Positions 1-64,000 of a DNA stretch of 64,000 nt are shown one piece after another. How positions within the stretch are numbered: the first letter of the stretch is position 1; each line of letters opens with the position of its first letter. Below the pieces are notes generated by a model, which did no database searches, had not been told where the DNA came from, and saw nothing but the letters and a program-made list of their open reading frames with translations. Both the position numbers and the translations under genes were made by a program. The stretch is from Dehalococcoidia bacterium (GTDB taxonomy: Bacteria; Chloroflexota; Dehalococcoidia; DSTF01; JACRBR01), in assembly GCA_021731085.1 (NCBI GenBank), contig JAKFYB010000002.1:62001-126000 (forward strand), read 5' to 3'.

Positions 1-627
1 GGCGTCCTGCGCGGTGATGCCGGTGACGATTGCGTCAGCAGCGCCGTCAGTCAGCATGATCATCGCGCGTCGTAGCGAGGTCGAGGTGGCCGCCTGGCGA
101 ATCGCAGCGTCCGTTGCCTTGTACGTTTCCGTCTGCCCGCTCGAGGTTAGTGAATTGATCGCAGCAATCGCCGTTTCCTTGTCTGTCGTGTAGTCCTGCT
201 GCAACGTTACTGAGTTCGCGAAACGCATGACGGCGACCCGGTCCTCGGGCGCAAGCCCGCGGATAAAGGAGATGGCTGCGGCCTTCGCCTGCGCCAGTCC
301 TTCGCCCTCAGTGCTTCCGCTCGTGTCCATGAGCATCAGCACATCAAGCGGAATCGTCTGACTGGAGGCGAGCTCAGCTTCTGTGACAGCGGCCGGCTGG
401 CCATCAACCGTCGCGACAAAGCTGTCCTTGGTGAGACTGCCGGGCGTTGTCGCGGTTGTGTCTTCAATGTTTACTACCGCTTGCACCAGGGGGTATTCGA
501 GCTCAGTGATATTGGCAACAGTGACTCGGACAGCGTCCTGACCGCTGACAACTGACGCAAACGTCAGCGCCGCTGCACCTGCGATGGCGCTACAAAACAC
601 GGACCGCAGCCGTCGGGTGCCAACCAT
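1..627 (-). CDS. Secreted von Willebrand factor A domain protein (3' end outside window)
   Basis: This gene is cut by the left edge; 209 residues are visible. Residues 1-29 look like a signal peptide ending near Gly-Gln, so the protein is exported. A vWA domain starts near residue 94. Its metal-site motif DTSGS is at 101-105, and LTDG at about 182-185 is the later conserved acidic turn. Family knowledge: such domains bind partners through a MIDAS metal. The start (ATG at 627) has AAGGGG about 8 bases upstream. It is divergent from the AAA ATPase at 1140. In related genomes secreted vWA proteins often open Tad/Flp pilus or TadB-like clusters; whether that is so here lies off the edge. Confidence 0.85.
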   Translation of the reverse strand, partial: MVGTRRLRSVFCSAIAGAAALTFASVVSGQDAVRVTVANITELEYPLVQAVVNIEDTTATTPGSLTKDSFVATVDGQPAAVTEAELASSQTIPLDVLMLMDTSGSTEGEGLAQAKAAAISFIRGLAPEDRVAVMRFANSVTLQQDYTTDKETAIAAINSLTSSGQTETYKATDAAIRQAATSTSLRRAMIMLTDGAADAIVTGITAQDA

Positions 628-871
628 CACATTCGCCCCTTCTGTCGCCACCGGAGACCTACTCACGAGTCTCTTCGGTGCATCTGTCAAGAACGCATTG
701 GGCGACCTTGACACCACCTTGTGCCGGTGGCAGGATCAACGCCTCAGCCGAGGGCGTACCGAAGCGACGGGCCATCAAACGGCCCACGCTCTCAGAATCA
801 GTATCGACAGTTCTGGCGACGCGTTGAGCGTCGCCGCGCGCCAGGCAAGGATGCGAGGCACGCAGCTCTTC

Positions 872-890
872 CTCTCCGCCAGGCGGAGAG
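872..890. repeat. Inverted repeat, 9-base arms around a single A
   Basis: CTCTCCGCC, one A, then GGCGGAGAG. It may be a protein-binding operator or a compact hairpin in the leader of the downstream AAA ATPase gene. Confidence 0.5.
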
Positions 891-911
891 TCTTACATCG
901 GGGCTACGGGC

Positions 912-958
912 CCAGGGGACGCGCGTTCAGGAGGCGGGGCCTGGTTCGCGTCCCCTGG
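912..958. repeat. 12-bp stem with 23-base loop in the AAA ATPase leader
   Basis: CCAGGGGACGCG at 912-923 pairs perfectly with CGCGTCCCCTGG at 947-958. It has no following T run, so a simple terminator is unlikely. It lies about 180 bases upstream of the AAA ATPase start and could be an mRNA leader structure or an operator. Confidence 0.5.
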
Positions 959-1139
959 CCCCAACCCGCTTCCAACCTCTGAGACTTACTCGCCAACGCG
1001 CTTCACCTTTGCTTCCCTCAACCGATACTTCCTTCGGAGGACGCTGGAAGAGCCGCTGCTCGTCTGTCTGTTCGTGCGTCAACCAGGTTTGCCCAAGAGG
1101 ATGATCCGCATTGTCGCTGCCCAATGAGGGGACACCTGT

Positions 1140-2558
1140 ATGACGACAGAAACCGCCACCACGCGCTCCCTCGTTGATGCCGCCGACAACGTGAGCGGCC
1201 GCGCCGAAGACGTCGGGGGCGCTCCATTCGTCCCGCAGCCACAGACCGTCGACGAAACCGGCCTCGATTTCTCGATGATCCTCGATCTCGTTGTGAAGTC
1301 GATCTACTTCGCCGGACGGCCGGCGGCCCGCCAGATCTCTGCGCAAATAGCACTGCCATTTCCGGTTGTCGATGAGATTCTGACGTTCATGAAGCGCGAA
1401 CAAATGGCCGAAGTCGTCGGCAGCTCGGGCATGGGCGAGCAGTTGTATCAGTACTCTCTGTCTGCCAAGGGCATGGAAAAAGCCGAGGAAGCCCTCTCCC
1501 GTAATCACTACGTCGGCCCGGCCCCGGTGCCATTCGAGCTTTACCTCGAAGTCCTGAAGGCACAGTCGATCCGGAACATTCGCCTCACGCCCGAAAGCGT
1601 TGGCCGTGCCGTGTCCCACCTCGTCCTCGACGACTCGGTGACGGAGGCACTTGGCCCCGCCGTTAACTCTGGCCGCTCGATGCTCATTTACGGTGGCTCG
1701 GGTAACGGCAAGAGCACCATCACGGGCGCCGTCGGACGAATGCTCCCGGGTGAAGTCCTGATCCCGTACGCCATCGACATCAACGGCATCATCGTCAAAC
1801 TGTACGACCCACGCATCCACCAGGAGATCGCGCCGGATAAGGCGGACCGGCGCAACATGGAGCCGAATGGCGCGAGTGCTGAACGCCGCCGCGACCGCCG
1901 CTGGGTCGTCGCAAGGCGCCCAATGATTACGGCCGGCGGTGAGCTCACCTTGGCTGAACTCGAACTGAAGTACTCGCAGCAGTCCAAGTTCTACATCGCG
2001 CCGCTGCAATGGAAGGCGAACAGTGGAATCATGATCGTCGACGACTTCGGGCGTCAGATGATTCAGCCGAAGGAGCTCCTCAACCGCTGGATCGTGCCGA
2101 TGGAAGAGCGCGTCGACCACCTTGCGCTGCACACTGGCGATATCGTCGAGGTGCCATTCGACTGCCTCTTGATCTTCTCGACGAACCTCCATCCCTCACA
2201 ACTGGGTGATGAGGCATTCTTCCGGCGCATCCGTCACAAGCTCGAGATCCCCGACCCGACAAAGGATCAGTTCATGGAGATCCTCGCTCGGGTATGCCAA
2301 CAGCGAGAGATGCCCGTGGATCCGGAGGCAGCGCACTACCTCGTCGACAAGTACTACACGCGCCTGGATCGCGGCTTCAAGGGCTGTCACCCGCGTGACC
2401 TCGTCGAGATCATCAGCGACATCTGCATGTTCCACGGCGACCGGCCGGTCTTTGACCGCCGCTACCTCGATCAGGCGGCGCACTCATACTTCGTCGCGCT
2501 ACAGGATCCGAAATCACGCCAGCTCGGCCAATTCGGGGGCCTCGGCCAGGCCGCCTAG
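1140..2558 (+). CDS. AAA ATPase with N-terminal winged-helix-like region (paralog 1)
   Basis: A 472-residue cytoplasmic P-loop ATPase. Residues about 45-118 resemble a winged helix (helices plus the QYSLSAKGMEKA wing). The AAA core has Walker A GGSGNGKS at 185-192, Walker B IMIVDDFG at 297-304, a sensor-1 STN near 349 and arginine-finger candidates RRIR at 362-365. The C-terminal lid contains the GCHPRDLVE motif. The start has GAGGGG about 10 bases upstream. It shares architecture and many motifs with the gene at 19471, so the two are paralogs. Its partner is not evident; it is divergent from a secreted vWA gene, and ATPases of this general type are often seen near pilus or secretion loci. 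Function not assigned. Confidence 0.85.
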   Translation: MTTETATTRSLVDAADNVSGRAEDVGGAPFVPQPQTVDETGLDFSMILDLVVKSIYFAGRPAARQISAQIALPFPVVDEILTFMKREQMAEVVGSSGMGEQLYQYSLSAKGMEKAEEALSRNHYVGPAPVPFELYLEVLKAQSIRNIRLTPESVGRAVSHLVLDDSVTEALGPAVNSGRSMLIYGGSGNGKSTITGAVGRMLPGEVLIPYAIDINGIIVKLYDPRIHQEIAPDKADRRNMEPNGASAERRRDRRWVVARRPMITAGGELTLAELELKYSQQSKFYIAPLQWKANSGIMIVDDFGRQMIQPKELLNRWIVPMEERVDHLALHTGDIVEVPFDCLLIFSTNLHPSQLGDEAFFRRIRHKLEIPDPTKDQFMEILARVCQQREMPVDPEAAHYLVDKYYTRLDRGFKGCHPRDLVEIISDICMFHGDRPVFDRRYLDQAAHSYFVALQDPKSRQLGQFGGLGQAA

Positions 2559-2581
2559 TGCCGCTCGCAAACTAGAGAAAC

Positions 2582-2609
2582 GAACGACCCGCATCACTGC
2601 GGGTCGTTC
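2582..2609. terminator. Bidirectional hairpin terminator
   Basis: Perfect 12-bp stem GAACGACCCGCA / TGCGGGTCGTTC with loop TCAC, between the convergent AAA ATPase and CoA-ligase genes. Flanks are moderately A/T-rich on both sides, so it can act in both directions. Confidence 0.8.
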
Positions 2610-2630
2610 ATTTGTCTGCTGAAATCGCAG

Positions 2631-4061
2631 CTAGCTTCGAGATGCCTGCCAGGTCAACACTCGCTGTACAGCAAGCGTCGCGTCGCGCACGCTGTTAAAC
2701 ACAGGCAGTCCTGCATCGGCGACGTTCTGCTGGAATGCGAGCGTCCCCGCCATGCCCATCTCGGTCGTTGGGATGCGGGCGACGCACACAATCGGCTTGC
2801 CGGACTCCTTGCCGACCTCTCCAAGCTTCTGTGCAGCCTCCGACGCCACTTCGACGATGCTCGGGCCTTCAGCGCGCATGGCGCCCCAGGAATAGCTGGT
2901 GTGGTACAGGATGTAGTCGATGTTGGGAGACTCCGCGACGATGCGGATCGTGTCGAGCATCGGCTTCAGGCCATCAGGGCCCCAACCTACGCTCGTGTCC
3001 ACCGGATTGCGGACGCTTGTACCCGCGGTCGGCGTGAAGTCGTGCAGCTTTTGCTGGATGTCGGCTGGAAGTGTCGGCATTTCTAGGCCGGATGCACCGA
3101 TCTCATCGGAGGCGAGCACGCTATACCCGCCACCGCCGCCGACGATACCGGCGCGTGGACCCGCGAGCTTCGGCAGATACCGGAACGCGACGACCTGGTC
3201 GACCAGTTCTTCCATGCGATCCACGCGCACGGCGCCGGCCTGACGCACCGCCGCATCGAACACCTGTAGCGAACCCGCAAGGCTGCCTGTGTGCGACGCC
3301 GTGGCGCGCGAACCTGCTTCTGTGCGCCCTCCCTTGAGAATCACGACCGGCTTCGCAGCAGCGGCCTTACGTAGCGCACGCATGAAGTGCGCACCATCTG
3401 TGATGCCTTCGATGTAGCAGGCAATGACTGAAGTCTCAGGATCTTCGGCACAGTACTCCAGGAGTTCGGACTCACGAACATCAGTCCCGTTGCCGTAGCT
3501 GACAACCTTGCTATAGCGAAGGCCGCGCACAGCCCCCGTCCGGCAGAATTCACCCGCATTCGCACCGGACTGTGAAAGCATCGCCACTGGTCCGGGATCC
3601 GTGGGCAGAAACGGCATGAAGGACAGGCCAGACGCCGGCGAGTAGAGCCCCATGCAGTTCGGCCCAATCACCCGGATGCCGGCATCGGCTGCCCGCTGAA
3701 GAATGCGCGCCTCCAGCGCCGTCGCATCCTCGTCGCCTGTTTCGCTAAAACCTGCGGTGAAGAAGTGGACGACCTTCACGGCCTTCGCCACGCACTCGTC
3801 CATCAGGCCCTCCACGAATCGCAAAGGGACGGACGAGATCACGTGATCGACGTGGCCCGGGATCGCTGTCAGGTTTGGATAGCACTTGAGGCCGGCGATC
3901 TCCTCAGCCTTGGGATTTACCGGATAGAGGTCGCCGTTGAAGCCCATCTCCTTCGTCGCGGCGACGAACGAACCTGGGCCGTCCTGCGTCGATGCCCCGA
4001 CGACGGCGATAGAGCGCGGATGAAACATGAAATCGAGCGCGGAAAAGCTGCCCTCGGGCAT
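2631..4061 (-). CDS. ADP-forming acyl-CoA synthetase, alpha-type subunit (CoA-binding)
   Basis: 476 residues, related to the alpha subunit of ADP-forming acetyl-CoA synthetase and succinyl-CoA ligase, which interconverts acyl-CoA + ADP + Pi with acid + CoA + ATP. The N-terminal Rossmann CoA-binding domain has SIAVVGAS at about 17-24. GPNCMG near 133 and the phosphohistidine loop ASHTGSLAG, with His at 257, are intact. The beta (ATP-grasp) subunit is not fused and not adjacent, so the partner must be elsewhere. The ATG at 4061 is chosen because AAGGAGA sits 6 bases upstream; a longer frame starts at 4100 without such a site. It converges with the AAA ATPase across a hairpin terminator. Confidence 0.85.
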   Translation of the reverse strand: MPEGSFSALDFMFHPRSIAVVGASTQDGPGSFVAATKEMGFNGDLYPVNPKAEEIAGLKCYPNLTAIPGHVDHVISSVPLRFVEGLMDECVAKAVKVVHFFTAGFSETGDEDATALEARILQRAADAGIRVIGPNCMGLYSPASGLSFMPFLPTDPGPVAMLSQSGANAGEFCRTGAVRGLRYSKVVSYGNGTDVRESELLEYCAEDPETSVIACYIEGITDGAHFMRALRKAAAAKPVVILKGGRTEAGSRATASHTGSLAGSLQVFDAAVRQAGAVRVDRMEELVDQVVAFRYLPKLAGPRAGIVGGGGGYSVLASDEIGASGLEMPTLPADIQQKLHDFTPTAGTSVRNPVDTSVGWGPDGLKPMLDTIRIVAESPNIDYILYHTSYSWGAMRAEGPSIVEVASEAAQKLGEVGKESGKPIVCVARIPTTEMGMAGTLAFQQNVADAGLPVFNSVRDATLAVQRVLTWQASRS

Positions 4062-4119
4062 TGGAGTCTCCTTACGAGTGCGTGCCTGCATTCTGGTCAC
4101 GCCTCACCATTCGCAGAAA

Positions 4120-4142
4120 AAGAGCCGCTCGAAGCGACTCTT
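4120..4142 (-). terminator. Terminator-like hairpin at the predicted 5' end of the CoA-ligase mRNA
   Basis: Ten-base arms with one mismatch (AAGAGCCGCT / AGCGACTCTT) and loop CGA. Read on the minus strand the stem is followed directly by a T tract, as in intrinsic terminators. No minus-strand gene lies upstream, so it could be an attenuator or a 5'-end stabilising structure. Confidence 0.4.
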
Positions 4143-4149
4143 CCCCTCG

Positions 4150-4178
4150 ATCGTATCAGGGCCTTGGAGCGCGAGCAA
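4150..4178 (-). promoter_or_regulatory. Promoter candidate for the CoA-ligase gene
   Basis: On the minus strand TTGCTC, 17 bases, TACGAT. The predicted transcript would begin near 4143 and start with the hairpin at 4120-4142, giving an 80-base leader before the ATG at 4061. Confidence 0.5.
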
Positions 4179-4383
4179 TCGACGCTCGCACAGGTGCAGA
4201 CACCCCAGAACGCCTGGGTGCCGCATAGCCCGATCCCGTTTTTTGGCTTCAGATCTCGCCAACCAAGGGCCTCAATCCCTAACAGGGAGTAGGTGAAGCA
4301 CTTAAGGGTTCTCCCACCCCTGCCGAGCATGACTGTGACGGTTGGTGTGAGCGCCGGGGTTGGCGCGCGAGCAAGGCGGCACA

Positions 4384-5208
4384 ATGCGCATCGTCCCAGA
4401 ACCAGAGGCCAACCCTGTCGCAGCCTTCGTCAGCCGCCACGCACGAGTAGTGGCGTGGGCGGGCATCGGGGCGGCATGCGTTGGCTCCCTGCTTATAGCA
4501 TCCGCAGCCACGAACGCGGGCGCCGCTCCGCCTGCCGCCGCCGTTACGGCAACGCCATCGCCATCCCCTACGGCGACTCGAACAGCGACGCCATCAGCCA
4601 CCGCGACCGCTACTTATTCGCCAACGGCAACGCCCACGATGACGCCTACCGCCACTCAGCGACCCGCGACGAGTACGCCTCGTCCACCGTCCACAACCGT
4701 CCCCGTTGCTGCGACCAGCACATCGGTTCCACCGCCTCCTCCGCCAATTACGACTCCGACGTCGATTCCAGTCCCACCACCTCCGGCCTTCGCGGCGACG
4801 GGCATGGATGGGTATTCACGCGCGCTCTTCGACGCAACGAACGCACGCCGCGCGGGCGTCGGCGTAGCGCCCCTCCGCGAGAACGGCTACCTGAACGCCA
4901 TCGCGAAGCTTCGCTCGGACGAGATGGCACAGCACAACTACTTCGCGCACGTGAGCCCGATTACAGGTGAGAATGTGTTCGCGCTGATGGATCGCTATGG
5001 CGTTCCATATGGCTGGGCAGGAGAAAATCTCGCCAAGAACAACTACCCGGAGAGCGAGTGTGTGCAGGTGGCGGATCAGGCGTTATGGGACAGTCCGTCG
5101 CACCACGAGAACATCGTGAATCCGAACTACACCGACGTGGGTATCGCGCTCACCGTCGATTCGAGTGGCATGAAGTATTTCACGATCGTCTTTACGGGTC
5201 CGCCGTAG
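4384..5208 (+). CDS. Secreted CAP/SCP-domain protein (YkwD-like)
   Basis: 274 residues. A transmembrane or signal segment (about 17-45) is followed by a roughly 90-residue Thr/Pro/Ala-rich linker, then a CAP domain from about 140 to the end. Conserved features are the N-terminal NARRAGVG helix, the histidine of YFAHVSP, WAGENLA and SPSHHENIVNPNY. The domain is of the bacterial YkwD type found in cell-surface proteins; its biochemical role is not settled. The ATG at 4384 is preferred over an in-frame TTG at 4360 because AAGGCGG lies 5 bases upstream. It converges with nuoF, with only 9 bases between the stops. Confidence 0.85.
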   Translation: MRIVPEPEANPVAAFVSRHARVVAWAGIGAACVGSLLIASAATNAGAAPPAAAVTATPSPSPTATRTATPSATATATYSPTATPTMTPTATQRPATSTPRPPSTTVPVAATSTSVPPPPPPITTPTSIPVPPPPAFAATGMDGYSRALFDATNARRAGVGVAPLRENGYLNAIAKLRSDEMAQHNYFAHVSPITGENVFALMDRYGVPYGWAGENLAKNNYPESECVQVADQALWDSPSHHENIVNPNYTDVGIALTVDSSGMKYFTIVFTGPP

Positions 5209-5217
5209 GCGAATTGC

Positions 5218-7101
5218 TCACCCGGCCCGGGCGACATCGGCCGGCGCAATCTCACGCAGTGGAATCAGGCCGTCAAACCGGTCGACAACCGCGACGTCGT
5301 CAGGAGCAACTTCGACGCACGCCCCGCCGCGCGAACAGCGTCCGTCCATATTCGGCTGCACGCCCTTCGCCGCGATGTGGTCCGGACAGATCGCCGCAGC
5401 CTCAGCCAGCGCTGGTGAGTTTCCGACCACGACGTACTTGACCAATCCCTCGCACACTTGCGCCGGACAACGGTGTTCGTTGAGATGGATGTCGTATTCC
5501 TCGCGAAAGTGCTGCAGCGTATTGCGCATGATCGTCGGGGACAGCGTCCCGTGAAAACAGTTCGAATACTGGAACGATGCATCCAGTGACTTGAGATGCG
5601 CCACGTCCTCACCTCGGCCTTCGCCGCGCGACGTGCGTTCGAAGATCTCCACCATACGCTGATTGCCAATACGACATGTCGTGCACCTGCCGCACGATTC
5701 GTCCTCAAGGAAATGCGCCATCATTACGTTGAGGTCGACGACGCAACGGCGATCGTCGAGGAAGATCAGCCCACCTCCGCCCATGCCTGTGCCAAGTTCG
5801 CGAAATGGTTCCGGCTCAAGCCGTAGTGGCCCGGCAACTGCAGCCGGCAAGAGACCAGAAAGCGGCCCGCCTTGCTGGAGCGCCTTGAACGCCAGCCCAT
5901 CGTTGATCCCACCGATGCCGGCGAGCAGTTCATCGACGGTCATGCCGAACGGCACCTCGACGCACCCTGTACGCCCGACATCTCCCGAGACCGTGAACAT
6001 TTTCGTCCCGCGGTTGGCCTCGGTCCCGACCGTGCTGTACGTGTCGGCGCCGACCCGCATCAGTGCCGTCACGCAAGCGTACGTCTCGACGTTGTTGACG
6101 TTTGTTGGCTTGCCGAGGACGCCCGACTGTGCTGGGAATGGCGGCTTGATGCGCGGCATCCCGCGCTCATCGTTTATCGACGAGATGAGCCCCGTCTCGT
6201 CGCCGCACACGTACGCGCCGGCCCCACGCACGACCTCGCACGTGAAGTTCACACCCGTTCCGAGAGCATCGCCCCCTAGGATGCCGCGCTCGAGGCAATC
6301 GGAGATCGCCTTGTTCATCCGCTCGATCGCGAGCGGATACTCGTCGCGCAGGTAAATCCAGCCGTGGGTCGCACCAGTTGCGTAGGCACCGATTAGCAGC
6401 CCCTCGATAAGCGAATGCGGGTCGCTCTCCATGATCACGCGGTTGACCCACGCTCCAGGGTCGCCTTCGTCCGCGTTGCAGACGAGATACTTCGGTTCTG
6501 CCGTCGCATCCTTCAAAAACGACCACTTCGTTCCCGTCGAGAAGAACGACCCTGAGTGCCCGCGAAGCGTCGAGCCCTTGACGAGCTCGATCAGGTCGTC
6601 GCGTGACATCTGGGTTGCCGCGACGAACTGTGCGTACCCGCCCCGACCGATGTATTGCTCCAGGTTCTCCGGATCGATCACACCGCAGTTGTGCATAAGC
6701 CAACGCACCTGCATCTTCGCCCAGTCAAGGTCCCAGAGCTTGGGGATGCCGTCCGCCGCGCCTCCAATGACACCGATTGCAAGGTTCGCCACGACTCCAG
6801 CCGCGGCCGCTACAGCGAAATCCGCGACCTTATCCTGAGTGACGCCCCCGTAGAGGATGTGCTGCCCGTCTGGCTTCCGGACCTGCACGATCGGCTCGGC
6901 CCACGACATACCGTCGTCGCCCGTCTGCATCACATCGAACCCGCCGGAGGCCGCGAGAGCTTCCAAAGCCGCGTAGGTCTCCCGCGCGCCGGCTGCAATC
7001 GACGACGTGTTGATGGACACGACGAACAGCGGACGCGCGGGCTTCTCGACGGCCGTCCAGGCCGCGTCACCAACCACTTTGAGTTCGTCGTAGGTGGGCA
7101 A
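5218..7101 (-). CDS. nuoF: NuoF-like NADH dehydrogenase subunit with degenerate accessory ferredoxin domains
   Basis: 627 residues, of the long HndC/HydB-like NuoF type. The N-terminal thioredoxin-like domain (about 22-98) normally holds a [2Fe-2S] cluster in CxxxxC and CxxxC; here the four positions read S, S, D, S. The glycine-rich FMN/NADH loop is unusual (RGHSGSFFSTGTKW, about 180-193), but NADEGDPG at 209-216 and GAGAYVCGDETG near 293-304 are conserved. The N3 [4Fe-4S] motif ESCGRCTTC (468-476), with a later Cys at 515, is intact. The C-terminal ferredoxin region keeps only scattered cysteines (572, 589, 595). It follows nuoE by 18 bases. No nuoG, hydrogenase or formate dehydrogenase gene is near. 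Likely a soluble NAD(P)H-linked flavoprotein; partner unknown. Confidence 0.85.
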   Translation of the reverse strand: MPTYDELKVVGDAAWTAVEKPARPLFVVSINTSSIAAGARETYAALEALAASGGFDVMQTGDDGMSWAEPIVQVRKPDGQHILYGGVTQDKVADFAVAAAAGVVANLAIGVIGGAADGIPKLWDLDWAKMQVRWLMHNCGVIDPENLEQYIGRGGYAQFVAATQMSRDDLIELVKGSTLRGHSGSFFSTGTKWSFLKDATAEPKYLVCNADEGDPGAWVNRVIMESDPHSLIEGLLIGAYATGATHGWIYLRDEYPLAIERMNKAISDCLERGILGGDALGTGVNFTCEVVRGAGAYVCGDETGLISSINDERGMPRIKPPFPAQSGVLGKPTNVNNVETYACVTALMRVGADTYSTVGTEANRGTKMFTVSGDVGRTGCVEVPFGMTVDELLAGIGGINDGLAFKALQQGGPLSGLLPAAVAGPLRLEPEPFRELGTGMGGGGLIFLDDRRCVVDLNVMMAHFLEDESCGRCTTCRIGNQRMVEIFERTSRGEGRGEDVAHLKSLDASFQYSNCFHGTLSPTIMRNTLQHFREEYDIHLNEHRCPAQVCEGLVKYVVVGNSPALAEAAAICPDHIAAKGVQPNMDGRCSRGGACVEVAPDDVAVVDRFDGLIPLREIAPADVARAG

Positions 7102-7119
7102 TCCGACTACCTGTTCCTG

Positions 7120-7587
7120 CTACTTCTTCAGTTCCCGCACGAGCTTCACGGTGCTCGCAGCCGTCAGTGAACCGACGACTCTTCCGTTTACCCAAACCTG
7201 CGGTGCGTACTCACATGTCCCGTTGCATTGAGCGAAGTGAAGGCCCACCTTGTTGTCGGCGGTATTCTCACCCATACCAACACCCAGCTCGGTCTCGAGC
7301 GCCTTGCGTATGCCGTGGCCGTTCTCGAGTCTGCACGCGAGCCCGCTGCACCAGCCGATCAGCGTCTCAGGTGGCGGCGTCAGCCTGAATTCTGAGTAGA
7401 AGGTGGCCGCGCCGTAGACCTTCGCCTCGCTGAGACGAAGTTGGCGCGCCACTACCTTCAGTGCCATCTTTGGCACATAGCCGTAGTGATGTTGGACCGC
7501 ATGCAACGCGCCCATCAGGTCACCGTCCGCGGGCTTGAACTCGCGTATCAGGTGCTGGATCTCTAGCGTCGCTTCGTTGTCGGGCAT
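7120..7587 (-). CDS. nuoE: NuoE-like [2Fe-2S] subunit
   Basis: 155 residues, thioredoxin-fold subunit that carries the N1a-type [2Fe-2S] cluster and pairs with NuoF. All four ligands are present: Cys80 and Cys85 (CSGLAC), Cys121 and Cys125 (CNGTC). The N-terminal helical part (HHYGYVPKMAL) is typical. GGAG lies 5 bases before the ATG, and a -10 candidate CATAAT is at 7612-7617. It is the first gene of a two-gene operon with the divergent nuoF copy. Confidence 0.9.
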   Translation of the reverse strand: MPDNEATLEIQHLIREFKPADGDLMGALHAVQHHYGYVPKMALKVVARQLRLSEAKVYGAATFYSEFRLTPPPETLIGWCSGLACRLENGHGIRKALETELGVGMGENTADNKVGLHFAQCNGTCEYAPQVWVNGRVVGSLTAASTVKLVRELKK

Positions 7588-7611
7588 GCGTCTCCGACCG
7601 CGTCAGATTCG

Positions 7612-7617
7612 ATTATG
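7612..7617 (-). promoter_or_regulatory. -10 candidate of nuoEF
   Basis: CATAAT on the minus strand, giving a leader of about 20 bases with a GGAG ribosome site. No strong -35 was found. Confidence 0.4.
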
Positions 7618-7679
7618 CGATCTGTCACAGGGTAAGCCAGCCCGAACCGGTGTACAAGGGAACGCGACTTCGGTCGAGT

Positions 7680-8906
7680 CTAGCTAGCGGCAACGACTGC
7701 CGACGCATCCAACGCTTCCACAATACCTTCGCGCAGAAGGTCGAGGCCCCATCGCTTTTCCGCGGACACAAGCACCGCATCCGGAATGTTCTCGGTCAGC
7801 GATCGCTGGAACGAGGATAGCTCGCTCAGTGACGAAGGCAGCCCTCCATCCGCGTCTGCGAGCTGATCGACCTTGTTGAACACGGTGATCCGCGGCTTGT
7901 CAGCGATCTTCAGCTCCGTCAGTGTCTCCTCGACCGTCTGAGACTGGTGGGCCGCATCCGGATGGGTGATATCGACCACGTGCAACAGCAGCGCCGCGTC
8001 CGTCAGCTCCTCCAGCGTCGCGCGAAAAGACGCGACAAGCTGCGTCGGCAACTTTTGGATGAACCCGACAGTGTCCGTCAGCAAAGCCGGGTGCGTGTCG
8101 TCGAGATATACGCGGCGCGTCAGGGGATCCAGCGTCGCGAAGAGCTGATTCTGGACGAAGACATCGTCGTCACGCGTCAGGGCGCGCATCAGCGTGCTCT
8201 TGCCGGCGTTTGTGTACCCGACGAGCGCGACGACCGGCACGCCCTCGCGCTCACGACGCCGACGGTACAGGGACCGCTGCTGCCGGACTTCCTCGATCTG
8301 CTTCTTGAGCTTGGTGATCTTATTGCGCGCGAGCCGCCGGTCGGTCTCTATCTGCGTCTCACCCGGCCCACGCACGCCGATTGCCCCTGGCGCTCCACTG
8401 GCGCCGCTAAGGCGTTCCAGGTGCGACCACTGGCCCTTCAGCCGTGGCAGGAGGTACTCGGTCTGTGCGAGATCGACCTGGAGCCGTCCCTCCCGCGTCC
8501 GAGCGCGCATCGCGAAGATATCCAGGATGAGCGCGGTGCGATCCAGCACCTTCACGTCGAGCGCCTTCTCGAGCTTCTGCTGCTGCGATGGCGAGAGTTC
8601 ATCATCGAAGATAACCATCGTATATTCGCCGTCGCCGTCCGTGGACTGTCCGCGCCGCTTCACAATTTCGTCGAGTTTGCCCTTGCCGATGTAGGTCGCT
8701 GGGTTTGGGGAGTCCATCCGTTGCAACGCGGAGCCCACGACATCTGCGCCGGCCGTCTCGGCCAGCAGGGCGAGTTCCTCGAGTGACGCCTCGCCACGCC
8801 ATCGGTCGCGTTCACTATTCCGCTGCACGCCAACCAGGAACGCCCGCTCGCGTTCCTCAGCGGTGGTCTTCAAAGCCGTTCGGGCGGTTGTGTGGTCCTT
8901 GGGCAT
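7680..8906 (-). CDS. hflX: Ribosome-associated GTPase HflX
   Basis: 408 residues. HflX binds 50S subunits, splits stalled ribosomes and hydrolyses GTP. The N-terminal HflX domain (about 20-200) includes YIGKGKLDEI and RGPGETQIETDRR. A helical linker follows, then the G domain with P-loop GYTNAGKST at 230-238, switch DTVGF, and NKVD. The length is normal. No Shine-Dalgarno is seen before the ATG; a -10-like TACTCT ends 8 bases upstream, fitting a leaderless transcript. It lies 32 bases downstream of rarA and could also be read through from it. Confidence 0.95.
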   Translation of the reverse strand: MPKDHTTARTALKTTAEERERAFLVGVQRNSERDRWRGEASLEELALLAETAGADVVGSALQRMDSPNPATYIGKGKLDEIVKRRGQSTDGDGEYTMVIFDDELSPSQQQKLEKALDVKVLDRTALILDIFAMRARTREGRLQVDLAQTEYLLPRLKGQWSHLERLSGASGAPGAIGVRGPGETQIETDRRLARNKITKLKKQIEEVRQQRSLYRRRREREGVPVVALVGYTNAGKSTLMRALTRDDDVFVQNQLFATLDPLTRRVYLDDTHPALLTDTVGFIQKLPTQLVASFRATLEELTDAALLLHVVDITHPDAAHQSQTVEETLTELKIADKPRITVFNKVDQLADADGGLPSSLSELSSFQRSLTENIPDAVLVSAEKRWGLDLLREGIVEALDASAVVAAS

Positions 8907-8914
8907 CCAGAATC

Positions 8915-8920
8915 AGAGTA
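8915..8920 (-). promoter_or_regulatory. Leaderless-type -10 of hflX
   Basis: TACTCT on the minus strand, 8 bases before the ATG, with no ribosome site between. It is a weaker match than the other examples in this window. Confidence 0.4.
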
Positions 8921-8938
8921 GCAGAACTGCGATGCGCT

Positions 8939-10303
8939 TCAGCTGCTCCCGGCGTCAGACTTCGGGTCGTCGCGCTCGCGCTTGCGGCGCCCCTCCCAAC
9001 CCAGATCACGCGCGCGATAGTACGTCCGCCCAGCGAGCTTGTCCGGTAGGTGCTGCTGCTCAACAACACCCCCTGCGTAGTCGTGCGCAGACCTGTATCC
9101 GCGTCCATAGCCCATCTCGCGCATCATGCCGGTCACGGCGTTTCGCAGGTGCAATGGCACTGGATCGTTGCGGGTCGACTCAACATCGCGCATCGCTGCA
9201 CCATACGATGAGCCGACGCTATTGCTCTTGGGCGCCAGAGCGAGATAGAGCGCGCACTCCGCCATCGGAAAGAATCCCTCCGGCAAGCCAATGAAGTGCA
9301 CCGACTGCTGGCACGCCGTCGCGACGACCATCGCCATCGGATCCGCCAGGCCCACGTCCTCGGAAGCGAGAATGACCATGCGCCGTACGATAAACATCGG
9401 GTCTTCCCCCGCCTCGATCATGCGGGCGAGCCAGTAGAGAGACGCGTCTGGGTCGGAGCCTCGTAGTGACTTGATGAAGGCCGAGATGGTGTCGTAGTGC
9501 GCATCGCCCTTCTTGTCGTACAGGTACGTCCGATGCTGGAGCGCCTCCTCGACGTCGGCCTTCGAGACGCGGGCTTTCGTGTCCCCACGTGCCCCGGCGA
9601 ATGCCACTGCCGACTCCAAGGCATTGAGTGCAATGCGCGCATCGCCACCAGCAGATGCCGCAAGCGCCGACAGCGCGTCATCGTCGACGTCTGAGGCACT
9701 GCCCAACCCCCGCTCGCTGTCGGTCAACGCGCTCCGCAGAATGCGCTCGATGTGTTCAGGCTCCAGCATCTTCAAGGCGAACACGCGAGAACGAGAGAGC
9801 AGCGGCCCAATCACCTCGAACGACGGGTTCTCTGTCGTCGCGCCTATAAGCGTGACCGTGCCGTCCTCGACGTATGGCAGAATCGCGTCCTGCTGGGCCT
9901 TGTTGAAGCGGTGGATTTCGTCGATGAACAGCACGGTACGCCCGTCGCCTGACTTCAGGCGATCGCGTGCTTCCGCGACTGCCTTCCGCAAGTCGGCAAC
10001 CCCCGCCGATACCGCCGAGATCGGGACGAACACCGCATCCGTCGACCGTGCGATGATGCGCGCGAGCGTCGTCTTCCCCGTCCCGGGCGGACCCCAGAGT
10101 ATGACCGACGGCAGATTCCCACTTTCGACGAGCTTCCGGAGAAGCTTTCCTTCACCGACGACGTGTTCCTGGCCGACGTACTCATCGAAGGACCGTGGCC
10201 GCATCCGCGCTGCCAGCGGCGCCGTGGCGTGAGGCGCATCATCGGCTGACGCAGACTGCGGATCGAACATGGGAGGCGGCTTTGGCGTAACTTTGCGCGG
10301 CAT
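8939..10303 (-). CDS. rarA: Replication-associated recombination protein RarA (MgsA) AAA ATPase
   Basis: 454 residues. RarA is a clamp-loader-like AAA+ ATPase acting at stalled replication forks with SSB. After a short disordered N-terminus comes ARMRPRSFDEYVGQ, then Walker A GPPGTGKT at 71-78, Walker B LFIDEIHRFN, sensor-1 GATTENPSF and the C-terminal tetramerisation region with ARMIEAGEDP and SEDVGLADP. The length matches the family. It sits 24 bases downstream of ccdA but has its own TACAAT ending 6 bases before the ATG. Confidence 0.95.
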   Translation of the reverse strand: MPRKVTPKPPPMFDPQSASADDAPHATAPLAARMRPRSFDEYVGQEHVVGEGKLLRKLVESGNLPSVILWGPPGTGKTTLARIIARSTDAVFVPISAVSAGVADLRKAVAEARDRLKSGDGRTVLFIDEIHRFNKAQQDAILPYVEDGTVTLIGATTENPSFEVIGPLLSRSRVFALKMLEPEHIERILRSALTDSERGLGSASDVDDDALSALAASAGGDARIALNALESAVAFAGARGDTKARVSKADVEEALQHRTYLYDKKGDAHYDTISAFIKSLRGSDPDASLYWLARMIEAGEDPMFIVRRMVILASEDVGLADPMAMVVATACQQSVHFIGLPEGFFPMAECALYLALAPKSNSVGSSYGAAMRDVESTRNDPVPLHLRNAVTGMMREMGYGRGYRSAHDYAGGVVEQQHLPDKLAGRTYYRARDLGWEGRRKRERDDPKSDAGSS

Positions 10304-10309
10304 GGCGAG

Positions 10310-10315
10310 ATTGTA
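10310..10315 (-). promoter_or_regulatory. Leaderless-type -10 of rarA
   Basis: TACAAT on the minus strand, 6 bases before the rarA ATG. There is no Shine-Dalgarno in the gap. Confidence 0.6.
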
Positions 10316-10327
10316 CCGCCATGGAGG

Positions 10328-11173
10328 CTAGATTTCGTTCAATTCGTCGAGCCCCGGGATGTTCGAGAACCAGCTGTTAAAGATCGTGAGCTCATCAAAG
10401 AACAGGAGAACGCCCACGGCGATAATCATCGCACCCGTGATGATTTCCACCGCCGGCATAATGCCCCGAATTCGACGGAAAAATCGCGTCATCGGAACGA
10501 CGGCCAGGCCCGTAATGATGAAGGGCACACCCAACCCGAGCGAATACACCAGCAACAGGTATGCCCCCTGGGCAACGTCCGCGCTGGTCGCTGAGAGTGT
10601 CAGAATCGCCCCGAGGACGGGCCCGATGCACGGCGTCCATCCCACAGCAAACGCGGCCCCAAGCCCGAAGGACTTTGCATAGTTCAGCCCATACCAGGAA
10701 CCATCACTTCCGCCGAGTGCCACGGCCCCACCACCCACTGAAGCTCCGGCCGACAATGGCGCGGTTGCGCTTTCGAACGAGTACGTTCTATAGAGGAACG
10801 GAATCTTGATCACGCCAATCAGGTTTAGACCCATCACGATGAGCGCGACGCCGCCAATTTTCTGTAACGTGGGCACCATGTCGCGAACTACATAGCTGTC
10901 ACCATCTGACGACACAGCCGCAATGAAGCCGACCGACGCGCCGATGACGGTGAACACTGCCGTGAAACCGAGCACGAACGCAACCGCGTGAGATCCGGCT
11001 TCCCTTCGATCAGATCGGCCTTCGTCGAGCGTGGCCGTTGTACCGGTCATGTGAGCGATGTAGATCGGGACAAGGGGCAAGACGCAAGGCGAAAGGAACG
11101 ACAGCAGACCAGCAGTGAACGCGAACGCGAACCCCCACGGTCCATTCAGATAGTCGACCCAGGCTTCTGTCAT
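10328..11173 (-). CDS. ccdA: Cytochrome c biogenesis / thiol-disulfide transporter CcdA
   Basis: 281 residues with six or more predicted membrane segments. CcdA moves electrons from cytoplasmic thioredoxin across the membrane to reduce extracytoplasmic thiol proteins. The redox cysteines are in SPCVLPL (Cys30) and in TPCIGPVLG (about 175). A thioredoxin-like lipoprotein that could be its client is encoded at 20928, which is inference. A TACAGT -10 ends 8 bases before the ATG, with no ribosome site. It is followed closely by rarA. Confidence 0.9.
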   Translation of the reverse strand: MTEAWVDYLNGPWGFAFAFTAGLLSFLSPCVLPLVPIYIAHMTGTTATLDEGRSDRREAGSHAVAFVLGFTAVFTVIGASVGFIAAVSSDGDSYVVRDMVPTLQKIGGVALIVMGLNLIGVIKIPFLYRTYSFESATAPLSAGASVGGGAVALGGSDGSWYGLNYAKSFGLGAAFAVGWTPCIGPVLGAILTLSATSADVAQGAYLLLVYSLGLGVPFIITGLAVVPMTRFFRRIRGIMPAVEIITGAMIIAVGVLLFFDELTIFNSWFSNIPGLDELNEI

Positions 11174-11181
11174 GTGGAAAC

Positions 11182-11187
11182 ACTGTA
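11182..11187 (-). promoter_or_regulatory. Leaderless-type -10 of ccdA
   Basis: TACAGT on the minus strand, 8 bases before the ATG of ccdA. Confidence 0.55.
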
Positions 11188-11237
11188 GCGCGGGCCTTCA
11201 GCCCGCACGGGCAACGGGCGTCCATTCATTTGAGCTG

Positions 11238-11462
11238 CTAGTCGAACGGAGAATCGCCCGGCTGTGGAATACCCAACAACTCCAGGCGCGCCTGCTGAAA
11301 CTTCTCGAACGCTCGAGCTTCGCGGTTCAACAGGCCCTTGAACTGGTCGCCAACCGGCGTCCGCGTGCCTTCGAGAAACACCGCATGGAGCTCGGCGAGC
11401 TTTCGCTGCCAGTCCTCATAAGCCCCCAAGTAAGCCGTGCGTCGTTCCGCGCTGACCTTCAT
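11238..11462 (-). CDS. Small helical protein of unknown function
   Basis: 74 residues, soluble and mostly helical (AYLGAYEDWQRKLAELHAVF, EARAFEKFQQARLELLGI), ending in GDSPFD. An in-frame GTG at 11492 would add ten residues; the ATG at 11462 is preferred, with a -10-like TACGCT a few bases upstream, but neither start has a clear ribosome site. It lies 64 bases upstream of ccdA on the same strand. I do not recognise the family; coding is supported mainly by its regular helical composition. Confidence 0.5.
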   Translation of the reverse strand: MKVSAERRTAYLGAYEDWQRKLAELHAVFLEGTRTPVGDQFKGLLNREARAFEKFQQARLELLGIPQPGDSPFD

Positions 11463-11520
11463 TGCGAACAGCGTAGCAAAGGCCGCCGACACCGCTGTTT
11501 CGTGGCCGAGGATGGCGGAC

Positions 11521-11526
11521 TACAAT
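11521..11526 (+). promoter_or_regulatory. -10 candidate of the M20 peptidase gene
   Basis: TACAAT, 51 bases before the ATG at 11578, so this gene would have a real leader and uses AGAGGT as ribosome site. Confidence 0.45.
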
Positions 11527-11577
11527 CTGTGGACGCTGCCGGACGCAAATCCCACAACATAGTCACCAGAGGTCACC

Positions 11578-12909
11578 ATGCCCCAAGCGCCATCCATTGA
11601 CTGGGATGCGATCACCGACGAGGCCACGCGGCTCCTTTCGGACTTCATCCGCATCGACACCTCCAACCCTCCTGGCCGAGAGAAGGCCGCCTGCGATTGG
11701 CTCGAAGGCCTCTTCCGCGCGGAGGGTATCGACGACATCACCTTCTATGACGCTTCCGATGATCGCGAGTTCGGCGCCGAGCGCATGAACATGACTGCGA
11801 CGATGAACGGTGATGGCACGAAGGCGCCACTCATCCTGCTGAACCACACCGATGTCGTACCTGTCGAGCGGCAGTACTGGGACTTCGAGCCGTTCTCCGG
11901 TGCCGTTGTCGATGGCGTGATCTACGGACGTGGCGCGCTCGACATGAAGTCCATGAACATCATGGAACTCATCGCGATGTTCATCATCAAGCGCCTCGGC
12001 ATCCCCCATACGCGCGACATCGTCTACATGGCGCTCGCCGACGAGGAAGCAGGCGGCGAGTGGGGCATCGAGTGGATGGCGAAGCATGCCCCAGAGACGC
12101 TCGACGCGGAGTACGTGATCAATGAGGGCGGTTGGGGCCAGGCAGAAATATTTGGCACGCGCCGCCCTGCCTTCAACTGCTCCATCAGCGAGAAGGGCCC
12201 GCTTTGGCTCAAGCTCATCGCCGAAGGGCGCCCTGGTCACGGCTCAGTGCCTCACCCGGACAACGCGCTCGATCGCCTCGTGCGCGCTCTTCACAAGATC
12301 CAGGTGTGGAACCGACCCGTCACGGTCGTACCGGAGTTGCACGAGTATTTCGATCGCTTATGGCGAGCCCAGATTCTGAACGACGAGCCATCACAAGAAG
12401 CGATGGAGAAGATGGCGAAGGAGAATTTGCTCGCGAAGGCCATCCTCACGAACACCATCAGTGCTACGACGATTCATGCAGGCATCAAGCACAACGTCAT
12501 CCCGGCCATCGCCGAGGCCACGATCGACTGCCGCCTGCTGCCTGGTAAGGATCCCGACGAATTCACGCAGCAGATCCGCGATGTCATCGACGATGCAAAG
12601 GTTCGTGTCGAGCCGGTGTTCGTTTCGAGCACGCCCTCGTCGCCGATCAACACGGAACTGTTCGGCATCATCGAAGATGTCGTCCGCGATTCCGTCGAAG
12701 AGGCGCTCGTGCTGCCGAGCGTATCCGCCGGCTTCACGGACTCCCGCATCTTCCGCCAGCATGGCATCACGTCCTACGGATTCATCCCATACCTGCTCGA
12801 ACAGAAGGACTCCATGACCGTCCACGGACACAACGAACGCATCTCCGTCGACAACCTCAGGCTCGGCTGCCAGGTCCTGTTCGAAACCGTGCGCCGCCTA
12901 TGCAGCTGA
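11578..12909 (+). CDS. M20 family metallopeptidase / amidohydrolase
   Basis: 443 residues, zinc-dependent exopeptidase or deacylase of the ArgE/DapE/ACY1 group. Metal-site motifs are visible: LLNHTDVVP, YGRGALDMKS, LADEEAGGEWG and a C-terminal VHGHNERIS. The dimerisation (lid) insertion occupies the middle third. The substrate cannot be fixed from sequence; M20 members act on di- and tripeptides and N-acyl amino acids. AGAGGT lies about 6 bases before the ATG. It converges with ruvA, only 4 bases between the stops. Confidence 0.9.
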   Translation: MPQAPSIDWDAITDEATRLLSDFIRIDTSNPPGREKAACDWLEGLFRAEGIDDITFYDASDDREFGAERMNMTATMNGDGTKAPLILLNHTDVVPVERQYWDFEPFSGAVVDGVIYGRGALDMKSMNIMELIAMFIIKRLGIPHTRDIVYMALADEEAGGEWGIEWMAKHAPETLDAEYVINEGGWGQAEIFGTRRPAFNCSISEKGPLWLKLIAEGRPGHGSVPHPDNALDRLVRALHKIQVWNRPVTVVPELHEYFDRLWRAQILNDEPSQEAMEKMAKENLLAKAILTNTISATTIHAGIKHNVIPAIAEATIDCRLLPGKDPDEFTQQIRDVIDDAKVRVEPVFVSSTPSSPINTELFGIIEDVVRDSVEEALVLPSVSAGFTDSRIFRQHGITSYGFIPYLLEQKDSMTVHGHNERISVDNLRLGCQVLFETVRRLCS

Positions 12910-12913
12910 GAGA

Positions 12914-13510
12914 CTAGCTCCGCGAGAACGCTTGGAGCGCCGCTCGAACCCGCTCCTCGAGCGTTAGGTCATCACCCGAAGAAAGATGCTCCGAGGCCGC
13001 CGTAGCCTCAGCTTGGGTGTAACCAAGCGCCATCAGCGCCCCAACAACGTCTTGATCAAAGCTGCCCTGTGATTCAGGCGTCCGCTCGACGCCTGTGCCA
13101 GCTTCTGGCAGCGTGACCTTGTCTCTCAGGTCGAGGACGATGCGCTCGGCCGTCTTCTGTCCCACTCCGGGAACCTTCTTCAGCACATCAGCACGGCCAC
13201 CAACGATGGCGGCGGCAAGCTCCGGTGCCTCCAACGAAGACAGCATCCCTAGCGCAACACGTGGCCCCACTCCACTCACGGAGATCAGTTGGTCAAACAG
13301 CGCGAGATCTTCGCGTGTGCGGAATCCGTACAGAGTCAGCGCGTCTTCGCGGACATGGAGATGCGTGTACAGACCCACGGTCTGTCCGATATCGACGGTA
13401 TCGGCAGCAGATGTTGGCACAGACGCGAGCAGCCCGATCCCACCAACCCCGATGATCAGCCAGTCGGTGCCCTTGTCTTCGACCGCACCCCGAATCCGCG
13501 CTATAACCAT
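12914..13510 (-). CDS. ruvA: Holliday junction helicase subunit RuvA
   Basis: 198 residues, tetrameric junction-binding subunit that targets the RuvB motor to Holliday junctions. The N-terminal OB fold is followed by two helix-hairpin-helix motifs (VSGVGPRVALG and VPGVGQKTAERI) and, after a flexible linker, the C-terminal RuvB-binding domain (ALMALGYTQAEA). The length is normal. ruvB and ruvC are not adjacent. A TATACT -10 ends 6 bases before the ATG, with no ribosome site. Confidence 0.95.
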   Translation of the reverse strand: MVIARIRGAVEDKGTDWLIIGVGGIGLLASVPTSAADTVDIGQTVGLYTHLHVREDALTLYGFRTREDLALFDQLISVSGVGPRVALGMLSSLEAPELAAAIVGGRADVLKKVPGVGQKTAERIVLDLRDKVTLPEAGTGVERTPESQGSFDQDVVGALMALGYTQAEATAASEHLSSGDDLTLEERVRAALQAFSRS

Positions 13511-13516
13511 CGCTGG

Positions 13517-13522
13517 AGTATA
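13517..13522 (-). promoter_or_regulatory. Leaderless-type -10 of ruvA
   Basis: TATACT on the minus strand, 6 bases before the ATG of ruvA. Confidence 0.6.
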
Positions 13523-13581
13523 TGGCTCGATCCGCCGCCTGACCTGACGTTATGTCGCACATCCTCAGATCTGCACAGCGC

Positions 13582-15054
13582 CTACGGCCACCACAGCGCG
13601 CGGGCCTGCGTCCTTAGGTCATCCCGATGGTCCGGATGGGCAACGGCGATCAACTCCTCAGCTCGTTGCCTGTGGTTCTTTCCCCAGAGCCGCGCGATGC
13701 CGTACTCCGTGATGACGGTATCTGCGTAATACCGCGGAATCGTTACGTACGACCCCGCGTCCATCTGCGCGACAACCTTCGACACTGCGCCGCCCATCGC
13801 CGTCGCCGGCAACAGTGTGATCGCTCGGCCCTTCGGCGAGAACACGCCGGCCATGTGCATCTCCGGCTGACCACCAGTCCCATTGATCATGCGGCCACCA
13901 AACACGCTCTCAGAGTTGATCTGACCGATCAGATCTACCGTGATTGCGTTGTTGATTGAAACGAATCGATCGAAACGCGTGAGCGTGCGCGGATGCAAGA
14001 CGTACTCCGGATCCGCGAGCTGGAAGTGCGGGTTGTCCGCGATGATCTCTATATCCGTCGGCTTCACGCCCGTCCATGCCGCAGCCATCGACTGACCGTT
14101 GTGGATCTCCTTCTGGCTACCATCGACGATGCCATCACGCCACATCTCGGCCAAGCCTGGCCATCCGAGTTCCGTATGGATCCCCAAATGCTTCCGCCCA
14201 TTGAACGCCCCAGCGGCCACCATCTGCCGCGAAGGCTCGCCAACGCCAATCTGAATCGTGTCGCCATCGAGGATCAACGTGCTCAGATGCTCGGCGATTC
14301 TCTCGGCTTCCGCCGACGGTTCCGCCAATCCCAAGACTCCACGTATGTCAGTCGGTGAAACAGCCGCGAGCACGGCTTTAATCGACGAGAGAATCTTGAT
14401 GTCCGGCAGTTCCTTCCCCAAATCAACCCAGCCTTGCCGTCGCGCCGGATCCTGCACAGTTGCGACGATCTGGTCGAACTCATCTCGCGTAAGCGGCGGC
14501 GGAGTGAACTCGACGAAGTGATCGATCTCGGAAACATGCATGTGCACATCGCCGTGCACCGGCACCAGCGACTCATCGACCTGGGCAATGACGATGGGCA
14601 CCCGCTTGGCATAGCCACGTTGCAGCCAGTGATGCATCCCGAAGTGCACGTATCCGCCGTTATCGGGCTTCGAAACGGTGCACATCATCACATTGGGAAC
14701 TTTGACGTCGGTGTGGCGCCCGTCGTCGTATGCCTTCATGCCAAGGGAGAACAGGTTCGGGAGATACGTGCCTCGCTGTTCATCCATGACGAAGCGTGCG
14801 AAGTCCCCGATGAACAACTCAAACTCAACCTTGAATGTCGTCTCGTCCGGCTGTCGCAGCCAACCGGGGTCGGCGGCCGGTGCCAGCAGGCGGACCATCA
14901 CGTCCTTCAGTTCATCTTTTCGTGCCGCCAGCCCCAGCACCAGCACAGGAGGTGGAAAAATTGGCACCATCACAGTGTCGCCGTCTTTGACGACCTTCAT
15001 CGCCTCAGCGGCCGTCGTGAGTCTTGTCTGATAGATCTCCCGCCAATCAGTCAT
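13582..15054 (-). CDS. Acetyl-CoA hydrolase/transferase family CoA-transferase
   Basis: 490 residues, family I CoA-transferase like 4-hydroxybutyrate or succinate:acetate CoA-transferases. Recognisable parts are IQIGVGEPSRQM, LGIHTELGWPGL, the GQINSESVFGG region, and a C-terminal ITEYGIARLWGK that is characteristic of the C-terminal domain. It moves CoA between carboxylic acids in the cytoplasm; which acids is not resolved. GAGGGAGA lies 4 bases before the ATG at 15054, so the longer frame to 15123 is unlikely. Together with the ADP-forming CoA ligase at 2631 it points to short-chain acid activation. Confidence 0.85.
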   Translation of the reverse strand: MTDWREIYQTRLTTAAEAMKVVKDGDTVMVPIFPPPVLVLGLAARKDELKDVMVRLLAPAADPGWLRQPDETTFKVEFELFIGDFARFVMDEQRGTYLPNLFSLGMKAYDDGRHTDVKVPNVMMCTVSKPDNGGYVHFGMHHWLQRGYAKRVPIVIAQVDESLVPVHGDVHMHVSEIDHFVEFTPPPLTRDEFDQIVATVQDPARRQGWVDLGKELPDIKILSSIKAVLAAVSPTDIRGVLGLAEPSAEAERIAEHLSTLILDGDTIQIGVGEPSRQMVAAGAFNGRKHLGIHTELGWPGLAEMWRDGIVDGSQKEIHNGQSMAAAWTGVKPTDIEIIADNPHFQLADPEYVLHPRTLTRFDRFVSINNAITVDLIGQINSESVFGGRMINGTGGQPEMHMAGVFSPKGRAITLLPATAMGGAVSKVVAQMDAGSYVTIPRYYADTVITEYGIARLWGKNHRQRAEELIAVAHPDHRDDLRTQARALWWP

Positions 15055-15201
15055 CTTGTCTCCCTCGCGCGATATCCTGCGCGACGCATGCCATAGGCCA
15101 GGCGCCACCGTACATCCGAACATCGTGGGTTCGTCGCTAGGTGCGAGTATGGTGGTTCAACGGCTACGGTCAATCGACGGTGTTGCTGTGGGAGGGTTCA
15201 G

Positions 15202-15813
15202 TCAGGCTCTGACACCTACGTCTTCCAGCATGGCCGCGAGGTCGTGCCCCAAATCCACGCGGAAGTGCACTCCCGTCATGCCCGCCCCCCGGGCGGCAGC
15301 CACGTTCGGCTCAAGATCGTCTACGAAGACGCAATCAGCGGCGGGAAGTCCGATGCGTTTCGCCGCCATCGCGTAGATGCGTCCATCCGGCTTCGCAATC
15401 CCAACCTCGGCCGACACCACGATGTCGTCGAATAGGTCATGGACTTCGATCAACCGGAGCTTCTCACGTAGCGTCGAGTCTGCGTTGCTAAGGACCTGCG
15501 TCTTGTATGCCGGCAGCAGACGCCGTATCAGATCGATATTCTTTGTGATGAGATGCTGTCGCTCGTGCCAGTGTTGATGCAATGGAGGCACCGCTCTCCC
15601 TGCCTGACGATCGAGTTCGTCCTGAACAGCCGAAAGCCACACGTCGCGCGTGCCAACCCCAACTTCGAGTGGCTGCCACAGCTCATTTCGGTACATCGCT
15701 TCGACAAGCGCCTTACCTTCGAGGCCATGCGCAAGCGAAAGCTCCCGCGCGATGTCCCAGCGCATGTCCCAGATCACGCCACCGTAGTCGAAGATCACGC
15801 CACGAATCGGCAC
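15202..15813 (-). CDS. HAD-superfamily hydrolase (YihX-like)
   Basis: 203 residues. Motif I is VIFDYGGVIWD, where the usual second Asp is Gly, as in the FDxGGV/YihX-type branch. Motif II is in VLSNAD, the Lys of motif III is in IAKPDGRIY, and motif IV is FVDDLEPN. A small helical cap lies between motifs I and II. Likely phosphatase on a small sugar or nucleotide phosphate; substrate unknown. The GTG start at 15813 is supported by AGGAGA 7 bases upstream; the frame is open further but overlaps nadE. It follows nadE by 34 bases, so probable operon. Confidence 0.85.
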   Translation of the reverse strand: MPIRGVIFDYGGVIWDMRWDIARELSLAHGLEGKALVEAMYRNELWQPLEVGVGTRDVWLSAVQDELDRQAGRAVPPLHQHWHERQHLITKNIDLIRRLLPAYKTQVLSNADSTLREKLRLIEVHDLFDDIVVSAEVGIAKPDGRIYAMAAKRIGLPAADCVFVDDLEPNVAAARGAGMTGVHFRVDLGHDLAAMLEDVGVRA

Positions 15814-15847
15814 GTAATCTCTCCTCTTCTTCCTGGAACGGCGGCGA

Positions 15848-17581
15848 CTATCGAGGGCGGTACCGATTCGCAATCGGTAGTCGCCTGTCACGACCAAACG
15901 CCCGCTCGGTGATCTTCACTCCGGGCGGCGCCTGACGCCGCTTGTACTCATTGCGGTCGACTAGGCCAGCGATCCGCTCAACGGTTGCGCGTTCGAACCC
16001 CATCGCGACGATGTCGCCCAGCGACCGGTCATCCTCGACGTACGCCTCGAGGATTGGATCGAGCACCTCATACGGCGGCAGAGAGTCGCTGTCGAGCTGG
16101 TCAGGGCGAAGCTCCGCACTGGGTGGCTTGTCGATCACGGCCTGCGGAATCACATCGTGGCCAGCGCGTTCGTTGACGTAGCGGGCGAGAGCGTAGACCA
16201 GTAGCTTTGGCACGTCTTTGATGACGGCGTACCCACCGGCCATGTCGCCGTAGAGCGTGCAGTATCCCGTCGCGAGTTCGCTCTTGTTGCCCGTCGTCAG
16301 CACCATCCAGCCGAACTTGTTCGACAGCGACATCATCACGTTGCCGCGGATACGGGCCTGCAGGTTTTCCTCCGCGACGCCGAACTGCGTATCTCCAAAC
16401 GCTGGCTCGAGCATGTCGAGTGATGCGGCAAACGCTCCTTCGATAGGCAAGCTCATGTACTGAATACCGAGGCGCTCCGCCAGCGCCTGCGCATCCGTCT
16501 TGCTGCCTTCGGATGAGAACCGCGATGGCATCGACACGCCCATCACGTTCTCCGGCCCCAGCGCCTCCACGGCGATCGCCGCGACCAGAGATGAATCGAT
16601 CCCACCCGACAACGCGATCCCGACCTTCGAAAACCCCGTTTTCTTCAGGTAGTCGCGCGTCCCCAGCACCAGCGCGCCCCACACCTCAGCAACATCTTCG
16701 AGTGGCTCCGCGATTTTCGGATCAATCGCAGGCCGCGAGCCTATGAATGAACCAACAGACACGATCACTCGCGAAGTCTCTACGCCTGAATCGGGCTCGC
16801 GCTCGTTTCGCCCTCGCGGTTCGCGCAGCCGCGCCTGGGTGACAGTGTCGACGTCCATGTCGTAGACGAGGAGTTCTTCTGCAAATTGCTCAGCACGCGC
16901 GACGAGGGATCCGCGCGCGTCGTAGATCACGCTGTGCCCATCGAACACAAGCTCGTCTTGCCCGCCGACCATATTCACGTAGCAGACCCCGACAAGATTG
17001 TCGCTCGCCCTGGTCGAAATCATGTTCTCGCGAAAGGCACCCTTACCGCGATGGTACGGCGATCCGTTGATATTGAGAATGACCTCAGCACCAGCGAGCG
17101 CCTGGTCGCGAACGGGGCCATCCGAGAACCAGATGTCCTCGCAGACATTAACGCCTACGTCGATTCCCGCGATGACGTAGATCGGCGATTCGGTGCCTCG
17201 TTGAAAGTAACGATTCTCGTCAAAGACACCATAGTTCGGAAGGAACTGCTTGTGATAGCGACCAGCGACCTTCCTATCGCTGATAAGGGCTGCTGCGTTG
17301 AAGACGTGTTCGTCGTGGTCGATGAACCCAACGAGAGCGGTAATCCCCACGGTTGCTGGCACCACGATTTGGTCCAGCGCGCGCACATTGTCCTCGACGA
17401 AGGAACGCCGCAGCACGAGATCCTCGGGTGGGTACCCGGTGATCGCCAGCTCAGGGAAGGCGACGACATCCGCCCCAACATCGCGAGCGCGCCCGATGTA
17501 CTCGACAATCTTCGACGCGTTGCCTTCGAGGTCGCCGATGGTCGTATTGATCTGTGCAAGCGCAATACGCAACGTCCGCAT
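15848..17581 (-). CDS. nadE: Glutamine-dependent NAD+ synthase
   Basis: 577 residues; makes NAD+ from deamido-NAD+, ATP and glutamine. The N-terminal nitrilase-type glutaminase has the triad Glu44 (FPEL), Lys111 (KQFLPNYGVF) and Cys147 (VNVCEDIW). The C-terminal synthetase domain has the PP-loop LSGGIDSSLVAA and the TTGNKSELATGY region. The ATG at 17581 is set by GGAGG 4 bases upstream. A 25-base palindrome directly upstream looks like an operator for an NAD regulator of the NrtR family. The HAD gene follows 34 bases downstream. Confidence 0.95.
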   Translation of the reverse strand: MRTLRIALAQINTTIGDLEGNASKIVEYIGRARDVGADVVAFPELAITGYPPEDLVLRRSFVEDNVRALDQIVVPATVGITALVGFIDHDEHVFNAAALISDRKVAGRYHKQFLPNYGVFDENRYFQRGTESPIYVIAGIDVGVNVCEDIWFSDGPVRDQALAGAEVILNINGSPYHRGKGAFRENMISTRASDNLVGVCYVNMVGGQDELVFDGHSVIYDARGSLVARAEQFAEELLVYDMDVDTVTQARLREPRGRNEREPDSGVETSRVIVSVGSFIGSRPAIDPKIAEPLEDVAEVWGALVLGTRDYLKKTGFSKVGIALSGGIDSSLVAAIAVEALGPENVMGVSMPSRFSSEGSKTDAQALAERLGIQYMSLPIEGAFAASLDMLEPAFGDTQFGVAEENLQARIRGNVMMSLSNKFGWMVLTTGNKSELATGYCTLYGDMAGGYAVIKDVPKLLVYALARYVNERAGHDVIPQAVIDKPPSAELRPDQLDSDSLPPYEVLDPILEAYVEDDRSLGDIVAMGFERATVERIAGLVDRNEYKRRQAPPGVKITERAFGRDRRLPIANRYRPR

Positions 17582-17592
17582 GAGGCCTCCGC

Positions 17593-17617
17593 ACTTAGTG
17601 TACAAGTAACACTAAGT
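17593..17617. promoter_or_regulatory. Probable NrtR-type operator of nadE
   Basis: ACTTAGTGT, seven bases, ACACTAAGT: a perfect 9-base inverted repeat with the GT-N7-AC core described for NrtR (Nudix-related) regulators of NAD synthesis. It lies 12-36 bases upstream of the nadE ATG and overlaps a possible -10 (TACACT, minus strand, 17598-17603), a position suited to repression. No NrtR gene is in the window. Confidence 0.65.
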
Positions 17618-17637
17618 ACCGGCCCGCGAAACGCCGC

Positions 17638-19338
17638 TCACGGATTCTTGGGAACAGCGACGATGAGCTTGAGGAATCTATCCGCTCCAAACTCGGTGAC
17701 CTGATCAAGGTCTTGTTCCAACGACAATGCACATTCGGTCAGGAAGAACTGCCCGCCGGAGTCGATCACGTAGTCGATGTCCTTCTCGCGGATGTATGAC
17801 CGCGTATCGCAGTCAGCCAGCGCCTCATACGCGTCGCGATTCACCACGCCATCCAGATTCACGACCGTGCGGTTCCAGAAGTACGCCGGTATTCCTGCGT
17901 TGTATGCTGCGATCCGCGCCTCCGAGGTCGTGTTCGCTGCAACCCACGACGACATACCCGGGAGGTCGCGTTGCCACGGGTACCCATATAGATCGGCGGA
18001 TTCCTTCTGTGGGCCGTAGCGCATCATCAGCAGGACGGCGAGAATGCCATACACACCCGCGGCCACTAACCACTTTGGCATTGCGCGCACCAGCACCCCA
18101 TCGGCCGAGGTGCTCTGCTTGACGAGCCAGTCACGCACATCCAATACGACGCCCTCTACCCAGAATGCGATTACGCCGATTCCACACGCGGCAAACACCG
18201 CATACGGCGCGTAGTACCAGGTGCGCACGAACCAGCGGATGCCGGATTCATAGAGCAACGCTGCGAACAGCCCTGCAAATGGCACTGCGAGTAGCCCGAA
18301 CCCTGACAGGGTCTCAGTTCTTCGTCTCGTCGGGAGAAGAGCAATGGCCGAGAACGTCGCCATCGCGGCCACCCAGAACGGCCACACACGGTGCTGGAAC
18401 GTCACCATGAACTGCCACGGCAACAACCTGTACACGGTGTTGCGCATTTCATCCCAGCCGTGCTCTATTCGCAGTCCAAGGCCATCTTCGTTCGCGGCCA
18501 GATAACTGTCCCGAAACACGGTGCCGCCAGCGATGGCGCTGTCTTGCATCGGTGACCCAGTCGCTGCCCAGCTCCACACCAACCACGGCAATACCACGAC
18601 AAACGCTGTGCCCGCTGCCACAACCGGCCCTTGCAACGAGCGACTTGACCGCCAATCTCCGACGGCGAAAAAGGCAACCACCGCGACGAATACCAGCGCC
18701 GTGTCAACGCGCGCGAGTGTCATGAGGGCCCCGATGACGCCCAAGGCCACGTATGTTCGCGTTGCACGCTTGCTTCCTGAACGTGCCATGATCACAAAGA
18801 GCCAACAGAACGCGGCAAGCGTGAACATCGCGATCGATGTCTCGAGGCCATTCACCGCATACGTCGCGATCGCTGGATGGAGCGCGAAGAATCCTGCACC
18901 TAACAATCCCGCCAGTCCGCTCCCCGTCAGCCGTCGGATGATGTCGAAGATCAGCGGCACCGTAAGAGCCCCCAGCACCCCACCGAGGCTGAGTGCAAGG
19001 TGGACAGAAAGATGTCTATCATCAATCGCAAAGAACGGGAGGACGGTGGCCATCCACAACGGGTGAAAGCCGTTCGTCACGGTCTCACCGTCGAGCGTAG
19101 CGCCGTGCCCGTGCATGATGTTTCGGGCGATCTGGAAGTAGTAGAACGAGTCGTCGGGAACCGTGTTCACGACCAGCGTCGTCATATCCTCCCACGCTTT
19201 CTGGAGGCGCAGGCCAAGCCCGATGATCGTCAGGGCAACCAGTGCAGCCGGAGTCAATAGGCGTACTAGAACGTCGGATTCGGCACCGGATCGGACGGCA
19301 CCCTCGCTGCCAGACTGCGCGACGCCGGCTTCATTCAT
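17638..19338 (-). CDS. Multi-span membrane glycosyltransferase (GT-C fold, inferred)
   Basis: 566 residues with about ten hydrophobic segments and a C-terminal soluble domain of about 130 residues. After the first segment the loop reads NTVPDDSFYYFQIARNIMHG, an acidic-aromatic motif typical of GT-C transferases that use polyprenyl-phosphate sugars. TNGFHPLWM follows. It probably sits in the cytoplasmic membrane and glycosylates a lipid, polysaccharide or protein. The acceptor is unknown. The start is ATG at 19338; a second in-frame ATG follows at 19334. It precedes nadE with 56 bases between, which hold the operator. Confidence 0.7.
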   Translation of the reverse strand: MNEAGVAQSGSEGAVRSGAESDVLVRLLTPAALVALTIIGLGLRLQKAWEDMTTLVVNTVPDDSFYYFQIARNIMHGHGATLDGETVTNGFHPLWMATVLPFFAIDDRHLSVHLALSLGGVLGALTVPLIFDIIRRLTGSGLAGLLGAGFFALHPAIATYAVNGLETSIAMFTLAAFCWLFVIMARSGSKRATRTYVALGVIGALMTLARVDTALVFVAVVAFFAVGDWRSSRSLQGPVVAAGTAFVVVLPWLVWSWAATGSPMQDSAIAGGTVFRDSYLAANEDGLGLRIEHGWDEMRNTVYRLLPWQFMVTFQHRVWPFWVAAMATFSAIALLPTRRRTETLSGFGLLAVPFAGLFAALLYESGIRWFVRTWYYAPYAVFAACGIGVIAFWVEGVVLDVRDWLVKQSTSADGVLVRAMPKWLVAAGVYGILAVLLMMRYGPQKESADLYGYPWQRDLPGMSSWVAANTTSEARIAAYNAGIPAYFWNRTVVNLDGVVNRDAYEALADCDTRSYIREKDIDYVIDSGGQFFLTECALSLEQDLDQVTEFGADRFLKLIVAVPKNP

Positions 19339-19470
19339 CGGTACAACTCACCGCACCACTCTACAACCCGCCCCGCAGTCCGAAGCTGTGTCTCTAAATC
19401 CAACGAATTCCCTGAATGCGAGTAACACTCCGTGATGGAGGCCGTTGTCTTTCTTGACAAGGAGAAAGCC

Positions 19471-20799
19471 ATGACAACGACCCTCGCACTAGACTCATCC
19501 GTGATGCCAACCGAACGAAACACCCTCAGCAGCATCCAGGAACCTGTAACGGCATCGGCACTCGGCTTGGATCGCGCGCTGCTGCTCGACCTCGCGCTCA
19601 AGACGCTGTTCTACGGCGGCCGCATGAGCTGCACCGACCTCTCAGACGCCCTCAAGATCTCCAGCTCAGCAATGCAGGATGTTCTCCACGCAGCTACGAA
19701 GGATGACCTCGCCCAGATTCTTGGCTCGGACGGCCACGGCCCCGGCAGCTACCAGTACGTTCTCAGCCAAAAAGGTATCGAGCGTGCCAACGAGGCGTTC
19801 GGCAGAAGCGGCTACGTTGGCCCCGCCCCGGTTGCGCTTGACGCCTACATCCGCCAAACGGCGCAGCAGACCGTTCGCGACACCACGCTGACACCCGACC
19901 AAGTACAGAACGCTCTGGGCTCCCTAGTGCTAGGAGATGAGACACTGGACCGCGTCGGCCGTGCCGCGTCATCCCGCCGGTCGACCCTCATTTACGGCAA
20001 TTCTGGCAACGGCAAGACCTCGATCGTTCGTGCGCTGGGAGCAGCCTCCCACGGCTCCATCCTGATCCCCTACGCGATCGAGATGCTCGGCCAAATCGTG
20101 CGCCTCTACGATCCGTCGAAGCACACTCTCGCGCACGACGACCAGCCGCGACACGATGGTCAATACTTTTCGGCCCGCCACGACCGCCGCTGGGTCGCCA
20201 TCGAACGGCCCGTGATCTGGGCAGGCGGCGAACTCACGAAGTACAGCGTCGAGCTCCAGTGGGACGAGCGCACCCGGCTCTACGAAGCGCCTCTCCAGCT
20301 CAAGGCCAACGGTGGCACCCTGATCATCGATGACTTCGGACGCCAGAGGATGCCGGCTATCGACCTCCTCAACCGCTGGATCGGCGCACTGGAAGGCTCG
20401 ACCGATCACCTGACCCTCCACACGGGCCAAATGGTTGAGATTCCCTTCGACGTCATGGTGCTCTTCTCGACGAATCTCACGCCGTCTGACCTTGCTGACG
20501 ATGCATTCCTCCGCCGCATCCGCTACAAGATCGAACTCCCGAACCCGTCCCCGAGCGAATTCCGCCAGATCTTCGAGCAAGAGTGCGAGCGGCGTGGCGT
20601 CCGCTTCGATGCCCCCGCCGTGACGCACCTGATCGACCATTGGTACACCGACCGCGACCTTCGCGGCTGCCACCCACGCGATCTCGTCGAGGCCATCGCT
20701 GATGCGTCCGTGTTCGCAGGACACGCACCAGCCCTGACGCCTCGCGCGGTGGACGAGGCCTGCGAAACGTACTTCCTTCACGAACACGCAAAGAGCTAG
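19471..20799 (+). CDS. AAA ATPase with N-terminal winged-helix-like region (paralog 2)
   Basis: 442 residues, paralog of the ATPase at 1140. The N-terminal winged-helix-like part spans about 32-108 (LALKTLFYGGRMSCTDLSDALKI, QYVLSQKGIERA). Walker A is GNSGNGKT at 176-183 and Walker B LIIDDFG at 284-290. FSTNLTPSDL, LRRIRYKIELP and RGCHPRDLVE follow as in the paralog. AAGGAG lies 6 bases before the ATG at 19471, so a longer frame from 19432 is not used. The shared segment YVGPAPV between winged helix and ATPase core is a family signature. A hairpin follows the stop. Function not assigned. Confidence 0.85.
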   Translation: MTTTLALDSSVMPTERNTLSSIQEPVTASALGLDRALLLDLALKTLFYGGRMSCTDLSDALKISSSAMQDVLHAATKDDLAQILGSDGHGPGSYQYVLSQKGIERANEAFGRSGYVGPAPVALDAYIRQTAQQTVRDTTLTPDQVQNALGSLVLGDETLDRVGRAASSRRSTLIYGNSGNGKTSIVRALGAASHGSILIPYAIEMLGQIVRLYDPSKHTLAHDDQPRHDGQYFSARHDRRWVAIERPVIWAGGELTKYSVELQWDERTRLYEAPLQLKANGGTLIIDDFGRQRMPAIDLLNRWIGALEGSTDHLTLHTGQMVEIPFDVMVLFSTNLTPSDLADDAFLRRIRYKIELPNPSPSEFRQIFEQECERRGVRFDAPAVTHLIDHWYTDRDLRGCHPRDLVEAIADASVFAGHAPALTPRAVDEACETYFLHEHAKS

Positions 20800-20839
20800 A
20801 CCAACAAGCGTTCCAAGGCGGCTTCCAACTGTTGCGCCA

Positions 20840-20872
20840 AGAGCCCCGCACTCATACGAGTTGCGAGGCTCT
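20840..20872 (+). terminator. Hairpin after the second AAA ATPase gene
   Basis: AGAGCC pairs with GGCTCT and the interior CGCA with TGCG and CTC with GAG around loop ATAC. No T tract follows, so termination is plausible, not certain. Confidence 0.45.
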
Positions 20873-20913
20873 CGGCATGCCCGCAATGTTTCACGTGCCG
20901 AGACCCCGTCCGC

Positions 20914-20919
20914 TACAAT
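20914..20919 (+). promoter_or_regulatory. Leaderless-type -10 of the thioredoxin-like lipoprotein gene
   Basis: TACAAT, 8 bases before the ATG at 20928. No ribosome site is present in the gap. Confidence 0.6.
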
Positions 20920-20927
20920 CCATCCTG

Positions 20928-21902
20928 ATGCGCGTATCACGTCCGCTCGCGCCAACCGTGGTAGTCGTGTTCGTGCTCGCGTTGGCGGCGTGCGGCGACT
21001 CGGGTGAAGACGTTCCTGACTTCCCCACTGTGATCTCTCTCGGTGAGGGAGACCTCTTCCCAAGCATCATCAACAGCAGCCTCGCCGTCGGCGACAACCG
21101 CGTCGTCATGCAGCTCATCAACAAAGACGACGAGCTCGTGCTCGATGCGGGCATGGATGTTGGCTACTACAACCTCAATGGCGAAGCGCCCGTTCTCGAG
21201 AGCGAGGCGGAAGCTCGGCTCATCTCGACGGAACTCAACTTCATCGACGAGAACAGCGACTTCGAACGGACGGTCACGGGGATGGGCGGTGTCTACGTCA
21301 CCCATGCAACATTCGACGAGCCCGGCGACTGGGGCGCTGAAATCACTATCTACAGCGACGGCGAAACGACCGTCATCCCCTACCGGTTCACGGTTCGCGA
21401 TGACACCGAGGAACCGGGCGTCGGTGATCCCGCTCCGCCTTCTCTCCAGGCCACCACCGCCACCGAACCTATCGAAGAGATCGACACGTCAGCACCGTTT
21501 CGGGAAGCAATGCACGCGATGACTGTCGCCGACGCATTGCAGACCGGGAAGCCCGTAATCATCACCTTCGCGACGCCAGCCTTCTGCACCAGCCGCACAT
21601 GCGGACCCATCCTCGATCTCGTGGTTGATCCGCTGTTTTATGCCTATGGCGACGATGTCGTGTTCGTGCACATCGAACCCTACGTCCTGCGTGATCTTCG
21701 CCAGACCAACGTCCAAAACCCCGTGCCAGCCGTTCTGGAGTGGCGCTTGCGTTCCGAGCCATGGGTCTTTGTCGTCGATCAGGAAGGCGACATCGCGGCT
21801 AAGTTCGAGGGAATCGCCGCGCATGACGAAGTCGAATCGGTGCTTCGAGAATTGCTCGATTTGCCACCGATTGTGCAGCCGACGCCACAACTCGCCGACT
21901 AG
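20928..21902 (+). CDS. Thioredoxin-like lipoprotein
   Basis: 324 residues. The signal peptide ends in the lipobox LAAC (Cys about 22), so the mature protein is lipid-anchored outside the membrane. Residues about 35-165 form a beta-rich Ig-like domain (VISLGEGDLFPSIINSSLAVGDNRVVMQL is its start). A thioredoxin-like domain (about 180-315) follows, with FATPAFCTSRTCGP as its redox site: a CxxxxC spacing, not the usual CxxC, and VPAVLEWRLRSEPWVFVVD around the cis-Pro region. It may receive electrons from CcdA, which is inference. The start at 20928 follows from the signal peptide and promoter spacing. Confidence 0.8.
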   Translation: MRVSRPLAPTVVVVFVLALAACGDSGEDVPDFPTVISLGEGDLFPSIINSSLAVGDNRVVMQLINKDDELVLDAGMDVGYYNLNGEAPVLESEAEARLISTELNFIDENSDFERTVTGMGGVYVTHATFDEPGDWGAEITIYSDGETTVIPYRFTVRDDTEEPGVGDPAPPSLQATTATEPIEEIDTSAPFREAMHAMTVADALQTGKPVIITFATPAFCTSRTCGPILDLVVDPLFYAYGDDVVFVHIEPYVLRDLRQTNVQNPVPAVLEWRLRSEPWVFVVDQEGDIAAKFEGIAAHDEVESVLRELLDLPPIVQPTPQLAD

Positions 21903-21933
21903 GTAACGTGCGGGCGACATTGGCCAGTAAGGC

Positions 21934-23037
21934 CTAGTCCGCATGCTCCGGCGCAAAGACCCGCTGGCGCAGCCACACGATGCTACGGCTATTCCACATC
22001 GTCACGATGTAGCCAAGTCGCATCAGTACGACGCCGATGATACCGACGACCCCGAGGAGTACCGTCGCCTCCATCCACGTCTCATCGACCCAGTGGATGA
22101 GGATCGCTCCCAACGAAAACAGTGCGCAGATGCTGTAAATGATGAACAACAATCCGCGCGGCCCCACACCGTACTGCTCGAGCCGATGATGGATGTGATC
22201 GCCGTCGCCTTTCATCGGGTGTTGATGATGCAGGATACGCTTCGTCGCCTGCAACACGAGATCTAGCAGCGGATAGCCGAGCGCAACCAACGGCACGAGT
22301 ACGAACACCTGGTCCGTCGGGCCGGTAGACGCGCGAATCGTCAGCGTGGCCAGCAGGAAACCCAGCACGTACGCGCCCGAGTCGCCGACGTACGCTGCGG
22401 CCGGCGGCAGGTTAAACGGCAAGAATCCCAGCCCGGCGCCAGCAAGAGCGATAAGAAGCAGCGCGACGGTCGGGTGATCCGAGCTCTGCGCGACGGCAGC
22501 CATCGTCACGCAAGCGAAGATGCCGACACCCGCCGACACGCCATCGCGTCCGTCCACGAAGTTGAGCGCATTCGTCATCGCCGCGATCCACAAGACCGTG
22601 ACGAAGAACCCCACCCAACCAAGGTCAATGCTGAAGCCGCGCGGCAGCCCGACCTCGTCGATGCGATATCCAGCGGCGTACGCGGCGCTGCCCGCCGCGA
22701 GAAACACTGCCATCCGCAAGTACGGCGAAGACAGCTTGATGTCGTCGACGAACCCGACGTAAAAGACCAGAGCCGCCGCTGCGAGCAGCCCGAAGAACGC
22801 ACCAGATCGCGGTGCGAAGATCTCCTCCGCCTGCCCTGAAATTGCCGCTGCTACAAACGGCGTCATCGCGAAGGCAGCGAGAAAGACGACACCGCCCCAA
22901 CGCGGCCGCTCCGCCGAACCACGGACGTGGAACAACCTCAAGAATCGCTCGGTGCGCGAAAGCCCCAGCAGGACCAGCGTCAACGCTGCGCCCAGTCCGA
23001 TCGAGATCGCAAGCGTGAGGAAGTACATATCGACCAT
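21934..23037 (-). CDS. WecA/MraY-like polyprenyl-phosphate sugar-phosphate transferase
   Basis: 367 residues with about ten membrane segments. It transfers a sugar-1-phosphate from a UDP-sugar to undecaprenyl phosphate, starting a cell-surface glycan. Diagnostic motifs are FVDDIKLSS (the DD pair), NALNFVDGRDGVSAG, YVGDSGAYVLGF and the cytoplasmic histidine-rich loop HPMKGDGDHIHHRL. The ATG at 23037 has GGAGG 8 bases upstream; the longer frame to 23160 would overlap the upstream deaminase gene and reads as low-quality sequence. It follows the dCMP deaminase gene by 62 bases. Confidence 0.85.
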   Translation of the reverse strand: MVDMYFLTLAISIGLGAALTLVLLGLSRTERFLRLFHVRGSAERPRWGGVVFLAAFAMTPFVAAAISGQAEEIFAPRSGAFFGLLAAAALVFYVGFVDDIKLSSPYLRMAVFLAAGSAAYAAGYRIDEVGLPRGFSIDLGWVGFFVTVLWIAAMTNALNFVDGRDGVSAGVGIFACVTMAAVAQSSDHPTVALLLIALAGAGLGFLPFNLPPAAAYVGDSGAYVLGFLLATLTIRASTGPTDQVFVLVPLVALGYPLLDLVLQATKRILHHQHPMKGDGDHIHHRLEQYGVGPRGLLFIIYSICALFSLGAILIHWVDETWMEATVLLGVVGIIGVVLMRLGYIVTMWNSRSIVWLRQRVFAPEHAD

Positions 23038-23099
23038 CAGCGGGGCCTCCGGCGTCCCTACCTTCGAAAGGAAGGGTATCGCAGCGGCCCCCAGACCCG

Positions 23100-23639
23100 C
23101 TACAGCGGTTCGTGCCCAAGCGCGCGCTCGCCTGCGGCCGCCGAGCGCCCGAGCGCCCACGACGCATCGGCATCAGGAACCTCCACGCGGCGGAAGTTCT
23201 CCCGTCCGAGGCGATCGACGAGCGCCGCGTACTGCTCGCGAAACCGCGACTCCCACGGCGCGAGATAGCACACCTCACGCACGGACGCCTGAAGGAGTTC
23301 CTTGAGGCAGCCGAAGCACGGCTGTAGCGTCGTGTAGACGGTGCAATCCTCGACAGCAACACCGAATCGCGCAGCAGCGAGCAACGCGTTCTGCTCGGCG
23401 TGGACGCAGATGCACACGTCGTACGCCTCGCCCGGCGGGTACGCCTCCGGATGGGCGCAGCGGTGGCATCCGCCATCCTCACAATTTGTCATCGCCGTCG
23501 GGGTCCCGTTGTGTCCCGTGCTCAGGATGCGCCGATCGCGCACGACAATCGCTCCCACGCGCCGCCCGGTGCAATTGGCGCGAGATCGTACAGCCATCGC
23601 GATGCGCATGAAATAGTCGTCGGGTGGGGGCCGCGTCAC
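23100..23639 (-). CDS. dCMP deaminase (ComEB-like)
   Basis: 179 residues; deaminates dCMP to dUMP, feeding thymidylate synthesis. The zinc site is HAEQNAL with PCFGC. An extra cysteine/histidine cluster, NCEDGGCHRCAHPE, matches the second zinc site of the T4/ComE-type dCMP deaminases. The GTG start overlaps the stop of the upstream lipoprotein gene (GTGA), so translation is probably coupled. The N-terminus PPPDDYFMRIAMAVRSR agrees with the family start. Confidence 0.9.
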   Translation of the reverse strand: MTRPPPDDYFMRIAMAVRSRANCTGRRVGAIVVRDRRILSTGHNGTPTAMTNCEDGGCHRCAHPEAYPPGEAYDVCICVHAEQNALLAAARFGVAVEDCTVYTTLQPCFGCLKELLQASVREVCYLAPWESRFREQYAALVDRLGRENFRRVEVPDADASWALGRSAAAGERALGHEPL

Positions 23640-24043
23640 GAAGTCACATCCACCGCCGGAAGGTCGAGACTCCCAGCGTCCGGATTCTCGATCTTCAGCC
23701 GGCCACCACCAATCGTGATTGCGACCGCCCTATCAATATAACGGCCGATGATGTCGGCGGGTGGCATCGCCGAGCAGTCCATCGTGCCCGTGAACGTCGC
23801 CGCAGTCGTCGTCATCGTCACCGTCGTGCCATCACACGTGATAGCAACCAGCGTGTGCGGTGAAGTGACTACGGCCGTCCCACCTGGGAACCGCTCGATG
23901 GCGCCAAACGTCGCTTCGCCGCCGGCGGCCACTGTTGGCGGCGTTACCCGGACATCGTCCGCTCCGGAGTCGCTACAGGCAGCAAGGACCGCTGATAGCG
24001 CGAACGTAACGACGAACATAGGAAGTAGTTGGCTCTTGCGCAT
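23636..24043 (-). CDS. Small lipoprotein of unknown function
   Basis: About 135 residues. The lipobox is LAAC near residue 23, so it is lipid-anchored. The mature part is beta-rich and Thr-rich (TTVTMTTTAATFTGTMDC), with two cysteines that could form a disulfide. It is the first gene of a unit with the dCMP deaminase, coupled by a 4-base overlap. Two ATGs are adjacent (24046 and 24043); the second is preferred because TATCCT ends 5 bases before it. Confidence 0.7.
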   Translation of the reverse strand: MRKSQLLPMFVVTFALSAVLAACSDSGADDVRVTPPTVAAGGEATFGAIERFPGGTAVVTSPHTLVAITCDGTTVTMTTTAATFTGTMDCSAMPPADIIGRYIDRAVAITIGGGRLKIENPDAGSLDLPAVDVTS

Positions 24044-24048
24044 CATTC

Positions 24049-24054
24049 AGGATA
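24049..24054 (-). promoter_or_regulatory. Leaderless-type -10 of the small lipoprotein gene
   Basis: TATCCT on the minus strand, 5 bases before the ATG at 24043. Confidence 0.45.
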
Positions 24055-24077
24055 CCTACCATCTACCATCGGCCACC

Positions 24078-24083
24078 TATAAC
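24078..24083 (+). promoter_or_regulatory. Leaderless-type -10 of the ROK kinase gene
   Basis: TATAAC, 8 bases before the ATG at 24092; divergent from the lipoprotein promoter, with the two -10 elements only 23 bases apart. Confidence 0.5.
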
Positions 24084-24091
24084 CTTCGGCA

Positions 24092-25024
24092 ATGCGCGGA
24101 GGATTTATCGCCGGTATCGATCTGGGCGCCACAAACGTCCGCGTCGCCATCGCGAACACCGATGGCGAGATCGAGGCGCGGCGCCACTTTCCAACACCCA
24201 CAGGCTCGCCCGAAGACATCCTGAACAAAGTCTCGCGCACCGTCGATGACCTCGTCCGGGGCGTTTGGGTTGGCGCCCGTATCGACGCCATGGGCATCGT
24301 CCTGCCGGGCATGGTCGATCCCGATGCAGGCGTCGTCGCCTCGGTCGCCAACTTGCCCGGCTGGGACAATGTCCCGCTCGACCGAATCCTCAGCGGCGGT
24401 GCGGACGGCAAGCAGCGGCGCATCGTCGCCACGGAGAACGACGCAAACGCCGCGGCGATCGGTGAGGGCTGGACGGGCGCAGCCCGCGGCCTCAAGCACT
24501 ACGTGTTCATTGCACTGGGTACTGGCATCGGCTCCGGTGTAGTCATCGACGGCAAGCTGCATCGTGGCGCACATTTCCTAGGCGGCGAGATCGCCTATTT
24601 CTCGATGACGTCTGAACAAGTACGGACCGGCGGCTGGCAGCACAATCTCGAATCGCTCGTTGGTGGCCGCGCCGCTGAGACGAAGGCCCACGCGTTACTC
24701 GGCAGCCACGCAAAGACCACCGACCTCTTTGACGCCGCACAAGCAGGGCAGCCCGAAGCGCACGAATGGCTCACACAAGTCCAGGAGTATCTCGCAATGG
24801 CCGTCGTGGACGTCTGCGCGTTGCTCGACCCTGAACTGGTGATCTTCGGCGGTGGCGTGATTGCAGCGCAGGGCGCGGCACTGCTCGATCCCGTCCGCGA
24901 GCTCGTCCATCGAAACACGCCGGTCCGCACGAAGCTCTCCGTGAGCGAGCTTGGCGAGGACGCGCAGATCATTGGCGCGATGAAGCTCGCACTCGACAAG
25001 GAAGGTGTAGTGAAGTCGGCATAG
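24092..25024 (+). CDS. ROK-family sugar kinase (glucokinase-like) lacking the zinc motif
   Basis: 310 residues. ATP-dependent phosphorylation of a hexose or amino sugar. The N-terminal phosphate loop is GIDLGATNVRV, the catalytic region is TENDANAAAIGE, and the ATP site is ALGTGIGSGVVIDG. The C-terminal FGGGV is present. The ROK zinc motif CxCGxxGCxE is replaced by TGGWQHNLES, and the histidine of GEIGH is Tyr (GGEIAYF), so substrate handling may differ. It leads a co-directional set with a ceramidase-like hydrolase 19 bases downstream. Confidence 0.85.
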   Translation: MRGGFIAGIDLGATNVRVAIANTDGEIEARRHFPTPTGSPEDILNKVSRTVDDLVRGVWVGARIDAMGIVLPGMVDPDAGVVASVANLPGWDNVPLDRILSGGADGKQRRIVATENDANAAAIGEGWTGAARGLKHYVFIALGTGIGSGVVIDGKLHRGAHFLGGEIAYFSMTSEQVRTGGWQHNLESLVGGRAAETKAHALLGSHAKTTDLFDAAQAGQPEAHEWLTQVQEYLAMAVVDVCALLDPELVIFGGGVIAAQGAALLDPVRELVHRNTPVRTKLSVSELGEDAQIIGAMKLALDKEGVVKSA

Positions 25025-25043
25025 TCACCGACTGGACCGAACG

Positions 25044-26375
25044 ATGACAAACCTCATGGTTGGCGTCGCATCCGCCATCATCACGCCGCCTGTGGGCACG
25101 TACCTCGAAGGCTACGGTGGCCGCGAGGGCGGTTCGGTCGGCGTTCACGATGATCTGTACGCCCGGGCGCTCGTCGTCGACGACGACCAAACGCAAGCCG
25201 CCATTGTCGCCTGCGACCTCATCGGTATCGACCGCCACACGACTGCCGCCGTCCGCGAACTCGTCGCCGCCAGCACGGACATTCCCTCCGCCAATGTCAT
25301 GGTGTGTGCGACTCACACCCACGCCGGACCGGTCGGCATGCACCGCCGGGACGACGAACGCCTGCGAGACGTACAGAACCGCACCATCGCCGGTGCCGTC
25401 GAGCAGGCGTGGCGAAACAAGCAGCCTGCCGTCATCAAGGCCGGTCGCGGCAGCGTCGACACGGTCAGCCAGAACCGACGCGATCCCGCGGGCCCGACTG
25501 ACGATGCTCTGCGCGTGCTGCTCTTCGACTCCCCAGACCGTGCTGCGCCCCCTGTCGCCTCTCTCATAAACTTCGCTTGTCATGCGACGGTCCTCTTCTA
25601 CACGAACGTGCAAATCAGCGCCGACTTTCCCGGCCAGGCAGTGAACACGGTGGAGCGCTTGACGGCCGCGCCGTCGATGTTCCTCCAGGGCGCTTGCGGC
25701 GATGTGAATCCGCTGTGGGTCGAGCAGGACTTCGTCGAGACAGAACGCGTCGGCACGATCGTCGGCGCCGAGGCGGCGCGGCGCATCTACGAACTACGGC
25801 CGCTCGGCCGTCAACAGCGCGTCTGGAACATCCGCTGGGACGACGTACTCGAAGCGCCTGTCAGGTCCGGCGACCTGATTGCGCCGCGTATCCGCGTCGC
25901 AAGCCGCACAGTCTCCGTGCACCTTCGAACCCTCCTGCCAGCCTCCGCCTACGACCGTCAACTGGCTGACCTTGAGGTCGAACGCCGCATGGTGCGAATT
26001 GACGACACTGACGGCCGACGCCGCCTGATGGAGAAGGTCACACGTCTGCGCGGCGAGCGTACGACATCAGAATCCCTCCACGGACCCGCAGAACTTCGTC
26101 CTGAGATACAGGCGATCTCGCTGGGCCCCGACTGCGCCATCCTCGCGCTGCCGGGCGAGTTCTTCGTCGAAACGGCGCAGGCGATTCAAGCCGCTGCTGG
26201 CATCAAGCACTTGCTCATCGCCTGCTATGCCAACCACCACGTGATGTACGTCCCGCCCAAACATGAGTTCGCCCGCGGCGGCTATGAACCCGGCGTCGCC
26301 ATCCTCGACGAAGACTCAGAAGCAGCGTTCCGCACTGCGGCCGTCGAACTCTTGAGTGAAATAGCCGTCAAGTAG
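25044..26375 (+). CDS. Neutral/alkaline non-lysosomal ceramidase-like hydrolase
   Basis: 443 residues, matching the N-terminal catalytic domain of the neutral ceramidase superfamily: VGVASAIITPPVG at the start, THTHAGP (zinc-site His), NFACHATVLF and LQGACGDVNPLW. No signal peptide is seen, so it is probably cytoplasmic, unlike secreted ceramidases. The superfamily hydrolyses amide bonds of N-acyl compounds; the true substrate is unknown. The ribosome site is weak. It follows the ROK kinase by 19 bases. Confidence 0.85.
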   Translation: MTNLMVGVASAIITPPVGTYLEGYGGREGGSVGVHDDLYARALVVDDDQTQAAIVACDLIGIDRHTTAAVRELVAASTDIPSANVMVCATHTHAGPVGMHRRDDERLRDVQNRTIAGAVEQAWRNKQPAVIKAGRGSVDTVSQNRRDPAGPTDDALRVLLFDSPDRAAPPVASLINFACHATVLFYTNVQISADFPGQAVNTVERLTAAPSMFLQGACGDVNPLWVEQDFVETERVGTIVGAEAARRIYELRPLGRQQRVWNIRWDDVLEAPVRSGDLIAPRIRVASRTVSVHLRTLLPASAYDRQLADLEVERRMVRIDDTDGRRRLMEKVTRLRGERTTSESLHGPAELRPEIQAISLGPDCAILALPGEFFVETAQAIQAAAGIKHLLIACYANHHVMYVPPKHEFARGGYEPGVAILDEDSEAAFRTAAVELLSEIAVK

Positions 26376-26441
26376 CGCGATCCAACCAACCGCTGCGAAG
26401 AACAATCGCGCGATCCCCTGTGTCTCCACCGCCGACCACAT

Positions 26442-26447
26442 TACAAT
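26442..26447 (+). promoter_or_regulatory. Leaderless-type -10 of the PIG-L deacetylase gene
   Basis: TACAAT, 7 bases before the ATG at 26455, with no ribosome site. Confidence 0.6.
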
Positions 26448-26454
26448 CACCGCC

Positions 26455-27270
26455 ATGAAGCAGGTGCTGGTCTTCGAAGCCCACGGCGACGACATGGAGT
26501 TCTTCGCCGGCGGAACCATCGCAAAGTTCGCTGCTCTCGGCCACGCGGTGACCGTCGTTTGCGCTACGGACAACGACAAGGGTTCGTTCGAGCTCTCAGC
26601 CGAGCAACTACGGGCCGTTCGCGACCGCGAGCTAAACGACGCCGCGGCCATACTTGGGATCACGCGCGTCATTCCACTTGGCTACTCGGACGGGGACCTT
26701 GCCTACGACGCTCCTCCACGCGAGCTGCGCGGCCAGTTCATGCGCATCATTCGGGAATTGACGCCCGACATTGTGATCACGTGGGATCCCCATGCGCCGT
26801 ATGAAGGCCACCCCGACCACCGTGCGGTAGCCACAGCGGCAAGCGAAGCCGCTGCGTTCTCCCATTTCCAGAACTTCTATCCGGAGCATCTCGCCCAAGG
26901 TCTCCAAACGCACTACGTGAGCGAACACTGGTTCTTCGCGAAGTCACCAAGGGATCAGAACAAGTTCGTTGATATCGACGACTTCATAGACGTCAAGATC
27001 GGGGCCCTCCACGCCCACAAGGCGCAGATGGTACTGACCGTCCGGGACATGCAGTTTGGGCTCGAGGCATCCGGCCTCAGCGTCCCATGGCTCGCGTCCC
27101 TCGATCCGCACGACTATCATGCCGTCATCGACAAGCAGATGCGCGCTGCTGGATCGGCCGTCTCGAAGCGGAGCGGACTATCTTGCCAGTACGCAGAAGG
27201 CTTTAGGCGCAGTCGTTACAACGGCATTGAGTCGCTCGCCAAGGATCAATTGATTCCGGAGGACGTCTAA
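26455..27270 (+). CDS. PIG-L/LmbE-family deacetylase
   Basis: 271 residues. Zinc-dependent N-deacetylase of GlcNAc-type substrates. The first metal motif is AHGDDMEF (residues 9-16), a variant of the usual AHPDDE with Gly for Pro; the second is HPDH near 120. The core fold is complete. It starts its own leaderless promoter and is followed without a gap by the isomerase gene (TAA then GTG). With the neighbouring kinase, isomerase and HAD genes it suggests use of an N-acetylated sugar, which is inference. Confidence 0.85.
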   Translation: MKQVLVFEAHGDDMEFFAGGTIAKFAALGHAVTVVCATDNDKGSFELSAEQLRAVRDRELNDAAAILGITRVIPLGYSDGDLAYDAPPRELRGQFMRIIRELTPDIVITWDPHAPYEGHPDHRAVATAASEAAAFSHFQNFYPEHLAQGLQTHYVSEHWFFAKSPRDQNKFVDIDDFIDVKIGALHAHKAQMVLTVRDMQFGLEASGLSVPWLASLDPHDYHAVIDKQMRAAGSAVSKRSGLSCQYAEGFRRSRYNGIESLAKDQLIPEDV

Positions 27271-28242
27271 GTGAAGCTCGGCTGCAGTTCATGGTCCTAT
27301 CACGCTGCCTTTCGCTCTGGCGAGATCGACCTCCCTCGGTTCATCGAGATCTGTGGGGACGAACTCGAACTCGACGGTGTCGAATTGGTTGATCTGCACT
27401 TCAGTTCGACTGAACCCGCATACCTTCGCCAGGTCAAGAAGCAGTGCGTCGACCAGCATCTCACGATCGCTGGTCTTGCGGTCAGCAACGATTTCGGGAG
27501 CCGCGAACGGCGCGACGCCGAGCGCCAGAAGGTCCAGCAATGGTGCGATGTTGCCGCGTATCTGGGTGCCCCAATCGTGCGCGTTTTTGCCGGATGGTCC
27601 CCGCCACCAGAGCCACCCCGCGACGACGGTCGAATTGTGGGCTTCATCAGGCGTATCGTCGGGCCGTCCAGGCCTGATCCGCGCCGCGCGTGGTCCGACA
27701 TCGCCGAGACGCTGCGACAATGCGCCGACTACGCTGCTGAACGCGGCGTGGTTCTTGCGCTCCAGAACAGCATCAGCGATGGCATTATCGGAACGCCGCC
27801 GCAGATCACGCAGATCGTCCGAGACGTCGGATCGCCGTGGCTGAAGGTCTGCCTGGACCCCGCCGATCTGCGCGACGGCACCGGTGTCGACGCGGCATTG
27901 CCGATGACCGTCCAGGCGCACGCCCGCATGCGCGAAGTCAACGATGACGGCAGTGACGCTCATATCGCGTGGCCGCTCTTGTTACCGACACTAGCGCTCG
28001 GTCGCTACCGCGGGTTCCTGCTACTCGACTACGAGGGTGTCGAGTCTCCCGAGACTGCAGTGCCGCGCGCCGTCCGTTATCTGCGCGGTCTCCTCTACGT
28101 TCTCGGTCGCCAGCAGGTTCTCGCAGAACCCGCGAGCGAAGCCGAACGCAGCACAGTCTCGGTGTTCTCACACCCGGATCTCTCTTCGGACGCCGTGACG
28201 GATGCCATCGCTCATATTCGCGGAGACGTCCTGGCTCGATGA
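27271..28242 (+). CDS. Sugar phosphate isomerase/epimerase (TIM barrel, AP-endonuclease 2 family)
   Basis: 323 residues. Xylose-isomerase-like TIM barrel: KLGCSSWSYH at strand 1, DGVELVDLHF, LAVSNDFG, PIVRVFAGW, VVLALQNSI and WLKVCLDPAD at later strands, and LLLDYEGVESPE near the end. Such enzymes are metal-dependent isomerases or epimerases of sugars and inositols. The GTG start follows the previous stop directly and has GGAGG 8 bases upstream. Its stop overlaps the next start (ATGA). Confidence 0.8.
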   Translation: MKLGCSSWSYHAAFRSGEIDLPRFIEICGDELELDGVELVDLHFSSTEPAYLRQVKKQCVDQHLTIAGLAVSNDFGSRERRDAERQKVQQWCDVAAYLGAPIVRVFAGWSPPPEPPRDDGRIVGFIRRIVGPSRPDPRRAWSDIAETLRQCADYAAERGVVLALQNSISDGIIGTPPQITQIVRDVGSPWLKVCLDPADLRDGTGVDAALPMTVQAHARMREVNDDGSDAHIAWPLLLPTLALGRYRGFLLLDYEGVESPETAVPRAVRYLRGLLYVLGRQQVLAEPASEAERSTVSVFSHPDLSSDAVTDAIAHIRGDVLAR

Positions 28243-28991
28243 TCCGCGCCGTCATCTTCGACCTTGGCCATACGCTCTGGGACATTCTCCCGGATGATGC
28301 GGGCGCGCTCGACGCCGCATATCGTGACGTGCATGCAACGCTCGTCGCCCGTGTTGGAGCCGGCATACCCGAACCACGAGCATTTCGCGATGCCGTTGCC
28401 GCAGCCCTTCGAGAGGACGCCGACACGTACTTCATGGCCGGCCACATCCTCGAACAACCGCCCACGCACATATGGGTTGAACGCGGATGCCTCGCGCTCG
28501 ACCTTCATCTCGACGAATCACTGCTCCGCGAGATCACGATCCCGCTCTTCGCGACGGAGATTGATCGACTGGCGGTCATGCCAGGGACCGTCAAGGCCGT
28601 GAAAGGCCTCAAACGAGACGGCCTTGCCCTCGGCTGCGTTACAAACACCCTCACAGACCAGGCGACGATAGAGTTGATGATTGAGAAGTACGGATTCGGC
28701 GGCCTGTTTGATACCGTGATCGTCTCAACTGAACAGGGCTACAGAAAGCCACATCCCTCCCTGTTCGAAGCAGCCGCCCGCAACCTTCAGGTCACGCATA
28801 CCGAGGCGCTGTTCGTAGGAGACAGCCCATATCACGACATTGCTGGCGCGAAAGCCGTTGGCATGTACGCTGCCCAAACGCGGCAGTACGCTACGAGGCC
28901 TTTGGTGGACGGCATCCCGGAACCAGACGCGGTCATCGACCACTTGTCAGAACTTCCTGAGGTAGTGCGCAGACTGTCGAAGACGCGCTAG
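28239..28991 (+). CDS. HAD-superfamily hydrolase
   Basis: 250 residues. Motif I is FDLGHTLWD, with Gly at the usual second-Asp position. VTNTLTD is motif II, KPHPSLFE carries the motif III Lys, and FVGDSPYHDIAGA is motif IV. A helical C1 cap lies between motifs I and II. Substrate unknown; the context suggests a sugar phosphate. It overlaps the isomerase gene by four bases (ATGA), a strong sign of coupling. Confidence 0.85.
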   Translation: MIRAVIFDLGHTLWDILPDDAGALDAAYRDVHATLVARVGAGIPEPRAFRDAVAAALREDADTYFMAGHILEQPPTHIWVERGCLALDLHLDESLLREITIPLFATEIDRLAVMPGTVKAVKGLKRDGLALGCVTNTLTDQATIELMIEKYGFGGLFDTVIVSTEQGYRKPHPSLFEAAARNLQVTHTEALFVGDSPYHDIAGAKAVGMYAAQTRQYATRPLVDGIPEPDAVIDHLSELPEVVRRLSKTR

Positions 28992-28994
28992 GCT
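28989..28994 (+). promoter_or_regulatory. Possible leaderless -10 within the HAD stop codon
   Basis: TAGGCT overlaps the TAG of the HAD gene and ends 6 bases before the ATG at 29001. Weak; read-through from the operon is an alternative. Confidence 0.3.
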
Positions 28995-29000
28995 TCACAT

Positions 29001-29546
29001 ATGTCGCGCAAGAAGCGCCAGGAGTCCTCCGACGACGACGTGACGTACTTCGTCACGAACGACATGCGCATGTTCGACGGACATCTCGATCCGGATGATT
29101 GCGAGATCCTGCGTGGCAAGCACCTCATCACGGGCGAAGACGCCCTGCGTCTGGCCGCCGAAGAGCAGGCAAGCAAAGCCGCCGGCTCTGAGGTCGGGAA
29201 GCTCTCCGCAAAGCAGGCTACACTCGAGCCCGGTAAAATCTGCCTGACACCGGAAACGACGACCGAACTCGGCAAAAACGCCATCGCGACGCTAACCCAT
29301 TACGAAGGTCTCGCGTCCGCCCTCGTCACCAGGCTGCCCATTGCGCCCGCCGTCAGGAGCGCCCGCATCGACGACAAGTGCACGTGGCGCGCCGTTGCCC
29401 GCCGCCTGCACGAATCGATGCAGAAGGAGCACCGCCTCGCGACCGGACTGTGGGAGCCCGCATCGAATCAATTGATGGGAATGGCGCTCTGCAAGGTCGC
29501 GGCGCAGACCTACGACGAGGATTTCATGGAAACGCCCTGGAACTGA
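29001..29546 (+). CDS. Conserved-looking protein of unknown function
   Basis: 181 residues, soluble, acidic, no signal peptide or membrane segment. It opens with a charged stretch (SRKKRQESSDDD), then a beta-like VTYFVTNDMRMFDGH, a helical middle (EDALRLAAEEQASKAA) and a C-terminal helical part with LMGMALCKVAAQTYDEDF. I do not recognise the family. It is 9 bases behind the HAD gene, probably its operon partner, and converges with the GGDEF gene. Confidence 0.6.
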   Translation: MSRKKRQESSDDDVTYFVTNDMRMFDGHLDPDDCEILRGKHLITGEDALRLAAEEQASKAAGSEVGKLSAKQATLEPGKICLTPETTTELGKNAIATLTHYEGLASALVTRLPIAPAVRSARIDDKCTWRAVARRLHESMQKEHRLATGLWEPASNQLMGMALCKVAAQTYDEDFMETPWN

Positions 29547-29567
29547 CTCGATTGACCCGGGAGCCGA

Positions 29568-30755
29568 CTAACCCCGAAGCCGCTCGCCTGCAGCCCGTGC
29601 CAAAGGATTGGCCCCACGCATCGCGTCGGCCTTCGCTTGCTCTTCTCGTTCACGCTTCGCTTGGTCGAGATCGCTCGTAGCGCTGTCTAGCAGGTCCTTC
29701 GCCGATGCTCCATCCTCCGGAAAACAGACGATTGCAACGGATGCCTTCAGCGGCTCCGGCGACCCGTCCTGACCAAAGATCGAGACCTGCGAAAGGCTAG
29801 CGAGGAGGCGCGTCGTCACTTGCACGGCAGCCGCGCGGTTCGTCTCCGGCAGCAAGATCGCGTACTCGTCCGGACCGATGCGCGCAACGATCTCTGGTGG
29901 CGACACGGCCTCGGCGAGCGACACTGCAGCGCTGCGAAGGAGTTTGTCGCCCATCGACTGCCCGTAGTTGCTATTGAAATCCCCGAATCCATCGATGTCC
30001 AGCACGACGAGGGACAGAATCTTCGCGTAGCGCCCGCAACGGATGAGCTCCGCCTCGATCGCTTCACCCATGTAGCGTCGGTTGTACACCCAGGTCACCG
30101 GATCGATGTCGTTGAACCGCGCCGTGTCTTCCTGTGTTGCGATGTCGCGCAGTGCAAGCGTGAAGTGCCCAACAAGGAGCTCCACAATTTCGGCATCGAC
30201 CTTCGTGTGGTCAAACGCGAACATCACGACGCCATACGGCTCCCCCTCGACGAGCATCGGCACCATCGCCACACGCTTGATACCGAGCTTGGCCTCAGCT
30301 TCCTGCACCCGCTCGGCGTCGAACGTGCCTTCCCAGAATTCGACCATCGAGTCCCGCATGACGACCTCGCCGCCTTCGATGATCAGTCGTCGGAAGTGGT
30401 TTACCGGCAGCTCCAGTTCCATCGCCGTCAAGTCTTCCTGGAACGCATCCATGACCTTCTCGAATCGAGATTCGACGATGCCCTCGAGTGGTGCTGTCGT
30501 CAGCGTGTCGCGCTTCTTGTCCAGCGTGAGGGGATACACGAAGATCGACTCCGTCACACTGGGCGCTTTCTCAAGGAATGCCGACATCATCTCGCCCGTA
30601 CTGCCGGCGCTGTGCAGGAAGAGCGACAGGATCACGAGGTCGAACAGGCGACCCTCGCGTCCTTCGGGGCGCGACATCTCAAGCGACTCGATCGCCACGA
30701 ACGGTTCGGGCGACTTCGTCTTGTCTTTCTTTGTGGTGAGCCAGTTCAAGGGCAT
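29568..30755 (-). CDS. GAF-GGDEF protein with degenerate GGDEF signature
   Basis: 395 residues. Residues about 35-205 look like a GAF-type sensor; residues 212-370 are a GGDEF domain. DPVTWVYNRRYM and the metal Asp in VLDIDGFGDF (253) are recognisable, but the signature is GPDEY (294-298) instead of GGDEF, and no RxxD inhibitory site precedes it. Diguanylate cyclase activity is therefore doubtful; it may bind nucleotide as a sensor or be a regulator. No membrane segment, so cytoplasmic. It lies 9 bases behind the repeat-protein gene and is surely co-transcribed. Confidence 0.85.
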   Translation of the reverse strand: MPLNWLTTKKDKTKSPEPFVAIESLEMSRPEGREGRLFDLVILSLFLHSAGSTGEMMSAFLEKAPSVTESIFVYPLTLDKKRDTLTTAPLEGIVESRFEKVMDAFQEDLTAMELELPVNHFRRLIIEGGEVVMRDSMVEFWEGTFDAERVQEAEAKLGIKRVAMVPMLVEGEPYGVVMFAFDHTKVDAEIVELLVGHFTLALRDIATQEDTARFNDIDPVTWVYNRRYMGEAIEAELIRCGRYAKILSLVVLDIDGFGDFNSNYGQSMGDKLLRSAAVSLAEAVSPPEIVARIGPDEYAILLPETNRAAAVQVTTRLLASLSQVSIFGQDGSPEPLKASVAIVCFPEDGASAKDLLDSATSDLDQAKREREEQAKADAMRGANPLARAAGERLRG

Positions 30756-30764
30756 CGCCCGTTC

Positions 30765-32255
30765 CTACTCTTCCTGAATCTTTATGACCATCGTCTGTTC
30801 GTTGTGCACTTCCACCAGCGTCTCGCGGCTCATCACCCGGCCGACTGCAAGCCGCAGCACCTCTGGATCAAGGGGACCGACGCTCTCGATGAGCACCATC
30901 GCAACGCCGTTGCTATAGCTAAGGAGCGACATGTCCTTCACGCTGTCGAGGCCCTGCATCGCGCGATGTAGGGGCACGAGGTCGACACCGCGTCGCTTGT
31001 CCTCGACCGTGATGCGGTACTGCCGCGGGATACGATCGTCGAGATTTCCGTCGGCATCGATTGCCCGCAAGCGCGCCGCCGGCTTTTCAGGCAGGAGCGC
31101 GGGCTCTTCCACAAGTTCCACTGCGGTGGCCGTCTGCGGTGAGGGGTCACGATAGACCGTTGGCCGTGGCGGTGCCCCAAACTGCATGCTCGAAACCTGC
31201 GGCCGGTCGTCCCATTCGTCATCATCAGCAGCGGCGGCCGAAGGCCGCACAACGCTCAGTGGCTTTGGTGCATCGCTAACCGCGCCAGCTCCGAGGAGCC
31301 GCTCCAGTTCCGCGATGCGCGCGGCCATGGCACGCACTTCGCGCTGCGCATCCTGCAACCCCTGCTCTAGCCGGAGTGCCGCGATCTCCCATGTCGAGGC
31401 TTCACCCAACAGCCGCTCGTCGCGCCCGGGCCACGGCGTTGCCTCCGGCCGCGCGTCATCATCATGCGGCGCCGCACGCAGGATCGACTCGGCTTCAGCC
31501 ACCTTGATCGCTTCCTCAACAGGGTCGGGGCTTTTGAACACGGACGAAACTGAGATCACGGCCTCATCATCGACCTCGGATGACTGCACCGCCTGAGCCT
31601 GCACCCGCCGAATCGTCGCCTCAATCGGATATTCGTCATCGTCATCGTCTGCAGCATCAACGGCAGACGATGCCTGTGCGGCCTGCGCTTGTACCCGGCG
31701 AATCGTCGCCTCGATCGGATCCTCGTCAACTTCATCGCCTGCAGCATCGACGGCAGGCGATGTCTGCGCGGCCTGCGCCTGTACTCGGCGAATCGTCGCC
31801 TCGATCGGATCCTCTTCCTGCCCAGTGACGATAGGAGCAGGTTCGGTAGTTTCGATTGCCTGTGCCTGCACGCGCCGGATCGTCGCCTCAATCGTGTCTT
31901 CGTCCGCTCCAGTCGAAGTATCAGGAGCAGCATCCGCTTCCAGCGATGTGCGCGCGGCCTGTTCCTGCACCCTCCGTATCGTCGTCTCAATCGGATCTTC
32001 GTCCTCGGGCGCAGGCGCTTGCGATGATACTGGCGCGAAATCATCGGCGTGCGCGGCTGCCTGTTCGCGCACGCGGCGTATCGTCGCCTCGATCGGATCC
32101 TCTTCCTCGGACTTTGCTTCCTCAGGCGCCGCTGCTGCCTGAGCCTCGTACGCGGCTGCCTGCGCCTGGACGCGGCGGATGGTCGCAGTGATGCGATCCA
32201 TATCGGGCGCGCTTACTTCGTCGCCCGACTGTTCTTGATCGTTGTCTCTTGCCAT
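30765..32255 (-). CDS. Seven-repeat protein with C-terminal ferredoxin-like domain (inferred)
   Basis: 496 residues, cytoplasmic. The motif IEATIRRVQAQA occurs seven times, starting at residues 22, 55, 89, 122, 151, 181 and 211; spacing is 33, 34, 33, 29, 30, 30. Acidic Pro/Ala-rich spacers separate the short amphipathic helices. A coiled coil follows (about 290-321), then a disordered linker, then a C-terminal domain (about 410-496) with alternating strands and helices (RQYRITVEDK, VAMVLIES, QTMVIKIQE). No known family is recognised. AGGAG lies about 12 bases before the ATG. It is the first gene of an operon with the GAF-GGDEF protein, so a scaffold or localisation factor for that protein is a reasonable guess. 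Confidence 0.75.
   Translation of the reverse strand: MARDNDQEQSGDEVSAPDMDRITATIRRVQAQAAAYEAQAAAAPEEAKSEEEDPIEATIRRVREQAAAHADDFAPVSSQAPAPEDEDPIETTIRRVQEQAARTSLEADAAPDTSTGADEDTIEATIRRVQAQAIETTEPAPIVTGQEEDPIEATIRRVQAQAAQTSPAVDAAGDEVDEDPIEATIRRVQAQAAQASSAVDAADDDDDEYPIEATIRRVQAQAVQSSEVDDEAVISVSSVFKSPDPVEEAIKVAEAESILRAAPHDDDARPEATPWPGRDERLLGEASTWEIAALRLEQGLQDAQREVRAMAARIAELERLLGAGAVSDAPKPLSVVRPSAAAADDDEWDDRPQVSSMQFGAPPRPTVYRDPSPQTATAVELVEEPALLPEKPAARLRAIDADGNLDDRIPRQYRITVEDKRRGVDLVPLHRAMQGLDSVKDMSLLSYSNGVAMVLIESVGPLDPEVLRLAVGRVMSRETLVEVHNEQTMVIKIQEE
31590..32192 (-). repeat. Coding tandem repeat (seven units, last three with 90-base period)
   Basis: Seven units of 87-102 bases encode IEATIRRVQAQA plus spacer. 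Units 5, 6 and 7 are spaced exactly 90 bases, and the DNA at 31697-31724 and 31787-31814 is nearly identical, so duplication is recent. Copy number may vary between strains. Confidence 0.8.
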
Positions 32256-32374
32256 AGGTGCCGTGACTCCTGGCCAGCTTGCCGCAGGGAAGCCCTATTG
32301 GATTCTCGGCACCGCAGGAACCTGCCAACACGCCTCTCCCGCACAGCTTCGAGCCGAATCCGGCCTCATTCGGC

Positions 32375-32380
32375 TACAAT
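32375..32380 (+). promoter_or_regulatory. Leaderless-type -10 of aroQ
   Basis: TACAAT, 9 bases before the ATG at 32390, without a ribosome site. Confidence 0.6.
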
Positions 32381-32389
32381 GCCGCCCAT

Positions 32390-32830
32390 ATGCGCATTCT
32401 GCTGGTCAATGGCCCGAATCTGAACACACTCGGCACGCGCGAGCCCGAGATTTATGGCACCACCACTCTCGGAGATATCGAGCGGATGGTGACCGATCGC
32501 GCCCAGAAGGCCGGTGCCGAGGTGCGCTCGTTCCAGGCAAACGCCGAAGGCGCCCTCGTCGACTGGCTCCAGCACGAAGCACCGGCTGCTGACGGCCTCA
32601 TCATCAATGCCGCCTCCTACACCCACACGAGCCTCGCGCTTCGAGACACCATCTCCGCGATAAGCATCCCCGCTATTGAAGTCCACATCTCGAACATCTG
32701 GAAACGGGAGGAGTTCCGCCACTTCTCGTATCTCTCCGCCGTGTGTGTGGGCGCGATCGTTGGCCTTGGCGCTCGCGGATATGTGCTCGCCACCGACGCC
32801 CTCATCGACATCATCAAGGAGTCGAAGTAG
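32390..32830 (+). CDS. aroQ: 3-dehydroquinate dehydratase, type II
   Basis: 146 residues, normal for the dodecameric type II enzyme of the shikimate pathway. NGPNLNTLGTREPEIYG at the N-terminus carries the catalytic Arg and Tyr on the flexible lid. SFQANAEGALVDWL, NAASYTHTS, EVHISN and REEFRHFSYLS are the other conserved blocks, with the catalytic His in RHFS. It starts the long plus-strand run and is followed by a small protein gene after 2 bases. Confidence 0.95.
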   Translation: MRILLVNGPNLNTLGTREPEIYGTTTLGDIERMVTDRAQKAGAEVRSFQANAEGALVDWLQHEAPAADGLIINAASYTHTSLALRDTISAISIPAIEVHISNIWKREEFRHFSYLSAVCVGAIVGLGARGYVLATDALIDIIKESK

Positions 32831-32832
32831 CG

Positions 32833-33165
32833 ATGTCGCGCCACTTCGGAGAGGTCATTGAACTCTCGGCCGTGAACCCGGACGGAGATCTCGCGTGCGA
32901 CACGGCCATCGCAACGGCCGACGCTCGTCGCGGACTAAGTGACGATCTCGCACGCCACATCCGCAAGCCCGTGCGCGACCTTGCTGATGGCGTAGAGGTT
33001 CGCTTCGCACCCGAAGGCTGGGATGCCGTTCAGCGCTACGTGGAGCTTGAGTCCAAGTGCTGTGACTTCCTCACTCTGCGTCTTGAGCGCACCCCCGAGA
33101 ACGTACTCCTAACGGTCACAGGCAGGCCGGAAGCAAGACCCTGGATCGATCAGATCTTCGCCTAG
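32833..33165 (+). CDS. Small protein with ESKCCDFL motif
   Basis: 110 residues, cytoplasmic. The C-terminal half reads WDAVQRYVELESKCCDFLTLRLE, then a beta segment VLLTVTGRPEA. An E-x-x-CC-x-F-L motif of this kind occurs in small uncharacterised proteins, some next to metal-resistance genes; the vicinal cysteines could bind a soft metal. I cannot name a function. It starts 2 bases behind aroQ, with no independent ribosome site, and precedes the M24 peptidase. Confidence 0.65.
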   Translation: MSRHFGEVIELSAVNPDGDLACDTAIATADARRGLSDDLARHIRKPVRDLADGVEVRFAPEGWDAVQRYVELESKCCDFLTLRLERTPENVLLTVTGRPEARPWIDQIFA

Positions 33166-33186
33166 TTCAGTTAGGAAGGTCACAGC

Positions 33187-34272
33187 ATGAAAACCCGCCT
33201 CGAACGGCTGCGCGATTCTCTCGCCGAACGCGAACTCGACGCCGCACTCATCTCCAACGCACAGAACCGTCGCTACCTCAGCGGCTTCACAGGCTCGGCC
33301 GGCTACTTGCTCGTCACGTCAACCGACGCGATTATCGCCACGGACTTTCGCTACTACGAGCAGTCCGCCGCCCAGGCGCCCGACTTTCGTCTCCACAAGA
33401 CCGTGCAGGGTTTCGACGTCTGGGCGCCGCCGATGTTCGCCGGACTCGGCGGCAAGAAGGTCAGCATCGAGTCCACCGACATGACTTTCTCGACCCACCG
33501 CGCCCTTACGAAGGCGCTATCTTCGCTCCCAGACACCGATCGCCCGGAACTGGTTCCCGTTGGCGACCTCGTCGAAAAGCTCCGTCTCTACAAGGAAGCA
33601 GGCGAAATCGACGCGCTGCAGGCTGCTGTCGATCTCGGGGATGCCGCGTTCGTGCACGTCGCCGAATGCGTTGAACCCGGTTGGACCGAGAAGCAGGTCG
33701 CGTGGGAGATCGAAAAGTACATCCGTGAAAACGGTGGCGATGGCCTGTCGTTCGACACGATCGTCGCCGGTGGCCCATGGGGCGCCATGCCCCACGCCTA
33801 TCCCCGCGACCGCAAGCTGGAAGCGGGCGAGGGTATCGTCATCGACATGGGCAGTGACGTCGGCGGCTATATGTCCGACCTGACCCGCACCATCTTCCTC
33901 GGCAAACCGGACGACGAGTTCAAGAAGATCTACGACATCGTCCTGACGGCGCAGCTCACGGCCGAGGAAATGGTGAAGCCCGGCATGACCGGCGAAGAGT
34001 GCCACATGATCGCGCACAACGTCATCGAAGCCGCCGGTTACGGCGAGACCTTCGGACACGGCCTTGGCCATGGCATCGGGCTGCAAGTCCACGAAGCGCC
34101 GCGCGTGGGCCGAACATCCAACGACGTCCTGGAAGACAACATGGTGTTCACCATCGAACCCGGCATCTACGTCACAGGCTGGGGTGGCGTCCGCATCGAG
34201 GACATGGTCATTCTCGAGAACGGCAAGGCCCGCATCATGAGTACTTCTCCCAAACTCGCATTCACAGGCTGA
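33187..34272 (+). CDS. M24 metallopeptidase (Xaa-Pro aminopeptidase/dipeptidase)
   Basis: 361 residues. Cleaves N-terminal residues or dipeptides with proline at the second position, using two metal ions. The N-terminal creatinase-like domain spans 1-130. The pita-bread domain has metal ligands Asp220 and Asp231 (IDMGSDVGGYMSD), a His of HGLGHGIG (291-298), Glu324 (TIEPG) and Glu338 (RIEDM). Length fits the YqhT/PepQ group. AGGAAGG lies about 6 bases before the ATG. It is commonly found upstream of efp, as here. Confidence 0.9.
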   Translation: MKTRLERLRDSLAERELDAALISNAQNRRYLSGFTGSAGYLLVTSTDAIIATDFRYYEQSAAQAPDFRLHKTVQGFDVWAPPMFAGLGGKKVSIESTDMTFSTHRALTKALSSLPDTDRPELVPVGDLVEKLRLYKEAGEIDALQAAVDLGDAAFVHVAECVEPGWTEKQVAWEIEKYIRENGGDGLSFDTIVAGGPWGAMPHAYPRDRKLEAGEGIVIDMGSDVGGYMSDLTRTIFLGKPDDEFKKIYDIVLTAQLTAEEMVKPGMTGEECHMIAHNVIEAAGYGETFGHGLGHGIGLQVHEAPRVGRTSNDVLEDNMVFTIEPGIYVTGWGGVRIEDMVILENGKARIMSTSPKLAFTG

Positions 34273-34328
34273 CCAGCCGCTAAACTACTTCACAATCCGA
34301 CCAATACCTACGACCAGGAGCCTACAAC

Positions 34329-34886
34329 GTGATTTCTACCGGCGACATGAAGCGCGGCGCAACCATCGAACTCGACGGCCGGGTCTACCAGGTGATGGAG
34401 TTCCACCACATCAAGATGGGCCGCGGCTCCGCGCAGATGCGCATGAAACTCCGCGATGTCCGCCGCGGTGACACGATCGAACGGTCGTTCCAGGCTGGTG
34501 AAAAGTGGCCGCGCGTCCGTGTCGAGCGCATCTCGATGCAGTTCTCCTACGCGGAGGACAACATCATGCACTTCATGAACAACGAAACGTACGACCAGGT
34601 GCCACTAACCCTCGACCAGGTAGGCGACGCCAAAGACTACTTGCCCGAAAACCAGACATGTGATGTGCTATTCCTCGGCGATGAGCCGATCGGCATCGAA
34701 CTCCCGTCCTCCGTGGTGATGAACGTCGCCCAATGCGATCCCGGCCTCAAGGGCGACACGGCAACGGGCGCGACAAAGCCGGCGACGATGGAGACCGGCC
34801 TCGTCATCAACGTCCCACTCTTCGTCAACGAAGGTGACAAGATCCGCGTCAACACCAGCAGCGGCGAATACCAGGAACGCGCCTAG
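34329..34886 (+). CDS. efp: Translation elongation factor P
   Basis: 185 residues, three beta-barrel domains. EF-P enters the ribosomal E site and rescues stalling at polyproline. The domain I tip reads KMGRG, with Arg at position 32 in place of the usual lysine, as in Thermus. Domains II/III are complete (NETYDQVPL, SGEYQERA at the end). The GTG start has AGGAG 8 bases upstream. It follows the M24 peptidase gene by 56 bases. Confidence 0.95.
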   Translation: MISTGDMKRGATIELDGRVYQVMEFHHIKMGRGSAQMRMKLRDVRRGDTIERSFQAGEKWPRVRVERISMQFSYAEDNIMHFMNNETYDQVPLTLDQVGDAKDYLPENQTCDVLFLGDEPIGIELPSSVVMNVAQCDPGLKGDTATGATKPATMETGLVINVPLFVNEGDKIRVNTSSGEYQERA

Positions 34887-34946
34887 CTTCCAATTGCCTC
34901 GTTCGGGCCTTGCTCTCCGCCCTTTGCCGAATCAGCGCATTTGTTC

Positions 34947-34952
34947 GACAAT
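34947..34952 (+). promoter_or_regulatory. Leaderless-type -10 of xseA
   Basis: GACAAT, 6 bases before the ATG at 34959. Confidence 0.45.
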
Positions 34953-34958
34953 GGCCGA

Positions 34959-36218
34959 ATGCAGATATACGCCGTCCGCGAGGTCATCGCCCGTCTGCGC
35001 GATCTCATTGCTGCAGACAGTCTCCTCAACGACGTGTGGGTAGCAGGTGAGTGCTCGAACGTTAGCCGGCCCGCCTCCGGGCACGTCTACTTCACACTCA
35101 AGGATCAGAACGCCCAGCTTCGGAGCGTCTTCTTCGCCAACCCACGCGCCAAGACATCGCGCCTCATCGAGAATGGCGCAGCAGTGCTCGCGCACGGTCG
35201 AATCGCCCTTTACGAGCAGCGCGGCGAACTGCAGATTGTCGTTGATTACATCCAGCCCGAAGGCGCAGGTGCACTGCAGGCTGAGTACGAGCGCCTGCGA
35301 ACCCAACTCGAAGAGGAGGGACTCTTCGACGACTCTCGCAAGCGCCCACTCCCGCGCATGCCCAAGCGGATTGGCATCGTAACGTCGGCTTCAGGCGCTG
35401 TCTTTCATGACATCTGCAATGTCCTCGCTCGCCGCTGGCCCCTCGCCGAAGTCGTCCTCGCGCCAACGCCCGTTCAAGGCCCCGACGCGGTTGCAGGCAT
35501 CGTCGGTGGTATCGACGCCCTCAACGACCTTGGCGACATCGACGTCATCGTCGCCGCGCGTGGGGGCGGATCCATCGAAGAGTTATGGGCATTCAATAAC
35601 ATCGCCGTCGCCCGCGCGATCTTCTCGAGTGCTGCGCCGCTCGTCTCCGCCGTCGGCCACGAGACAGACTTCACCATCGCAGACTACGTCGCCGACATGC
35701 GCGCGCCAACACCGTCCGCCGCTGCAGAACTCATCTCGCCCGACCGCCTGCACTTCCAGACACGACTGGGAGGAGCGGTCGGCACGATTGAGTCCATTAT
35801 CCAACGCCGCTTGAACTCCCATCGAACCGCACTGGATAACGGTCGCCATGCGCTCGACCGTCGTTTCCCTGACATCAACAGGCAGCGCCAACTCGTCGAC
35901 GCCCTCACGCGTCATGGTCTGGCTGCGGCAGAGCGCCAACACAGCGAGGCGGCGCATGGAGTCGGTGCCTGCGTGTGGCGCCTGAAGTCGCTCAACCCTT
36001 ATGCCACCCTCGACCGTGGGTACGCAATTGTCCAAAAGAAGGGGCTCGTCGTTTCAAGCGTGGACATGGTACAGGCCAGCGACACGATCGACATACGCGT
36101 CAAAGACGGAACCTTCAGCTCGACCGTGGGTGGCGCACCGATCGCGAAAAAGCGAACTCGCCGCGCGATCTCGGAAGCGCAGGCGTCCCTGTTTACCATG
36201 CCCGAGGAACGGGCCTGA
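34959..36218 (+). CDS. xseA: Exodeoxyribonuclease VII large subunit
   Basis: 419 residues. With XseB it degrades single-stranded DNA to oligonucleotides. The N-terminal OB fold has VWVAGECSNVSRPASGHVYF. The catalytic domain has GIVTSASGAVFHDI, ARGGGSIEELWAFN and SAVGHETDFTIADYVAD. A helical stretch and LNPYATLDRGYAIV close the protein. ATG at 34959 is chosen over a TTG at 34941 on family length. It precedes xseB by 10 bases. Confidence 0.95.
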   Translation: MQIYAVREVIARLRDLIAADSLLNDVWVAGECSNVSRPASGHVYFTLKDQNAQLRSVFFANPRAKTSRLIENGAAVLAHGRIALYEQRGELQIVVDYIQPEGAGALQAEYERLRTQLEEEGLFDDSRKRPLPRMPKRIGIVTSASGAVFHDICNVLARRWPLAEVVLAPTPVQGPDAVAGIVGGIDALNDLGDIDVIVAARGGGSIEELWAFNNIAVARAIFSSAAPLVSAVGHETDFTIADYVADMRAPTPSAAAELISPDRLHFQTRLGGAVGTIESIIQRRLNSHRTALDNGRHALDRRFPDINRQRQLVDALTRHGLAAAERQHSEAAHGVGACVWRLKSLNPYATLDRGYAIVQKKGLVVSSVDMVQASDTIDIRVKDGTFSSTVGGAPIAKKRTRRAISEAQASLFTMPEERA

Positions 36219-36228
36219 CGGAGGAAGT

Positions 36229-36540
36229 ATGGCGAAGGAAACAAAGCCCGCGAAGGTCGAGCCGTTCGAGCAACTCTATGGCCGTCTAGAAGCGAGCGTA
36301 TCCAAGCTCGAAGACGGCGGCCTCTCGCTCGACGAGGCAATCGCACTTTACGCGGAAGGTATGACGCTCGCCCGCGAGTGCCAGCAGCGCCTCGACGAAG
36401 CCGAACAGAAAATCACGAAGCTCCGGGAGTCCTTCGCGCCGATCGCGCGTACGAACGGCACGCTCCTCAACGAAAATCCTGAGGACATCGAGTACGTCGC
36501 GGAAGACGAACCCTTAATCGAGGACGACGACTTCCCGTAG
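36229..36540 (+). CDS. xseB: Exodeoxyribonuclease VII small subunit
   Basis: 103 residues. The conserved core is FEQLYGRLEASVSKLEDG, LSLDEAIALYAEG and CQQRLDEAEQKI, a helical hairpin that packs on XseA. The C-terminal tail is acidic (PLIEDDDF). GGAGG lies 4 bases before the ATG. Co-transcribed with xseA. Confidence 0.95.
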   Translation: MAKETKPAKVEPFEQLYGRLEASVSKLEDGGLSLDEAIALYAEGMTLARECQQRLDEAEQKITKLRESFAPIARTNGTLLNENPEDIEYVAEDEPLIEDDDFP

Positions 36541-36598
36541 GACGAGCATCGTTGCATGCACTCCTCGTTACGGCTACGGTGAAGCAACGGAGGGTTCG

Positions 36599-37429
36599 TT
36601 GACACTACGCATCGGCTGGTTCACAACGGGACGAGGCGAAGGTTCGCAGAAGCTCCTGCGCACCACCGTTAACGCTATCCGCGAAGGGAGCCTCGACGCC
36701 GAGGTCTCGTTCGTCTTTTGCAATCGCGAACCGGGGCAGTTCCCAGCCACAGACGATCTCTTCCGTCAGGTTGAATCCTACGACCTACCCTTGATCACCC
36801 TGTCAGACCGCCGGTTCCGCAAGGAGCACAACGGAGAGATTGCCCGCGCCGGTCAGCCCCTCCCCACGTGGCGTACAGGCTACGACGAAGCCGTTGCCCA
36901 ACTCCTTGCGGTGTACACGTACGACATCGGTATGCTCGCCGGCTACATGCTCGTGATGACTCCACCGTTGTTCGAGTCGCACCCGATGCTGAACCTTCAT
37001 CCCGCGGCGCCGGGCCAACCGGAGGGCACATGGCAGGACGTAACTTGGAAACTCATCGATCAACGGGTCGAACATGGTGGAGTACGCATTCATCTCGTCA
37101 CGGCGGGACTCGATGAAGGCCCTGTCGTCACCTACTGCACCTACGGCCTACGGGGGGCCTCCATCGATCTGCTCTGGCGCAACGCCGAGGGCAGGGAAGC
37201 GTCGCACATCCGCGAGACCGAAGGCGAGCGCTTCCCGCTCTTTCAAGAGATGCGCCGTCGCGGATCGATGCGCGAACTACCGCTCGTCGTGGAGTCCTTG
37301 CGCGCGCTCGCGGATGGCCGACTGCGGGTTGACAAGGGCGACATCTTCACCGGCGATACCCGCGTCGTCCGCGGATACGATCTGACTCCCGAAATTGAGG
37401 CGTCGCTCGCTCGACCGGCGATTGTGTGA
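36599..37429 (+). CDS. PurN-like formyltransferase
   Basis: 276 residues. The N-terminal part has the formyltransferase fold: IGWFTTGRGEGSQ, MLAGYMLVMTPPLFE, then NLHPA (Asn and His of the catalytic triad) and LDEGPVV (Asp). This pattern matches 10-formyltetrahydrofolate-dependent enzymes such as PurN, but the protein is longer and divergent, so GAR transformylase or another acceptor cannot be decided. The start is TTG at 36599 with GGAGGG 5 bases upstream. A -10-like TACGGT is at 36575-36580. Confidence 0.75.
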   Translation: MTLRIGWFTTGRGEGSQKLLRTTVNAIREGSLDAEVSFVFCNREPGQFPATDDLFRQVESYDLPLITLSDRRFRKEHNGEIARAGQPLPTWRTGYDEAVAQLLAVYTYDIGMLAGYMLVMTPPLFESHPMLNLHPAAPGQPEGTWQDVTWKLIDQRVEHGGVRIHLVTAGLDEGPVVTYCTYGLRGASIDLLWRNAEGREASHIRETEGERFPLFQEMRRRGSMRELPLVVESLRALADGRLRVDKGDIFTGDTRVVRGYDLTPEIEASLARPAIV

Positions 37430-37523
37430 GCTTCGTTCTGGCACACACAGCAAGATGCGCCCGTAGACGTTGAGAACCGCCATCTCACGTCCAGCCGAAC
37501 GGCTTGACTTGCGATTTCTGTAA

Positions 37524-37553
37524 TTGACGGAACGCAATAATCGCCGGTACAGT
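37524..37553 (+). promoter_or_regulatory. Promoter (-35 and -10) of the zinc-ribbon gene, leaderless type
   Basis: TTGACG, 18 bases, TACAGT, then 8 bases to the ATG at 37562. This is the clearest full promoter among the leaderless examples. Confidence 0.65.
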
Positions 37554-37561
37554 GCACATCC

Positions 37562-37930
37562 ATGCAATCGAACTGCTCCGCCTGCGATTTCGCCCTGGAT
37601 GGCGCCGACAATTTCTGTCGGAGCTGTGGTGTCTCCTCGACTGCCGCCGCTGCAAATCTCCCTGCGACGCGCACCAACGCGTCGATCACGCTATGGCGCC
37701 CCCATGCGTCCCCTGTAGTGAAGGGTGCCGCGGTCATGGCTGCAGGCACCATCGGTCAATTCGTCGTTCGAAGGGCTATCAGTGGGCTTGTCGGCGGCGG
37801 GTCGACCGGCGAAAACAGAAAGCGGCGTTCGATCTTCGCGCGCAAGAATGCCGACGGGCTGCAGGACGAAGCGCAAATTATCACCGAAACCATGATGGTC
37901 CGCCGCGTCCGCATACGACGGCCAACATAG
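37562..37930 (+). CDS. Zinc-ribbon protein with hydrophobic segment
   Basis: 122 residues. CSACDFALDGADNFCRSCG is a short zinc ribbon (CxxC and CxxC, residues about 5-22). A glycine/alanine-rich hydrophobic stretch (about 52-80) may be membrane-associated. A basic region (NRKRRSIFARK) and a C-terminal MVRRVRIRRPT end the protein. No catalytic motif. It has its own promoter; the downstream secreted-protein gene follows after 52 bases. Confidence 0.65.
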   Translation: MQSNCSACDFALDGADNFCRSCGVSSTAAAANLPATRTNASITLWRPHASPVVKGAAVMAAGTIGQFVVRRAISGLVGGGSTGENRKRRSIFARKNADGLQDEAQIITETMMVRRVRIRRPT

Positions 37931-37982
37931 CTGCAATCACAAGGACCGCCCGGGTGGGCAGGACAGCACGACCCGGATCGCG

Positions 37983-39935
37983 ATGCCACAGCGCCGCTTC
38001 ATAACCTTTGGCCTTCTCGCGTTGACGCTGTTCTACGTTCTCTTCACCACGTCTCGCACCGCAACCGCCCATCAATACTTGGTCAACGGCAGTTTCGAAG
38101 ACGGTACGGAGGCTTGGTCGATACTGTCCGATGGCAGCACATTTGACACCGCGCCCGATGCCGTCCATTCCAGCGATGGCCTATACCGCGGCCGCATCGT
38201 CCTCGGCCAAGCAAATTTTCGCCTGAATCAAAGCATCGCCGATGTACCGCCGGGAACCTACCAAATGGCGATCAGCGTCCGCGTCGAATCGACGAATGCA
38301 GTTGTGAAGCTCGAAGTCTTGACGGATCCCACCTGGGCCGAGCGGCCCGCTTCCGTAACATTCACGGCTACTCCCGGGGAGTGGCAACACCTCGTTTCCG
38401 ACATCGTAATCCCGGGCGCGTCATGGGTTAGCATCCGCATGTTTGGCAGTGGAAATGTCGGTGACCGCATCTACATAGATGGCGTTCGATTCGACGGCGC
38501 CGCTCCCGCCACGATGACGCCGACTTACACGCACACGCCGCTACCACCTACCAACACACCAGTGCCACCAACAGCGACTAAAACTCCACGGGAGACTACC
38601 ACCGCATCACCTGAGCCAACCTCCACCACCAGTCCCGCCCTATCGCACGCCATCGCTACGGGAACCCTCGCAAACGGCGGCTTCGAGGACGTCGCCGAAG
38701 GCAAACCTCTCGCATGGAGTAAATACGGTGGTTCGCTGTCCGTCGCGGCGTCGCCGGTCCGCACAGGTGGCCATGCCGCCAGGCTCGAATCTGTGACCGA
38801 CTCCACAAAATGGCTCTACCAGACGGTTGTTGTCACAGGCGGTTCCTCATATTCGTTCGATGCGTGGCTCCGGTACGACGATCCGAATGTCGCGTCAGCC
38901 TTCCTGCGAATCTCCTGGTATGCGTCAGTCGATGGTTCAGGCGAAGCAATCGGCACCGCCGACTCCCTCGCACGCCTCGAGACGTCTTCGGCCGACTGGC
39001 GCTATCTCACGACGAGCAGTGTCGCGGCGCCGGCCGACGCGCGGACTGCGAAGCTCCGTATCATGCTCCAACCCACGTCGACGGCCCTCGCCTCCATCTA
39101 CGCCGATGACGCCGCATTCGCCCCAGCAGATCCGGCTCTGAGCACATCTGTGCAACAGCCTGGAGACGCAAACCAAACATCAGCGAGCAGTGCCCAACGG
39201 AGCGGAGCATCGTCGGCCAACCCAGGGGGGCGCCAACTGTCCTCTACCACGGATATGGCGACAACATCCAGAATCGTCATCAGTGAGATCCTGTACGACT
39301 CCCTCGAACCACAGGACTCCGAAGGCGAATGGATCGAGCTATACAACGCCGGCATAGAACCCGTTGACCTGAGAGGTTGGGCGATCGCCGACAATAAGTA
39401 CGCCGACTTCCTGCCAGCCCACATGCTCGAACCGGGCAACTACGTTGTAATTGTGGCTTCGGATAACCTATCTTCAGATATGATTGAGCGTGAGGTCGCT
39501 GCGATTCGCATTGCGGGCAACATCGGAAACTCGCTCAACAATAGCGGCGATGTCGTGGCGCTCATCGACCCATCCGGCCGTTTCGCGGACGTCGTGTCTT
39601 GGGGCGACAACGCTTCCGCGTTCGACCCTGCGATCACAGACGTCCCGGCCGGCCACTCGATCGCGCGGCGATCGGCCAGCACTGACACAAACACCGCTAA
39701 CGACTTCATTGATAGCGAGCAACCGTCACCGGGCCTCGCATATACGGACGGCAGCGCGACGGAGCATCGACCGGCAGTCGCCACGTCCAACAATGTGCAA
39801 GTCCTCTCAGGCGAATCCGGAAGTTCATTCGGCTGGATTGCGTGGGCGCTAGCAGCGGGCTCTATGGGCATCCTCGCTGTCGTCGCAGCTGCTCGACTAG
39901 GGCCCGTCGTCACACAGCGCCTCCGCCATCAATGA
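37983..39935 (+). CDS. Secreted surface protein with CBM-like and lamin-tail domains
   Basis: 650 residues. A signal peptide (about 1-30) is followed by a carbohydrate-binding-like jelly roll (LVNGSFEDGTEAWSIL, about 33-170), a Thr/Pro linker, a second such domain (NGGFEDVAEGKPLAWSKYGG, about 225-375), a Ser-rich linker, a lamin-tail domain (RIVISEILYDS to VDVVSWGD, about 430-560) and a C-terminal membrane segment (about 620-640). So it is exported and membrane-held by its C-terminus. Lamin-tail domains occur in surface and nuclease-linked proteins; the role here is unknown. Its stop overlaps the rluB start. Confidence 0.75.
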   Translation: MPQRRFITFGLLALTLFYVLFTTSRTATAHQYLVNGSFEDGTEAWSILSDGSTFDTAPDAVHSSDGLYRGRIVLGQANFRLNQSIADVPPGTYQMAISVRVESTNAVVKLEVLTDPTWAERPASVTFTATPGEWQHLVSDIVIPGASWVSIRMFGSGNVGDRIYIDGVRFDGAAPATMTPTYTHTPLPPTNTPVPPTATKTPRETTTASPEPTSTTSPALSHAIATGTLANGGFEDVAEGKPLAWSKYGGSLSVAASPVRTGGHAARLESVTDSTKWLYQTVVVTGGSSYSFDAWLRYDDPNVASAFLRISWYASVDGSGEAIGTADSLARLETSSADWRYLTTSSVAAPADARTAKLRIMLQPTSTALASIYADDAAFAPADPALSTSVQQPGDANQTSASSAQRSGASSANPGGRQLSSTTDMATTSRIVISEILYDSLEPQDSEGEWIELYNAGIEPVDLRGWAIADNKYADFLPAHMLEPGNYVVIVASDNLSSDMIEREVAAIRIAGNIGNSLNNSGDVVALIDPSGRFADVVSWGDNASAFDPAITDVPAGHSIARRSASTDTNTANDFIDSEQPSPGLAYTDGSATEHRPAVATSNNVQVLSGESGSSFGWIAWALAAGSMGILAVVAAARLGPVVTQRLRHQ

Positions 39936-40678
39936 GCAGCGAACGCCTCCAAAAGATCCTCGCGCGCGCTGGCTATGGATCTCGCCGTGGAGCGGAAGCG
40001 CTCATCACTGCAGGACGAGTGACCGTCAACGGCAGCAGCGTGACGGAACTCGGCACGAAAGCAGACGCCGAATCCGACACGATCACCGTAGATGGCACTG
40101 CACTCACCGTCGCGAAACAACATGTGCACATCGCCCTACACAAGCCCGCGGGCGCCGTCACCACAGTAAGCGACCCCCAGGGTCGTATGACAGTGATGTC
40201 GCTACTCCCGAAGAACCTACCACCTCACGTTATCCCCATTGGTCGCCTCGACAAGGACACCGCGGGCCTCCTTCTGTTCACCAACGACGGCGAGTTCGCT
40301 CACCGCATCGCCCATCCGCGATACGAAATCGAGAAGGAGTATCACGCCCTCGTTGCAGGTGTACCCTCGCCTGAGGATCTGGCTGCAATCAGAAGCGGCG
40401 TCGACATCGGCGGCCACATGACAGCACCAGCGAAAATCGATGTCGCAAGACCACCTGCGGGCCACTTTGAACGCCCTGGAGACACCTGGATCCAACTCGT
40501 GATTCACGAAGGCCGAAAGCGCCAGGTGCGCCTCATGTGCGCGGCAATCAATCACGATGTCCGGATCCTCGTGCGCACGCGTATCGGCGGCGTGTCAATC
40601 ACCGGCCTCCCTCTCATGAAGACACGCCCGCTCACCACCCTAGAAGTCACCGAGCTTCGCCGAGCCGTTGACCTCTAG
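39932..40678 (+). CDS. rluB: 23S rRNA pseudouridine synthase RluB-like
   Basis: 248 residues. The N-terminal S4 RNA-binding domain (RLQKILARAGYGSRRGAEALI) is followed by the synthase domain with catalytic Asp in GRLDKDTAGLLLFTNDG. RQVRLMCAAINHDV and LRRAVDL close it. RluB/RsuA-type enzymes isomerise one uridine in rRNA. The ATG overlaps the stop of the previous gene (ATGA). It precedes cmk, a frequent neighbour of rluB. Confidence 0.9.
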   Translation: MSSERLQKILARAGYGSRRGAEALITAGRVTVNGSSVTELGTKADAESDTITVDGTALTVAKQHVHIALHKPAGAVTTVSDPQGRMTVMSLLPKNLPPHVIPIGRLDKDTAGLLLFTNDGEFAHRIAHPRYEIEKEYHALVAGVPSPEDLAAIRSGVDIGGHMTAPAKIDVARPPAGHFERPGDTWIQLVIHEGRKRQVRLMCAAINHDVRILVRTRIGGVSITGLPLMKTRPLTTLEVTELRRAVDL

Positions 40679-40701
40679 CCGGGTTCGCGACGGGCTCCGG
40701 G

Positions 40702-40707
40702 TACACT
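40702..40707 (+). promoter_or_regulatory. Leaderless-type -10 of cmk
   Basis: TACACT, 8 bases before the ATG at 40716. Confidence 0.55.
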
Positions 40708-40715
40708 CACCCCCA

Positions 40716-41384
40716 ATGGACGCTATCGCCATCGACGGACCCGCTGCTTCCGGCAAGACGGCGATCGGCGTCGAGCTCGCACGCCAGCTCGGCTACCACT
40801 TCCTCGATACCGGTGCCATGTATCGCGCGGTCGCATGGGTTGTCCTCGAACGCGGCATCACCCCCACGGATGAGGCAGCAGTTGCTGCCCTTGTCGACAC
40901 AATTACACTCGCAGTGACGCACCCTCCGGTTGGCTCACCGGAAGCCACTGGGGTGCTCGTTGACGGCGTCGATGTCACTCTTCGGCTCCGCGAGCCCGCC
41001 GTCGAAAACGCCGTCTCGCTAGTCTCCCGTGTACCTGCGGTGCGCCGCGCGCTCGTCCGCATCCAGCAGGAGATAGCGAAGAGCGGACGTGTGGTTATGG
41101 CGGGTCGCGATATCGGCAGCGTCGTCCTTCCCAACGCCCGGCTCAAGGTGTACCTCGACGCGTCTCGTGAAGTGCGGGCCCGTCGCCGTGCCGACCAAAT
41201 GCGCGCAGCAGGACAGACTCCGGACACTGACGCCCTCATCGCCGATCTCGAGCGGCGCGACAGCATCGACTCAAACCGCGAGGCTTCGCCGTTGACCGCC
41301 GCGGCTGGAGCCGTAATCATCCACACAGACGAATTGAGCATTGAGGAGGTGGTGCGACGGCTGGCAAATCTGGCACAAGAATGA
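40716..41384 (+). CDS. cmk: Cytidylate kinase
   Basis: 222 residues. Phosphorylates CMP and dCMP with ATP. The P-loop is DGPAASGKTAIG, FLDTGAMYRAVAW binds substrate, and AGRDIGSVVLPNA with the following LDAS are conserved. The lid contains RRRADQMRAAG. Its stop overlaps the plsC start by four bases. Confidence 0.95.
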   Translation: MDAIAIDGPAASGKTAIGVELARQLGYHFLDTGAMYRAVAWVVLERGITPTDEAAVAALVDTITLAVTHPPVGSPEATGVLVDGVDVTLRLREPAVENAVSLVSRVPAVRRALVRIQQEIAKSGRVVMAGRDIGSVVLPNARLKVYLDASREVRARRRADQMRAAGQTPDTDALIADLERRDSIDSNREASPLTAAAGAVIIHTDELSIEEVVRRLANLAQE

Positions 41385-42076
41385 TCTGGCGCATCGTCCC
41401 CCTCTCGTATTGGGCCATCGTGTGGTTCATCCGCCTGTGCATGGTCATCTACCTGCGTGGTTGGTCGGTCGAAGGAAAGCAGAACATTCCAACAACCGGC
41501 GGAGCGATCATCGTCGCGAACCACCTCAACAACGCCGACCCTTGCATCATCCCGGGCGTATTCAACCGCCGCATGAACATCATGGCCAAGAAGGAGATGT
41601 TCAGCTGGCCCGTCATTAGCGTGATGTTCCGCCTGATCGGCGCATTTCCCGTCGACCGCCAGAGCGCGGACCTCGGAGCGCTTCGTGAAGCGCAGAACAT
41701 CATCGCGGGCGGCAACATGTTGCTCATGTTCCCCGAAGGCACGCGCTCGAAGGATCGCGTGATGCATGCTGGCTTTCCCGGTAGCGCCCTGATTGCCTAT
41801 CGCACAGGAGCGCCCATTCTGCCGGTGGCAATTTGGAACACGGAACACCTCAGGTGGCCCCTGTTCGCTCTCAAGCCCCGCATGCACCCCAAGGTTCACG
41901 TCGTTATCGGTGAACCCTTCTACCCGCCGAAGGCCGAGCGCATCACCTCCGAACAGGCAAAGGCAGCGACCGACGAGATCATGTGCCACGTCGCCGAGCT
42001 ACTGCCCGAGCAGTATCGTGGCGTCTATGCAGAGGCCGTAGCCGGTCGGAGCAATCCCCAGTCCGAACCCGTCTGA
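41381..42076 (+). CDS. plsC: 1-acyl-sn-glycerol-3-phosphate acyltransferase
   Basis: 231 residues, membrane-associated through an N-terminal hydrophobic segment (about 8-28). Adds the second acyl chain in phospholipid synthesis. Motif HxxxxD is in NHLNNADP, FPEGTRS is the second block, and ILPVAIWNTE follows. It overlaps cmk (ATGA), a common pairing. Confidence 0.9.
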   Translation: MIWRIVPLSYWAIVWFIRLCMVIYLRGWSVEGKQNIPTTGGAIIVANHLNNADPCIIPGVFNRRMNIMAKKEMFSWPVISVMFRLIGAFPVDRQSADLGALREAQNIIAGGNMLLMFPEGTRSKDRVMHAGFPGSALIAYRTGAPILPVAIWNTEHLRWPLFALKPRMHPKVHVVIGEPFYPPKAERITSEQAKAATDEIMCHVAELLPEQYRGVYAEAVAGRSNPQSEPV

Positions 42077-42111
42077 ATGCAGCGCCCCTTCTCCGTGTTC
42101 GGCGCCGCTCG

Positions 42112-42117
42112 TACAAT
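42112..42117 (+). promoter_or_regulatory. -10 candidate of dapL
   Basis: TACAAT, 46 bases before the dapL ATG; this would give a true leader. Confidence 0.45.
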
Positions 42118-42163
42118 GACGCCATTGGAATCCGTCTGTTTCATCTGTTGAAAAGAACCCACA

Positions 42164-43330
42164 ATGAGATTCGCAAATCGCATCGAAAGGCTGCCTCCAT
42201 ACCTCTTTGCTCAGATCAGCAAGAAGGTCGCGGAGAAGAAGGCGCAGGGCATCGACGTCATCTCCTTCGGGATTGGCGACCCTGACCTGCCGACGCCACC
42301 GTACATCCTCGACGCCCTTCAGGACGCGGCGCAACAGCCCCAAAACCACCGCTACCCCGAGACCGAAGGTCTGCCTGAGTTCCGTCAAGCGGTCGCCGAC
42401 TGGTACGACCGCCGTTTCAGCGTCAAGCTCGACCCGGCGAAGGAAGTGCTCTCGCTCATCGGCTCGAAGGAAGGCATCGGCCACGTCGCGCTGTGCTTCA
42501 TCGATCCTGGCGATATCGCACTCGTCCCCGATCCTGCGTACCCGGTGTACGCGATCGGCACCATGTTCGCAGGCGGCGACACGTACACATTGCCCCTTCG
42601 CGAAGAGAACGGCTTCCTCCCCGATTTCGATGCCGTACCGACTGATGTCGCCGCACGTGCGAAGGTTCTTTGGCTCAACTATCCGAACAACCCAACAGGG
42701 GCCGTCGCCGACATCGATTTCTTCGAGCGGGCCGCCGCGTTCGCCAAGAAACACGACATCGCAATCTGCCACGACGGGCCGTACAGCGAGGTCTCTTACG
42801 ACGAGTACGTTCCCGTCAGCTTCCTGCAGGCGAATGGCGCTATGGATGTCGGCATCGAGTTCCATTCGCTTTCCAAGAGTTACAACATGACTGGATGGCG
42901 TATCGGCATGGCCGTTGGCAATCCGCTAATCATCGACGCCCTCATGCGCGTGAAGTCCAACATCGACTCCGGTCAGTCACAGGCCATCCAACAGATGGCG
43001 ATCGCCGCCCTCACCGGGCCGCAGGACGTCATCGAGGATCACAACGCCATCTACCAGCGCCGCCGCGACAAGGTCGTTGATGCGCTACGCAAGCTCGGCC
43101 TGCAGGTCACGCCCCCGAAGGCCAGCCTGTACGTCTGGGCGAGAGTCCCCAACGGCATGACATCGGCGCAGTTTGCCGAGCGACTCCTCGACAAGGCCGC
43201 CGTCATCGTCACGCCCGGCAACGGCTACGGCGAGTACGGCGAGGGCTACGTCCGACTGTCGCTGACCCTGGCCGACGATCGGGTGGATGAGGGGCTGCGG
43301 CGAATTGCGGCGGTGCCGGCATTGGTGTGA
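42164..43330 (+). CDS. dapL: LL-diaminopimelate aminotransferase
   Basis: 388 residues, PLP fold-type I. Converts tetrahydrodipicolinate to LL-diaminopimelate in one step. Lys238 in [10 protein letters not shown] binds [12 protein letters not shown] at 172-180, Asp204 and Arg246 are in place. [10 protein letters not shown] at the start and the [13 protein letters not shown] helix fit the DapL/MalY-like group. A general class I aminotransferase is the alternative. The ribosome site is weak. Confidence 0.85.
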
Positions 43331-43343
43331 GGGCGTCTGTGCC

Positions 43344-43798
43344 TCACGGAGTCAGTCGATCTAACTCGCGCTCAATAGTCGCGAGCGTTTCTGTCGGAAA
43401 CGGATGCTCGATCCAGTCCTTCAGGTAGCCCGCTTCTCCATGCTTATCGAGTACCACCTGTGCAGCATCTGCAAAGCTGCGGGCAGCCTCGACCAGCGGC
43501 AGTGAGAGCGCGAACACCGTCTTACCATGGTCATCTGGCGCCTCATCCATTTGATCGTCGAACCAGAGTATTTCGATCTGGACATGACTCGCCTTCTCGC
43601 GAAAGATCCAACGGAACTCGCCGGGCTCCTCCTCCCATGAACACCGTCAACCGCACCCTCCAGCAGATCGGCGATTGCACGTAGTAGGCCACCGAGAGCA
43701 TCGCTGAGATATGACGCTGACAGATCCGCAGCGCGATCGCCCTGCGAGATCTTCGCGGCCGCCCACCCTGAGCCAGTGAGCCAGTACTGGAACTGCAT
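43344..43798 (-). pseudogene. Frameshifted small protein gene (unknown family)
   Basis: Two frames on the minus strand give one sensible protein of about 150 residues. The first part starts at ATG 43798 (QFQYWLTGSGWAAAKIS, then LSASYLSDALGGLLRAIADL). The second, in another frame, reads GEFRWIFREKASHVQIEILW and runs to the stop at 43344 (WIEHPFPTETL). The switch lies near 43628-43650, in a GGGAGGAGGAG stretch, and equals one missing base or a -1 shift. GAAGG lies 8 bases before the ATG. Sequencing error, true mutation or programmed shift cannot be separated here. The function is unknown. Confidence 0.7.
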
Positions 43799-43831
43799 CA
43801 AGAAGACCTTCAGCCTGGGTTATGAACGGGA

Positions 43832-43857
43832 AAGGGCGGACAACAATGTCCGCCCTT
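43832..43857 (-). terminator. Terminator of htpX
   Basis: Perfect 11-bp stem AAGGGCGGACA / TGTCCGCCCTT with loop ACAA, 19 bases past the htpX stop. Confidence 0.75.
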
Positions 43858-43875
43858 AGATTCGGCAGTCACGCG

Positions 43876-44715
43876 CTACACACCCTTACGGCCCATCTCG
43901 CGCAGTCGGCGGATCCGCTCATCCATCGGAGGGTGCGTGCTGAACAGGTTACTGAAGCCACCCGGCGCCTTGAGTCCGGCCAGCGGGTTCACGATGTACA
44001 TATGCGCCGTCGACGGGTTGACCTGCATGGGCCGCATCTGCACGCCCTGGTGAAGCTTGGCGAGCGCGTCGGCGAGTGCGTCCGGGTCGTGCGTTGTCTT
44101 TGCGCCGGTCCTGTCCGCCTCAAACTCACGCGTGCGCGAGATCGACATCTGCACGATGCTCGCAGCGATCGGCATCAGAATGATGGCTGCGAGCGCGAGC
44201 AGTCCGTTGTCGTTCCGGCGGAACATCATGCTGAACGTGATCCACGATATGGCGCTGGCGAGGACGGCAGCGATCGAACCGATCAGGATGTCTCGGTTCC
44301 CGACGTGGCCCAGCTCGTGCGCCATGACGCCCTTGAGCTCGCGGTCGTCGAGCAAATCCATGATGCCCGTTGTCGCGGCGACAACGGCGTGGTGCGGGTT
44401 CCGCCCCGTCGCAAACGCGTTCGGCGAGGGGTTCTGAATCAGGTACACCTTCGGCTTCACAGGCAGCTTCGACAGCGGCAGGATTTCATCGACGATCGCG
44501 TGCAGCCGCGGCGCCTCCTCAGGTGTCACTTCCTTCGCGCCCGCCATGCGGAGGGCCATCTTGTCGCTGAACCAGTACGCGAAGAAGTTCATCACGAGCG
44601 CCAGCACGACGAAGGTGACGAGACCGGCGAGACCACCCAGGAAGATGTATCCCAACGCGCCCAGCAGGCCCGTCAGCACACCCATAAGCAGCATTGTCTT
44701 GGCGATAGCGCCCAT
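43876..44715 (-). CDS. htpX: Membrane zinc metalloprotease HtpX
   Basis: 279 residues. Quality-control protease of the cytoplasmic membrane. Two N-terminal membrane segments (about 8-50), the zinc motif HELGH in MAHELGHVGNRD, two further segments, and the third ligand Glu in TREFEADRTGA are all present. The C-terminal STHPPMDERI is typical. AGGAAC lies about 9 bases before the ATG. A strong hairpin terminator follows. Confidence 0.95.
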   Translation of the reverse strand: MGAIAKTMLLMGVLTGLLGALGYIFLGGLAGLVTFVVLALVMNFFAYWFSDKMALRMAGAKEVTPEEAPRLHAIVDEILPLSKLPVKPKVYLIQNPSPNAFATGRNPHHAVVAATTGIMDLLDDRELKGVMAHELGHVGNRDILIGSIAAVLASAISWITFSMMFRRNDNGLLALAAIILMPIAASIVQMSISRTREFEADRTGAKTTHDPDALADALAKLHQGVQMRPMQVNPSTAHMYIVNPLAGLKAPGGFSNLFSTHPPMDERIRRLREMGRKGV

Positions 44716-44883
44716 CTGGTTTGGTTCCTCTTTCCTCTGACCGGGGAATCTATCCGGCCACGTTCATCATAGCAATTCGCCAGACACAGATATGTCGAAT
44801 CAGTTGCACCGGTCAGAGCGGAGCGCGACCGTTTAGCCAGCCTCGCCGGCGCTGTCGCATGACGCCGCGGTGGCGGCCGGCGT

Positions 44884-44910
44884 AGATTCTTCGCGTTCGC
44901 TCAGAATGAC
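44884..44910. repeat. REP-like intergenic element (single copy here)
   Basis: Imperfect inverted repeat ATTCTTCGC, GTTC, GCTCAGAAT followed by GAC. Elements with this ATTCTTCGC/TCAGAATGAC look are common as dispersed intergenic repeats in many bacterial genomes; I see only one copy in this window. Confidence 0.4.
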
Positions 44911-45020
44911 TGGCTTGGAGATCCCAAGCGCATCGTTCATCTGCTCGCATGCCGGCAATGCACAACTGCCTGTGCTGTCTCTTGTCCGGCGCCTGCTGTC
45001 TGCTCTTTGCCGTTTGTTGG

Positions 45021-45026
45021 TACGAT
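45021..45026 (+). promoter_or_regulatory. -10 candidate of the NYN-domain gene
   Basis: TACGAT, 45 bases before the ATG; the leader has a weak AAAGG site. Confidence 0.35.
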
Positions 45027-45071
45027 ACTCACAGATAAGTCGAGATAACACGACACGAAAGGCACACAGAG

Positions 45072-45971
45072 ATGGACGCCCCTACCGGCGAGGTCGGACT
45101 CTTCATCGACCTCGAAAACATCCGCTACAGCTTCCTCAACGTCTATCACATCGAGCCCGATGTCGCGTCCTTCATCGAGAAGGCGCGGAAGCATGGGCGC
45201 GTCTCCGTCGCCCTCGCCTACGCCGACTTTAGCGAGCATCCACAGTGGGTGCGCCGCGCTCTCGACGTTGCGGGCATTTCGGCGCGCGATATTCCCGTCC
45301 GGCGCTTCATTCGTGACGGGCAGGACCGCCTCAAGTCCTCCGCTGACCTCCACATGCTCATGGACATCATGGAGACGGCGCTCGACCGCCCGCAGGTCAC
45401 TACGTACGTCCTCATGACGGGCGACAGCGATTACATTCGCGTCGTCACCTGGATCAAGAACCGCTTCGACAAGCGCGTCATCGTCTCCGGCGTCCCCGGC
45501 ACGATCAGTTCCGATCTCGTCGCGTCCGCGGGCGAAGCGGACCATCTCGAAGCCGGCGAGAACGTCGAGACGGACGCGCTCAAGGCGACCATTGACGCGC
45601 TCACGCTAATGATGAAGCGCACGACACCGCCGACGGGCTTCTGGACGATCAAGCTCATCGACCAGTGGGCTCGCGACCACCGCAACGGCGTGCCCGGCAG
45701 CGATCCCGACAAGTCGAACGCGATCAGCTACATGCTCCGCAACGGCCTTATGCGCCGCTACAAGACCGTCACCGACATCCGCGAGGTCACCATCAGCGAG
45801 CTCGACGAGACGCACCCGAACGTTCGCGACCTCCTCGTGCAGGTCGGCCTCGAACTGAACCCGACGCCAGCTCGCTGCGTCGCCTGCAACGAATGTGCTC
45901 CTGCCGACTCAGGCGCCTGCGCCTGCTGCGGCGCCACCATCACCCTCCAGTGGTCAGAAGCCGGCAGCTGA
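45072..45971 (+). CDS. NYN-domain ribonuclease-like protein with C-terminal zinc ribbon
   Basis: 299 residues, cytoplasmic. The N-terminal NYN (PIN-like, DUF88) domain spans about 8-165. Acidic active-site motifs are FIDLENI (Asp13), KSSADLHMLMD and MTGDSDYIRVV. A middle domain (about 170-265) is helical, with WTIKLIDQWARDH, possibly a winged helix. The C-terminus has a four-cysteine ribbon (CVACNECAP, CACCG). NYN proteins are metal-dependent RNA nucleases; the RNA target is unknown. Confidence 0.8.
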   Translation: MDAPTGEVGLFIDLENIRYSFLNVYHIEPDVASFIEKARKHGRVSVALAYADFSEHPQWVRRALDVAGISARDIPVRRFIRDGQDRLKSSADLHMLMDIMETALDRPQVTTYVLMTGDSDYIRVVTWIKNRFDKRVIVSGVPGTISSDLVASAGEADHLEAGENVETDALKATIDALTLMMKRTTPPTGFWTIKLIDQWARDHRNGVPGSDPDKSNAISYMLRNGLMRRYKTVTDIREVTISELDETHPNVRDLLVQVGLELNPTPARCVACNECAPADSGACACCGATITLQWSEAGS

Positions 45972-46197
45972 CGAACGTCCTCATCCATCCGCTCGTTCGC
46001 CCACGTCCAATCACACTGGCGACGGGAGTTCGTTCGGCAGTTTTGGTGTTTCGGAGTCCTTCCAGGCGTCCTTTCAGATTCAGCCTCGGTTCCTTATGTA
46101 CGCTTTTTGGTACGAGAAGGGTTCGCCGAATTCCTACCCTTGCGGTGCACGGTAGGGGCCCAGAAAGCAACCTCCTAGCGCCACGTGGCACAGCCGC

Positions 46198-46986
46198 TCA
46201 GAAATCGCTTGCAGTCAAGCAATCGACATGGACCCGCTGCGAAGATCGCGAACCGTTTTTGACGCCATCATTGACGCTGATCGTGATCGAACAGAGCTTG
46301 AACCCCTCGATCGAGTCTGGTGACGTTGTGACAGATGCTGGTGGCGACGAAGGATCTGCCGCCGGCGACGTTCCAGGGACGGCCGTCAGTGTGAGTTTTC
46401 CGGTTGTTTCGCTGAACGAGAGCGGCGCCGACCAAAAACTGCTCGGGATCGATTCATCGCAGACGGCCTCGCGCGCCTCTTGTTCGAGCGCATCGCAGAA
46501 GTGATTGAAACCAGGTGACCCCACTTCGAACAACCCTTCAAACTCGACGTACATTTGGCGGCAGCCCGGCGTATCGTGTGCGATGGTTATCGCCAACTCC
46601 TCACCCTCGCGATAGATCCGTCCGCGCTCGGGCATGCCGTCGATACGAAAGCGTGGATCGTTACAGGCCCCAGTGAAAATATCGTTCGGCGGAAATGCCC
46701 ACGGATAACTTTCCCGTCGTTCCGCAACGCTCGTAACCTCCGGTCTGGGACGCTCAAGATAGAGCCTGACCTCGACGATGATCCCGTCCTCTCGCCAGCC
46801 GATCTCGTCCTTTCGCAGAATGAACGTCCAGACGAGCCATGCCGCGAAAATAACGGCGACCGCCGCTATGGAAATGCCCGCGATAGTCTCCTTCGCGTCG
46901 GGACGCCATGGAACGAGCTTCGGCGCGCGCTTCTCGTCGGCAGACAGAAGCCTTGACTCGGGCCCAGGTGCCGGCTCGTCGCTCAC
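46198..46986 (-). CDS. Membrane-anchored protein of unknown function, glmS operon
   Basis: 262 residues. One membrane segment (about 35-55, GISIAAVAVIFAAWLVW) separates a short cytoplasmic tail from a long outside domain with scattered cysteines (FTGACND, HDTPGCRQ, HFCDALEQE, REAVCDES), likely disulfide-bonded. No family recognised. The GTG start has GGAGG 9 bases upstream and lies 17 bases behind glmS, so it is co-transcribed. Confidence 0.7.
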   Translation of the reverse strand: MSDEPAPGPESRLLSADEKRAPKLVPWRPDAKETIAGISIAAVAVIFAAWLVWTFILRKDEIGWREDGIIVEVRLYLERPRPEVTSVAERRESYPWAFPPNDIFTGACNDPRFRIDGMPERGRIYREGEELAITIAHDTPGCRQMYVEFEGLFEVGSPGFNHFCDALEQEAREAVCDESIPSSFWSAPLSFSETTGKLTLTAVPGTSPAADPSSPPASVTTSPDSIEGFKLCSITISVNDGVKNGSRSSQRVHVDCLTASDF

Positions 46987-47003
46987 GAACGCCTGACCTC
47001 CGC

Positions 47004-48887
47004 CTACTCCACCGTCACCGTCTTCGCTAGGTTCCGCGGCTGGTCGACGTCACAGCCGCGCTCGACGGCGATGTGATACGACAGCAGCTGCATCGGGATG
47101 GACGTCAGCAGCGGGTACAGCAGCGGGCCGACGCCTGTTGCGGCGCCCGGAATGCGCGGCAACTCCAGCACGAAATCGCACTTCGCGGCCAATTCGCGAT
47201 CGCCCTCCGAGATGATGCCGACAACGACCCCATCGCGCGCGCGCACCTGCTCGATGTTCGAGAGCATCTTCTCGCGCGTCCCGTCGTCCAGCGCGATCGC
47301 GACGACGGGCATCGACTTGTCGATTAGCGCGATCGGTCCGTGCTTCATCTCGCCCGCCGGATAGCCCTCGGCATGGATATAGCTGACCTCCTTGAGCTTC
47401 AGCGCGCCCTCCATCGCCATCGCGTACTCAAGCCCGCGTGCCAGAAAGAGGAAGTTCCCGCTCTCGGAGATCTTCCCGGCGATGTCCGCGATCTGATCGT
47501 CGAGCTTCAGCACCTGCCCCATCAGACTCGGCATGATCGCCAGGTCGCCCAGCAGTTCGGCCAGCCGCGCGTCGTCGACCACGCCGCGCACATGGCCGGC
47601 GTAGCACGCGAGCATGTACAGACATGCAATCGACGCTGTCATCGTCTTCGTGCTCGCGACGGCCACCTCCGGGCCGCAGCGTGTCAGCACGAAGCCGTCA
47701 GCCACTCTCGTCGACTGAGCGCCTGGCGTGTTGCAGATCGTCAGTTGCGGCGCGTCGCGGCGCTTTGCGTCGGCCATCGCCTCCAGTGTGTCCACGGTCT
47801 CGCCGGACTGTGCGACCGAGATCACCAGCGTCTGCGGCCCGATGAGGGCGTCGCGGTACCGGAACTCCGACGAGTTGTCGACCTCCGCCGGTATGCCGGC
47901 GATGCGCTCGAAGTACGTCCGCCCGACCATCGCCGCGTGCATGCTCGTGCCCATGCCGATCAGCATCACGCGATCGACAGCACGAAGAACGTGGTCGCTC
48001 AGGCCCAGATCCTCAAGCTCAACCCCCGCAGGCTCGAAGATCGCGCGTCCGCGGAACGTGTCGATCATGCACTCCGGCTGCTCCATGATCTCCTTGAGCA
48101 TGAAGTGCTTGTGCGCGCCCTTCGCCGCGGAAACGGCGTCATACGCGACGTGCTGTGGTTCCTTCGCCAGCGGATTGCCGTCGAAGTCGACATACACCGC
48201 CCCAGCGGCCGACACGCACGCGATTTCGCCATCGTCGAGAAACACGACGCTCTGCGTCTCCGGCAGGACGGCCGCAAGGTCGCTGGCAAGAAACATCTCG
48301 CCGTTGCCGTAGCCGACGACGACGCCGCCCGCATTGCCGACGCGCGCCGTGACGAACCCGTCGACGCCGGAATCAGGCCGCGATGTCATGACGACGATCG
48401 CGTGGGCGCCCTGCAACCTTGCGAGCGTCCGCCGAAATGCCGTTAGCAGGTCGGCGCCCTCGTCCATGTACGACTCGATCAAGTGCGGCAGTACTTCCGT
48501 GTCCGTTTCGGATCGTAGGTCATGCCCGCGCGACTTCAACTCCGCCCGCAGGTCGAGGTAGTTCTCGACGATGCCGTTGTGAATGACGACGATGTCGCCG
48601 CGGCAGTCGCGATGTGGATGTGCGTTTTCGTCCGTGGGCTTGCCGTGCGTCGCCCATCGCGTGTGTCCGATGCCGGTGCGACCGGCCGGATACGCACCCT
48701 CCAGTCCATCACGCAGCACGGAGAGTTTGCCTGCCGTCTTCGCGATCTCGATCCGCTTGCCGTCGTCTCTGCCGTCGATGACGGCAATGCCCGCGCTGTC
48801 GTAGCCGCGGTACTCAAGCCGCTGCAGGCCATCGAGCAGCAGCGGCGCAGCCTCACGCTCGCCCGTGTATCCGGTGATGCCGCACAT
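47004..48887 (-). CDS. glmS: Glutamine-fructose-6-phosphate aminotransferase
   Basis: 627 residues. Makes glucosamine-6-phosphate from fructose-6-phosphate and glutamine, the entry to UDP-GlcNAc. The N-terminal glutaminase begins MCGITGYTG, with Cys2 as nucleophile after Met removal; RWATHGKP follows. Two SIS domains (GMGTSMHAAMVG, VAQSGETVDTLEA) and the C-terminal PRNLAKTVTVE are intact. GGGGGT lies 6 bases before the ATG at 48887. No glmS ribozyme is recognisable upstream. Confidence 0.95.
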   Translation of the reverse strand: MCGITGYTGEREAAPLLLDGLQRLEYRGYDSAGIAVIDGRDDGKRIEIAKTAGKLSVLRDGLEGAYPAGRTGIGHTRWATHGKPTDENAHPHRDCRGDIVVIHNGIVENYLDLRAELKSRGHDLRSETDTEVLPHLIESYMDEGADLLTAFRRTLARLQGAHAIVVMTSRPDSGVDGFVTARVGNAGGVVVGYGNGEMFLASDLAAVLPETQSVVFLDDGEIACVSAAGAVYVDFDGNPLAKEPQHVAYDAVSAAKGAHKHFMLKEIMEQPECMIDTFRGRAIFEPAGVELEDLGLSDHVLRAVDRVMLIGMGTSMHAAMVGRTYFERIAGIPAEVDNSSEFRYRDALIGPQTLVISVAQSGETVDTLEAMADAKRRDAPQLTICNTPGAQSTRVADGFVLTRCGPEVAVASTKTMTASIACLYMLACYAGHVRGVVDDARLAELLGDLAIMPSLMGQVLKLDDQIADIAGKISESGNFLFLARGLEYAMAMEGALKLKEVSYIHAEGYPAGEMKHGPIALIDKSMPVVAIALDDGTREKMLSNIEQVRARDGVVVGIISEGDRELAAKCDFVLELPRIPGAATGVGPLLYPLLTSIPMQLLSYHIAVERGCDVDQPRNLAKTVTVE

Positions 48888-48907
48888 CAGCACACCCCCT
48901 GAATTGA

Positions 48908-48935
48908 GGTGACTGGTGACAGGTGACAGGTGACA
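48908..48935. repeat. Four tandem copies of a 7-base unit
   Basis: GGTGACT once then GGTGACA three times, starting 21 bases upstream of the glmS ATG. Confidence 0.8.
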
Positions 48936-48970
48936 GTGCTAGTTCTCACACGAATGCTCCTCTCGCGTTC

Positions 48971-49013
48971 GCGCCAGATGGCGCGATCCGCTCCTGCGAG
49001 CTCTAGCTCGCAG
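48971..49013. repeat. Two adjacent palindromes upstream of glmS
   Basis: GCGCCA-GA-TGGCGC at 48971-48984 and CTGCGAGCT-CT-AGCTCGCAG at 48994-49013. They may form a cruciform, a paired REP-type element or operators. Confidence 0.6.
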
Positions 49014-49256
49014 CGGTTGCTTCGTTTTGTGAGGAGCCGGGGAATCGAGGCACGTTCGTCCTCGATGCACGCTGGGTCGGTCTCTGTCGGGCACTCACGC
49101 GCTGCGTTTTGTTCCGCCCATTACGACTGTGCTTGCCGGGAGGCCATCCGCCGAGTTCTTCGATAAGCCTCCGCCTCGTCATCCTTCCGCCTCTCTTCGT
49201 GGAAGGACCTGGCGCTACAGCATCTTCAATGCCGTTTGTTGTTTCTGCTCCCGTCC

Positions 49257-50795
49257 TCACGCGCTCGTGTTGACGGCACCTCCCTTCGTCGCGGTCGTGG
49301 CATCGTAGTCGACCCACGACTTGCCGTTAGTTGTCGCTCCGGCTGATGCACCGGTCACGCCCGATACTACACCATCTCGCACGATTTGCAAGACCTCGCT
49401 CATCGTGGATGCGAAGGCGATCGGGACGCCGAGCCTCTCGCGGAGTTCGTCCGGCGTGACGTCATCCAGAAAACGGGAACCCGTATAGTCGAGGGAGTAG
49501 CGCGGCAGTATGACTACATCGCCTAGCTCGATGTCACGAAGCTGTGCTGCGATGTCTCCGGCCACGAGCAGGCCCGACACGTTCACTCGTGGCCCGAAGA
49601 AGTCGTTGCGGATCGCCCGCACGTCGACTCGTACGTTCGCGTGCTGACCGAGTTCCGATGCTACACCTCGCAGCACAGGCTCAATGAGCGTTGCGCACGC
49701 AATCGTGACGTGCTTCACGGGCATGCGCGCTTCGGATTCCGGGCGACGAGAGGCGCCATTTGAAGCTCGAGCGAGGCCCTTCGACCCTAACCGAAGCGTT
49801 GATTCACCCTTTTTCGCCCGCTTCCAGTCTTCCAGTAGCGAGCGCACCATGCCGATGCCATTTTCGTATTGTGGGAAGCCGTCGTAGTGCGAGGCCGGCG
49901 GTGGGTCGACACCCGCGGCGATGTAGAACTCGTCCGCGAGATACAGCAACGAGCGACCGTGCGCCTTCCGAAACTGTTTCTGAAAATCGGCTGCCTGCGC
50001 GATGACACCTCGCGCGTACTCTGCCGTGATACCTTCGATCTCGTCGGCGTGCGCGCCCCGGGCGATGCGGTCCTGCGCCGTTTCGGTCGCACCAACTGGC
50101 ACAACGGAGATAGATGTGACGATCGGGACGTGATCTGCGAGATCGCTGATGGTGCGGTCGAGCGCAGGGCCATCGTTCACGCCCGGGCAGAGCACGACCT
50201 GCGTGTTCGCCTCGATGCCGATCGACCCGAGGCGACGCAGTTGCTCGACGATGTCGGGTGCATTCTTGTTGCCGAGCAGGTAACGTCGAAGGTGCAGTTC
50301 GGTCGCGTGCACGGAGACGTTCAGCGGCGAGAGGCGCTGTTCTTCGAGGCGCTCCCAGTCGGACTCCGACAGGTTTGTGAGCGTGACGAAGTTCCCGTGG
50401 AAGAACGACAGCCGATAGTCGTCGTCCTTTACGTACAGCGTCTTACGCATGCCCTTCGGATTGCCCTTGAGGAAGCAGAAGAAGCAGGCGTTGTTGCACT
50501 GGCGCACGCCGTCGAACGCGGCGTCCTGGAAGTCGATGCCTAAATCTTCGTCCGGCTCCTTTTCAATCTCGAAGATCGTGGCCTGTTCACCGCGCACTAC
50601 TTCCAGCTCGATCAGGTCATCCGTGGCGAAGAACTGGTAGTCGACTGCGTCGTTCAGCGTACGGCCGCCGATGCTCACGACGCGATCGCCCGCCTCGAGT
50701 CCGATCTCGTCCGCAATCGATCCCGGGCGCACGGCATCGACAACGCCTCCACTGTTTGGGCGGCGCGTGCCTGGCCGGCGTACGACTTCGGTCAT
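49257..50795 (-). CDS. DUF512 / PDZ-containing radical-SAM-like iron-sulfur protein
   Basis: 512 residues. An N-terminal PDZ-like domain (GGVVDAVRPGSIADEIGLEAGD, about 16-75) precedes a TIM-barrel-like part with CNNACFFC, the CxxxCxxC pattern expected of a radical-SAM [4Fe-4S] site. The C-terminal DUF512 part has YLADEFYI and YPQYENGIGMVR-like sequence (FPQYENGIGMV). Proteins of this family are uncharacterised, though linked to ribosome biogenesis genes in some bacteria. It follows ispH by 12 bases. Confidence 0.85.
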   Translation of the reverse strand: MTEVVRRPGTRRPNSGGVVDAVRPGSIADEIGLEAGDRVVSIGGRTLNDAVDYQFFATDDLIELEVVRGEQATIFEIEKEPDEDLGIDFQDAAFDGVRQCNNACFFCFLKGNPKGMRKTLYVKDDDYRLSFFHGNFVTLTNLSESDWERLEEQRLSPLNVSVHATELHLRRYLLGNKNAPDIVEQLRRLGSIGIEANTQVVLCPGVNDGPALDRTISDLADHVPIVTSISVVPVGATETAQDRIARGAHADEIEGITAEYARGVIAQAADFQKQFRKAHGRSLLYLADEFYIAAGVDPPPASHYDGFPQYENGIGMVRSLLEDWKRAKKGESTLRLGSKGLARASNGASRRPESEARMPVKHVTIACATLIEPVLRGVASELGQHANVRVDVRAIRNDFFGPRVNVSGLLVAGDIAAQLRDIELGDVVILPRYSLDYTGSRFLDDVTPDELRERLGVPIAFASTMSEVLQIVRDGVVSGVTGASAGATTNGKSWVDYDATTATKGGAVNTSA

Positions 50796-50807
50796 GGTGA
50801 AAGCAGC

Positions 50808-51665
50808 CTAGGACGCGAGCGCGTACAGGCGCTCGACGACCTCGTCGATGACAGTGTCGGGAGTCGAAGCGCCGGCGGCGACGCCGACCTTCTCACGTCC
50901 AGCAAGCCACCCGCGTTCGATCTCGGCTGCTGACTCGACGTGATACGTCTCGACACCGGCTTCGCGCGAGACCTCGGCAAGATGGCGTGTGTTCGCGCTC
51001 TCGCGGCCACCAACAACGACCATCAGGTCAACATCTTGCGCGAGTTCCTCGGTCGAAGCCTGCTGGCTCGTCGTGGCATTGCACAGCGTATTGATCACGC
51101 GCAACTCGCCGATGTCGTCCATGTGCGTGTTCAACAGCTTATGCACGAACTCGGCGAAGTGGCCTTCGGTCTCGGTCGTCTGCGAGAGCACGCCGATGCG
51201 CGACGGCATCCAGTCCGGGAGTGGCGCGTCCAGCTCGTCGGCGGAGCGCATCGTGATCACTTTGCCGTTCGCCCAACCGAGTATGCCGCGAACTTCCTTG
51301 TGATTGGGGTCGCCAAAGACGATGACCCCGAACCCCTCGTCCGTCAGCTTCTTCGCCCACTGCTGGGCGCGCGTCACGATCGGGCACGTCGTGTCGACGA
51401 TCTGGGCGCCGCGGTCGTTCAGCTCCTGCAGTACCTGTGGGCCGACGCCGTGCGCCGTTATCGCCACCGGCTTCCGCGCGTCGACAGCTTCCATCGAGAT
51501 GATCTCGACGCCGCGGTCACGCAGTCTCCCGACGACTTGCGGATTATGTACAGTAGACCCGAGGCTATCGATTGGCCCCAGTTCACCCGCGGCGGCCTCC
51601 ATCATGTCGACGGCGCGCCGCACGCCCATACAAAACCCGAGTTCCTTCGCCTTGATGACCTGCAT
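50808..51665 (-). CDS. ispH: 4-hydroxy-3-methylbut-2-enyl diphosphate reductase
   Basis: 285 residues. Last step of the MEP pathway, forming IPP and DMAPP with a [4Fe-4S] cluster. The cluster cysteines are Cys12 (GFCMGV), the Cys of DTTCPIV and that of NTLCNAT. TVHNPQVV and GDPNHKEVRG carry the active-site histidines. AGGAG lies 6 bases before the ATG at 51665, so the longer frame to 51722 is not used. A minus-strand TATACT promoter lies about 22 bases further upstream. Confidence 0.95.
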   Translation of the reverse strand: MQVIKAKELGFCMGVRRAVDMMEAAAGELGPIDSLGSTVHNPQVVGRLRDRGVEIISMEAVDARKPVAITAHGVGPQVLQELNDRGAQIVDTTCPIVTRAQQWAKKLTDEGFGVIVFGDPNHKEVRGILGWANGKVITMRSADELDAPLPDWMPSRIGVLSQTTETEGHFAEFVHKLLNTHMDDIGELRVINTLCNATTSQQASTEELAQDVDLMVVVGGRESANTRHLAEVSREAGVETYHVESAAEIERGWLAGREKVGVAAGASTPDTVIDEVVERLYALAS

Positions 51666-51688
51666 GCAAACTCCTGTGTGCAGATTCA

Positions 51689-51694
51689 GTATAG
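51689..51694 (-). promoter_or_regulatory. -10 of ispH-DUF512 operon
   Basis: TATACT on the minus strand (AGTATA on the plus strand), giving a leader of about 18 bases that holds the AGGAG site. Confidence 0.45.
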
Positions 51695-51748
51695 CCGCCG
51701 CGCCAAGGCGCGAAGGTATCAAATGCGCACCCTGAGTACCCGATGGCG

Positions 51749-52525
51749 TTAGGCCTGTACGAATATCTGCACCGAGAACTCGTTCTGCACGCTGCCGTCT
51801 TCCGCGCTGAAGCTGAAGGCCACGAGGTCGTATTTCCCGTTCGGCGCGTCAGTCGGGACGGTCATCGTTACCGAGAACGGCATTTCCTCAGTTCCTCCCG
51901 CCATGCCCGACGCTGTCGCGACCGCCGTCCCGGCAGCGTCGCGCAGCTCGAGATTGAACGCCGCCTCGAAGACCACACCGCGACCTTCGACGACGAGAGC
52001 ACTGCCCGGCGCAACGGTGGCGCCGCACTCCGGTGACGTGATGAACAACGGTGGCCGCTCGGTCGAGAGCGTGACGTCGCGCTCGACCAGGTTGATGATC
52101 GAACCGTCCATCGCGCTGAATTCGTACGCGCGGAGCGTAACCGGCGTCTCCGCATCCGGCGGCGGAATGTCGAGCGTTGTCGCCCAGGTGCCAGGTGTGC
52201 CGCTCCCTGACGTCGCCATGATGCTTCGCGCGCAGAGTGCGTCGCCCGTTGCGTCGAGCACGTCCACCGTCAGTGCGGCCTCGAACGTATTCGCCGTGCC
52301 GCTCAGCTCGATTGGCGTCGAGACATGCGCGCCCTCTGGGGGAATGTCGATGGTGATCAGCGTCGCCGGCGCGGTCGCTGCTGGCGTCGTGCCTGGCGTC
52401 ACGGTTGATGCGGATGCTGTTGTGGTCGCCGCGGGCGTCGGTTCTGCGTCGTCATCATCGCCGCACGCCATCAACAGGCTCGAGCCAGCGACTAGCACCA
52501 CGCCTGCGATCATTCGTACTTGCAT
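51749..52525 (-). CDS. Lipoprotein with two Ig-like (Gmad2-type) domains
   Basis: 258 residues. The lipobox is LMAC near residue 21, followed by an acidic and Thr/Ala-rich tether (about 22-60). Two beta-sandwich domains follow, about 60-155 (ITIDIPPEGAHVSTPIELSG) and 160-258 (LFITSPECGATVAPGSALVVEG). They resemble the Gmad2 domain of secreted Firmicute proteins. Likely a surface binding protein. The ATG at 52525 has GGAGGAGG upstream. Divergent from fmt. Confidence 0.75.
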   Translation of the reverse strand: MQVRMIAGVVLVAGSSLLMACGDDDDAEPTPAATTTASASTVTPGTTPAATAPATLITIDIPPEGAHVSTPIELSGTANTFEAALTVDVLDATGDALCARSIMATSGSGTPGTWATTLDIPPPDAETPVTLRAYEFSAMDGSIINLVERDVTLSTERPPLFITSPECGATVAPGSALVVEGRGVVFEAAFNLELRDAAGTAVATASGMAGGTEEMPFSVTMTVPTDAPNGKYDLVAFSFSAEDGSVQNEFSVQIFVQA

Positions 52526-52581
52526 GTCGTCCTCCTCCTCCACAATCCTTGGAGAAGTGTAACGCTCGTCCCTTCGCCTGA

Positions 52582-52587
52582 TATCCT
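52582..52587 (+). promoter_or_regulatory. Leaderless-type -10 of fmt
   Basis: TATCCT, 6 bases before the ATG at 52594. Confidence 0.5.
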
Positions 52588-52593
52588 CGGTCG

Positions 52594-53538
52594 ATGCACA
52601 TCGTATTCATGGGCTCGCCCGAGTTCGCACTCCCATCTCTGCAAGCGCTCATCGATAGCGAGCACACGGTGGTCGGCGTCTTCACGCAGCCGGACAAGCC
52701 GACAGGTCGCGGCCGCAAGCTCGCACCACCGCCTGTGAAGGCGCTGGCTGAGTCGCACAACATCCCGGTATTCCAACCGCGGTCCATCAGCAGTCCTCGC
52801 AGCGTCGAACAGTTGCGCGAACTGCAGCCCGACATCGGCGTCATCGCCGCCTACGGACAGATCCTCAAGCAGCCCGTCCTTGATCTTCCGCGCCTCGGCG
52901 TCCTTAACGTCCACGCCTCGCTGCTGCCTCGATGGCGTGGCGCCGCGCCGATACCCGCTGCCATCCTCGCAGGTGACACGGAGACCGGCGCCACGATCAT
53001 GCAGGTCGTACTCGCGCTCGACGCGGGCCCGATGCTCGCGACCAAGCGCGTCCCTATCGACGATTCCGACACGACCGCAACCCTTACGCCGAAGGTCGCT
53101 GAAGCCGGCGCCGCCCTGCTTCTCGAAACGCTGCCTGCATACGAACGCGGCCCTCTCAGTGCCGTCGAGCAAGACGATGCCCTCTCGACCTACGCGCCCC
53201 AGCTCGAGAAGAGCGACGGCCGCATCGACTGGGCCGCTGAGTCCGCCGACCAGATCTGGCGCAAGGTGCGCGCCTACAACCCATGGCCGATGGCGTACAC
53301 CACGATCGACGGGCAGCCGCTGCGCATCCTCGAATGCCTGCCGCTAGAGGACGTGAGCCTGCCAGCCGGACGCGTAGCCGCGCGCAACGCGTCCGACGAT
53401 CCGCGCATCGGCTGTAGGGTCGGCGCGACACCGGGCGCGATCGGTGTGATCACGCTGCAGCCGTCAGGACGCGCCGCGATGCCCGCCGATGCGTACGTGC
53501 GCGGGAGGCGCGATCTTATCGGCGCAACGTTGGAATGA
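52594..53538 (+). CDS. fmt: Methionyl-tRNA formyltransferase
   Basis: 314 residues. Formylates initiator Met-tRNA with 10-formyl-THF. FMGSPEFALPSL and PDKPTGRGRK begin the catalytic domain; NVHASLLPRWRGAAPI has the catalytic Asn and His, and LDAGPML the Asp. The C-terminal domain (IWRKVRAYNPWPMAYT) binds tRNA. Length is normal. It has no ribosome site, with TATCCT just upstream. It converges with the broken paralog behind mutL. Confidence 0.95.
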   Translation: MHIVFMGSPEFALPSLQALIDSEHTVVGVFTQPDKPTGRGRKLAPPPVKALAESHNIPVFQPRSISSPRSVEQLRELQPDIGVIAAYGQILKQPVLDLPRLGVLNVHASLLPRWRGAAPIPAAILAGDTETGATIMQVVLALDAGPMLATKRVPIDDSDTTATLTPKVAEAGAALLLETLPAYERGPLSAVEQDDALSTYAPQLEKSDGRIDWAAESADQIWRKVRAYNPWPMAYTTIDGQPLRILECLPLEDVSLPAGRVAARNASDDPRIGCRVGATPGAIGVITLQPSGRAAMPADAYVRGRRDLIGATLE

Positions 53539-53647
53539 GATCTCGCCGGCGCCGGACGGCAAGAAGCGGGAACGAGAAGCAGCCGTTGTAACAACCGCCC
53601 CAGCGTTCGGCGCGCAACTCGGACGGTGTCTTCAGGCGCATCACGGC

Positions 53648-53963
53648 TTAGCAATAGAAGATGAATCGCGCATAGGACAGGCGATTGAGGTTCATCTCGG
53701 TTCGGTCCTGGATTGCATTGGTGAGCAACGCGGAGCGCATCGGGATCCGGTTCCTCGCCCGAAACCAAGACCTGCGCCCGTCCCCATCTGTCGGGTACCA
53801 GCTCAAGCCGTTGCCCGCGTTCGTTCCAGGCGCCTCGGATGAATGGCAGATCACTCCCTGGGACGTTGTCCACCGTTTCTCGCGCATCCTCAAACGCAAC
53901 GATTCCGCCGTTGTCGTATACGACGAAAATCGCGGGTGTGAGTACGCTGTCGTCAACTGTCAT
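53648..53963 (-). pseudogene. Broken paralog of the gene behind mutL
   Basis: The first 75 or so residues (PAIFVVYDNGGIVAFEDARE onward) align with the protein at 53953-54372 (IFVQYTNGKLIAFDETYE). After DPDALR the similarity continues in another frame (RSALLTNAIQD, matching FRSTLVAALQD) and stops at a TAA at 53648. So there is a one-base indel near 53730-53745 and the C-terminus is missing. The ATG overlaps the end of the intact copy by 11 bases. Confidence 0.65.
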
Positions 53964-54372
53964 CGAGCGTTACACCCGTCGCGACGTGCAAGAGCACTTC
54001 CACAAAGAGTCGCCCCCATTCCGGCGAGCCCCAATCCGTCTCTTTCTCCTTCACACGAAACTGAGCTAGCGCTCGGTCGACAAGTCCTTCCGTCGAAAGG
54101 CGATCCGTTGATATGTCGCCAGCGTCCTGCAGGGCCGCGACGAGGGTCGACCGAAACTCCGCATCGTGTACCTCGTCATCTTCACGAACTACTCGCAGCG
54201 CGTATTGCTGTTTGACTTCGAAGCGCAATTTGTGACCCAGTGCATCCCACACCGATTCGACGAGTGGAAGATGGTCGTTCGGGAGCAATTCGGCCTCGTA
54301 CGTCTCGTCGAAGGCGATCAACTTGCCGTTTGTGTACTGGACGAAGATCGGGGCGTGGATCGAACCTGGCAT
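53953..54372 (-). CDS. Small protein of unknown function, mutL operon
   Basis: 139 residues, cytoplasmic, beta-rich N-terminus (APIFVQYTNGKLIAFDETYE), then KLRFEVKQQYALRVV and a helical C-terminus (EWGRLFVEVLLHVATG). No known family recognised. It begins 3 bases behind mutL, so translation is coupled to it. A degraded second copy follows. The pair shows a local duplication. Confidence 0.7.
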   Translation of the reverse strand: MPGSIHAPIFVQYTNGKLIAFDETYEAELLPNDHLPLVESVWDALGHKLRFEVKQQYALRVVREDDEVHDAEFRSTLVAALQDAGDISTDRLSTEGLVDRALAQFRVKEKETDWGSPEWGRLFVEVLLHVATGVTLDDS

Positions 54373-54375
54373 CGG

Positions 54376-56181
54376 CTACTTCCGGCGAAACTCGCGCGCG
54401 ATCGCATCCGCTGCGAGATGCACGATGGTCGGCCGCCCATGCGGGCAGGTCCTCGGCGCCTCTGCGTCTTCGAGCAGCCGTAACAACTCCCGCTGTTCGT
54501 CCGGCGACATGCTCATGCCGGCGCGCACGGCAGCGTGACAGGCAAGGGATGCCGCCACGCGATGCCCCGGCTCCTCTACGGTATCTTCGCGCGCCATCCG
54601 GTCCAGCAGTTCGCCGACGGCCTTCGCGACATCGCCGCCGGCCAGCGATGCGGGAACCGTCCGCACGACGTACGCCGCGTCGCCGAAATGGTCGATCTCG
54701 AATCCAAGCGAGACGAACGCGTCCGCATGTTCCACGAGCAACGCGCGTTGATGCGGCGAGAGGTCGATAGTCAACGCTTCGAGCAGCGCCTGCACGTCGG
54801 GCGACCCGATCCGCGCCGCCGCGAGGAAGCGCTCGTACAGCACACGTTCATGCGCGGCGTGCTGGTCCACCAGATACATCCCGTCCGGCCCTTCGGCGAC
54901 GACGTACATCGCATTCACCTGGCCGACAGCTCGCAGCAACGGCAGCCGCTCGATCATCGTCGCGACGGCGCCTAATGGTTGGCCTTGTGTTGTTGCTTCA
55001 CCTGGGCGTGCATCGCGCGAGAACGCTGGCTCCACGCCGTCGCCGAACGATGGTTCGTCGCGACGCGCAGGTGCGGGCATCGGCATCTGCACAGGCCGCC
55101 GCGTGAGAAACAGCGGCGGTCGATCCGCGTTGCCGTCAGGCGCTGCGGTTCCCCCCCATACGCCCGCCGTCGCGTGCGGAACCGGCGCGCGATCGGCGAT
55201 CGTCCGTCGCGCTGCTTTCTGCACGAGACCAAATACGGCGCGCTCGTCGCGCAGGCGGACTTCGGCTTTCGTCGGATGGACGTTGACATCGACCTGATCC
55301 GGCGGCACGGTGATGTTCAGCACGGCGATCGGACGGCGGCCCACGGGCAGCATGCCCTGGTACGCCTCTTCAACGGCAAATGTGAGCGATCGATTCTTCA
55401 CCCAGCGCCTGTTCACGTAGAGCCCGATGTAGTTTCGATTCGACCGGTGGACGCGCGGGTCGCAGACAACGCCCTCAACGGAGGCTGCGCCGTCTTCTGT
55501 TGGCGGCACGTCCAGCAGAATCGCCGCCGAACCGACATCCGGCCCGTAGACGGCTGCAACGGCCTCGATGAGGCTGCCGCTGCCCGTCGTCTGCAGTACA
55601 ACCCTCGTGTCGACCATCAGCTCGAACCGCACGTCGGGATAGGCCATGGCGTAGTGCGAGATCACGGCCGACACCTGTTGTGCTTCGCTCGCCGGCGAGC
55701 GCACGAACTTCAGGCGCGCGGGCTGAGCCGAAAACAGGCGCCGCACCGTGAAGACCGTGCCTGGCGATGCGGCGCCCGCGCCCTCGTCGGCAATCTCGCC
55801 ATCTCGAAGCTTCACGCGCGCGCCGACGTCATTGCCAGCAACGCGCGTCAGCAGCTCGACTTCCGCCGCAGCAGCGATGCTGGGAAGCGCCTCGCCGCGA
55901 AAACCGAGCGTCGCCACGCGCCACAGGTCGTCTTCAGAGGCGACCTTGCTCGTCGCGTGACGTTCGAACGCCAGGCGCACCTCCGACGGCTCGATACCGC
56001 AGCCGTTGTCGGCCACGCGGATCAAGGCCAATCCGCCTTGGAGGATCTCGACGGCGATGTGCGTGCTGCCGGCGTCGAGGGAGTTCTCGACCAGCTCCTT
56101 CACGACGGACGCCGGCCGCTCGACGACCTCGCCGGCGGCGATCTTCGCCGCTTCATGCGGAGCAAGCACGCGGATCGGCAT
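54376..56181 (-). CDS. mutL: DNA mismatch repair protein MutL (endonuclease type)
   Basis: 601 residues. The N-terminal GHKL ATPase has ENSLDAG, DNGCGI and GFRGEALPSI. The C-terminal domain has the endonuclease motif DQHAAHERVLYE, plus ACHAAVRAG and CPHGRP, so it should nick DNA, as in bacteria without MutH. AGGAAGG lies 5 bases before the ATG; TACAAT at 56210-56215 (minus) is a likely -10. mutS lies upstream on the same strand, separated by a protease gene on the other strand. Confidence 0.95.
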   Translation of the reverse strand: MPIRVLAPHEAAKIAAGEVVERPASVVKELVENSLDAGSTHIAVEILQGGLALIRVADNGCGIEPSEVRLAFERHATSKVASEDDLWRVATLGFRGEALPSIAAAAEVELLTRVAGNDVGARVKLRDGEIADEGAGAASPGTVFTVRRLFSAQPARLKFVRSPASEAQQVSAVISHYAMAYPDVRFELMVDTRVVLQTTGSGSLIEAVAAVYGPDVGSAAILLDVPPTEDGAASVEGVVCDPRVHRSNRNYIGLYVNRRWVKNRSLTFAVEEAYQGMLPVGRRPIAVLNITVPPDQVDVNVHPTKAEVRLRDERAVFGLVQKAARRTIADRAPVPHATAGVWGGTAAPDGNADRPPLFLTRRPVQMPMPAPARRDEPSFGDGVEPAFSRDARPGEATTQGQPLGAVATMIERLPLLRAVGQVNAMYVVAEGPDGMYLVDQHAAHERVLYERFLAAARIGSPDVQALLEALTIDLSPHQRALLVEHADAFVSLGFEIDHFGDAAYVVRTVPASLAGGDVAKAVGELLDRMAREDTVEEPGHRVAASLACHAAVRAGMSMSPDEQRELLRLLEDAEAPRTCPHGRPTIVHLAADAIAREFRRK

Positions 56182-56209
56182 GGGGTTCCTTCCTGTCCGT
56201 TAAGTCGCG

Positions 56210-56215
56210 ATTGTA
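56210..56215 (-). promoter_or_regulatory. -10 candidate of the mutL operon
   Basis: TACAAT on the minus strand, 28 bases before the mutL ATG, giving a leader with AGGAAGG. Confidence 0.5.
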
Positions 56216-56244
56216 TCGCAGCGTGGAGGCTCAGAGGATTGTGT

Positions 56245-56250
56245 TATGCT
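56245..56250 (+). promoter_or_regulatory. -10 candidate of the S8 protease gene
   Basis: TATGCT, 45 bases before the GTG at 56296; no good -35 seen. Confidence 0.3.
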
Positions 56251-56295
56251 CGATTCGCAGGCGATCGGAGCTTGGACGTGTGGAAGGGATACCCT

Positions 56296-57689
56296 GTGGG
56301 TCGCCGCCCAATAATCGATGCACGCGTGCTTACGGGTTTCGCCTCCATTGGCGCGGCAATCCTCATGCTCGCGTTGATTATGTCGAAGGACGCTGGGCTG
56401 TTGGCGGTCGACGCAGCGCCACCAGCGACCGAATTCAACCCCTTCGCAAGACCTGACGAAATCGTGGTGCGTGCCCGCACTGTGAGCGACCTCGCACTGG
56501 TCGAACAACTGGCGGCGAGCCTCGGATATGAGATCGCCGACCGCGTGGACGAGCCTCCGTCGCTCTTCATGCCGCTGCCGGACGATGTCAGCCTCGAGGA
56601 TGCGATCACGGCATTCACGTCGAAACCCGGGGTGCTGTACGCCGAACCCGCCTATCCGATCACGATCCTCGATCTGCCGGCGGACCCGCTGTACGGCCAG
56701 TTGCAGCGCACCTATCTCGATCAGATGTCGGCGCCCCAGGCCTGGGACATCACGACAGGCTCGCCCAGCATCGTCGTCGCCGTGCTCGACACGGGCCTTT
56801 TCGTCGAGCATCCGGACCTCGTGGGGCGTGTGTGGGTGAACGCGCGAGAAGTGCCGGGCAACGGCGTCGACGATGACGCGAACGGATGCGTCGACGACGT
56901 GAACGGCTGCACGTTTCTTCACTCACCGAACGAGGTCTGCGGCAACGTCAGCGGCGGCAACGTGACGGATGACATAGGCCACGGCACCTTCGTCACAGGG
57001 GTACTTGCAGCATCGGGCAACACCACCGGCATGGTCGGCGTGGCGCGCGGCGTCACCGTGCTTCCGGTCAAGATCCTCGACTGCAAGGGCAGCGGCAACA
57101 CGTTTTCGCTCGCCCAGGGCATCCTCTACGCCGTCGAGCGAGGCGCCCGCATCATCAACGTGAGCCTAGGCGGGCTGACGGATTCGGCCTACGTGCGAGA
57201 GGCCATCCGCGTGGCGCGCGAGCGCTACGGTGCCGTCGTCGTCGCGGCGACAGGCAACAGCGGCGGATCCGTTTCTTATCCCGCGAAGTATCCGGAAGTG
57301 CTCGCGGTTGGCGGCACGAACACTGAGGGCACCGGTCGGGCCGGCTTCTCCAACAGCGGGCCTGAGGTCGATGTCGTCGCGTTCAGCCAGGGCATCGTCG
57401 GGACAGCGGCACCCGTTGCATGCGAGACCTTCAACTGCGTAGAGACGGACCGCGCGTATGCGCTCGGCGACGGCACGTCTTTCGCGGCGCCGTTGGTGTC
57501 CGGCCTGGCGGCCCTGATCCTGTCGCGAAATCCATTCCTCAGTCCGGACGCGGTCGCAGGCATCATCCGTTCGACGGCCGACCCCATGCCCGCGAGCGAC
57601 CGTCCCGATTGGGCCGGCGCTGGACGCATCAACATGCTGCGCGCCCTCCAGCTTCCGTTCCGGATCGGAACACCTGGCTCGTCGCGAAA

Positions 57690-57693
<4 letters not shown>
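56296..57693 (+). CDS. Subtilisin-like serine protease (S8, thermitase type)
   Basis: 465 residues. A membrane or signal segment (about 12-30) leads to a propeptide-like part (about 50-125) and the catalytic domain. The triad is Asp165 (VLDTG), His229 (GHGT) and Ser395 (GTSFAAP); Asn321 is the oxyanion residue. Cysteines in GCVDDVNGC and PVACETFNC may form disulfides. The GTG at 56296 has AAGGG 8 bases upstream; an in-frame GTG at 56278 is an alternative. It is divergent from mutL, and its stop shares CTAG with the mutS stop on the other strand. Confidence 0.85.
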
Positions 57694-60335
<2,642 letters not shown>

Positions 60336-60341
60336 AAGCCG

Positions 60342-60347
60342 AGTTTA
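60342..60347 (-). promoter_or_regulatory. Leaderless-type -10 of mutS
   Basis: TAAACT on the minus strand, 6 bases before the GTG start of mutS. Confidence 0.4.
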
Positions 60348-60390
60348 CAGCGGCATCGACGTTGGCGATGTGCCGGATTCGCGGTCGAAG

Positions 60391-60720
60391 TTATGTCTCG
60401 CGTTCAGCAGCGGACTTCGCCTGGCGTTGCGCCCAGCGTTCGGCCATCTGCATGCCGTAGAAGCAGGGGATAGCCATCAGCAGGCACGGGATGCCGATGA
60501 GCAGACCCTGGACGCCGACGAGGCTGATGAAGAGTCCGAATGAGATGAAGAGCCCCATGCCGAGGACGGAGACGATACGGATCACGGCGATAAGCGGTGA
60601 GACTGGTTCGAGCGGCTCGGGTTCCGAAGTCTCGAACCCAAAGCCGTCGTCATACTCTTCAATGACGGCGGGTGGGACGGCGGCTGGGGTCGTGCCTGGC
60701 GCTTCGTGTTCTGTGGTCAC
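60391..60720 (-). CDS. Small two-segment membrane protein
   Basis: 109 residues. An acidic cytoplasmic N-terminus (EEYDDGFGFETSEPEPLEP) is followed by two hydrophobic segments (about 48-68 and 70-90) and a basic tail (AERWAQRQAKSAAERE). Function unknown. The start is GTG at 60720, because TACGAT ends 6 bases before it; the upstream open frame is low quality. It lies 55 bases upstream of mutS on the same strand. Confidence 0.6.
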   Translation of the reverse strand: MTTEHEAPGTTPAAVPPAVIEEYDDGFGFETSEPEPLEPVSPLIAVIRIVSVLGMGLFISFGLFISLVGVQGLLIGIPCLLMAIPCFYGMQMAERWAQRQAKSAAERET

Positions 60721-60726
60721 GAGGTG

Positions 60727-60732
60727 ATCGTA
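60727..60732 (-). promoter_or_regulatory. Leaderless-type -10 of the small membrane protein gene
   Basis: TACGAT on the minus strand, 6 bases before the GTG at 60720. Confidence 0.45.
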
Positions 60733-60883
60733 GCCGACGGGGCGCGATGCGAACACCGCGGCTGCGATTTCCACACATTCGCGACGGCGTTGCGCGCTTG
60801 ACGAATGTGCGAGACTTGATCCGGGCCTGCTGTCGTGGCGGCACGTACGGATACCGTTCAGCGCCATGGAAATGGAGAGTCCC

Positions 60884-61129
60884 ATGGCAAACTGGGAATA
60901 CAAGGTCGCGTACGTCGATTTCAGAGGCAGGATTTCGTCAGAAGGGGCGGAATACATCCGCCAGGGCGGTGAACACCGCACCGGGTTCGTCCGCGGCTAC
61001 CTCGACAAGCTCGGCGAGGACGGCTGGGAATTGACCGGCATGCTCCCCCTTCTGAGGCCGGAGAGCAGCTACTTCGTCATGAAGCGCAAGCGCGAAAAGA
61101 GCGCGGGCGCGGAAGCGGCGCAAGGTTAG
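60884..61129 (+). CDS. DUF4177-like small protein
   Basis: 81 residues. NWEYKVAYVDFRGRI opens a beta strand, and YLDKLGEDGWELTGMLPL followed by SYFVMKR is the conserved pattern of this small alpha/beta family. No enzyme function is known. The ATG at 60884 has GGAGAG 5 bases upstream; an earlier in-frame ATG at 60866 lacks one. It stands alone, divergent from the membrane protein gene. Confidence 0.75.
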   Translation: MANWEYKVAYVDFRGRISSEGAEYIRQGGEHRTGFVRGYLDKLGEDGWELTGMLPLLRPESSYFVMKRKREKSAGAEAAQG

Positions 61130-61265
61130 CGTAAGTTAGGCGCTGAGGTATCCGCGCCGTCCGGCGGCAGGCCCCCCTTCTCGACCATGGACGTTGGAAG
61201 ACGGCGGATGGAAGAACATCCGACCCGCCTCTGCACCGACGCCGTGCCGGGTGCCGACCAGGCGA

Positions 61266-62048
61266 TCAGCCGGCGATGCCTACGCCGCCGTCGATCGTGA
61301 TGCACTCGCCCGTGACCATGTCGGCGCCTTCGATAAGGGACAGCACGAGTTGCGAGACGGTCTCGGGCGTGCAGACGCCCTTGAGCGGCGCCTGTCGCGT
61401 CTGGTGCGCCTTGGCCGCTTCGTAGATCTGGTCGCCGAGCCCGTTCTTCAGCCAGCGCGTTTCGATGAAGCCGGGCGCGACCGCGTTGACGCGGATTTCG
61501 GGGCCGAGGACCTTCGCGAGCGAGATCGTCATATTAATGAGCGCGGCCTTCGAGGCGGCGTAGGCGATTGACGAGCCGGTGGCGCGCGTGCCTGCGACCG
61601 ATGCGATGTTGACGATGGCCGCAGCGGGCTGCCCTTCGACGACGGACGCGCGCATTGCGGTCGCGGCGGCGCGCGAACAGAAGAACGCGCCTTTCACGTT
61701 GACGGCGAAGATGTCATCCCAGAACTCACTCTTCATGCCGTCGAGGTCGGCGAACGGGACGAAGTGCGTCATGGCCGCGTTGTTCACGAGAATGTGCAGG
61801 CCACCGAACTCGGCGACCGTCTGCTTGACCAACGACTGCACCTGGGCGTCATCGGACACGTCGGCCTTGACGAGCAGCGCGTTACCACCGGCCGCCTTGA
61901 CGAGCGCGACGGCCTCGCGTGCATCGTCCTCCGACCGCGAGTAGTTGATGACAACGTTCGCGCCTCGGTTCGCAAGATCGACGGCCACCTGTCGTCCAAC
62001 CCCTACGGCTGATCCCGTGACGATCGCCGTCTTTCCACGTACATCCAT
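61266..62048 (-). CDS. Short-chain dehydrogenase/reductase (FabG-like)
   Basis: 260 residues. NAD(P)-dependent oxidoreductase with Rossmann motif TGSAVGVG (residues about 11-18), NNAAMTHF, the catalytic Ser in NIASVAG and YAASKA, and APGFIETRW. Thr-Gly-Ser at the nucleotide loop and RSEDD after strand 2 suggest NADP preference, which is inference. The substrate is unknown. GGAGG lies 4 bases before the ATG at 62048. Confidence 0.85.
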   Translation of the reverse strand: MDVRGKTAIVTGSAVGVGRQVAVDLANRGANVVINYSRSEDDAREAVALVKAAGGNALLVKADVSDDAQVQSLVKQTVAEFGGLHILVNNAAMTHFVPFADLDGMKSEFWDDIFAVNVKGAFFCSRAAATAMRASVVEGQPAAAIVNIASVAGTRATGSSIAYAASKAALINMTISLAKVLGPEIRVNAVAPGFIETRWLKNGLGDQIYEAAKAHQTRQAPLKGVCTPETVSQLVLSLIEGADMVTGECITIDGGVGIAG

Positions 62049-62241
62049 CAATCCTCCAGACCGTGACGATGGCGCTCGGCATTGAATGGCCCGCGCGCGT
62101 CCGGCCATGATGACAGCGCTCGCCGTGCGAGGCTAGTGCAAGCCCTCTATGGAGGGGCGGCAATTCCGCCGACCGTTGATCAAGGATGTGGGCCCGGCTT
62201 GGCCGCAAGCTGTCCGGAACGGGCGTCAATTTTGATGCTGG

Positions 62242-62247
62242 TAGAAT
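62242..62247 (+). promoter_or_regulatory. Leaderless-type -10 of the rml operon
   Basis: TAGAAT, 9 bases before the ATG of rmlA at 62257; no good -35. Confidence 0.5.
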
Positions 62248-62256
62248 GGCGGAATC

Positions 62257-63339
62257 ATGAAGGAACCGATGAAGGGCCTCGTCATCAGCGGCGGCAAGGG
62301 CAGCCGTCTGCGGCCGTTCACATACACCGGCGCCAAGCAGATGGTGCCAATCGCCAACAAACCCATCCTGTTTTACGCGATCGAGCACCTGATCGCGGCG
62401 GGGATCACGGACATCACGATCATCATCTCGCCGGAGACGGGCGACCAAATTCAATCGCAGACGGGCACCGGGGAGCGATTCGGCGCGAATATCGACTACA
62501 TCGTGCAAGAGCAGCCGGGAGGCATCGCGCAGGCGATCGGTATCGCGGCTGATCACCTGGAAGGGCATCCGTTTGTCGCCTTCCTCGGCGACAACTTTCT
62601 CACGCAAGGCATCGTGCCGCAGGTACACGCGTTCGCCGCGGGTGGCGACGAGGCGAGCATCATGCTCAAGCGGGTACCCGATGCGCGCCAGTTCGGTGTC
62701 GCCGAGTTTGATGGCGAGCGGCTTGTTCGCGTGGTCGAAAAACCGGAGAGCCCGCCGAGCGATCTCGCCGTCATCGGCATCTATATGTTCACATCGCGCG
62801 TGTTCGACGCGATCGGCAGCATCAAACCATCGGCACGGGGCGAGCTTGAGATCACCGACACGATTCAGTGGCTGCTCGACCAGGGCGACCGCGTGCGGGC
62901 CGACGTCGTCGATGGCGAATGGATCGATACAGGGCGGCACGCCGACCTCCTGACGGCCAATCGCATCGTGCTGGAAACCGCCCCTGACGACCGCGGCGGA
63001 GGCAACGTCGACGAACAGAGCCGCCTCCACGGGCGCGTCATCCTGCAAGAGGGATGCAAGGTCGTGAACAGCGTGATCAGCGGCCCGGCGATAATCGGCG
63101 AACGCACGGTGATCGAGAATTCGTACGTGGGGCCTTTCACAAGCATCGATCACGACTGCCACATCGAAGGAAGCGAAATCAGCGGGTCGGTCGTACTCGA
63201 GAACACGCGCATTCAGCACATCCAGCACCGGATTGAGGACTCGCTGATCGGCCGCGATGTCGAACTGGTCGGCGACGACCGGAAACCGCGTGGCTACCAG
63301 CTCATTCTCGGCGACTTCAGCCGCGTTCGGGTTCCCTAA
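62257..63339 (+). CDS. rmlA: Glucose-1-phosphate thymidylyltransferase, long form
   Basis: 360 residues. Makes dTDP-glucose from glucose-1-phosphate and dTTP. The nucleotidyltransferase signature is ISGGKGSRLRPFTYTGAKQM at the start; FLGDNF holds the metal Asp, and EKPESPPSDLAVIGIYMF follows. Residues about 245-345 are a left-handed beta-helix (SVISGPAIIGERTVIENSYV), which makes this the long type seen in archaea and actinobacteria. The stop and the rmlB start overlap by one base (TAATG). Confidence 0.9.
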   Translation: MKEPMKGLVISGGKGSRLRPFTYTGAKQMVPIANKPILFYAIEHLIAAGITDITIIISPETGDQIQSQTGTGERFGANIDYIVQEQPGGIAQAIGIAADHLEGHPFVAFLGDNFLTQGIVPQVHAFAAGGDEASIMLKRVPDARQFGVAEFDGERLVRVVEKPESPPSDLAVIGIYMFTSRVFDAIGSIKPSARGELEITDTIQWLLDQGDRVRADVVDGEWIDTGRHADLLTANRIVLETAPDDRGGGNVDEQSRLHGRVILQEGCKVVNSVISGPAIIGERTVIENSYVGPFTSIDHDCHIEGSEISGSVVLENTRIQHIQHRIEDSLIGRDVELVGDDRKPRGYQLILGDFSRVRVP

Positions 63340-64000
63340 TGCGAAGACTCTTCGTCGCAGGCGGCGCGGGCTTCATCGGCAGCAATTTCATCCGCTACGT
63401 GATGCGCGAACGTCCTGACGTGGCTGTTGTGAACTTCGATGCGCTGACGTACGCAGGCAATCCGGCGAACCTCGCTGACGTGTCCGACGAGGCGCGCTAT
63501 TCCTTCGTGCACGGAAACGTTGCCGACGCTCCAGCGGTGGCAGCGGCGATGGAGGGCTGCGACGCCGTCGTGAACTTCGCCGCTGAGTCGCACGTCGACC
63601 GGTCGATCGAGGATGCCTCCGACTTCATGGAGACGAACGCGCGCGGCGCGTACAACGTGCTGGCCGCCGCTCGCGATCTCGGCGTCGAATTTGTACTGCA
63701 CATTTCGACGGACGAGGTATACGGGCCCGCGACCAAGGACAATCCTCGGCACGAGAACGACGCGTTCAAGCCGCGCAGCCCCTACGCCGTGAGCAAGGCC
63801 GCGGGCGACATGATGTGCCACGCGTTCGCGGAGACGTATGGACTGCAGGTCGTCGTGGCACGACCGGCGAACAACGTAGGCCCGTACCAGTACCCGGAGA
63901 AGGCGATCCCACTATTCGTGACGAACGCGATCGAGAACGAGCCGTTGCCGGTATACGGCGAGGGCCTGCAGCTACGTGACCGGCTGTACGTCGAGGACAA
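63339..64000 (+). CDS. rmlB: dTDP-glucose 4,6-dehydratase (3' end outside window)
   Basis: 220 residues are visible; the rest lies beyond the right edge. Converts dTDP-glucose to the 4-keto-6-deoxy sugar. The NAD-binding motif is GGAGFIGSN; FAAESHVDRSI, the HISTDEVYG block with the catalytic Thr-Asp-Glu, and the YAVSK active-site Tyr/Lys are present. The ATG overlaps the rmlA stop, so translation is coupled. Later rml genes (rmlC, rmlD) are expected downstream. Confidence 0.95.
   Translation, partial: MRRLFVAGGAGFIGSNFIRYVMRERPDVAVVNFDALTYAGNPANLADVSDEARYSFVHGNVADAPAVAAAMEGCDAVVNFAAESHVDRSIEDASDFMETNARGAYNVLAAARDLGVEFVLHISTDEVYGPATKDNPRHENDAFKPRSPYAVSKAAGDMMCHAFAETYGLQVVVARPANNVGPYQYPEKAIPLFVTNAIENEPLPVYGEGLQLRDRLYVED

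Follow-up and report, generated by a model that had tools for sequence, protein, structure and literature searches.

The locus examined here raises the question of what a protein built from short repeated helices does when it is encoded directly upstream of a GGDEF protein whose signature has degenerated. Domains of this kind occur frequently, most of them without an explanation, and here one has a genetically fixed partner that carries an undescribed domain. The locus lies in a window (the whole stretch of DNA that was analysed) of 64,000 nucleotides from a Dehalococcoidia bacterium, a member of a group for which most knowledge comes from metagenome assemblies. The original prediction had described a two-gene operon and had proposed that the repeat protein gathers or positions the GGDEF protein or its partners. 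Its coordinates, the count of seven motif copies, their spacing of 29-34 residues and the gap of 9 bases between the repeat protein gene and the GGDEF gene, both on the minus strand, were all found to be correct on recount (Table 1).

Table 1. Positions of the two paired genes and their parts in the window, and of related arrangements on other contigs.
Feature	Sequence	Position	Strand	Remarks
GAF-GGDEF protein with degenerate signature	window	29568..30755	-	395 aa
GGDEF domain	window	29640..30110	-	residues 216-372; Pfam PF00990
GPDEY, replacing GG[DE]EF	window	29862..29876	-	signature position
SPPE, replacing RxxD inhibitory site	window	29892..29903	-	I-site position
GAF region (approximate)	window	30147..30623	-	Pfam GAF_2 in 12 of 16 orthologs
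Intergenic gap, 9 bp	window	30756..30764	-	TAGGA overlaps upstream gene's stop codon
Repeat (scaffold-like) protein gene	window	30765..32255	-	496 aa
C-terminal domain (CTD), part conserved in every paired homolog	window	30768..31025	-	residues 411-496; alignment, leave-family-out searches, predicted fold
Predicted coiled-coil segment	window	31281..31403	-	about residues 285-325; heptad heuristic
Motif copy 7, IEATIRRVQAQA	window	31590..31625	-	start residue 211
Motif copy 6, IEATIRRVQAQA	window	31680..31715	-	start residue 181
Motif copy 5, IEATIRRVQAQA	window	31770..31805	-	start residue 151
Motif copy 4, IEATIRRVQAQA	window	31857..31892	-	start residue 122
Motif copy 3, IETTIRRVQEQA	window	31956..31991	-	start residue 89
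Motif copy 2, IEATIRRVREQA	window	32058..32093	-	start residue 55
Motif copy 1, ITATIRRVQAQA	window	32157..32192	-	residues 22-33
Convergent pair, GGDEF gene	G000:C5 (L095)	6384-7451	+	same genome
Convergent pair, CTD protein gene	G000:C5 (L095)	7541-8230	-	same genome
Coiled-coil CTD protein, then membrane GGDEF protein	G011:C19 (L087)	3583-6486	+	third subfamily
CTD protein without GGDEF neighbour	G000:C7 (L080)	6532-7215	-	third subfamily, GFQGLM type

The motif copies fall between residues 22 and 222 of the repeat protein at spacings of 33, 34, 33, 29, 30 and 30 residues, and each matches IEATIRRVQAQA at 10 to 12 of 12 positions. The best single 12-mer obtained in 2000 shuffles of the protein had 8 identities. 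The IEATIRRV core is encoded five times in the DNA of the 3.58-Mb genome, each time within this gene. Codon differences between the copies are mostly synonymous (copies 4 and 5, for example, differ by five synonymous and no nonsynonymous changes across their 8 core codons), so the motif is under selection and is not the product of recent duplication alone. The composition of the protein, 22% acidic and 9% basic, falls in the disordered range of a charge-hydropathy plot, and its N-terminal part is acidic and of low hydropathy. A proline-free heptad stretch at residues 292-319 lies within the predicted coiled coil, which is followed by a low-complexity linker and the CTD. No membrane segment was detected in the protein, its highest 19-residue hydropathy (1.21) being located inside the CTD, and no Pfam family matched it at E values up to 1. 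The anatomy of acidic N-terminal part, short helices, coiled coil and terminal domain is thus scaffold-like, as originally proposed.

Comparison with homologs divides this protein into parts of unequal constancy. IEATIRRV-type motifs were restricted to family f1, where they occur in 2 to 7 copies, and even the nearest relative, with a GGDEF protein 92% identical, has three copies against seven in the window protein; a truncated gene in genome G003 contains five by reading. Homologs in family f4 carry FxxVWxRL-type helices and those in f3 carry VRRAVExARAEL-type helices. Neither the IEATIRRV type nor the other helix types were found, by the patterns used, in the homologs of family f2 and of the more distant genome G038. 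A helical segment of coiled-coil type was found in nearly all homologs. The repeats are therefore the variable part of the protein, and the helical segment and the CTD the constant parts.

The C-terminal domain was predicted to fold as b-a-b-b-a-b plus a last strand over 86 residues, with a mean pLDDT of 89 in a model derived from two sequences, in agreement with the alpha/beta domain originally described. A search with this domain, which the original prediction had proposed, placed it in no known family of Pfam, NCBIfam or the PDB, and gave no match better than E 1 to solved structures. Foldseek comparison of the model returned nothing at E 0.001 or better. The best VIA-align matches were eL22 (Z 7.5, rmsd 2.7, 79 residues aligned), FtsQ (Z 6.6) and an HMA domain (Z 6.5); as judged from the model, these matches reflect only a common ferredoxin-like arrangement, and they span ligand-binding, metal-binding and purely structural domains. 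Across the phylum, just four weak matches to the CTD profile lay outside the class. The CTD is an undescribed domain.

The pairing itself was assessed by a profile search with the GGDEF protein, which found full-length homologs in 17 of the 393 genomes of the class, with scores of at least 469 bits; the next match, at 162 bits, covered the C-terminal part only, mainly the GGDEF domain. These 17 genomes are members of a single order (families f1 to f4) and the more distant G038. In the neighbourhood survey, a CTD protein was encoded directly upstream of the GGDEF homolog in all 17, on the same strand and at a distance of -4 to +51 bp. The first CTD alignment was built from these upstream proteins themselves, and the test was repeated leaving each family out; the resulting profiles recovered the upstream protein of the omitted family with E values of 1e-29 to 2e-6. 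Strong CTD matches (E below 1e-20) were found in 19 genomes, namely the 17 and two others, G003 and G013, in which the CTD gene is at a contig end and its neighbour falls outside the sequence. In f1 the pair is bordered on one side by aroQ, pepQ and efp and on the other by HAD and TIM-barrel genes; these neighbours are not conserved beyond that family and differ in the others, so the pair is held together and not the locus. What stays constant in the system is thus the pairing of CTD and GGDEF protein, and the gene pair is real, conserved and undescribed. The original prediction had tied the repeats to the pseudo-GGDEF protein, and had named homologs that lack repeats and are unlinked to GGDEF genes as evidence against itself. 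Repeat-less homologs do exist (f2 and G038), all still paired with a GGDEF protein; the link between the two genes was upheld, with the CTD in place of the repeats as its conserved element. A scan for promoters and terminators was uninformative, and no paper joining Dehalococcoidia with GGDEF was found in the literature searched. On the other side of the GGDEF gene, and convergent with it, lies a gene for a 181-residue protein (29001-29546, plus strand) with no Pfam match; the one homolog seen, in the nearest relative, is 47% identical.

The GGDEF domain of the downstream protein matches PF00990 with an E value of 2.2e-30 (106 bits against a cut-off of 23.8), and all 16 orthologs exceed the cut-off. 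The GAF region is under the Pfam cut-off in the window protein and was recognized through its orthologs (best E 2.9e-7); since the structure predicted for the full protein was unusable (mean pLDDT 38.8), this assignment rests on sequence profiles alone. Within these bounds the description as a GAF-GGDEF protein with a degenerate GPDEY signature was sound. Relative to the canonical 6zxm domain, which served as the comparator for active-site residues, TGL is changed to TWV, DIDKFK to DIDGFG, IND to FNS, RKSD to SPPE and GGEEF to GPDEY. The protein retains the first Asp of DxD, the Asn, the Gly-Asp and the acidic residue of the signature. By reference to PleD, the residues lost are those of phosphate contact and of the I-site, and those that contact metal and base are kept. 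The protein lacks the glycine pair of the GG[DE]EF signature and the phosphate-site Lys, which are sequence marks of an active diguanylate cyclase, and also RxxD five residues before the signature, the mark of an I-site receptor. Degenerate receptors of the PopA/CdgA type also reuse the GGDEF domain non-enzymatically, but they sense c-di-GMP at an RxxD I-site that has stayed intact; in the present proteins the site reads SPPE, APPE or xEPE.

The same losses recur among the orthologs. Throughout f1, f2 and f4, GP, KD, GN, GD, NN or QD stands in place of the glycine pair. At the phosphate site, Lys has given way to G, A, S, T or R in these three families and to G in f3, and RxxD is absent from f1-f4, with xPPE or xEPE at the I-site position. 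P287, R292 and D296 are invariant among the 16 orthologs, which places the altered I-site region, too, under constraint. The window protein is, on its residues, probably no longer a normal diguanylate cyclase. The signature in f3 is GGDEF or GGDDF; loss of activity is thus perhaps not universal, and some members could be enzymes. Eight of nine other GGDEF domains examined in this genome have a canonical GGDEF/GGDEL signature, and two further decayed paralogs were found at L094 and L095. The L094-type gene (G000:C5, 7479-8477, plus strand), which lies beside trxA/trxB with rpoC nearby, encodes a GAF-like protein whose GGDEF domain has no signature and has no CTD gene next to it; L100, L101 and L104 are similar.

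CTD-like domains also occur in other arrangements. A second subfamily, homologous to the first with an hhalign profile-profile probability of 96%, is encoded convergently with a GAF-GGDEF paralog that has decayed further, both in this genome and in G005, G006, G014, G015 and G017. A shared promoter cannot keep convergent genes together, and a functional relation between the CTD and degenerate GGDEF domains is therefore the simplest reading. In G011, a third-subfamily coiled-coil CTD gene is separated by about 10 bp from a gene for a membrane protein with a degenerate GGDEF domain (GEAGF). In the GGDEF paralogs that accompany CTD proteins, the active site is gone entirely. Near the second-subfamily pair, a membrane coiled-coil gene precedes in G014 and G015, and csrA and a sigma-factor gene are nearby in G014. 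The third-subfamily protein at L080 is a coiled-coil protein whose gene is convergent with a recF-like gene. Since CTD-like domains also end coiled-coil proteins of this kind, which have no GGDEF neighbour, any GGDEF docking would not be the only role of the CTD. Proteins like that at L080 were also seen in other genera of the class and belong to no Pfam family.

The original prediction knew of no described system with this pairing. A functional precedent, in unrelated proteins, is provided by HubP and PdeB of Shewanella, in which HubP uses its FimV domain to bind PdeB at the altered I-site of a degenerate GGDEF domain, and this GGDEF domain binds GTP and not c-di-GMP (PMC9061725). Like the repeat protein, HubP has a large acidic unstructured cytoplasmic region, with imperfect repeats, that ends in a small C-terminal domain (PMC9061725, PMC12918733), and both have a degenerate GGDEF partner with a lost I-site; direct binding is known for HubP and, given the gene pairing, may hold here too. 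HubP/FimV proteins differ in their periplasmic LysM domain, transmembrane segment and helical TPR FimV domain, and PdeB in its additional EAL domain, in place of which the window partner has GAF; a further difference is that the genes form a unit here. Membership of the HubP/FimV family was rejected, as neither LysM nor the FimV TPR was matched in Pfam or NCBIfam, no membrane segment is present and the CTD model is alpha/beta. The original prediction had also noted a likeness to PopZ, in which a client-binding helix at the N-terminus is combined with an acidic disordered region and a helical domain for oligomerisation (PMC9512792). The short-motif resemblance held, I-x-A-[ST]-I-R-R-[IV] being similar to the PopZ-type EEILASIRRII helix. 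The acidic spacing is alike as well, and the repeat protein would share with PopZ a build of short client-binding helix, disordered acidic stretch and region for oligomerisation; in contrast to PopZ, the helix is repeated here and the C-terminus is alpha/beta and not helical. Kinship was not supported: the PopZ/DUF2497 profile (PF10691) found nothing at the repeat gene, although the Caulobacter control scored above its cut-off, and it gave a single chance-level match elsewhere in the genome (12.4 bits against a cut-off of 27). The resemblance may be a lead on how the repeats work.

By analogy, a mechanism like that of HubP-PdeB is the best-supported, and the pair would then represent a known principle in a new form rather than a new kind of system. 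We propose a two-protein signalling scaffold, in which a self-associating CTD protein docks a non-cyclase GAF-GGDEF protein, and we give this reading an even chance of being right. The soluble, largely disordered acidic repeat protein would self-associate through its coiled coil, and its ferredoxin-like CTD would dock the GAF-GGDEF protein, probably on the side of the GGDEF domain where the conserved xPPE has replaced the old inhibitory site. The GGDEF protein would have been retained for docking and sensing, with its GAF region providing the input, and may still bind GTP. The IEATIRRV helices of f1 would offer several equal docking sites for a third partner, which different short helices, or none, may recruit in other families. 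The CTD would thus stand for FimV, the soluble coiled coil for the membrane and LysM anchor, and GAF for EAL. The pairing suggests, and does not prove, that the repeat protein docks and positions the GGDEF protein; gene pairing is not proof of contact, and it is from the pairing that we infer docking by the CTD. If the scaffold reading is true, the HubP-PdeB principle would have a second example in unrelated proteins, with a constant partner-binding part cleanly separable from a variable, likely client-binding part.

A working, feedback-free diguanylate cyclase with an odd signature, localised or activated by the repeat protein, would account for the retained DxD, N, GD and acidic signature residue, for the invariant D296 and for the intact signature of f3, and about ten HD-GYP-type places in the genome could degrade its product; we nevertheless think it unlikely given the replaced glycine pair in f1, f2 and f4, the changed phosphate-site Lys in f1-f4, TWV in place of TGL, and the CTD-paired paralogs without any active site. 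It is similarly improbable that the two proteins act in one pathway without touching, each binding a third component, with the CTD as an oligomerisation or ligand-binding domain. The coiled-coil CTD proteins without a GGDEF neighbour and the breadth of the CTD fold matches would fit such an arrangement, but three independent gene arrangements link the CTD with a degenerate GGDEF domain, one of them convergent and so free of shared transcription.

The repeats could also be weak membrane-binding amphipathic helices and the protein a peripheral membrane organiser, as their several copies and moderate amphipathic moment (0.45-0.61) would allow. This is very unlikely, however, because the helices are near-neutral, of low mean hydrophobicity and set in an acidic protein, ill-suited to anionic membranes, and the amphipathicity of the window's own motif does not exceed that of its shuffles (0.23 of which reach the same value). 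A more far-reaching idea is that of an organising hub specific to Chloroflexota and separate from both PopZ and HubP. In it, a pseudo-GGDEF protein that senses GTP and is bound to the CTD would control a multivalent assembly, client-binding helices would be swapped between families, and docking core and client code would evolve separately; we regard it as speculative and rather improbable.

Returning to the host of the scaffold candidate, profile matches in the genome comprised twelve GGDEF and about ten HD-GYP-type domains, with no EAL and no PilZ match (the assembly, a MAG, being 97% complete). Based upon these matches a c-di-GMP system probably exists in the host, with an unusual read-out. 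One further gene (G000:C12, 73664-74140, plus strand) encodes a GGDEF domain with a GDDEF signature and other changes, possibly a degenerate cyclase; an HD-GYP-type gene lies convergent to it at a distance of about 1.2 kb.
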